DNA of 33,640 nucleotides, taken from positions 1-33,640 of the forward strand of contig SVGQ01000022.1 in the NCBI GenBank assembly GCA_015056245.1. Direction: 5' to 3'. The notes below the pieces were generated by a model that saw nothing but the letters and a program-made list of their open reading frames with translations, was not told the origin of the DNA and ran no database searches. The stretch is from Clostridiales bacterium. Lineage in GTDB: Bacteria > Bacillota > Clostridia > Christensenellales > Aristaeellaceae. This document shows, one piece after another, positions 1 through 33,640 of this stretch; position 1 is the first letter of the stretch, and every line of letters begins with the position of its first letter. Both the position numbers and the translations under genes were made by a program.

Positions 1-170
1 AGGTGCAGGAAACTCAGTTTCCTGCCGGGTGTGGGCAGAGCCCACAAAACCTTGCGCCGCAGCGCTTTTCAGCAAGCACAGCGAGCACCGTAGGTGCAAG
101 ATGTGCGACTTTTGAACAGAAGTATGGATTTTTCGACAGTCTGGCGCATGGGTTCACACCCATGCGTTTT
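1..170 (+). other. Non-coding stretch rich in inverted repeats, ending in a terminator
   Basis: No convincing gene is seen. The segment holds small hairpins: AGGAAACT/AGTTTCCT near 7-23 and GTGGGC/GCCCAC near 31-45. It ends in a 17-base intergenic repeat followed by a strong plus-strand terminator. This suggests the 3' end of a rightward gene lying before the window, converging on the leftward Gx-transporter gene. The short reading frames across it look like chance. Confidence 0.5.
129..145 (+). repeat. 17-base intergenic repeat, copy 1
   Basis: TTTTTCGACAGTCTGGC is found identically at 5474-5490. In both places its last bases run straight into a GC-rich hairpin followed by six T. The shared context suggests a mobile or conserved 3'-end element and not chance similarity. 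Confidence 0.6.
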
Positions 171-172
171 TT
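145..172 (+). terminator. Rho-independent terminator, plus strand
   Basis: A perfect 9-bp stem CGCATGGGT/ACCCATGCG is followed by TTTTTT. The T-run is on the plus strand, so it ends a gene located left of the window. It overlaps the last two bases of the leftward Gx-transporter stop codon. Confidence 0.8.
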
Positions 173-671
173 ATATTCTGGGAAATCTCCGGATGACCGC
201 TTTGGCAGCCAATCCGGTTGCCAGACCGGTCACCATGCCCACTGCCATGAGAATCGCCATGTACACCAGCAGGCCGGGGGTCTGGAGAATGATCATGGCG
301 AGGCCTACCTGTCCCACGTTGTGCAAAAGGCCACCTGCCATGCTCACTGCAACGGGACTCAGCTCCTTGGAGCGGCTCAGCAGGATCATGCCCGCCAGGC
401 TGACGATGCCGCCAGCGGCGGCGTACATCATGGAGGATGGGTTGCCAAACAGGAAGCCTGAAAGCAGGATCTTCAGTACCATGAGGAGCAGCGCGCTGGG
501 GATATCCAGTAAATACAAGGCAAAGAGCAGCACGCCGTTGCTCAGGCCCAGCTTAACGCCGGGCAGACCGGGCACCGGCAGACGACTTTCCACGAAGCCA
601 AGAATCAGCATCAGGCTCAGCAGCAGTCCCATCAGGGCTACGCGCTGGGTCTTTTGACGGGTTTGCTTCAT
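171..671 (-). CDS. Gx transporter family membrane protein (heptaprenyl diphosphate synthase component I-like)
   Basis: This is a 166-residue hydrophobic protein with about five membrane segments, resembling the Gx transporter family. That family is often annotated as heptaprenyl diphosphate synthase component I and is an ECF S-component-like integral membrane protein. The signature is the N-terminal stretch GFVESRLPVPGLPGVKLGL followed by a glycine/alanine-rich region (YAAAGGIVSL). The start at 671 was chosen over an upstream Met because ATG and the preceding gene's stop overlap as ATGA, indicating translational coupling. Its usual partner is the NusG domain II protein, as here. The substrate is unknown. 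A polyprenyl synthase role is not shown by the sequence, since no prenyltransferase motif is present. Confidence 0.8.
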   Translation of the reverse strand: MKQTRQKTQRVALMGLLLSLMLILGFVESRLPVPGLPGVKLGLSNGVLLFALYLLDIPSALLLMVLKILLSGFLFGNPSSMMYAAAGGIVSLAGMILLSRSKELSPVAVSMAGGLLHNVGQVGLAMIILQTPGLLVYMAILMAVGMVTGLATGLAAKAVIRRFPRI

Positions 672-1168
672 TGAGCATCCTCCAGAATAATGGTGTTGCC
701 CAGCTGTCCGGCGGGGATCAGTTCCAAGATCAGCTTGTGGGGCAGGCAGATGATCTGACCGCCAAGCGCACGGAATTCCATCACATCCAGTGAGGCCTCG
801 CCTTGACTGACACAATCCTGTGTGGAACAGTCAGCGCTGACCATCTGGATACTGGTGGGGGACACCTGCAGGGTGTTATGGCTGCCGTCTGGCTGGGTAA
901 AGGTATATTCGCCGGTGGCAGTAAGGGGCACAGGCGCATAGGTGAATCCATCTGCCCGTATGGACAGCCAGCATGTATCCGAGGGAACTTCCATTGGCAT
1001 TGTTTGCGCGTCTGAGGGAAGCATCAAGCCATTTGTGGCGGTGATGGTCAGGGAGCCAGAGCCGCTGTCCGGTTGCAGCGACGGGCGGCCTATCAGCAAT
1101 CCGGCGGCTGCCACTGCTATGATCAATACAACCAGCGCAATCATCAGTTTCATATTGGCATTGCGCAT
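668..1168 (-). CDS. NusG domain II-containing membrane-anchored protein
   Basis: This is a 166-residue protein with one N-terminal membrane segment (about residues 7-26, LMIALVVLIIAVAAAGLLIG) and an extracytoplasmic C-terminal domain. Residues 109-155 (VSADCSTQDCVSQG...LGGQIICLPHKLILEL) match the NusG_II family, with three cysteines in the family's C-x(4)-C...C arrangement. The function is not established; the family is commonly encoded beside Gx transporters, FMN-binding or ApbE proteins in Clostridia. It is first in a two-gene operon with its own promoter (TTGACA-17-TATCAT) and an AAGGAG ribosome site. Its stop overlaps the next ATG by 4 bases. Confidence 0.8.
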   Translation of the reverse strand: MRNANMKLMIALVVLIIAVAAAGLLIGRPSLQPDSGSGSLTITATNGLMLPSDAQTMPMEVPSDTCWLSIRADGFTYAPVPLTATGEYTFTQPDGSHNTLQVSPTSIQMVSADCSTQDCVSQGEASLDVMEFRALGGQIICLPHKLILELIPAGQLGNTIILEDAQ

Positions 1169-1191
1169 GGCTCAGGCTCCTTTGCTCGAAA

Positions 1192-1219
1192 AGTATCGTT
1201 TCATATGCCTATGATACTT
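1192..1219. promoter_or_regulatory. Inverted repeat over the -10 region, possible operator
   Basis: The arms AAGTATC and GATACTT are perfect inverses separated by 14 bases. One arm overlaps the minus-strand -10 box at 1211-1216 and the other falls just after the start point. This is typical repressor placement, but an mRNA hairpin is also possible. The regulator is unknown. Confidence 0.4.
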
Positions 1220-1239
1220 CACTGGCTGCCCAGTGTCAA
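1211..1239 (-). promoter_or_regulatory. Sigma-A type promoter for the NusG-II/Gx operon
   Basis: On the minus strand a perfect TTGACA -35 (1234-1239) and a TATCAT -10 (1211-1216) are separated by 17 bases. The start codon at 1168 lies about 35 bases beyond the predicted start point. Confidence 0.8.
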
Positions 1240-1310
1240 GGAAGAGACAGAGGGTCGCATGATCCGACAGCTTCTGACGGCGGCACGGACAGTATCGTTA
1301 TATAGAAACG

Positions 1311-1345
1311 CCGCCCGCTGCTGTTAGCAAAACGGCAGCGGGCGG
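1311..1345 (-). terminator. Terminator after the AGCS symporter
   Basis: An 11-bp GC-rich stem (CCGCCCGCTGC/GCAGCGGGCGG) lies directly after the symporter stop codon on the minus strand. It is followed by only a short T-rich tract (CGTTTC), so it is a moderate intrinsic terminator. Confidence 0.6.
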
Positions 1346-1360
1346 ATGAAGGATTCAGAA

Positions 1361-2872
1361 TCAGTTGTTCTCTTTGTCCTCGAAAATGTTCAACATGGGC
1401 TTTACATCCAGACCCTTCTGGCGATCCAGATAGTTCTTGGTGATCTTGCACACCAGACCGCTCAGCACAATCACGCCGATCAGGTTGGGGATCATCATCA
1501 GGCCATTGAAGGTGTCGGAGATATCCCAGGCCAGAGAGGAGGTCAGCAGCGCGCCGAAGAGAATCATCACCAGATGGATGACCTTGTACACGTTGACGCT
1601 CTTCACGCCGAACAGGTACTCCCAGGCCTTGGTGCCGTAGAGGTTCCAGCCCAGCACGGTGGTGAAGGCGAACAGCAGAATGGCGATGGCAATGAACTTG
1701 CCGCCGATGCCGGCAAAGCCGAACACGGAGTTGAAGGCAGCAGCCACGAGGGTAGCATCACTGATGCCGCCCACGGTCATGCCGGTGGACAGGTCATACA
1801 CGCCGGAGGTGAGTACCACCAGAGCGGTCATGGTGCAGACGATCATGGTATCGGCGAATACCTCAAAGATGCCCCACATACCCTGCTTCACAGGCTCCTT
1901 GACATTGGAGTTGGAGTGCACCATAACGGAGGAACCCAGACCGGCCTCGTTGGAGAACACGCCGCGCTTGAAGCCCTGCACCATCACGGTCTTGATGGCA
2001 GCGCCGGTAGCGCCGCCCACCGCAGCCATAGGAGCGAAAGCAGTCTTGAAGATCGCGCCGAAAGCGGGAATGATGTTGGCGTAGTTGATGCCGATGATCA
2101 CGATGCTGCCCAGAATGAACAGCACCACCATGAAGGGCACCACCTTCTCAGCGAAGGAAGCCACGCGCTTGAGGCCGCCCATGGTGATGGCAGCAGCCAG
2201 CGCCACCAGCAAAAGGCCGATGATCAGGCTGTAGAGGCTGACGCCTTCGTACAGGGTCACGTTGGCCAGAGCGGGAATGCTGAACGCGGATTCGATGTTC
2301 ACCACGATCTTGTTGACCTGACCCATGGCGCCGATGCCGAAGGAGGCCAGCAGGGTGAAGATGGAGAACAGCACCGCCAGCACCTTACCGATGGTCTTGC
2401 AGCCCTTCTTGGCGCCCAGACCATCGCGCAGGTAGTACATGGCACCGCCGGACCACTCGCCGTTTTCATTGCGGCGGCGGTAGTAGATGCCCAGCACATT
2501 TTCGGAGTAGTTGGTCATCATGCCCAGGAAGGCGGCGATCCACATCCAGAACACAGCGCCGGGGCCGCCGATGACGATGGCAGCCGCCACACCCGCGATG
2601 TTACCCACGCCGATGGTGGCAGCCAGAGCAGTGCACAGCGCCTGGAAGGGAGACACAGCGCCCTTGTCGTTCTCATGACCGATAACTTCTTTCTTGAGCA
2701 GGCTGCCGATGGTGTTCTTCCACCACAGCTTCAGCTGGCTGACCTGAAACACCTTGGTCACGATGGTGGTGAGCAGGCCGGTGGCCAGCAGCAGCACCAG
2801 ACCCAGCGTAGTCCAGATGAAGGTATTGACCACATTGTTGCCCGATTCAAGGGCTTTGAGGAATTGTTCCAT
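1361..2872 (-). CDS. Alanine/glycine:cation symporter (AGCS family)
   Basis: This 503-residue polytopic membrane protein matches the AGCS (AlsT/DagA) family, which imports alanine or glycine with Na+ or H+. Family signatures include CTALAATIGVGNIAGVAAAI near residue 80, GPGAVFWMWIAAFLGMMTNYSE, GGAMYYLRDGLG and GVFSNEAGLGSS. Length is normal for the family. The gene lies behind a glycine riboswitch and intrinsic terminator, so glycine is the likely substrate or signal. GGGGACG upstream of ATG serves as ribosome site. It is monocistronic, with its own promoter at 3112-3140 and a terminator after the stop. A 520-codon frame on the opposite strand is a codon-bias shadow. Confidence 0.93.
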   Translation of the reverse strand: MEQFLKALESGNNVVNTFIWTTLGLVLLLATGLLTTIVTKVFQVSQLKLWWKNTIGSLLKKEVIGHENDKGAVSPFQALCTALAATIGVGNIAGVAAAIVIGGPGAVFWMWIAAFLGMMTNYSENVLGIYYRRRNENGEWSGGAMYYLRDGLGAKKGCKTIGKVLAVLFSIFTLLASFGIGAMGQVNKIVVNIESAFSIPALANVTLYEGVSLYSLIIGLLLVALAAAITMGGLKRVASFAEKVVPFMVVLFILGSIVIIGINYANIIPAFGAIFKTAFAPMAAVGGATGAAIKTVMVQGFKRGVFSNEAGLGSSVMVHSNSNVKEPVKQGMWGIFEVFADTMIVCTMTALVVLTSGVYDLSTGMTVGGISDATLVAAAFNSVFGFAGIGGKFIAIAILLFAFTTVLGWNLYGTKAWEYLFGVKSVNVYKVIHLVMILFGALLTSSLAWDISDTFNGLMMIPNLIGVIVLSGLVCKITKNYLDRQKGLDVKPMLNIFEDKENN

Positions 2873-2896
2873 GTGTTTTACGTCCCCTTTCGTACC

Positions 2897-2928
2897 AATA
2901 AAAAATAGCCGTCAAACAGTTTGACAGC
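2897..2928 (-). terminator. Riboswitch-controlled intrinsic terminator
   Basis: On the minus strand GCTGTCAAA and TTTGACGGC pair around a 3-base loop, followed by TATTTTTTATT. It lies between the glycine aptamer and the symporter start. The CAGT...TGACA segment transcribed from 2966-2954 could pair with its 5' arm as an antiterminator. That alternative pairing is inferred by eye. Confidence 0.75.
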
Positions 2929-2969
2929 TCCGGGGATAGATGCAGGTTTTCCTTGTCACAAGACTGTGC

Positions 2970-3070
2970 TCCTGCTCCGTCCTTTTGCCTGAGAGATTCC
3001 ACCGGCGTTTCCACCGGCTTTGCACCTTCGGCACTCATTGCTGAGATTCTCCGGAGTTCCCTCCGCCCGC
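2970..3070 (-). ncRNA. Glycine riboswitch, single aptamer
   Basis: Read on the minus strand, the segment shows the gcvT-type core: CTCCGGAGA, then GCCGAAGGTGCAAA, then a GCCGGTGG/CGCCGGTGG helix, then AATCTCTCAGGCAAAAGGAC and a closing GGAGC. These are the conserved bases of glycine aptamers. Only one aptamer is recognisable, whereas many family members are tandem. The terminator downstream at 2897-2928 indicates control of transcription of the AGCS symporter. Whether glycine turns it on or off cannot be read directly. Confidence 0.92.
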
Positions 3071-3111
3071 AGTCTGTTTGCGATCCTGCAGGGTTCATTG
3101 GGGATGGGATT

Positions 3112-3140
3112 ATTCTATGCGTACATAGAAGCCGTGTCAA
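3112..3140 (-). promoter_or_regulatory. Promoter for the glycine riboswitch-AGCS transcript
   Basis: Minus strand: perfect TTGACA at 3135-3140, a 17-base spacer and TAGAAT at 3112-3117. The start point would be near 3105, about 35 bases before the aptamer core. Confidence 0.8.
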
Positions 3141-3148
3141 GGGGTAGG

Positions 3149-3343
3149 ATGTATTGGGAGTGTTTTTTATGGAAAAAGGAGCAAGACTATGTAAAGATTG
3201 ACCAAATTTATGTGGTTGATATGAAAAGTTGGGCTGGCTATTATGATCATTATGTAGAATACACATTGATTCCGTATAATGAAATACTCGAAAAAACAGT
3301 TGATGCTATCGAGGAACACAGCACAGTTACTAACGATCTATAA
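3149..3343 (+). pseudogene. AT-rich orphan reading frame, possible gene remnant
   Basis: From ATG at 3149 a 64-residue frame (MYWECFLWKKEQDYVKIDQIY...) runs to a TAA at 3343. It is rich in Tyr, Lys, Ile, Asp and Glu and clearly more AT-rich than every neighbour, which fits foreign or decayed sequence. The ribosome site is poor (GGGGTAGG touching the ATG), and the start lies against the -35 box of the opposite riboswitch promoter. I do not recognise a family. It could be a small real gene, but a leftover 3' fragment of a transferred gene seems more likely. Confidence 0.3.
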
Positions 3344-3362
3344 GTGACACGTACTTGATAAG

Positions 3363-3390
3363 CCCGCCTTCCTCTGATGGAAGGCGAGCA
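3363..3390 (+). terminator. Hairpin after the AT-rich fragment
   Basis: A perfect 8-bp stem CGCCTTCC/GGAAGGCG is followed by an AT-rich tail (AGCATTATTAAA) without a proper T-run. It lies 20 bases after the stop of the 64-residue frame, as expected for the terminator of a former or present small gene. Confidence 0.4.
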
Positions 3391-3436
3391 TTATTAAATA
3401 GCGATACCGCAAATTCATCTATTTGTATGCATAGCA

Positions 3437-3469
3437 AAAACCCGCTCAGCTTATGCTAAGCGGGTTTTC
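3437..3469. terminator. Bidirectional terminator beside tRNA-Arg
   Basis: The stem AACCCGCTCAGC/GCTAAGCGGGTT (one mismatch, TTAT loop) is flanked by AAAA on the left and TTTT on the right. It therefore can end transcription in both directions. On the minus strand it starts within 2 bases of the tRNA 3' end. Confidence 0.75.
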
Positions 3470-3470
3470 T

Positions 3471-3547
3471 TGGTGACCCCGGCGGGATTCGAACCCACGA
3501 CCTTTTGATTCGTAGTCAAACACTCTATCCAGCTGAGCTACGAGGCC
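3471..3547 (-). tRNA. tRNA-Arg (anticodon ACG), CCA encoded
   Basis: The minus strand gives a complete 77-base cloverleaf. The acceptor stem GGCCTCG pairs with CGGGGTC (one G-U), followed by discriminator A and an encoded CCA. The D arm is GCTC...GAGT, the anticodon stem TTTGA/TCAAA encloses loop CTACGAA with anticodon ACG, and the T arm carries GGTTCGAATCC. ACG after A-to-I editing reads CGU, CGC and CGA. It has its own promoter at 3582-3610 and a terminator directly after it, so it is a single-tRNA transcription unit. Confidence 0.96.
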
Positions 3548-3581
3548 ACATGCTGCTTGATTTCCTCAAATCAGCTTGATT

Positions 3582-3610
3582 ATTATAACAAACAAGTTTT
3601 CAAATTGCAA
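3582..3610 (-). promoter_or_regulatory. Promoter of tRNA-Arg
   Basis: Minus strand: TTGCAA (3605-3610), a 17-base spacer and a perfect TATAAT (3582-3587). The mature tRNA begins about 35 bases after the -10 box. The remainder of 3611-3710 shows nothing else recognisable. Confidence 0.8.
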
Positions 3611-3710
3611 GCCCTTTTTTCAAAAAAGTCGAACATTTTTTCACCGGACGGCCCGCATGGATATTCCGGCAAAGAAACTGCCAAAAGACACCCTTTTCCG
3701 CCTTCATCCC

Positions 3711-3739
3711 TTGCCCCGGGAGGCATTTCGGGATACAAT
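3711..3739 (+). promoter_or_regulatory. Promoter of the NSS transporter
   Basis: TTGCCC (4/6 match to -35) and TACAAT (5/6 match to -10) are separated by exactly 17 bases. The leader to the start codon is about 65 bases and I see no riboswitch fold in it. Confidence 0.65.
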
Positions 3740-3810
3740 AGTGACCGTGCGCGACCGGGATACCGGTTCCGCGCCGCCTTCCCTTATCAACTACGCGGAG
3801 GTTTTTCACC

Positions 3811-5214
3811 ATGGCAAATGCAACGAACAAACGCGGCAGTTTTACCGGATCCATCGGCTTTGTGCTGGCAGCCGCCGGCAGCGCGGTGGGTCTGGGCAAC
3901 ATCTGGCGCTTTCCCTATCTGGCTGCTAAGGATGGCGGCGGCCTGTTCCTTTTGTGCTACCTGCTGCTGGCGCTCACCTTCGGCTTTGCGCTGCTGACCA
4001 CGGAAATCGCCATTGGTCGTAAAACCGGTCAGAGCGTCCTGACGGCCTACGGTACCCTGCATCAGCGCTTCCGCTGGCTGGGCGTCGTGGCCAGCGCTGT
4101 GCCCGCCATCATCCTGCCCTACTACTGCGTCATCGGCGGCTGGGTGCTCAAGTATCTGGCGGCCTACCTGACCGGCGGCGGCGCGGCAGCTATGGCTGAC
4201 GGTTACTTTACCTCGTTCATCACCGCTCAGTGGAGCCCCATCGTCTGGTTTGTGGTGTTCCTGGCAGCGACAGCCGCCGTGGTGTTCATGGGCGTGGACA
4301 GCGGCATCGAGCGCCTGTCCAAAATCCTGATGCCGGTGCTGCTGCTCATGATCCTCGCCATCTCCGTGTTCTCCCTGACCCTGTCCCACACGGACGATGC
4401 CGGGGTCACCCGTACGGGGCTGGAGGGCTTTCTGGTGTATGCGGTGCCCAATTTCAAGGGCATCACCCTGCGAAGGTTCATGGTCATTCTGATGGACGCG
4501 CTGGGCCAGCTGTTCTATTCCATCAGTGTCGCTATGGGCATCATGGTGGCCTACGGCTCTTATGTGAAAAAGGACACCAATCTGGTCAAGTCCGTCAACC
4601 AGATCGAGCTGTTTGATACCATTGTGGCCTTTCTGGCTGGTCTGATGATCGTGCCTGCGGTATATACCTATCAGGGCACGGAGGGCATGGCTGCCGGTCC
4701 CAGCCTGATGTTCATCTCCCTGCCTCGGGTTTTCGGCGCTATGGGCGGCATCGGCGCGGTGGTAGGTGTGGTATTCTTCCTGATGGTGTCCTTTGCTGCG
4801 CTGACCTCATCGGTATCCATTATGGAGGCAGTGGTATCCGGTCTGGTGGATCGTTTCCATTTGCAGCGCAAAAAGGCTACTCTGTGGGTGACGCTGTTCG
4901 GTCTGGTGGTGGGCATCGTGGTGTGCCTCGGCTACAACCTGTTCTATTTCGAGCTGCATCTGCCCAACGACAGCGTGGGTCAGGTACTGGATGTGCTGGA
5001 CTACCTGAGCAACTTCATCCTGATGCCCGTCGTGGCCTTCTCCACCTGTATTCTCATTGGCTGGATCCTGAAGCCCGACACTGTACTGGACGAAGTGAGG
5101 ATCGGCAGCTGCCGTTTCAGCCGGGAGAGGCTGTATGTGGTCATGATCCGCTATGTGGCTCCTGTGCTGCTTTTGTTCCTGCTGCTGCAGGCGCTGGGTC
5201 TGATCAAACTGTAA
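3811..5214 (+). CDS. Sodium-dependent transporter, NSS (SNF) family
   Basis: This 467-residue polytopic membrane protein belongs to the neurotransmitter:sodium symporter family, whose bacterial members import amino acids with Na+. The diagnostic N-terminus GFVLAAAGSAVGLGNIWRFPYL (about residues 16-37) contains the Na+ and substrate-binding unwound part of TM1. Further signatures are GGLFLLCYLLLA, IGRKTGQS, YYCVIGGWVLKYL and ALTSSVSIMEAVVS. About 11-12 membrane helices are expected, which is usual for bacterial members. CGGAGG lies 9 bases before the ATG. The substrate cannot be deduced, and the gene appears monocistronic. Confidence 0.92.
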   Translation: MANATNKRGSFTGSIGFVLAAAGSAVGLGNIWRFPYLAAKDGGGLFLLCYLLLALTFGFALLTTEIAIGRKTGQSVLTAYGTLHQRFRWLGVVASAVPAIILPYYCVIGGWVLKYLAAYLTGGGAAAMADGYFTSFITAQWSPIVWFVVFLAATAAVVFMGVDSGIERLSKILMPVLLLMILAISVFSLTLSHTDDAGVTRTGLEGFLVYAVPNFKGITLRRFMVILMDALGQLFYSISVAMGIMVAYGSYVKKDTNLVKSVNQIELFDTIVAFLAGLMIVPAVYTYQGTEGMAAGPSLMFISLPRVFGAMGGIGAVVGVVFFLMVSFAALTSSVSIMEAVVSGLVDRFHLQRKKATLWVTLFGLVVGIVVCLGYNLFYFELHLPNDSVGQVLDVLDYLSNFILMPVVAFSTCILIGWILKPDTVLDEVRIGSCRFSRERLYVVMIRYVAPVLLLFLLLQALGLIKL

Positions 5215-5473
5215 CTGTGATATTCAGCTGGTCATCTGATGTGTATGCAAAGAAGCTGCGCCGGTCTTTCCGGTGCAGCTTCCAGGTCGTCAAAAAACAC
5301 GCCTGCGGCGGCTTTTTTGACGAGTCTTGCACCGTTTGCCTAGGAGCCTACGGCTCCCCGGGCGGCAAACGGCGATAGGAATCCCTTGCTGCGCAAGGGT
5401 TCCGAAACCGCCGCACATGTCGCCGGTTTCGGTTTGGCAATCAGAGAGCTGCGGCCCTCCGATACCTCCAGGG

Positions 5474-5490
5474 TTTTTCGACAGTCTGGC
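5474..5490 (+). repeat. 17-base intergenic repeat, copy 2
   Basis: TTTTTCGACAGTCTGGC is identical to 129-145 and, as there, leads directly into a hairpin plus T6 terminator. Flanking sequence outside this core is not shared. Confidence 0.6.
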
Positions 5491-5519
5491 CGGGGGAGCA
5501 AAGGCTCCTCCGGTTTTTT
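5490..5519 (+). terminator. Rho-independent terminator
   Basis: CCGGGGGAGC and GCTCCTCCGG pair (one mismatch) around an AAAG loop, followed by TTTTTT. It closes the hairpin-rich region and isolates the next promoter. Confidence 0.8.
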
Positions 5520-5525
5520 CATTGC

Positions 5526-5554
5526 TTGTCAGAATGCAGGAAGCGGGATATAAT
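5526..5554 (+). promoter_or_regulatory. Promoter of the rph-rdgB/yfcE operon
   Basis: TTGTCA and a perfect TATAAT are separated by 17 bases, only 7 bases after the preceding terminator's T-run. Confidence 0.8.
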
Positions 5555-5613
5555 ACCAACTGAACGAGAATCAATACAGACAAGCGACAACACATTACAG
5601 GAGGATGAAATCC

Positions 5614-6924
5614 ATGGAACGTCATGATGGGAGAAAAGCCTTTGAGATCCGCCCCTGCCAAATTCTGACCGATTTTGTGGAAAGCGCCTATGGCAGTTGC
5701 CTTATTTCTACCGGCAAAACCAAGGTGATCTGCACAGCCAGCGTGGAAGAAGGCGTGCCGCCTTTCCTGCGCAATTCGGGCCGTGGCTGGGTAACGGCTG
5801 AATATGCCATGCTGCCCGCCTCCACCGGCAGCCGTAAGGCCCGGGATGGCATCAAGAAGGATGGACGCAGCGTGGAGATTCAGCGGCTGATCGGTCGCTC
5901 CCTGCGTCAGGCCATCGATATGGAAAAGCTGGGCGAGCGCACGATTACGCTGGACTGTGATGTTTTGCAGGCAGATGGCGGCACCCGTACAGCCTCCATC
6001 ACCGGTGCTTTTGTGGCATTGTGTCTTGCAGTGCACAAGCTGATGGAAAACGGCCTTGTAACGGAGAACCCCATCATTTCACAGGTGGCGGCGGTCAGCG
6101 TGGGCATCGTGGAGGATACCCCGCTGCTGGATCTGTGCTATGTGGAGGACAGCCGCGCCCAGACCGATATGAATCTGGTGATGAATCACAAGGGCGAGTT
6201 TATCGAGTTGCAGGGCACTGGCGAAGGCCGCGCCTTTACCAACAAGGAACTGAACCAGTTGCTCAACGCAGGCCGTGCCGGTGTCCGCGCACTGATGCGC
6301 AAGCAGCGGGAGGCGCTGGAGCGCTGCTTCTATCTGCTGCCCAAGCCCCGGATCGCGGTTGCCAGCGGCAACGCGCACAAGCTCAAGGAACTTTCCCAGC
6401 TCTTTGCAGGTCAGTATGAGCTGATTTTCATGCGGGATGCGGGTTTTACCGGCGATCCCGAAGAAAACGGCGACACCTTTGAAGCCAATGCCATCATCAA
6501 GGCAGAGGCTGTCATGAAGGAAACTGGACTGCCCACGCTGGCGGATGACAGCGGTCTTTCCGTGGATGCGTTGGGCGGTCAGCCTGGTGTGCACAGTGCC
6601 CGCTATGCCGGTGAGCATGGCAATGACGGTGCTAACAATCAGCTGCTGCTCAAGAACATGGAAGGTGTAGAAGACCGTACCTGCCGTTTCGTCTGTGCCA
6701 TGGCGCTGGCCCTGCCCGGTAGTAAGACCCGCGTCATACGTGGTGAATGCGTAGGTGAATTGCTCCACGAACTCACTGGTGAGGGCGGTTTTGGCTACGA
6801 CCCGTTGTTCCTGTACAAAACGGGAAAAACGTTTGGTCAGATGACTGAAAAGGAGAAGAACAAAGTCAGCCACAGAGCGGTCGCAGCAGAAATGATGTAC
6901 GACGTGCTCCGGGAGGAACTGTAA
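5614..6924 (+). CDS. rph: Bifunctional ribonuclease PH / non-canonical purine NTP pyrophosphatase fusion
   Basis: This single 436-residue frame joins two enzymes. Residues 1-242 are RNase PH, the phosphorolytic 3' tRNA-trimming exonuclease, with DGRK, GRGWVTAEYAMLP, RKARDGIKKDGRSVEIQRLIGRSLR and CDVLQADGGTRTASITGA. Residues 244-436 are RdgB/HAM1, which hydrolyses ITP, XTP and dITP to monophosphates, with SGNAHKLKEL, TFEANAIIKA, ADDSGLSVDALGG and GFGYDP. Both domains look complete with a linker of a few residues. ATG at 5614 was chosen because AGGAGG (5599-5604) lies 9 bases away, whereas it touches the upstream ATG at 5605. It is first in an operon with a phosphoesterase 2 bases downstream. 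Confidence 0.92.
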   Translation: MERHDGRKAFEIRPCQILTDFVESAYGSCLISTGKTKVICTASVEEGVPPFLRNSGRGWVTAEYAMLPASTGSRKARDGIKKDGRSVEIQRLIGRSLRQAIDMEKLGERTITLDCDVLQADGGTRTASITGAFVALCLAVHKLMENGLVTENPIISQVAAVSVGIVEDTPLLDLCYVEDSRAQTDMNLVMNHKGEFIELQGTGEGRAFTNKELNQLLNAGRAGVRALMRKQREALERCFYLLPKPRIAVASGNAHKLKELSQLFAGQYELIFMRDAGFTGDPEENGDTFEANAIIKAEAVMKETGLPTLADDSGLSVDALGGQPGVHSARYAGEHGNDGANNQLLLKNMEGVEDRTCRFVCAMALALPGSKTRVIRGECVGELLHELTGEGGFGYDPLFLYKTGKTFGQMTEKEKNKVSHRAVAAEMMYDVLREEL

Positions 6925-6926
6925 GC

Positions 6927-7433
6927 ATGAAGCGCATCGTAGCGTTTTCGGATTCCCATGGCGCGTACCAGCAGTTGGAAAAGGCTATTGAGAAAGCCTA
7001 TGCGGATGGTCGTGTGGACGAATTGCTGTTTTTGGGCGATGGCGTCCGGGAATGGGAGCAGGTCAGTACCCATCTGCCATACCAGTACCCACAAGCTGCG
7101 ACGCGTCATGTACTGGGCAACAACGATTATGGCTGCATGGGTGTCAACGATATTCTCTTTGAGGTAAACGGCGTGCGCATGTATGCCTGCCATGGGCATT
7201 GGATGGGGGTCAAAACCGGTCTGACCCGGCTGATGTACAAAGCTATGCAGCATGATGCAAAAGTAGCTTTTTATGGTCACACCCATGTGGCGCAGATCGA
7301 AGAGGGGAATGGGGTTATCACCGTTTGTCCCGGCTCTGTGCGTGATACCTACCGCCGTACCTCCTGCGCCTACGCGGAGGTGTGCGTGGAAGATAACAGA
7401 CAGATAAAAGCCCGGCTGGTTCCGTGGGACTGA
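6927..7433 (+). CDS. YfcE/MJ0936-family metallophosphoesterase
   Basis: This 168-residue calcineurin-like phosphodiesterase has the full two-metal motif set in order: DSHG (residues 9-12), GDGVRE, GNNDYG, CHGHW and GHTH. In related proteins (YfcE, YsnB) these residues bind two Mn2+ or similar ions and hydrolyse phosphodiesters, but the physiological substrate is unknown. The start codon follows the fused rph-rdgB stop by 2 bases, with GGGAGGA as ribosome site inside the previous gene. The phosphoesterase commonly follows rdgB in Bacillota, which supports a shared transcript in nucleotide or RNA housekeeping. Confidence 0.9.
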   Translation: MKRIVAFSDSHGAYQQLEKAIEKAYADGRVDELLFLGDGVREWEQVSTHLPYQYPQAATRHVLGNNDYGCMGVNDILFEVNGVRMYACHGHWMGVKTGLTRLMYKAMQHDAKVAFYGHTHVAQIEEGNGVITVCPGSVRDTYRRTSCAYAEVCVEDNRQIKARLVPWD

Positions 7434-7445
7434 CAGCAATCGCTA

Positions 7446-7482
7446 AGCCGCTTGCGACAGGTAACTGCCGCAGGCGGTTTTT
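7446..7482 (+). terminator. Terminator of the rph-rdgB/yfcE operon
   Basis: CCGCTTGCG pairs with CGCAGGCGG (one G-U) around an 11-base loop, followed by TTTTTT. Confidence 0.75.
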
Positions 7483-7532
7483 TCGTACGGGGCGAAAATC
7501 ACCACAAAACCGAAGTTTTTTTCTTTTCTCTA

Positions 7533-7561
7533 TTGACATTTCATGTGCCCGGTGCTATCCT
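7533..7561 (+). promoter_or_regulatory. Promoter of the Rrf2-nifS-nifU operon
   Basis: Perfect TTGACA (7533-7538), 17-base spacer and TATCCT (7556-7561). The next feature downstream is a palindrome at the expected start point, consistent with repression by the first gene product. Confidence 0.75.
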
Positions 7562-7565
7562 TTCA

Positions 7566-7579
7566 ATCGGAAATCCGAT
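7566..7579. promoter_or_regulatory. Palindrome at the transcription start, candidate Rrf2 operator
   Basis: ATCGGA-AA-TCCGAT is a perfect 6-bp inverted repeat placed 5-18 bases after the -10 box. An autorepressor site for the Rrf2 protein encoded by the first gene is the simplest reading. It does not match an Rrf2 consensus I can cite with certainty. Confidence 0.45.
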
Positions 7580-7611
7580 AAAAACAGTCGGGTTTTCGAA
7601 AGGAGCTTTGA

Positions 7612-8040
7612 ATGAAGCTGTCAACACGAGGAAAATACGGCCTTTACGCCATGTATTATCTGGCGCAGCACTCCGGCGAAGGGCCTCAGCCCTTGCAGGA
7701 TATCGCCACCATCGGTGTGCCAAAGCTATATTTGGAACAGCTTTTGGGCAACCTGCGCCGGGAGGGCCTCATCTCCAGCGTCCGTGGCGCCCAGGGCGGC
7801 TATCAGCTGGCCAGGGATGCATCGGAGATCACTTTGCTGGATATCGTGGATGCCATGGAAGGCCCCATTGAACTGAGCGAATGCACCTCAGATGAAAACG
7901 CCTGCGACAAGTCCTGTTCCTGCCCGGTGCGCTGGGTATGGCAGCAGGTGAGCGATTCCATCAACAACGAACTGAAGAAGATCCGTTTGTCAGATATGCT
8001 GAACAAACCCTGCGAAAGTGAGGAACCAATCCATGAGTAA
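7612..8040 (+). CDS. Rrf2-family transcriptional regulator (IscR-like)
   Basis: This 142-residue regulator begins [18 protein letters not shown], the typical Rrf2 start, with a winged helix-turn-helix over about residues 1-65 ([28 protein letters not shown]). Four cysteines at 91, 98, 102 and 104 lie where IscR carries its [2Fe-2S] ligands, though the spacing (C-x6-C-x3-C-x-C) differs from the three-cysteine E. coli IscR pattern. Leading an operon with a cysteine desulfurase and scaffold, it probably senses Fe-S status and controls their expression. AAAGGAG precedes the ATG. Its end overlaps the nifS start by 8 bases. Confidence 0.9.
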
Positions 8041-9205
8041 AGTCATCTATATGGATAACGCGGCAACCACCGCTACCCGCCCCGAAGTGCTGGAGGCCAT
8101 GCTGCCTTATTTCACCCAGACTTTCGGTAACCCCAGTTCTATCCACGGCGTAGGCCGTGAAGCCCGCAAGGCCGTGGAGGCTGCCCGCAAGCAGGTGGCG
8201 GATGCCATTGGCGCGGAAGCCCGTGAAGTTTATTTCTCCGCCGGCGGCAGCGAAAGCGACAACTGGGCGATCCGTCTGGGCTGCGAAGCCATGCAGAAGA
8301 AGGGCAAGCACATCATTACCAGCGCCATTGAGCATCACGCCGTGCTGCACACTTGTCAGGCCATGGAGAAGGAAGGCTTCCGGGTCACCTATCTGCCGGT
8401 GGACGAGTTCGGCATGGTAAGTGTCAGTGATGTGGAAGCTGCCATTGCTGATGATACCGCTCTTATCACCATCATGATGGCGAATAACGAGATCGGTACT
8501 TTGCAGCCCATCAAGGAGATTGCTGAGATTGCCAAGGCTAAGGGCGTGCTGTTCCACACGGACGCGGTGCAGGCCATCGGCGCTGTTCCTGTGAGTGTGA
8601 AGGAATTGGGTGTGGACATGCTGAGCATGTCCGGTCATAAGTTCCACGGCCCCAAGGGCATCGGCGCGCTGTATGTCCGCAAGGGCATCAAGATGAGCAA
8701 CCTGATCCATGGCGGCGCTCAGGAACGCGGCTTCCGTGCCGGTACCGAAAACCTGCCCGCTATCGTAGGCATTGGCAAGGCTATTGAGCTGGCAGTGGCA
8801 GAGCTGCCCGCTTACACCGAGAAGATGACCAGCCTTCGCGACCGCCTGATCGACGGTCTCACCGAGCGCATCCCGGAAATCCGTCTCAATGGTCATCGTA
8901 CCCAGCGTCTGCCGGGCAATGTGAACATCTCCATCCGCTATCTGGAGGGCGAATCCATCCTGATGCGTCTGGATCTGGCTGGCATCGAAGCTTCCAGCGG
9001 CTCTGCCTGCACCAGTGGCAGCCTGGATCCCAGCCATGTGCTGCTGGCCATCGGTCTGCCCCACGAGATTGCCCATGGCAGCCTGCGCTTGTCCCTCGGC
9101 ATGGAGAATACCGAGGAAGAAGTGGAAACCGTGCTCAATGAGCTGCCCAAGATCGTTGAGAACCTGCGTGCCATGAGCCCCCTGACCCCCGAATACCTGC
9201 GCTGA
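8033..9205 (+). CDS. nifS: Cysteine desulfurase, NifS/IscS family
   Basis: This 390-residue PLP enzyme converts cysteine to alanine and delivers persulfide sulfur for Fe-S clusters. The PLP lysine lies in [10 protein letters not shown] (Lys203), and the catalytic cysteine is Cys326 in [10 protein letters not shown], the long-loop group I type. Also visible are [18 protein letters not shown] and SAIEHHAVL. The start at 8033 ([13 protein letters not shown]) was chosen because GAGGA lies 8 bases before it; a Met five codons upstream has no such site. It follows the Rrf2 regulator with an overlap and precedes the scaffold gene by 39 bases, forming an ISC/NIF-like assembly operon. Confidence 0.95.
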
Positions 9206-9244
9206 GCTGAAAATACACCGATTGATAACAAGGAGGAACCTCTC

Positions 9245-9619
9245 ATGTACAGCGAAAAAGTGATGGATCATTTTGCAAATCCCCGTAATGTGGGCGAAAT
9301 CGAAGGCGCTTCCGGCTCCGGCACCGTGGGCAACGCCAAGTGCGGAGACATTATGAAGATGGATATTCAGGTGGAGAACGGCATCATCGTGGATGTGAAG
9401 TTCAAGACCTTCGGCTGCGCTGCCGCCGTGGCGACCAGCAGCATGGCCACTGAAATGGTCAAGGGCAAGACCATCGAGGAAGCCCTCGCCCTGACCAATA
9501 AAGCCGTCGCCGAGGCGCTGGACGGTCTGCCCCCGGTAAAGATGCACTGCTCTTTGCTGGCAGAGGAAGCCATCCATGCCGCTATTGAAGATTATCAGAA
9601 GAAGCATCCGCAGGGCTGA
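9245..9619 (+). CDS. nifU: Fe-S cluster scaffold protein, IscU/NifU N-terminal type
   Basis: This 124-residue protein is the size of the U-type scaffold on which nascent [2Fe-2S] clusters are built. The three conserved cysteines are Cys33 (NAKCGD, with Asp35), Cys58 (FKTFGCAAAVATSS) and Cys102 (VKMHCSLLAEEAI). There is no C-terminal Nfu or SufU-type zinc insertion, so it resembles IscU and not SufU. AAGGAGG lies 8 bases before the ATG. No hscA/hscB or ferredoxin gene follows, as is usual for the short clostridial Rrf2-nifS-nifU operons. Confidence 0.94.
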   Translation: MYSEKVMDHFANPRNVGEIEGASGSGTVGNAKCGDIMKMDIQVENGIIVDVKFKTFGCAAAVATSSMATEMVKGKTIEEALALTNKAVAEALDGLPPVKMHCSLLAEEAIHAAIEDYQKKHPQG

Positions 9620-9648
9620 GTCCCTGCCGGTGCTTGAAAGGATGGCCT

Positions 9649-11421
9649 ATGCCTGAAGTTCATGGTAACCTGGAAGGAATCCGAAAAAGCACATTGGATG
9701 AACTGGCTGCTCTTTATGATGTGCAGCTAGACAGCGATGTTTTTATGCCGCAGGACTTGCTACAAAGCATCTGCGGCTATTCTGCGTTTCTGAATCGGGA
9801 AATCGCAGTCTATATCACCCGTGACGGCGAGATTGCGGATGTGTTCATCGGCAAGTCCGCCAGTATTGACCTGCCGGATATCCGTCTGCGCCGTTCTGAA
9901 CGCCGCCTGTCCATGATCCGCTGCATCCATACCCATCCCAGCGGCACGGGTATGCTCAGCGATGTGGATATCAGCGCCCTCACCAGCATGCGCTTTGATG
10001 CCATGTGCGCTGTGGGCGTTGCTGCGGATGGACATATCACCAGCACACAGTGTGCCTTCCTGGATCCTTCCGCGCCGGATGGGGTCAACCGTACCGAGGT
10101 CATCAACGCCCGCAAAATGCCCCAGGCTGAGTGGATGGAGATGATCGAGGAAGCGGATCGGGCCTACTATGCCGAAGTGAAGGAAGAAAAGGATGGTCTG
10201 GAACGGGCTGTCTTGGTGGGTATCGAAAACGAGCAGTCTCTGGATGAGTTGCAGGAACTTGCCAAAACTGCTGGCGCTGAAACCGTCCTGCGTGTTTTGC
10301 AGAAGCGTCCTTCGCCGGATACCACCTATTGTATCGGCAAGGGTAAAGCTGAGGAGCTGGCACTGCGCTGTCAGGCTATCAATGCGGATGTGGTCATTTT
10401 CGATAATGAGCTGTCCGGCGTGATGCAGAAAAACCTGGAGGAAATGCTGCGGGTCAAGGTGGTGGATCGCACCGCCCTGATTCTGGACATCTTTGCTGCC
10501 CGCGCTTCCACCCGGGAAGGTAAGCTGCAAGTGGAGATGGCACAGCTTCAATACCGCAGCCAGCGTTTGCTGGGTCAGGGGCTTGTGTTGAGCCGTCTGG
10601 CCGGCGGTATCGGTACCCGCGGCCCGGGCGAAAGCAAGCTGGAGGTTAACCGCCGCCGCATCCGTGAACGCCTGACGGATCTGCGGCGCGAACTGGAACA
10701 GATCGAGAAACAGCGTACCCTTCGCCGTCAGAATCGTGAGAAGAACAACATTCCCGTGGTGGCACTGGTAGGCTACACCAACGCTGGTAAATCCACTTTG
10801 TTTAACCTGCTTACCGGCTCGGACGTCTATGCCATGGATCAGCTCTTTGCCACGCTGGACAGTGTTTCCCGCCCGGCTGTGCTGCCTCATGGCGGCAAGA
10901 TCCTGCTGGTGGATACGGTTGGCTTTATCCGCAAACTGCCCCATGATCTGGTCAAGGCCTTCCGGGCTACACTGGAAGAAGCTAAACTGGCAGATGTGCT
11001 GGTGATCGTCTCAGACGCTGCGGACAAGGAACTGCCCCTGCGCCATCAAACGGTGGAAGAGGTGCTGGACAGCCTCGGAGCAACGGAAGCCCCCCGCATT
11101 GACGCCCTCAACAAGTGCGATCTGGCTGACGCCAGCGAGGATCTGCTGCCGGGCGCAGTACGGATCAGCGCCAAAACTGGCGAAGGTACGGATGATCTGC
11201 TTGCCAAAATCGAAGAAGCGCTGGATGCAGGTACACAGGAAGTACAATTCCTGCTGCCGTTTGATCAATATCAGCTGATGCCAAAATTGCGCAAACTGGG
11301 AAGCGTTCTGGGCGAGGAATATGTGGATGAAGGCGCTCTGATGACCATGCGCCTTGGCGTATCGGAGATCGCACATGCTACTCAGATGGGCGTAAAAATG
11401 TTGGATAAGAACAGAAAGTAG
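9649..11421 (+). CDS. hflX: GTPase HflX with N-terminal JAMM-like domain
   Basis: This 590-residue ribosome-associated GTPase splits stalled or hibernating ribosomes in studied relatives. The HflX core begins near residue 184. It has a glycine-rich segment GGIGTRGPGESKLE (319-332), G1 GYTNAGKST (375-383), DTVGF (422-426), NKCD (488-491) and SAK (507-509). The first 180 residues are an extra domain with IRCIHTHPSGTGMLSDVD. His94, His96, Ser104 and Asp107 exactly fit the JAMM pattern H-x-H-x7-S-x2-D, with Glu51 as a candidate acid. AAAGGA 6 bases upstream selects ATG 9649 over a TTG at 9634. A 29-base gap follows the nifU gene. Confidence 0.93.
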   Translation: MPEVHGNLEGIRKSTLDELAALYDVQLDSDVFMPQDLLQSICGYSAFLNREIAVYITRDGEIADVFIGKSASIDLPDIRLRRSERRLSMIRCIHTHPSGTGMLSDVDISALTSMRFDAMCAVGVAADGHITSTQCAFLDPSAPDGVNRTEVINARKMPQAEWMEMIEEADRAYYAEVKEEKDGLERAVLVGIENEQSLDELQELAKTAGAETVLRVLQKRPSPDTTYCIGKGKAEELALRCQAINADVVIFDNELSGVMQKNLEEMLRVKVVDRTALILDIFAARASTREGKLQVEMAQLQYRSQRLLGQGLVLSRLAGGIGTRGPGESKLEVNRRRIRERLTDLRRELEQIEKQRTLRRQNREKNNIPVVALVGYTNAGKSTLFNLLTGSDVYAMDQLFATLDSVSRPAVLPHGGKILLVDTVGFIRKLPHDLVKAFRATLEEAKLADVLVIVSDAADKELPLRHQTVEEVLDSLGATEAPRIDALNKCDLADASEDLLPGAVRISAKTGEGTDDLLAKIEEALDAGTQEVQFLLPFDQYQLMPKLRKLGSVLGEEYVDEGALMTMRLGVSEIAHATQMGVKMLDKNRK

Positions 11422-11450
11422 TTGCTAAAATATTACGGAAATGATACAAT
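11422..11450 (+). promoter_or_regulatory. Promoter of the M15 peptidase genes
   Basis: TTGCTA and TACAAT separated by 17 bases, beginning directly after the hflX stop codon. It probably drives both M15 genes and possibly parA-parB, since no terminator is seen before 15983. Confidence 0.65.
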
Positions 11451-11471
11451 GTAGCGAAGGGAGTGAGAGGA

Positions 11472-12158
11472 ATGCTGCTTGAGAAGATGATGTCTGTCAT
11501 CGCTCTTTCTGCGGTGTTGCTGGATGGCAGTATGGATGCAGCCATGCCTGATAAAAACATTGATGGCAAAGTGTATCTGGTCAACCGTCAGCACGCGCTC
11601 CATCAGCGTTATGTTCCTCACGACCTTCAGAATGTATTGGTTCAAGGCATTTCTCAGGATATGCGTCAGGAAGCAGCTACTGCGCTGGAATCCTTGTTTG
11701 CGGAAGCGAAAGAGGCAGGCGTGCCGTTGGCTTCTGTTTCCGGATATCGAAGCTATAGCAAGCAATCCACCATTTATCAGCGTAAGGTTGACAGCATCGG
11801 CCGAAAGGAAGCAGATCGGATTTCTGCCCGCCCGGGTACCAGTGAGCATCAGCTGGGGTTGGCAATGGATGTATCCAAGAAAGGTTCATCCCAGCTGAAC
11901 AAAGCCTTTGGTGATACCGAACACGGCAAATGGGTCAAAGAAAATGCGCATCGGTTTGGATTCATCGTCCGTTATCTGGAAGGCTACGAAGAGATCACCG
12001 GTTACGATTACGAACCGTGGCATATCCGATACGTGGGCGTAGAATACGCCACTGCGATCTATCATTCTGGCGTACCAATGGAAACCTACCTGTCCGGCCA
12101 CAGGCTGGAGGTTTATGATTATCTGATTCATCAAGTGACGAATGAGGTGCTCCCATGA
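11472..12158 (+). CDS. M15 family D-alanyl-D-alanine carboxypeptidase (VanY/DdcY type), first copy
   Basis: This 228-residue protein is of the M15B zinc peptidase type, which removes terminal D-Ala from peptidoglycan stems. The complete motif set is present: GYRSY (91-95), SEHQLGLAMD (124-133) giving zinc ligands His126 and Asp133, and EPWHIRYVG (181-189) giving catalytic Glu181 and ligand His184. A short hydrophobic N-terminus (residues 8-18) may be a weak signal or anchor. GAAGGGAG 8 bases upstream supports ATG 11472 over GTG 11463. It overlaps the next M15 gene by 4 bases (ATGA). No VanR/VanS regulators or VanH/A/X genes are nearby, so vancomycin resistance is not implied. Confidence 0.9.
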   Translation: MLLEKMMSVIALSAVLLDGSMDAAMPDKNIDGKVYLVNRQHALHQRYVPHDLQNVLVQGISQDMRQEAATALESLFAEAKEAGVPLASVSGYRSYSKQSTIYQRKVDSIGRKEADRISARPGTSEHQLGLAMDVSKKGSSQLNKAFGDTEHGKWVKENAHRFGFIVRYLEGYEEITGYDYEPWHIRYVGVEYATAIYHSGVPMETYLSGHRLEVYDYLIHQVTNEVLP

Positions 12159-13072
12159 AAAAGGCGGCTGGTTCCCTTCTTGCATTGACCCTGTGCGTGT
12201 GCATGCTTCTGTGTACTTTTGCTGAGGCCGCTTTGGCCTCTGGCGGACGTCCCAAGGTAGAGTGGACTTATCCTGTCTCCCTGACGGCGTTGCAGTCGCC
12301 CCATGTTATTCTGGTGAATGTAGACAATTTGCTGGATAAGAAGTACAAGCCTTCTCCGCTGGTCAAAGTGAAGAACGTTAAGCGCGCCACCTCTGCCACG
12401 GTGGAGCTGGAGGAGACCACTGCCAACGCTCTCAAGGAGATGTTTGACGCAGCCAAAGCGGTAACTTCCTACACCTATACGATCCTTGACAGCAAGGGCA
12501 AGGAAAAGCAGATGGTTGCCGAGTTTGAAAACGGTATGGTTCTGTACCTCAAAAGCGGCTACCGCAGCTACGGCACGCAGGCCACGATCTACGCCAACTA
12601 TCTGGACCGCAATAACGGCGTTGATGACGGCTATGTTGCAAAGCCCGGCTCCAGTGAGCATCAGAGTGGTTTTTGTGCCGACATTCTCAACAAGAAATGG
12701 GCTGGTCTTGACTACATGAACCAGCAGTTCGAAACTGAGGCAGAAGCTGTCTGGATGAAGGAAAACTGCGCTTCCTACGGTTTTATCCTCCGTTATCCCA
12801 AGGAAAAAGAAGAAGTCACCGGGATTTCCTATGAACCATGGCATTTCCGATACGTCGGCAAGGAAGTGGCGGGATATATTATGTCTCGTGGCATTTCGCT
12901 GGAAGAGTTCACTGTTGAAAGCAAGAAAGCAATGAATGAGTTCCTGGAAATGGGCGGCGACATCGAGGAACAGATGGATTACGAATTCCGCACCCAGAAT
13001 GCACCGCCGGAAAGTCACATTCTGGACGTATACGGAGAGGACGGCGACCCGGAAGTTTCGCTGTCTCTGTAA
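12155..13072 (+). CDS. M15 family D-alanyl-D-alanine carboxypeptidase, second copy, secreted
   Basis: This 305-residue protein has a clear signal peptide (KK, hydrophobic 6-22, AEA/ALA region near 26-28) and an extracytoplasmic M15 domain. Active-site residues are intact: GYRSYG (135-140), SEHQSGFCAD (167-176; His169, Asp176) and EPWHFRYVG (227-235; Glu227, His230). An insertion between the N-terminus and GYRSY makes it longer than the first copy. The C-terminal 60 residues are acidic and of unknown role. It is translationally coupled to the first M15 gene (ATGA overlap) and followed 45 bases later by parA, probably on the same transcript. Confidence 0.9.
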   Translation: MKKAAGSLLALTLCVCMLLCTFAEAALASGGRPKVEWTYPVSLTALQSPHVILVNVDNLLDKKYKPSPLVKVKNVKRATSATVELEETTANALKEMFDAAKAVTSYTYTILDSKGKEKQMVAEFENGMVLYLKSGYRSYGTQATIYANYLDRNNGVDDGYVAKPGSSEHQSGFCADILNKKWAGLDYMNQQFETEAEAVWMKENCASYGFILRYPKEKEEVTGISYEPWHFRYVGKEVAGYIMSRGISLEEFTVESKKAMNEFLEMGGDIEEQMDYEFRTQNAPPESHILDVYGEDGDPEVSLSL

Positions 13073-13117
13073 ACAAGCGAGCTAACTGCTAATCAACAGA
13101 TGATGTGAGGTATATGA

Positions 13118-13879
13118 ATGGGTAAGATCATTGCCATTACCAACCAAAAGGGCGGCGTCGGAAAGACCACTACCGCTGTGAATCTGACTGCTTGTCTGGC
13201 TGAGGCTGGCAAAAAGGTACTGCTGGTGGATCTGGATCCTCAGGGCAACAGCACCAGTGGTTTGGGTTTGCAGGCTGGCAGTCATTCTGTTTACGAAGCA
13301 TTGATGGGGCGCACGCCTGTATCGGCTTGCCTGATCAATTCCGAAGTAAAGAATCTGCGAGTACTGCCTGCAGATATTCGCTTGGCAGGCGCAGAGCTGG
13401 AACTGGTTGATTTGGAGGACCGTGAATATCGCCTCAAAACGGTACTGAAGACGGTTGAGGAGCAGTTTGATTTCATCTTTATCGACTGTCCGCCCTCCCT
13501 GAGCCTGCTGACGGTGAACGCCCTTGCTGCTTCCCGCCGCGTGCTGATCCCCATCCAATGCGAATACTTCGCTTTGGAAGGCGTGACCAGCCTGATGAAT
13601 ACCATCAATCGCGTCAAGCAGAGTTTCAACCCGGGACTGGATATCGAGGGTATCCTGCTGACCATGCTGGATGGTCGCACCAATTTGGGTATTCAGGTTG
13701 TTGAAACCGTTAAGAAGCACTTCAAGGATAAGGTGTTCTCCGTGGCGATTCCCCGCAACGTCCGTTTGGGCGAGGCTCCCAGTCACGGTATGCCGATTCA
13801 TCTGTATGATCCCCGCAGCATTGGTGCGGACAGTTATCGCCAACTGGCCCGCGAAATTATTCGCCGTAACCAGAAATAA
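13118..13879 (+). CDS. parA: Chromosome partitioning ATPase ParA/Soj
   Basis: This 253-residue Walker-type ATPase works with ParB-parS to segregate replicated origins and, in spore formers, to regulate DnaA. The deviant Walker A KGGVGKTT (11-18) with the signature lysine, the switch [14 protein letters not shown] and the Walker B-like [14 protein letters not shown] are all present. The C-terminus [23 protein letters not shown] is typical of chromosomal Soj. It lacks the N-terminal HTH of plasmid type-Ia ParA. GTGAGG precedes the ATG. It is followed by parB after 25 bases. No gidA/gidB or origin genes are in view, so location near oriC is possible but not shown. Confidence 0.95.
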
Positions 13880-13904
13880 GGCTTCATCATAAGGAGCGTT
13901 GCCA

Positions 13905-14762
13905 ATGAAAAGACCCGGTCTTGGCAGAGGACTGGATGTTCTGCTGCCGCAAACGGACGAGATTTTGCAAACGGTCGTCCGCGATATTTCCATTGACGAG
14001 ATCGATCCCAATACGGATCAGCCGCGAAAAGAGTTCGACAAAGAGGCGCTGGAGCAACTTTCTCAGAGCATTCAGGAAGCCGGTGTGCTTTCTCCCATTC
14101 TGGTGGTTGAAAACAACGGTCGCTATCGGATCGTAGCGGGTGAACGCCGCTACCGCGCTACCCGGCTGGCAGGTTTGAGTACCATTCCCTGTATCGTACG
14201 GAATCTGACCAATGTGCAGCAGATGGAAGCCGCTCTGATTGAGAACCTGCAGCGTGAAGATCTGAATCCCATTGAAGAAGCAGCGGCTATTCGCAGCCTG
14301 ATGAACGAGTGTGATTACACGCAGGAGCAAGCTGCCAAGAGGCTGGGCAAGAGCCGCCCCGCCATTGCAAATGCTCTCCGTTTGCTCAATCTGCCTCAGG
14401 ATATTATCAATATGGTAGTCAATGGGGATTTGAGCGCAGGACATGCCCGCGTGCTGGCTGGTCTGGATTCGGAAGAACATCAGCTGAAACTGGCAAAGGA
14501 ATGCGTGGCGCAGGGCTACAGCGTTCGCAAGCTGGAGGAACTCTCCAAAGAGGAACCCAAGGCTGAAGATGCACCCAAACGTCAGTCTGCTGCCAAAGTG
14601 CTTTCTCCTGAACTGTCCGCTTTTCAGGATGCCATGCGTGAAGCACTTGGCGCGAAGACCGTGCTGGCGGGCAACGAAAAGAAGGGAAAAATCACCATTT
14701 CCTACAACAGTGCAGAAGAACTGGAGGGAATCTTTCAGGCTGTCAGCAAACTGCTGATCTAA
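13905..14762 (+). CDS. parB: Chromosome partitioning protein ParB/Spo0J
   Basis: This 285-residue CTPase clamp binds parS and spreads along DNA. The N-terminal GLGRGLDVLL, which can contact ParA, is present. It is followed by the ParB nuclease-like CTP domain (IDPNTDQPRKEF, IVAGERRYRAT near 79-89, ALIENLQREDLNPIEEA), a helix-turn-helix (YTQEQAAKRLGKSRPAIANALRLLNLP) and a C-terminal dimer domain. ATG 13905 is chosen over TTG 13899 because AAGGAG (13891-13896) lies 8 bases before it. I saw no full parS (TGTTNCACGTGNAACA-like) in the window. The gene is followed 30 bases later by an M15-like pseudoenzyme. Confidence 0.95.
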   Translation: MKRPGLGRGLDVLLPQTDEILQTVVRDISIDEIDPNTDQPRKEFDKEALEQLSQSIQEAGVLSPILVVENNGRYRIVAGERRYRATRLAGLSTIPCIVRNLTNVQQMEAALIENLQREDLNPIEEAAAIRSLMNECDYTQEQAAKRLGKSRPAIANALRLLNLPQDIINMVVNGDLSAGHARVLAGLDSEEHQLKLAKECVAQGYSVRKLEELSKEEPKAEDAPKRQSAAKVLSPELSAFQDAMREALGAKTVLAGNEKKGKITISYNSAEELEGIFQAVSKLLI

Positions 14763-14792
14763 TTTAAAGACCCAAAACGGAGGTGCTATCGC

Positions 14793-15968
14793 ATGCGCGT
14801 AAATGCAAACCGCAAGGTTCACCAGATGAAGCGTGATCCGTTCAAGACGCTGGTGAAGATTGTTGCTGCCCTGTTGGTTTTTGTGCTTGTGGGCATCGGC
14901 GTATTCTATCTGTGTTCCAAGGCTGTTGAGAACGATTTTATCCAGAAACGGAATGCAACCGTACAAAAGAATGAAGAAGATGAGATCGCCTTCAATGCCA
15001 AGATGAATGAAATGCGTGCCAGTAGCAGTAATTTCTTTGATGATGGCACAAGCGAAGAAACCGCACAGGAGTTGCAGTACTGGGAAAACACCATCGGTGA
15101 TTCTCAATGGCGCGTGGAAGACGAAGGAAAGGGTGCCCCTGAGAATACCAGCACAATCGTTGCAAGTCGCTCTGAATTGATGCTGGGCGGTTTGATGCTG
15201 GTGAATGCCTGGCATCCGCTGCCTGCAGAATTCTCAGATGAAGCGTTGGTACCGGTTGGTTCCACCAGTGGTTATAAAGTGCCTGTCAACGATAACTCTG
15301 TCAAACTGTTCCGCCCTGCTTATGACGCTTTGTTCGCCGCGTTGGAAGAAGCCGGCGGGCTTGGTCTCCAGAATTATCTGGTGCAGGAAGGCTATCGCTC
15401 CAACGAACGCCAAATGGAACTGTTTAACGACAAAATGGCAGAATTGCAGGATAAGTACAGCGGTGATATCCTGATGGAGCAAACCAAAAAGAGAGTGAAT
15501 GAACCGGGTACCAGTGAATACCAGACTGGTTTCTCTTTCAACCTTCGTCTTTATCCCAACCCCGACAGCATCGATTTTGTGGAAAGCGAACAGGGTAAAT
15601 GGCTGGTGGATAACGGTTGGAAGTACGGTATCATTTTCCGTTTCCCGACTCGTGATTTCCCCAACGCATCCTGGGAGGACAAGAGTCACAAAACCGGTGT
15701 CAGTGTTGAGCTGAATTTGTTCCGTTATGTTGGCGAGGCACACGCAGCCACCATGCGTACGTTGGGCTACTGTCTGGAAGAGTACATTGAGTTTCTGATG
15801 GAGCATCCGCATGTTTCCGTGTACGAAAACGGTGCGCTCAAGTACGAGATTTACCGGATTCCCATGACCGCCGAACCTTCTTTCAGCTTACCGGTCCCCA
15901 ATCCGGCCCGCAACTATCAGGCCAGCTTCGATAACATGGGCGGCATTGTCATGGCGTACAGTTACTGA
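14793..15968 (+). CDS. Membrane-anchored M15-like protein with all zinc ligands lost (predicted pseudoenzyme)
   Basis: This 391-residue protein has a cytoplasmic basic start, one membrane segment (about 19-41) and an extracytoplasmic domain aligning with the two M15 peptidases upstream. The fold markers are kept: EGYRSN (199-204), PGTSE (238-242), ELNLFRYVG (306-314). The metal site is not: ligand His becomes Tyr243, ligand Asp becomes Asn250 and ligand His becomes Leu309, while Glu306 is retained. Catalysis as a zinc carboxypeptidase is therefore unlikely. It may bind muropeptides or regulate the active copies. Residues 50-130 form a charged spacer with no recognised domain. GGAGGTG precedes the ATG and a terminator follows the stop. 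Confidence 0.8.
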   Translation: MRVNANRKVHQMKRDPFKTLVKIVAALLVFVLVGIGVFYLCSKAVENDFIQKRNATVQKNEEDEIAFNAKMNEMRASSSNFFDDGTSEETAQELQYWENTIGDSQWRVEDEGKGAPENTSTIVASRSELMLGGLMLVNAWHPLPAEFSDEALVPVGSTSGYKVPVNDNSVKLFRPAYDALFAALEEAGGLGLQNYLVQEGYRSNERQMELFNDKMAELQDKYSGDILMEQTKKRVNEPGTSEYQTGFSFNLRLYPNPDSIDFVESEQGKWLVDNGWKYGIIFRFPTRDFPNASWEDKSHKTGVSVELNLFRYVGEAHAATMRTLGYCLEEYIEFLMEHPHVSVYENGALKYEIYRIPMTAEPSFSLPVPNPARNYQASFDNMGGIVMAYSY

Positions 15969-15982
15969 TTTGAATAATGCTA

Positions 15983-16018
15983 CAGGCGGCGGCGTTTCGA
16001 TGCCGCCGCCTGATTTTT
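15983..16018 (+). terminator. Terminator after the M15-parAB-M15-like cluster
   Basis: A perfect 12-bp stem CAGGCGGCGGCG/TGCCGCCGCCTG with a six-base loop is followed by ATTTTTG. It separates the cluster from recQ. I could not find a clear separate promoter for recQ in the short gap. Confidence 0.8.
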
Positions 16019-16044
16019 GCTGACAAAAGGAGCAGCTTCCAATC

Positions 16045-17667
16045 ATGAACAAACTGGAAGTCCTCAAGAGACATTTCGGGCACGATCATTTCCGGGAGGG
16101 CCAGAGCGAGATCATTGATGCGTTGGTATCTGGTCAGGATGCTTTGGGCATTATGCCTACCGGTTCCGGAAAGTCCATTTGCTATCAGGTTCCTGCACTG
16201 ATGCGCCCAGGCATCGCCTTGGTGGTTTCACCGTTGATCTCTTTGATGAAGGATCAGGTGATGGCGCTGAAAGCCTCCGGTATTCCCGCTGCGTATATCA
16301 ACTCCAGCCTGACCCCGGGACAGCAGCAGGAAGCCATACGCCGCGCTGTCAGAGGGATGTACAAGATTATCTATGTGGCTCCTGAACGTTTGGAAGTACC
16401 GCAGTTTCAGGCTTTTGCTGCACAGGCGGAGCTTTCCCTGATCGCTGTGGATGAAGCTCACTGCGTATCCCAGTGGGGCCACGATTTCCGACCCAGCTAC
16501 CTGAAAATTGCGCAGTTTATCAGCACATTACCCCAAAGGCCGCCGGTATGCGCTTTTACTGCTACAGCCACCCGGCAGGTTCGGGATGATATCCTGCAGA
16601 TGTTGGCTTTGCAGAATCCTCTGCGGGTATCCACTGGCTACAACCGGCCCAATCTGCATTTTTCATCGGTAAAGCCCACCAACAAATTAGGTTTTCTGTT
16701 TGAGTTTCTCAAAGGGACCGGGGATCAGTGCGGCATCATTTACTGTTCCACCCGAAAGAACGTGGAAAGTGTATGCGATAAACTGCAATTGCTTGGCTTT
16801 TCCGTTACTCGGTATCATGCCGGTCTCAGCGATACGGAACGCCAACAGAATCAGGAAGATTTCCGGATGGATCGTGCCAGAATCATGGTAGCTACCAACG
16901 CTTTTGGTATGGGGATCGACAAATCCGATGTCCGTTTTGTGGTGCATTACAATATGCCCAAGGATCTGGAAAGCTATTATCAGGAAGCGGGCCGCGCCGG
17001 ACGGGATGGGGAAGCTGCGGAATGCCTGCTGCTCTACAGCGGTCAGGATGTGATGACTGGAAAATGGATGATTGAGCATGATGATGAAAACAACGATGTG
17101 GATCCAGCCGAGCGGGAACGTTTAAAGGAGAGGCAACTGGAGCGCCTCAAGCAGATGACGTTCTATGCCACCAGCAAGAGCTGTCTGCGCCATTTCATCC
17201 TGCAATACTTTGGCGAGTTTGACGCAGAGGAGCATTGCAATCATTGTTCCGTTTGCGATGGGGATGAGTTTGAGGTGGATTCCGGCGGACGCAGGAGCAA
17301 TAAGCGCATGAGCGTCCACGATGAGCAAAAACTGGAACGACGAATTGCCAAAGAAGCGCGCCGTTCCAGCACCTCTCAGGCAGTTGCCTCTTTCAATGCA
17401 TGGGAGAAAGCTTTGTACGAAAACCTGCGAGAACTTCGAAAACTGCTGGCCAATCGCAGCCGCATGCCCGCCTATACCATTTTCAGCGACGTAACGCTTC
17501 AGGATATGGTGAAAAAGCGCCCCATGGACCTGGACGCATTTTTGGATGTATCCGGCGTAGGCGTGAGCAAACAGCGCATTTATGGTGAAGCTTTTTTGGC
17601 GGTCATCCGGGATGGCACCGAGCCCAACGACGCATTGCTGTATATGGAAGCGCCCAATGAACCGTAA
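16045..17667 (+). CDS. recQ: RecQ-family ATP-dependent DNA helicase without a recognisable winged-helix domain
   Basis: This 540-residue 3'-5' helicase has the RecQ core: FREGQ (motif 0, 16-20), PTGSGKS (38-44), DEAH (136-139), FTATAT (171-176), the ATNAFGMGID segment (283-292) and QEAGRAGRDG (313-322). Zinc cysteines are Cys380, 398, 401 and 404. An HRDC-like domain occupies about 452-525. Only some 45 polar residues separate zinc site and HRDC, where E. coli RecQ has a winged-helix domain of roughly 110 residues. That domain seems absent, which should alter duplex and G-quadruplex binding. AAAGGAGCAG precedes the ATG. Confidence 0.92.
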   Translation: MNKLEVLKRHFGHDHFREGQSEIIDALVSGQDALGIMPTGSGKSICYQVPALMRPGIALVVSPLISLMKDQVMALKASGIPAAYINSSLTPGQQQEAIRRAVRGMYKIIYVAPERLEVPQFQAFAAQAELSLIAVDEAHCVSQWGHDFRPSYLKIAQFISTLPQRPPVCAFTATATRQVRDDILQMLALQNPLRVSTGYNRPNLHFSSVKPTNKLGFLFEFLKGTGDQCGIIYCSTRKNVESVCDKLQLLGFSVTRYHAGLSDTERQQNQEDFRMDRARIMVATNAFGMGIDKSDVRFVVHYNMPKDLESYYQEAGRAGRDGEAAECLLLYSGQDVMTGKWMIEHDDENNDVDPAERERLKERQLERLKQMTFYATSKSCLRHFILQYFGEFDAEEHCNHCSVCDGDEFEVDSGGRRSNKRMSVHDEQKLERRIAKEARRSSTSQAVASFNAWEKALYENLRELRKLLANRSRMPAYTIFSDVTLQDMVKKRPMDLDAFLDVSGVGVSKQRIYGEAFLAVIRDGTEPNDALLYMEAPNEP

Positions 17668-17696
17668 TCAGACAGCAAACATGCTCCATCAAAGCT

Positions 17697-18122
17697 TTAC
17701 CCATAATAGCTGTGTAAACGGATAAAGGAGCAGCAGCCTGCCTGCCGGACTTTTTGAAAACCGACAGATTCATAGAATCCTACTGTTTCCTCCGAATCGT
17801 CGGTGAGCAGTACGGTTTGGTTTACATCAGGAAAGGCATTCAGCATTTCTGCTATCAGTCGCCTGCCAATGCCTTTGTGCTGATACTCCGGATGAACCAG
17901 CAGATCCTGAATATACAGGATCGATACACCGTCACCAACTGCGCGGATGATCCCCACAAGGCGATTACCATCGAAGGCTGCGAAGACTTTGAGAGAACCG
18001 GCATATGCTTTTGGTAAGAGCTCGGGATAGCGCAAATAGCTGGTCCATCCAACGCTTTCATATAGCGGCTTGAGCTCATCTTCCCGGTAATGACAGTAGG
18101 GGAGAATGGAATAGTCTTCCAT
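17697..18122 (-). CDS. GNAT family N-acetyltransferase
   Basis: This 141-residue acetyl-CoA-dependent acetyltransferase has the GNAT motif A in IQDLLVHPEYQHKGIGRRLIAEML (about 70-93), including the pyrophosphate-binding Q/H-x-G-x-G segment QHKGIG. A C-terminal FYESVGFQKV motif B is also visible. The acceptor substrate is unknown. The start is ATG 18122 (MEDYSILPY) because AAAGGAGG lies 6 bases before it; an upstream in-frame Met lacks this. It sits downstream of serS on the same strand but beyond a strong hairpin, and converges with recQ with 29 bases between stops. Confidence 0.88.
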   Translation of the reverse strand: MEDYSILPYCHYREDELKPLYESVGWTSYLRYPELLPKAYAGSLKVFAAFDGNRLVGIIRAVGDGVSILYIQDLLVHPEYQHKGIGRRLIAEMLNAFPDVNQTVLLTDDSEETVGFYESVGFQKVRQAGCCSFIRLHSYYG

Positions 18123-18152
18123 AATCAACCTCCTTTGATAATACAATAGTAG

Positions 18153-18187
18153 AAACCCAGCTGCCGGATCATCCGGCAGCTGGGTTT
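18153..18187 (-). terminator. Strong hairpin after serS
   Basis: A perfect 15-bp inverted repeat (AAACCCAGCTGCCGG/CCGGCAGCTGGGTTT) lies between serS and the GNAT gene. On the minus strand its 3' arm ends in TTT then CTACTATTG. It probably ends most serS transcripts, and the near-symmetry would also work from the other side. Confidence 0.7.
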
Positions 18188-18201
18188 GCTTTTGCAGGTT
18201 T

Positions 18202-19473
18202 TTACTTGATGATATCGGTGCCCATGTAGGGGATCAGCGCTTCTGGCACGGTGACGGTGCCGTCCTCATTCTGGTAGTTCTCCAGAATGGCAGCAACGGT
18301 ACGGCCTACAGCCACGCCGCTGCCGTTGAGGGTGTGGGCGAACTGGGGCTTATCCTTGGGATTCTCGCGGTAGCGGATACCAGCGCGACGAGCCTGGAAG
18401 TCCTCGCAGTTGGAGCAGCTGGAAATTTCCACGTAGCGGTTGTAGCTGGGCATCCACACTTCGATATCGTAGGTCTTGGCGGCGGAGAAGCCCATATCGC
18501 CGGTGCACAGGGTGACGACGCGGTAGGGCAGACCCAGCAGCTGCAGCACCTTTTCAGCGGAAGCAGTCATGGTCTCCAACTCTTCGTAACTCTGCTCAGG
18601 CTTAGCGATCTTGACCATTTCCACCTTGTTGAACTGATGCTGACGGATCAGACCGCGGGTATCGCGACCGGCGCTGCCAGCCTCGGCACGGAAGCAGGTG
18701 GAGTAAGCGCAATGACGGATGGGCAGCTGAGCGCCGTCCAGAATCATTTCCCGGTACATGTTGGTCACGGGCACTTCGGCGGTGGGGATCAGGAAGGTGT
18801 TCTCGTCCACTTTGTAGGCGTCTTCCTCAAACTTGGGCAGCTGACCGGTACCGGTCATGGTGCTGCGGGTGACCATGTAAGGCGGATAGATTTCATCGTA
18901 GCCATTCTCTACGTGGGTGTTCAGGAAGAAGTTGATGATGGCACGCTCCAGACGGGCACCCAGACCGCGATACACGGTGAAGCGAGCGCCGGAGATCTTG
19001 GCGGCGGTGTCCCAATCCAGAATGCCCAGATCGGTACCGATGTCCCAATGAGCCTTGGGTTCCCAGCCAAACTGGCGGGGCTCGCCCCAGCGGCGCTGCT
19101 CCACGTTGTCCTTGTCATCTGCGCCAACAGGCACGCTGGCATGGGGGAAGTTGGGCACGTTCATGAGGAAGTTGTTCATGGCTTCCTCCAGCTTGGCGAT
19201 CTCTGCGTCGGTGGCAGCGATCTCATCGCCAAGAAGGCGCATTTTTTCCATGATGGCAGCAGTTTCGGCTTCATCAGCACCGCGCTTTTTCGCCATACCG
19301 ATTTCCTTGCTGGTGGCATTGCGCAGAGCTTTCTTTTCCTCCACTTCGGTCATCAGCTTACGGCGCTGTTCATCCTGAGCGAGAAACTCGTCCAGAGAAA
19401 TGTCCTTGTTGCGGGCTTTCAAAGCGTCGATCAATTCCTGCGGATTTTGACGGATTCTTTTGATGTCAAGCAT
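18202..19473 (-). CDS. serS: Seryl-tRNA synthetase
   Basis: This 423-residue class II synthetase charges tRNA-Ser and is the usual length. The N-terminal coiled-coil tRNA-binding arm spans about residues 30-100 (rich in E, K, R, A). The catalytic domain carries motif 2 ([27 protein letters not shown]) and motif 3 ([19 protein letters not shown]). AGGAGG lies 8 bases before the ATG, directly after a T-box terminator. It is a monocistronic unit with its own promoter, regulated by uncharged tRNA-Ser through the leader. A 382-codon frame on the other strand is a shadow. Confidence 0.97.
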
Positions 19474-19493
19474 GGGTCATAACCTCCTAAGTA

Positions 19494-19732
19494 AAATGAA
19501 ACGCCCCTGCCAACTGCATGTGCAGTCGCAGGGACGGAGAGAACGTTTGCTCCGCGGTGCCACCCGGCTTAAGGCTTTCGCCTTCAACTCAAATACGCTG
19601 TAACGGGCGCTTCCCGCCGACTCATCGCCGATGGCTCGCATGATGGAAACAGAATCCAGCCGCCGCAGCCTTGCACCTGCCGGCTGCTCTCTGAAAGGCG
19701 GCACAGACCTTTTTTCATGGTCTTTGCCAATG
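19494..19732 (-). ncRNA. T-box leader of serS
   Basis: On the minus strand the leader contains the T-box core GGGTGGCACCGCGG (19552-19565), which pairs with the NCCA end of uncharged tRNA. It is followed by a terminator, CGTCCCTGCGACTGCA paired with TGCAGTTGGCAGGGGCG (19499-19536), and a T-rich tail. Upstream lies a Stem I-like region with the AGAGAG element (about 19690-19685) and a GGTGCAAGG distal segment. A serine codon should sit in the specifier loop; UCU near GATTCTG is a candidate, but I could not fix it. Uncharged tRNA-Ser should favour the antiterminator and turn serS on. Confidence 0.9.
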
Positions 19733-19738
19733 ACAGGT

Positions 19739-19767
19739 ATTATACCCGCTTTTTGATTCTTGTGCAA
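19739..19767 (-). promoter_or_regulatory. Promoter of the T-box-serS transcript
   Basis: Minus strand: TTGCAC (19762-19767), 17-base spacer, perfect TATAAT (19739-19744). Confidence 0.8.
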
Positions 19768-19807
19768 GCCTTTTCGGGATTTTTTCCGGGGAAAACGTTC
19801 CGGTAGA

Positions 19808-24065
<4,258 letters not shown>

Positions 24066-24069
<4 letters not shown>

Positions 24070-24422
24070 ACGTTGCTATCCTTTTCTTCCTTCTGTTGTA
24101 TCAAGCCGGAGGTTTCAAGCCGATCCAGCGCAAGGCGGTAGCCGTCCGCACCGTACTGCAGGGAACGGTTTACGCGGCTGATGGTGGCAGTGGACGCACC
24201 GGTGCGCTGGGCAATCTCCTGATAGGTCACCTTCTGGCGAAGCATCACGGCTACTTCCAGCCGCTGGGTGATGCTCTTGAGCTCCTGAATGGTGAGCATA
24301 TCTTCCATCAGGCGATAGGCTTCTTCCTTGTTTTCGATGCAAAGAAGGGCTTCCATCAGCAGATCCGTCTGCTCGCTTTTCCATCTGGGCGTAAACACGG
24401 CTTCATTCCTCCGACTATCCAT
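24066..24422 (-). CDS. YerC/YecD family TrpR-like DNA-binding protein
   Basis: This 118-residue TrpR-superfamily protein has a helix-turn-helix at about residues 66-90 (TYQEIAQRTGASTATISRVNRSLQYG). The LTIQELKSITQRLEVAVML segment is characteristic of the YerC/YecD group. In B. subtilis yerC lies just upstream of pcrA-ligA genes, as here, and its targets are poorly known. It is the first gene of a three-gene operon coupled by ATGA overlaps. The promoter at 24437 is an extended -10 type. A role in regulating its own operon is possible but not shown. Confidence 0.88.
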
Positions 24423-24436
24423 ATGTTGCTACCCTA

Positions 24437-24448
24437 AGTATACCACTT
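24437..24448 (-). promoter_or_regulatory. Extended -10 promoter of the yerC-pcrA-ligA operon
   Basis: Minus strand GTGGTATACT: TATACT (24437-24442) preceded by TGn, with no good -35 at the right spacing (TTTCTT at best). The start codon at 24422 is very close, so the leader is only a few bases long. Confidence 0.55.
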
Positions 24449-24522
24449 TTGGGCACGGAAAGAAAGTGAGGAAATGTTTTTTCGCTGTCACAAATGCATA
24501 CAATACTACTGGCTGAAATGTA

Positions 24523-25650
24523 TCATTGACGGTTTTTCGGCTTTTTCCCGATAAGACCACCGGTCATTTCGCTGAAGGAGTGCTTCCATTTTTCGATTCC
24601 ACCGCCTTTGCCGGCAGACAGGATGGCAAACAACCCCAGACCAACCACCAAAGCAAGAATGATCCAGACAGCTGCTCCGGAACCTTCGTTGCTTTCAACA
24701 GCCGGTTGATCAGCATCGGATGCGTCAGTCTTTTTACTGGCAGCGTCACTGGCACCAGCGGAACCGATCACCCCGCCAAACAATGCCTTATACGCTACCT
24801 CAGCCATAGGACCTGTGGAGGCCTGAACCCGCTCCTTGGGAAGGGTATGGGTACCAAACTCCAAAAGGACGCTTCTGGGTGCCAAATCTTGATTGTACGT
24901 CCCTTTGCCCATGTAGATGTCTTTGATCAGACCGGGGTACACCTTGTCTCCTACAGCTTTGATCTGCTTGGCAAAAGCCAGATTGGCTTCTTTGTTCTGG
25001 TTGCTTTTTCCCACCAGCAAACGGACTTTGCTCATGGGTTTATCGCCAATGGTCACAGCATATTCGTCCGGGTCCGGTATGCCATCCCGATGCAGATCAA
25101 AAATAGCGTTTGGCCCCGTTTTGATGAGTGCCATGGCAGTTTGGCGGCTGCGCCGGTAAGCGCCTGCATCATGTGGATGATGGGTTTCGGTGTTCAGCTC
25201 CACGGTTGCGCCCATCTTTTCCAATTTCTCGCCGAACAACTGAGCGATGTCATAGATCCCGCCTCTTTCTTCGTCGCTTTCTTTTCCATCGCCTTTGATA
25301 TAGCTTTCATCGCTGTGAGTGCAATACAGGGCAATTCTTCGCTTGCCCACAGCGCTTACCGGCAGACTTTCCGTGGTGTCCAACCAGCTGATATCGGGCA
25401 TGGCTGCCTCCCCGAGGCTTTCCACAGTTGCCATACCAGATTCCTTCTCAACTGCTACAACCCGGTAGTGATGGTTGTCCCCGCTGATATATTCATCCCC
25501 TGTTTCACAGTGACCATGAATCTGTGCAATGGTATTTCCGCTTATATCGACAAGTGAATAGAGTTTTTCCGTTTCAGTAACTTCCTGTGCCAGAGCAGGA
25601 ATACTCCAGCATAAAAGCAGTAATGCTAAAACAAGCGATCCTTTCCGCAT
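24523..25650 (-). CDS. spoIIP: Stage II sporulation protein P (SpoIIP) family cell wall hydrolase
   Basis: This 375-residue protein carries the SpoIIP amidase/endopeptidase signatures: LYCTHSDESY (108-117; His112, Glu115), NAIFDLHRDG (181-190; His187) and SVLLEFGTHTL (260-270; Glu264). SpoIIP with SpoIID degrades septal peptidoglycan to drive engulfment. The N-terminus is a cleavable-looking signal peptide (ALAQ near 19-22) and a second membrane segment lies at about 326-345, followed by a basic tail. That C-terminal anchoring is unlike B. subtilis SpoIIP, which is held by its N-terminus. Its start overlaps the upstream gene's stop by one base (TAATG). Confidence 0.87.
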   Translation of the reverse strand: MRKGSLVLALLLLCWSIPALAQEVTETEKLYSLVDISGNTIAQIHGHCETGDEYISGDNHHYRVVAVEKESGMATVESLGEAAMPDISWLDTTESLPVSAVGKRRIALYCTHSDESYIKGDGKESDEERGGIYDIAQLFGEKLEKMGATVELNTETHHPHDAGAYRRSRQTAMALIKTGPNAIFDLHRDGIPDPDEYAVTIGDKPMSKVRLLVGKSNQNKEANLAFAKQIKAVGDKVYPGLIKDIYMGKGTYNQDLAPRSVLLEFGTHTLPKERVQASTGPMAEVAYKALFGGVIGSAGASDAASKKTDASDADQPAVESNEGSGAAVWIILALVVGLGLFAILSAGKGGGIEKWKHSFSEMTGGLIGKKPKNRQ

Positions 25651-26306
25651 TATCTGTCCCTGCCTTTCAACGGGTGTTTGATGTGACTATGCACAGGCGC
25701 ACGATTGCCGCGGGAGATCCTCTCCAGGATTTCTCCCACCAATTCCGCAAGCACTACAGCAAGCAAACCGCTGATCACCATAGCATCAAAAGCGCCTGCT
25801 CCGCCGATCACCAATGTTTGCTGAATCCCATTCATCCGGTTGACTACTGCCACCGCAATATCTGCCAGCATCACGCCCAACACACCGCAGATAAAAGCTC
25901 CTCGCCGTGAGCGCCCAAAGGCATAAGCAACCAGACCGGCAATCACGCCATTGAGATACATGGGATCAAAGGGCAGTTGTTCCGGTTCATCCGGCAGAAA
26001 AAAGGTTGAAACCGTATACACAATCCCCGCTGTCAGCAAAGAACCAAAGATAGCTCTTATTCGTTCCTTGTTTGTGCCAGCGCGCACCAGCAGGAAGATA
26101 CAGATCCCCAGCGGAATCAATCCTCCGCCGATACTTATTTGCACATTGCCAAAGTTCAGGTTGGGCAGCAAAGTGCCAAAGAACATCAGCGCAATCAGAA
26201 GCAAAGCAGCCCGGTCAGACAGATACATCCTGTCCAGTACCCGCTGCGCCACCCCAAAGAAAACGAAGATTGCTGCAACTGTCAGCAGCACCATTCCAAT
26301 GGACAT
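25650..26306 (-). CDS. DUF1614-like polytopic membrane protein
   Basis: This is a 218-residue membrane protein with about six hydrophobic segments. The stretches GVAQRVLDRMYLSDRAALLLIALMFFG, GGGLIPLGICIFLLV and GGAGAFDAMVISGLLAVVLAELV resemble the uncharacterised DUF1614 family; I recognise this by pattern only. It is translationally coupled (TAATG) to the SpoIIP gene, so it may act in the same sporulation process. ATG 26306 is chosen over 26315 because AAAGG is 9 bases from the former and touches the latter. No certain promoter is seen upstream on this strand. Confidence 0.7.
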   Translation of the reverse strand: MSIGMVLLTVAAIFVFFGVAQRVLDRMYLSDRAALLLIALMFFGTLLPNLNFGNVQISIGGGLIPLGICIFLLVRAGTNKERIRAIFGSLLTAGIVYTVSTFFLPDEPEQLPFDPMYLNGVIAGLVAYAFGRSRRGAFICGVLGVMLADIAVAVVNRMNGIQQTLVIGGAGAFDAMVISGLLAVVLAELVGEILERISRGNRAPVHSHIKHPLKGRDR

Positions 26307-26476
26307 AGCATGCATCCTTTCTGTTATCAGGGATGATCAATACATTTCCCAAAAGAAAGGAAAAACATGCATAATGACGTTTCAAGGCCGCTGCATCTTT
26401 CCATTTGGCGTCAGTTGTGGTATACTTTATTTTGGTATAGTTCCATTTGTTTATGTTTTGAAGGAGGCGACCAGCG
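26307..26476. other. Divergent intergenic region
   Basis: This 170-base region separates two divergent operons. It contains the plus-strand TATACT box at about 26419-26424 within GTGGTATACT, preceded 17 bases upstream by TTTCCA (4/6). A second AT-rich GGTATAGTT lies nearby. The leftward spoIIP operon has no clear sigma-A boxes here, which would suit a sporulation sigma factor, but I cannot assign one. Confidence 0.4.
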
Positions 26477-27127
26477 ATGGCAAAGGAAACGCTGGATATC
26501 GTAATTGCTGGTTTGGGCAGTCAGCCTTTGGCATTTGCATGCTTTGTTCTGGCCAGAATGGCTCAGAATAAAGGCTTGGATGTACATATTCTGGAGCCCG
26601 AAGATACCGCATGCAAGGCGGTGGCTCATGTGCGCATTGCAAAAAAAGCTGACCGTAAGCCCATTGCTCAGGGCGAAGCCGATGTGCTGGTAGGCCTTGA
26701 GCCGATAGATGCCATCAAGGCATTGCCTTACCTGAAGAAAACGGGTATTGCGCTGATCAACGGCCCCGACGATCTGAGCAACGAACGGCTGTCTTCTGCG
26801 TTCCCCGATGTGGAAAAACCTTTGTCTCTGCTGGAGGGGTATCAGATCGAGCATCGTGATACGTTGACCCTGTCCCGTAAGCTGGGATCGCCTATGGCAT
26901 TGGTTACGGCTCTTTTGGGTATGCTGAGCAAACATCTGCCCTTTACCGCCTACGATTGGCAGCATGCCATTGGTTCTTCCGTGCCTCGTAAAACCCTCGC
27001 TGTCAATCTGGACGCTTTTTTGGAAGGACGCGGCGATACTGCGGATGAACCCGAATCTGGCAAGCGGTCCCTGCTTGATCAATCCGAAACAAAGAAGGAT
27101 GACGAATGCTTCGAAACAACTATGTAA
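26477..27127 (+). CDS. Orphan indolepyruvate oxidoreductase beta subunit (IorB)-like protein
   Basis: This 216-residue protein resembles the gamma/beta domain of 2-oxoacid:ferredoxin oxidoreductases. LDIVIAGLGSQPLAFACFVLARMAQNKGLDVHI aligns with the family's GVGGQG...ASR.L...A...G.DV, and AVAHVRIA plus GEADVLVGLEPIDAIKALPYL match well. The conserved family segment usually reading H-G-M-(A/S)-Q-R-G-G, near the thiamine/partner interface, is replaced by EPEDTACKA. No IorA (thiamine diphosphate/Fe-S) partner is encoded beside it. It may be a repurposed or inactive subunit. AGGAGG lies before the ATG. It overlaps the alanine racemase gene by 22 bases. Confidence 0.72.
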   Translation: MAKETLDIVIAGLGSQPLAFACFVLARMAQNKGLDVHILEPEDTACKAVAHVRIAKKADRKPIAQGEADVLVGLEPIDAIKALPYLKKTGIALINGPDDLSNERLSSAFPDVEKPLSLLEGYQIEHRDTLTLSRKLGSPMALVTALLGMLSKHLPFTAYDWQHAIGSSVPRKTLAVNLDAFLEGRGDTADEPESGKRSLLDQSETKKDDECFETTM

Positions 27128-28221
27128 CCGTTGACCTTGCGGCGATCCGGAATAACTATCAGGTGCTGCGCAACTGCGTTCCTTCCCATGTGCGGGTGAT
27201 GCCGGTGATCAAGGCGGATGCTTACGGACACGGTATGATCCCTGTTGCCAAAACGCTGCAGATGGTTGGTGTGGAAGATTTTGCTGTGGCATTGGTGGAA
27301 GAAGGCATCGCCCTTCGGCAGGCTGGCATCACTGCACGGATTCTTGTGCTTGGTGCAGCCATGCAGGACGGCGTTGGAGCTGCAGTCGCCAACCATTTGA
27401 CCCAGACCGTCTTTTCGGAGGAACAGCTCAGCTGGATCGAAACAGAGGCAGCAAGGCGGCGCAAAACCGCTTCTGTACATATCAAGTTGGATACGGGCAT
27501 GAACCGTATCGGCTTACGCAGTGACGAGGAAGCCATTCGGTTGTCTGCCGCACTTTCTCGGGCAGAGCATGTGAAGGCTACCGGCATATATACCCATTTT
27601 GCCTCTGCTGACGAACCCATGGAAGACGGTAGTCTCAACGCGTTCAGTCACCAGCAGCTTCAGCGTTTTACCAAGCTTCGCAGCCATTTTGATGAAGCTA
27701 TTCCCGCCCACGTCGCCAACAGCGCCATGAGTTTACTGGCCCCGGAAGCTTATTTTTCCATGATCCGGGAAGGCATCTCCCTTTATGGCTATCCGCCGGT
27801 AAAGACGGTGCTTTCCTTTACCCATGCGCTCAGCTGGCATACGGAGATTGTCCATATCAAGGAGATCAAAAAAGGCGAAACGGTTGGCTACGGCAGAACC
27901 TTCACCGCTGAGCGGGATATGCAGCTGGCAACCATTGCCGTCGGTTATGGCGACGGTTATCACCGTACCATCAGCAATAAGGGACAGGTTCTCATCGGTG
28001 GCCGCCGCGCTCCTATTGTGGGCCGCATCTGCATGGATCAGACCATGGTGGATATAAGCCATATCCCGGATGTCAAAGTTGGCGATGAGGTGATTCTGAT
28101 CGGCTCCCAGCAGGATGAGAACATTACCGCAGAGGAAGTGGCAGGCTGGGCAGATACCATCAGTTATGAAGTGCTGTTGGGCATCACCGCCCGTGTTCCC
28201 CGCCTGTACATGAACGCCTGA
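27106..28221 (+). CDS. alr: Alanine racemase
   Basis: This 371-residue PLP enzyme makes D-alanine for peptidoglycan. Lys36 in VIKADAYGHG binds PLP, and Tyr262 in GYGRTF is the second catalytic base. HIKLDTGMNRIGL, ANSAMSL, IREGISLYGYPP and GRICMDQTMVDIS complete the fold-type III barrel and C-terminal beta domain. The start lies 22 bases inside the end of the IorB-like gene, with AAGGATGACGA as ribosome site. D-Ala made here is what the M15 peptidases upstream in the window would remove from stem peptides. Confidence 0.96.
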   Translation: MLRNNYVTVDLAAIRNNYQVLRNCVPSHVRVMPVIKADAYGHGMIPVAKTLQMVGVEDFAVALVEEGIALRQAGITARILVLGAAMQDGVGAAVANHLTQTVFSEEQLSWIETEAARRRKTASVHIKLDTGMNRIGLRSDEEAIRLSAALSRAEHVKATGIYTHFASADEPMEDGSLNAFSHQQLQRFTKLRSHFDEAIPAHVANSAMSLLAPEAYFSMIREGISLYGYPPVKTVLSFTHALSWHTEIVHIKEIKKGETVGYGRTFTAERDMQLATIAVGYGDGYHRTISNKGQVLIGGRRAPIVGRICMDQTMVDISHIPDVKVGDEVILIGSQQDENITAEEVAGWADTISYEVLLGITARVPRLYMNA

Positions 28222-28256
28222 TCGATTATCTGATTCAGGTCAGAAAGGAAAGTACC

Positions 28257-29066
28257 ATGCAACAGAAAAGCAAGAATATCAATCAGCCGGAAGTGGTGGT
28301 CAAGCCCATCCTCACCGGCTCATGGAAGAGTGCGGAAGCCTATCGGATGGCGCCCAAGCGTACGCTGTCCATTCTTCTGATCGCAGTTGTTTATGTGTTT
28401 TTCAGCGTGATGGCAGGTTTTGACCAACCTGTCCTGCGGCTGATCATGTCCCTTGCTACTATTGGTATTGTGTTCTTTTACCAGTATACCAAGGGTATGG
28501 AAAAAGGCGAAAAGGATGCAGCCTATTCCGAGATCCTGTATGCCCGCAAGCAGGAGGGCCGCACGATCCCCAAGGAGGAGGAAGAACGCTGCTTCCATCC
28601 CCTGCGGGGTGCCTACGCCACTTTGCTGGGCGCACTTCCTTTTATCATCATTTGTTTGGTTTACGCCTTTCTTGCAAAGCCTTGGGCTTATCAATTGGGC
28701 GTATTGCCCGGCTGGATGAAGGCGGAACTTGCCCACAATGAACTGGGTGATGCACTGAACTACTATCAGGTGACCCGCAGCATGAACGCAGAAGATATCC
28801 TTCGCATCATTGTTCGTTGCCTGACAATGCCTTTTATCAATGTTGGCAATGTGTTTGGAAATCAGGCAGTTTTGTGGGTCGAGAGGCTGTCAGCGCTGTT
28901 TGTGCTGGTAGGACCTATGGGCTTCGGCGTTGGCTATTCCCGCGGTCACGCCCTCCGTACACGCATCAACACCGGTATCATGCAGGGTGTTGAAAAGAAA
29001 AAGCGCAAGGAACGCAAAGCACGCCGCCAGCGTCAGCGCAGTTCCTCGCCTGAAAGGCTGATCTGA
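28257..29066 (+). CDS. Unknown membrane protein with basic C-terminal tail
   Basis: This 269-residue protein is of no family I recognise. Four hydrophobic segments are visible: about 36-54, 58-77, 120-140 and 207-227. A charged hydrophilic loop (78-118) lies between the second and third. The last 30 residues are strongly basic (EKKKRKERKARRQRQRSS), suggesting a cytoplasmic tail that contacts nucleic acid, ribosomes or acidic lipid. AGAAAGGAAAG precedes the ATG. It lies between alr and rsmD in what looks like one operon. The reading frame has the codon usage of its neighbours, so it is a genuine gene. Confidence 0.75.
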   Translation: MQQKSKNINQPEVVVKPILTGSWKSAEAYRMAPKRTLSILLIAVVYVFFSVMAGFDQPVLRLIMSLATIGIVFFYQYTKGMEKGEKDAAYSEILYARKQEGRTIPKEEEERCFHPLRGAYATLLGALPFIIICLVYAFLAKPWAYQLGVLPGWMKAELAHNELGDALNYYQVTRSMNAEDILRIIVRCLTMPFINVGNVFGNQAVLWVERLSALFVLVGPMGFGVGYSRGHALRTRINTGIMQGVEKKKRKERKARRQRQRSSSPERLI

Positions 29067-29070
29067 TCCC

Positions 29071-29637
29071 ATGCGAATTATTGCCGGACGCGCCCGCGGA
29101 ACGCAGCTGTTGGCACCGAAAGGTATGGATACGCGCCCCACGCAGGATAAGGTGAAAGAATCTCTCTTCAGTATGATCCAGCTGGATGTACCCGAGTCCC
29201 GGGTGCTGGATTTATTCGGCGGCAGCGGTGCCTTGGCGCTGGAAAGCCTCAGCCGCGGTGCAGATTCTGCTGTGGTGGTGGATAAAAGCCGGGAAGCGCT
29301 TGACTGTATCCGCAAGAATGTTGCCAAGATGCGTGTGGAAGAGATGGTAACCGTCCTGCCCATGGAATGGACACAAGCGCTGCTGAAATGCAAACAATCA
29401 GGTCAGCGGTTTGATCTGGTGTTTTTGGATCCTCCCTACCGAATGACGGAGCTGGGAGAAATGTGCCAAAAAATGCTTGATATGGATCTGCTGCTGCCGG
29501 GTGCTATGCTGGTGCTGGAACACCGCACTGGGGTTGAGCTCCATATGTCTGCCGCTTTTTCACTGGAGAAGGAACGTACCTACGGTGAAACTCAGATCCA
29601 TTTCTACCGTTTGGAGGAAGATACTCATGAATCCTGA
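29071..29637 (+). CDS. rsmD: 16S rRNA (guanine(966)-N2)-methyltransferase
   Basis: This 188-residue Rossmann-fold methyltransferase modifies G966 of 16S rRNA with S-adenosylmethionine. It begins MRIIAGRARGTQL, the typical RsmD start, with TRPTQDKVKESLFSMI, the AdoMet loop VLDLFGGSGALALE and the catalytic DPPY (LDPPYRM). Length is standard. The start follows the membrane protein stop by 4 bases and the end overlaps coaD by 11 bases, the classical rsmD-coaD pairing of Bacillota. Confidence 0.95.
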   Translation: MRIIAGRARGTQLLAPKGMDTRPTQDKVKESLFSMIQLDVPESRVLDLFGGSGALALESLSRGADSAVVVDKSREALDCIRKNVAKMRVEEMVTVLPMEWTQALLKCKQSGQRFDLVFLDPPYRMTELGEMCQKMLDMDLLLPGAMLVLEHRTGVELHMSAAFSLEKERTYGETQIHFYRLEEDTHES

Positions 29638-30112
29638 AACCTGTGTTTACGCCGGTAGTTTTGATCCCATCACCAGCGGACATCTGGACATTATCCGCAG
29701 AGGTGCGGCGATTTTTCCCAAGTTGATAGTGGCAGTTCTGCGCAATCCATCCAAAAAGGGCTGTTTTACCATGGAGGAACGCCTCTCCATGCTTCAGCGC
29801 AGTTGTGCGGATTTGCCCAATGTATCGTTTGATAGCTTTGATGGTTTGCTGGTAGACTATATGCGCAAGGTGGATGCCGGGGTGATCCTTCGCGGCCTTC
29901 GCGCTGTGAGCGATTTTGAAAGTGAGTTTCAGATGGCGCAGCTGAATCGTCAGCTGAATCCTCAAGTGGAAACCTTCTTTCTGATGACATCGCCGGAGCA
30001 TGCCTACCTCAGTTCCAGCGCCGTAAGGGAAATTGCCATGTTCGGCGGTGACATTTCATGTTTCGTTCCCAGCCCCATCGTGGAGGAAGTTACGCAGAAA
30101 TTCCGCAAGTAA
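29627..30112 (+). CDS. coaD: Phosphopantetheine adenylyltransferase
   Basis: This 161-residue enzyme of coenzyme A synthesis forms dephospho-CoA from 4'-phosphopantetheine and ATP. The nucleotidyltransferase motif is AGSFDPITSGHLDII. RGLRAVSDFESEFQMAQLNRQL, TSPEHAYLSSSAVREIA and the C-terminal VPSPIVEEV are characteristic. The start at 29627 (MNPETCVYAGSFDP) was chosen because the frame upstream is only rsmD read in another phase, and TTGGAGGAAG lies just before. It overlaps rsmD by 11 bases. Confidence 0.96.
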   Translation: MNPETCVYAGSFDPITSGHLDIIRRGAAIFPKLIVAVLRNPSKKGCFTMEERLSMLQRSCADLPNVSFDSFDGLLVDYMRKVDAGVILRGLRAVSDFESEFQMAQLNRQLNPQVETFFLMTSPEHAYLSSSAVREIAMFGGDISCFVPSPIVEEVTQKFRK

Positions 30113-30148
30113 TGGTTATGGATTCTATGTTTTCGGGAGGTCTTGCAT

Positions 30149-30787
30149 ATGCAGCAACGCGTTGATAATCTGAATGCATTCCGTCAGTTGATGGATAGTC
30201 TTGAAATGATGGTTCAGGGGGCCAGCAAGGTTCCTTTTACCAATTCCTACATGATCGACCGGGACCGGGCGATCGAGCTTATCAAAACCGCCAAGGAAGA
30301 ACTGCCTTCCGTGATTGCGGAATGCGAAGGTATTGTGAAGAACCAAACGGCGATCATCAGCAATGCCAACGAGCGTGCGCAGCATGTGCAGGCTGAAGCT
30401 ACTTCCCGTGCGACTCAGTACTACAACGATGCACAGGCCAAAGCGCAGCAAACGCTTGCCGCCGCCAGCAAACAAGCCAATGAGGCAGTGATGTCTGCCC
30501 AGCAGCAAGCAGCCAGTCTGGTCAAGGATGCACAGGACCAGGCCAATGCGACTTTGGCTGAGGCCAAGGCCCGCGCCGATCAGATGGTCAGCGAGCAGGA
30601 GATCCTTGCCCGCGCCCGCATGGATGCGGAAGAGCTGAAACAAACCACTCAGGATGAGGTGGAGCGTCTCTATGCAGAGGTCTACCGCCATATCGATGAT
30701 GTGCTGGCACAGCTTGATCGTTCCATCAGCGAAAAACTGACCGATATCCGGCTTACCCGCCAGCAAATCGATCAGAGCATGCATTGA
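30149..30787 (+). CDS. Long coiled-coil protein, DivIVA/ATPase-subunit-like
   Basis: This 212-residue soluble protein is mostly helical. Residues about 85-180 form a long Ala/Gln/Glu/Lys-rich coiled coil (ANERAQHVQAEATSRATQYYNDAQAKAQQ...). The N-terminal 45 residues (LNAFRQLMDSLEMMV...NSYMIDRDRAIELIKTAKEELP) are the most family-specific part. Proteins of this type often follow coaD in Clostridia and are annotated as hypothetical or ATPase-like. No catalytic motif is visible. ATG 30149 is chosen because CGGGAGG lies 8 bases upstream; a TTG two codons earlier is less suitable. A scaffold or cell-division role is only a guess. Confidence 0.75.
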   Translation: MQQRVDNLNAFRQLMDSLEMMVQGASKVPFTNSYMIDRDRAIELIKTAKEELPSVIAECEGIVKNQTAIISNANERAQHVQAEATSRATQYYNDAQAKAQQTLAAASKQANEAVMSAQQQAASLVKDAQDQANATLAEAKARADQMVSEQEILARARMDAEELKQTTQDEVERLYAEVYRHIDDVLAQLDRSISEKLTDIRLTRQQIDQSMH

Positions 30788-30876
30788 GTTGACCAAACAT
30801 TGGCATGATTGCCCGGCTTGTCCTCCGGTCAAAATAGCTGCGTATGAGCAGTTGGTAAACCGGAGGTGGGGGTCTG

Positions 30877-31872
30877 ATGTCCAAAGCCAATTTATCTATC
30901 GGTGTCATGATCGCAACAGTCGTTGCGGTAATGGCACTTTTCTTTTTGCCATGTCCCACTGCACCAAGGCTGACAGTTGCAACCGTGCGCTCAGGTTTGC
31001 TGGAGAAGGTCTGTATGCTGCAAGGCCGGTCTGTAAAGGGCGAGCAGATACCGGTGGTTTCACCCGTGATGGGAAAAGTCGCACAGATATACGTGCGGAG
31101 TGGGGACAAGGTCAGCGCCGGTCAGTTGCTTTTGCGTCTGGATGCTGGAATGGAGGAACAAGCGCTTTCTATTCTTGAAGGACAGTTACATCAGTTGCAA
31201 AGCAATTTATCACGAGTGCTGGCTTCTGATATTTTCAGCAAGGCCAGTATGCTGCCGCTGAATGATCTGGCAGAGCAGAAGTTTGCTCTTGCTGCGGCGA
31301 TTGAGTGCAAGCAGATTCGCGCAATTGCTGATGGAACCGTTGAGAACTTCTATGTAAAGTCAGGAGATTTGGTAGGGGAATATGACATGATAGGCACCTT
31401 GTGGGGAACAGAACAGAAAGTGGTAGCCTATTGGACTGCGCAGCAGGGACAACCTCCTGTACCCGGTATGCAGGCCTGGTGGTGCGACGGGAATGGAATG
31501 CGCCAGGAGATGCTGATTCTTGAGAGTGTAGGCGTACCAATAGAACAAAATCAAATGTTGGTTTATCCGTTATTTTTTCACAGTATGCTGGGCAGCCAGA
31601 CGATGATAACACAGGATGACACAGCGCCGGTCTGTCTCGTTTTGCAAGATGTTTCAGCAAAAGCGATCGTGCCTGTGGAAGCGCTGGACCGGCATGAGCA
31701 GCTCTGGGTTTTGCAAGATGGGTATGTGAAACCGGTTCCCGCTCAACTCGGGCAGAGTGATCACGAGGTTTTGCAAGTGCAGGATGAATTGAGCGGAAAA
31801 CAGGTGATACTGAACCCAGATGATTTGCCGTTAATGAATGGGATGGCTATACGGATGCCGGAGGGTATGTGA
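30877..31872 (+). CDS. MacA/HlyD-like membrane fusion (adaptor) protein
   Basis: This 331-residue protein has one N-terminal membrane segment (about 7-24) and a lipoyl-like hairpin PVVSPVMGKVAQIYVRSGDKVSAGQLLLRLD, the hallmark of membrane fusion proteins. A short coiled coil (about 90-115) and a second lipoyl half (AIADGTVENFYVKSGDLV) follow, with beta-barrel sequence to the end. It should work with the permease encoded immediately downstream (GTGA overlap) in exporting a peptide, lipid or drug, but the substrate is unknown. CGGAGGTGGGGG precedes the ATG. The coding sequence seems less GC-rich at third positions than the housekeeping genes. Confidence 0.82.
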   Translation: MSKANLSIGVMIATVVAVMALFFLPCPTAPRLTVATVRSGLLEKVCMLQGRSVKGEQIPVVSPVMGKVAQIYVRSGDKVSAGQLLLRLDAGMEEQALSILEGQLHQLQSNLSRVLASDIFSKASMLPLNDLAEQKFALAAAIECKQIRAIADGTVENFYVKSGDLVGEYDMIGTLWGTEQKVVAYWTAQQGQPPVPGMQAWWCDGNGMRQEMLILESVGVPIEQNQMLVYPLFFHSMLGSQTMITQDDTAPVCLVLQDVSAKAIVPVEALDRHEQLWVLQDGYVKPVPAQLGQSDHEVLQVQDELSGKQVILNPDDLPLMNGMAIRMPEGM

Positions 31873-33011
31873 GAAAATTTGAATTCTGGAAACAGGGTTT
31901 GGAAAATGTTTTGGCTTCAGCAATGCGTTCTGCTTTGACAGTACTGGGCATGTCCATTGGGGTGGCAGCCATCCTGGCAGTAATCACGCTGGGTGATGCA
32001 GGCCGCACGCAGGTGAAGCAGGAGATTTCCAGACTTGGAATTGACCGGGTACAGGTGACGGCAGCAGATCCAGCCGTACCGCTTACCAGATGGGATGCGA
32101 GTTTTCTTCAAAAGAAGCTCCATACGCAAGTGGATGAAGCTGTTTGTCTGGAAAGCCGCCTTTCAACGCAGGATGGTAATGTAATATCCCTTGTAGTCGG
32201 GTGTTCCCCGGATTATTGGGAGCGGATATCGCCGCAGCTTATAGCTGGAAAGCCTCTGCTTCCCGGACAGTGGTACAAAGGGGACAGCGTGGCTTTTGTA
32301 GGTGAGGATATTGCCGGACCCCTAAAACTGTCGGTGGGAGAGTGGTTCTTTGCAAACGGCATGATGCTTTGTTGTGCTGGGATCATGGGGGAGGGAAAAC
32401 AGGCCAGCCAGCTTGATCTGAAACAGGCAGTCATTGTACCGCAGCCGTTGCTGCACCAATGGATGGGGGACAGCATACAGGAAATGACGATCCTTGTACC
32501 TGAAGATGCTGCGCCGGAAGAAATCGCTGCCAAAGCAGAAAAATTGCTCTTGTCAGAACGCTCTGTCCGGGTGAAAGCTGTCAGTATGCAGCTTCAAGCA
32601 GAGGCAGCGGATTCAGTCGTGATGATATTTGTGGATGTGCTCAGGTGGGTGGCTTTGATCTGTATGTTGGTTGGCGGTATTGGCGTGATGAATATTCTGT
32701 TGGTCAGTGTGCGGGAGAGGCGCAGAGAAATCGGTGTGATGCAGTCGCTGGGGGCCACTGGGATTCAGATTTGCGGTCTGTTTATGTGTGAGGCGTTGAT
32801 TTATGCGTTCTCAGGTGGTATTCTTGGATTGCTGATGGGAGGCGCGTTGATTGCAGTCGCTGGAAAATGCATTGGACTGATGCCCTTGATAAAAGCCCAT
32901 GATTGCACGGTTGTTTTTATGGCGGCGGTTTTGCTGGGCTTGATATCAGGAGTTGTTCCGGCGGCGGCTGCCAGCAGAATGAAACCGGTGGATGCTCTTA
33001 GGGATGAGTGA
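31869..33011 (+). CDS. MacB/FtsX-like ABC transporter permease
   Basis: This 380-residue permease has the MacB topology: TM1 at about 18-40 after ALRSA-like MRSALTVLGMSIGVAAILAVITLG, a large extracytoplasmic domain (about 45-245), then three C-terminal helices. GGIGVMNILLVSVRERRREIGVMQSLGA is diagnostic of the FtsX domain. The start is GTG, overlapping the adaptor's TGA stop. It lacks an ATPase domain, and no LolD/MacB-type ATPase gene lies next to it. The nearest ATPase downstream is a sugar-importer type and unlikely to be its partner. The partner must be elsewhere or lost. Confidence 0.88.
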   Translation: MRKFEFWKQGLENVLASAMRSALTVLGMSIGVAAILAVITLGDAGRTQVKQEISRLGIDRVQVTAADPAVPLTRWDASFLQKKLHTQVDEAVCLESRLSTQDGNVISLVVGCSPDYWERISPQLIAGKPLLPGQWYKGDSVAFVGEDIAGPLKLSVGEWFFANGMMLCCAGIMGEGKQASQLDLKQAVIVPQPLLHQWMGDSIQEMTILVPEDAAPEEIAAKAEKLLLSERSVRVKAVSMQLQAEAADSVVMIFVDVLRWVALICMLVGGIGVMNILLVSVRERRREIGVMQSLGATGIQICGLFMCEALIYAFSGGILGLLMGGALIAVAGKCIGLMPLIKAHDCTVVFMAAVLLGLISGVVPAAAASRMKPVDALRDE

Positions 33012-33194
33012 GTGTTGCACATTTACCCATCAGATTCATCCATTGTGTACATGGTGTACAAACCTGAGGGTGAATTTTGGCGATTTGGTCAATTCCATCC
33101 CGGGGAAAAATCTTGTATAATGATGCCAATGAAATGCTGGCTTTGGGTGTATTCTCAACCGAGCAAGCATATCAACAAAAGGAGGAAGCTTAAA
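33012..33194 (+). promoter_or_regulatory. Intergenic region with a TATAAT box and tandem TGTACA repeats
   Basis: GTGTACA occurs twice 9 bases apart (33045-33051 and 33054-33060), each containing the palindrome TGTACA, a possible regulator site. TATAAT lies near 33116-33121 within CTTGTATAATG, with a weak TTCCAT 17 bases upstream. No terminator for the permease gene is obvious. AAAAGGAGG before 33195 is the ribosome site of the ABC ATPase gene. Confidence 0.45.
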
Positions 33195-33640
33195 ATGGCA
33201 AGCTTGTCTTTGAACCACATCTATAAGGTTTACTCCGGTAACGTGACCGCTGTCAGCGATTTCTGCCTGGAGATCGACGACAAGGAATTCATCGTTCTGG
33301 TTGGTCCTTCCGGTTGCGGTAAGTCCACCACCCTGCGTATGGTGGCCGGTCTGGAAGAAATCTCCGCTGGCGAACTGTACATTGGCGACCGTCTGGTCAA
33401 CGATGTTGCTCCCAAGGATCGCGACATCGCCATGGTGTTCCAGAACTACGCTCTGTATCCCCACATGACCGTGTTTGATAACATGGCCTTCGGTCTGAAG
33501 CTCCGCAAGACCCCCAAGGCTGAAATCAAGCAGCGCGTGGAAGAAGCTGCCAAGATCCTGGACATCGCTCACCTGCTCAACCGTAAGCCCAAGGCTCTGT
33601 CCGGCGGTCAGCGTCAGCGTGTTGCTCTGGGCCGTGCCAT
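33195..33640 (+). CDS. Sugar ABC transporter ATP-binding protein, MsmX/UgpC/MalK type (cut by window end)
   Basis: The first 148 or so residues of an ATPase that energises carbohydrate importers. [23 protein letters not shown] and the Walker [12 protein letters not shown]-loop [23 protein letters not shown] and signature [14 protein letters not shown] are visible. [20 protein letters not shown] is typical of the MsmX/UgpC/MalK group, which has a C-terminal regulatory domain beyond the window. Such ATPases are often shared among several sugar importers and encoded alone, as here. AGGAGG 10 bases upstream fixes the start. The gene is open at the right edge. Confidence 0.93.

What the first reader, a model, noticed from the sequence alone, without database searches (positions are those of the whole stretch)
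14793..15968. M15-like protein that has lost every zinc ligand, encoded right after parB
Aligned by eye with the two upstream M15 peptidases, its SEHxxGxxxD motif reads SEYQTGFSFN and EPWHxRYVG reads ELNLFRYVG. Both histidines and the aspartate that bind zinc are gone, yet the scaffold around them, the catalytic-Glu position and GYRS are kept. Selective loss of ligands with a preserved fold and an added membrane anchor suggests a maintained pseudoenzyme, perhaps a peptidoglycan sensor or a regulator of the active copies. Its position next to parAB is suggestive for coupling of the wall with segregation or sporulation.
Basis: partly seen in the sequence, partly recalled or inferred. Interest (0 to 1): 0.72.

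Follow-up and report, generated by a model that had tools for sequence, protein, structure and literature searches.

The report
Zinc-less membrane-anchored VanY-like pseudoenzyme
A wall-trimming enzyme fold that lost its zinc site but kept the residues that hold its cell-wall substrate is preserved across a family of gut bacteria, which suggests it now binds the wall or wall enzymes instead of cutting.

Summary
ORF 14793-15968 (391 aa, 30 nt after parB) is a VanY/M15B homologue with Y243, N250 and L309 where the zinc ligands should be. It is not recent decay: the 73 orthologues collected from its GTDB family form one clade against active M15 proteins, and none keeps more than one ligand (His243 1/73, Asp250 1/73, His309 0/73). 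Positions that hold the stem peptide in LdcB are kept: R202 73/73, Q207 73/73, S241 72/73. In a second zinc-less paralogue group of the same genus, Arg (0/8) and Ser (1/8) are lost. The parAB link was found for 21 of 73, one sub-clade; SpoIIP is rarer in genomes with the gene. Best reading: a membrane-tethered, non-cutting binder of D-Ala-ended stem peptides that acts outside the cell on wall enzymes. Pseudoenzyme status is near certain; the mechanism is about even odds. A 2024 review of metallopeptidase pseudoenzymes, seen in passages, names only Hedgehog for M15, so this looks like an undescribed bacterial case.

The parts
14793..15968 (+). VanY-like pseudoenzyme, whole ORF (391 aa)
14779..14785 (+). 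Shine-Dalgarno-like GGAGGTG, 7 nt before the ATG
   Evidence: read from sequence
14859..14915 (+). single transmembrane segment, residues 23-41; 7 Lys/Arg before it and 4 in the 20 after it, so N-terminus inside, rest outside (inference)
   Evidence: mean hydropathy 2.88; 72 of 72 orthologous frames with an N-terminus have a segment of 1.6 or more
15186..15806 (+). M15B (VanY) domain, residues 132-338
15396..15413 (+). R202 and Q207, the positions of LdcB Arg120 and Gln125 (kept 73/73 each)
15513..15542 (+). SEYQTGFSFN (241-250): kept Ser241, lost zinc His (Y243) and zinc Asp (N250)
15708..15734 (+). ELNLFRYVG (306-314): lost zinc His (L309) and the Trp before it (N308); Glu306 present here but in only 8 of 73 orthologues
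15807..15965 (+). C-terminal beta domain (339-391), shared with VanXYG and with active relatives
15983..16012 (+). terminator-like hairpin, 13 pairs, then ATTTTT
   Evidence: 3 terminator-like sites found against 3.2 in shuffles; the other two have 5 pairs
13899..14762 (+). parB, 30 nt upstream
13118..13879 (+). parA
11463..12158 (+). M15 peptidase a, ligands intact
12155..13072 (+). M15 peptidase b, ligands intact, overlaps the first by 4 nt

Best explanation
It is a maintained pseudo-carboxypeptidase. SHOWN by sequence and model: one membrane helix, an M15B domain without a zinc site, the C-terminal beta domain of VanXYG-type enzymes, and the substrate-holding positions Arg202, Gln207 and Ser241 kept almost without exception. 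INFERRED: the domain lies outside the membrane and binds peptidoglycan stem peptides that end in D-Ala without cutting them; the zinc pocket is filled by an aromatic (Tyr/Phe 243) and a mostly small or aliphatic residue (309). Because the tail before the membrane segment is only 22 residues and carries no signalling domain, it most likely acts outside: by marking or shielding uncut stems, or by bringing active wall enzymes, such as the M15 copies with signal-like N-termini of the same genome, to them.
Against: No binding was measured and no coordinates were inspected. Anchor retention is only moderately unexpected: 15 of the 39 positions invariant in active enzymes are at 72/73 or more, so three named ones all falling there has a chance of about 0.05 (hand arithmetic; 0.0006 against all 222 positions). 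Gln207 is also kept in the second zinc-less group (7/8), so part of this may be structural. Glu204 also touches the ligand in LdcB and its counterpart is lost here; I did not map Tyr144. A loop of 8-9 extra residues near the site (286-294) may cover it. The co-occurrence with other M15 genes follows lineages and is not independent evidence.
Confidence: 0.5

Rival explanations
1. Protein-protein regulator or inactive subunit: the old groove holds a loop or tail of a partner hydrolase and switches it on or off, as the LytM-type pseudopeptidase DipM does, or as the inactive half of a two-part peptidase.
For: Known solution in other metallopeptidase families (DipM abstract; review passages). 60 of 60 genomes with the gene hold two or more other VanY matches. 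The M15 part changes more slowly than the N-terminal part (dN 0.041 for 117-338, 0.112 for 1-116).
Against: No constant neighbour gene marks a partner. 29 of 60 genomes lacking it have two or more VanY matches, for example adjacent ones in G064 (their ligands were not checked). It would not need the exact substrate residues.
Confidence: 0.3
2. It links the wall to chromosome segregation as part of the parAB operon.
For: 30 nt gap, own ribosome site, hairpin behind it. parB beside it in all 17 genus members searched, three g14 genomes and G060, one clade by one change. In another clade 11 orthologues lie by whiA, whose absence in B. subtilis affects division and segregation (start of abstract, PMC10714963).
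Against: parB found in 21 of 73 loci only; 41 of 73 lie by neither parB nor whiA (flanks mostly 1.5 kb, some cut by contig ends). In the six wider loci of this sub-clade the whole hflX-M15-M15-parA-parB block is conserved, so linkage may be plain synteny.
Confidence: 0.06
3. It serves sporulation.
For: The window also codes for SpoIIP; the five genus members searched have SpoIIP.
Against: SpoIIP found in 20 of 60 genomes with the gene and 45 of 60 without; by genus 7 of 22 and 25 of 28. Incomplete genomes and shared descent weaken the count.
Confidence: 0.02
4. Still an enzyme, with a metal held by shifted ligands.
For: 9 of 73 orthologues show His244 plus Asp252, one and two positions from the lost ligands; 9 of 73 have Glu at 250.
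Against: Those 9 with His244 and Asp252 have Leu, Thr, Met or Val at 309; the other 64 lack that pair.
Confidence: 0.04
5. Recent decay of an enzyme gene.
For: None found beyond the lost ligands.
Against: The loss is shared by 73 orthologues; none has an intact site; low dN; no stop inside the orthologue matches listed.
Confidence: 0.01

Closest known systems
VanY / VanXYG type M15B D,D-carboxypeptidases (Pfam PF02557; 4f78, 5zhf, 6a6a)
   Same: Fold over 117-391, C-terminal beta domain, GYRS Arg, Gln, SxH Ser; membrane anchor in relatives by eye
   Different: All three zinc ligands, catalytic Glu and neighbouring Trp lost across the clade
LdcB / DacB L,D-carboxypeptidases (PMC4087270, passages)
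   Same: Substrate positions Arg120, Gln125, Ser151 kept
   Different: Metal site absent and Glu204 counterpart mostly lost; extra C-terminal domain
Hedgehog signalling domain
   Different: Hedgehog has its zinc ligands (table); animal secreted signal; remote in sequence
LytM/M23 pseudopeptidases such as DipM (EnvC recalled)
   Same: Wall-peptidase domain without catalysis, in the envelope (DipM abstract)
   Different: Other Pfam family; DipM is a division factor that binds autolysins

Membership tests
VanY family (PF02557) by descent | Score above the curated cut-off | tested here: met
   45.2 bits against 25
VanY family (PF02557) by descent | M15B fold | tested here: met
M15B D,D-carboxypeptidase (active enzyme) | Zinc ligands His, Asp, His | tested here: not met
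   Y243, N250, L309; 1/73, 1/73, 0/73 in orthologues
M15B D,D-carboxypeptidase (active enzyme) | Catalytic Glu of ExxH | tested here: inconclusive
   Glu306 present in the window protein, 8/73 in orthologues
M15B D,D-carboxypeptidase (active enzyme) | Substrate residues Arg, Gln, Ser | tested here: met
   R202, Q207, S241
M15B D,D-carboxypeptidase (active enzyme) | Zinc-dependent D,D-carboxypeptidase activity | not testable with these tools
   needs purified protein
VanY-A/F/M (NCBIfam NF000472) | Curated cut-off 425 bits | tested here: not met
   84.3 bits
LytM-type pseudopeptidase regulators | M23 domain by Pfam | tested here: not met
   PF02557 was the only family at E 0.001
LytM-type pseudopeptidase regulators | Regulates a partner hydrolase | not testable with these tools
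   no partner known

The most novel reading that the evidence does not exclude
A bacterial M15 pseudopeptidase family in which an ancestral VanY-type enzyme became a membrane-tethered, non-cutting receptor for D-Ala-D-Ala stem peptides, in effect the cell's own vancomycin-like binder, used to gauge or guard uncut wall precursors; and the same genus lost the zinc site a second time, independently, in another VanY paralogue.
Probability: 0.25. Interest if true: 0.75.

Novelty: new variant of a known kind. Interest (0 to 1): 0.55.

Why it matters
Wall-enzyme pseudoenzymes are known mainly from the LytM/M23 family (listing, and recalled). A VanY-fold case with the substrate site kept and the zinc shell removed offers a natural test of whether a dead wall enzyme can serve as a wall sensor, and it warns annotators: Pfam and NCBIfam name such a protein after D-Ala-D-Ala carboxypeptidases although it lacks the metal ligands. 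The second, independent loss in the same genus gives a built-in comparison.

Tried and rejected
Recent decay: rejected. Sporulation role: not supported as a general role. parAB coupling as an ancestral trait: not supported. Displaced metal site: not supported. Added anchor or added C-terminal domain: rejected, active relatives L032 and L125-L132 have a C-terminal domain and an anchor or signal-like N-terminus, by eye. Conserved operon partner: none found in the wider loci compared or in the flanks of 73 loci. dN/dS ratios: synonymous sites are near saturation (pS 0.43-0.78 over all pairs; 0.69-0.78 for this gene), so I use dN only. A Foldseek search of its own was not run; the VIA second look was used instead. 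No paper was found for VanY + pseudoenzyme, peptidase M15 + pseudoenzyme, pseudoenzyme + carboxypeptidase + peptidoglycan + VanX, nor for a six-term query on inactive M15; the library holds open-licence papers only. Class search: 10 of 391 genomes matched at 1e-38, 8 of them outside the family; all 8 have intact motifs by eye. Order search: 22 of 297 matched at 1e-35, 4 outside the family, all under 130 bits; those four (L032, L033, L034, L096) keep the three ligands, L096 without the Glu.

Rows dropped before counts: of 75 unique frames over 150 bits I dropped L041 (second zinc-less group) and L097 (active) to get 73; L031 among the 73 is cut by a contig end. From 16 frames with all three ligands I left out L048 and L050 to get the 14 active ones. 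The tree used 35 of the 73.

Full report
WHAT IS THERE. The ORF at 14793-15968 (+) starts with ATG 7 nt after GGAGGTG and 30 nt after the parB stop; a 13-pair terminator-like hairpin with a T run follows at 15983-16012. The scan's totals are at chance level (3 promoter-like sites against 2.6 in shuffles, 3 terminator-like against 3.2), but the other two hairpins have only 5 pairs. The window's assembly is an incomplete genome of 3.1 Mb, 81% complete; the five related named records are MAGs called Clostridia or Clostridiales bacterium, three of them from sheep or buffalo gut.

THE LOST SITE. Against VanYB and the two window M15 proteins, Y243, N250 and L309 replace His, Asp and His. In 73 unique orthologous frames, one genome each (60, 12 further genus members, G395), position 243 is Tyr 57, Phe 15, His 1; 250 is Arg 26, Asn 11, Glu 9, Thr 8, Gln 5, Ser 5 and others, Asp 1; 309 is Leu 21, Val 15, Ile 11, Ala 11, Thr 8, Met 3, Cys 3, Asn 1, His 0; 306 is Lys 21, Gln 20, Glu 8 and others. 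L029 keeps the first His and L089 the Asp; no row keeps two.

WHAT IS KEPT. R202, Q207, R283 and R311 are 73/73, S241 72/73, Y201 67/73. Among 39 positions that are invariant (13 or 14 of 14) in active relatives, those kept in 10 or fewer of 73 are 236, 243, 250, 306, 308 and 309. The LdcB paper (passages only) gives zinc ligands His153, Asp160, His207, the Glu204, Arg120 in salt bridge with the product carboxylate, and Ser151 and Gln125 for the terminal D-Ala; the spacings R120-Q125, S151-H153, H153-D160 and E204-H207 equal R202-Q207, S241-Y243, Y243-N250 and E306-L309 here. The second zinc-less group of the genus (8 frames: L040-L047) has Arg 0/8, Ser 1/8, Gln 7/8. So in one dead lineage the holding residues were kept and in the other mostly lost. 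The strength of this is moderate: counted only among the 39 positions the chance is about 0.05 (hand arithmetic).

DISTRIBUTION AND ORIGIN. 16 of 16 other genus members have the gene, and 60 of 120 family genomes. Orthologous frames score about 334 bits or more, other frames fetched 156 or less (G155's match is listed in two pieces but is one frame of 389 bits). At order level 22 of 297 genomes matched at 1e-35, 18 of them family members; at class level 10 of 391 matched at 1e-38, the 8 outside the family with 139-184 bits, intact motifs, a C-terminal domain and an anchor or signal-like N-terminus (by eye). The tree puts 35 sampled pseudoenzymes in one clade (100/99), the 8 second-group proteins in another (99/99), and a branch of 98/92 joins the latter with three frames that keep ligands, so two separate losses are the simplest account; L049 has a very long branch and L048 lacks the Glu.

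SELECTION. Nonsynonymous distance to the 90% identical relative is 0.064, against 0.095 and 0.088 for the active copies, 0.051 parA, 0.076 parB, 0.065 recQ, 0.023 hflX; against L036 0.133 (active copies 0.175, 0.244) and L037 0.176 (0.199, 0.218); by part, against L035, 0.112 (1-116), 0.041 (117-338), 0.054 (339-391). Synonymous sites are near saturation, so ratios are not used.

NEIGHBOURS. parA and parB lie upstream in all 18 loci L005-L022, and parB is found in 21 of 73 loci, one clade (84/79; 20 of them 100/100) needing one change. Eleven loci, all within one clade of 13, have whiA in the fetched flank; Pfam confirmed WhiA for two loci read (L090, L058) and MurB beside one. The other 41 have neither in flanks of mostly 1.5 kb. 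An active relative in another family of the order (L051) is followed by an OmpR-type response regulator and a histidine kinase, an arrangement like vanRS (recalled).

CO-OCCURRENCE. Genomes with the gene hold a median of 3 other VanY matches (minimum 2, 60 of 60), those without a median of 1 (29 of 60 have two or more). SpoIIP: 20 of 60 with, 45 of 60 without. Both follow lineage and come from incomplete genomes; I subtracted one VanY match per genome with the gene, assuming it was counted.

READING. A maintained zinc-less VanY-type protein, outside the membrane, that most likely binds D-Ala-ended stems and acts on wall enzymes. Binding, partner and effect are inference. NOVELTY. A review of inactive metallopeptidase homologues (passages, PMC11266112) names Sonic hedgehog for M15 and holds the words peptidoglycan and VanY nowhere; three searches for VanY, peptidase M15 or VanX with pseudoenzyme gave no paper. 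Dead LytM-domain regulators are known (abstract starts; DipM abstract and section list). Hence a new variant of a known kind.

Noticed in passing
G000:C34:15866-16615 (L040:1540-2682); L041-L047: A second VanY-like group in the same genus has also lost the zinc ligands (8 of 8 frames); in six of the eight loci it follows an oxidoreductase and a DUF1667-like gene by similarity (Pfam for L046 only). L048 and L050 in other genera of the family keep the three ligands.
   Followed up: partly
L051:9311-12203: An active VanY-like protein with C-terminal domain sits directly before a response regulator and a histidine kinase.
   Followed up: partly
family-level genomes: The pseudoenzyme is commoner in genera where SpoIIP was not found (no SpoIIP in 15 of its 22 genera, against 3 of 28 other genera).
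   Followed up: partly
L025, L076, L080, L081, L087, L090, L110, L117, L118, L120, L122: In one clade the gene lies near whiA instead of parB: two different cell-cycle loci host it.
   Followed up: partly
5605-6924: RNase PH and a Ham1-type domain are fused in one ORF.
   Followed up: no
286-294 of the protein (window 15648-15674): An insertion of 8-9 residues next to the old active site is present in 26 of the 27 orthologues first aligned (absent in L029) and missing in the six active rows shown; possibly a lid.
   Followed up: no
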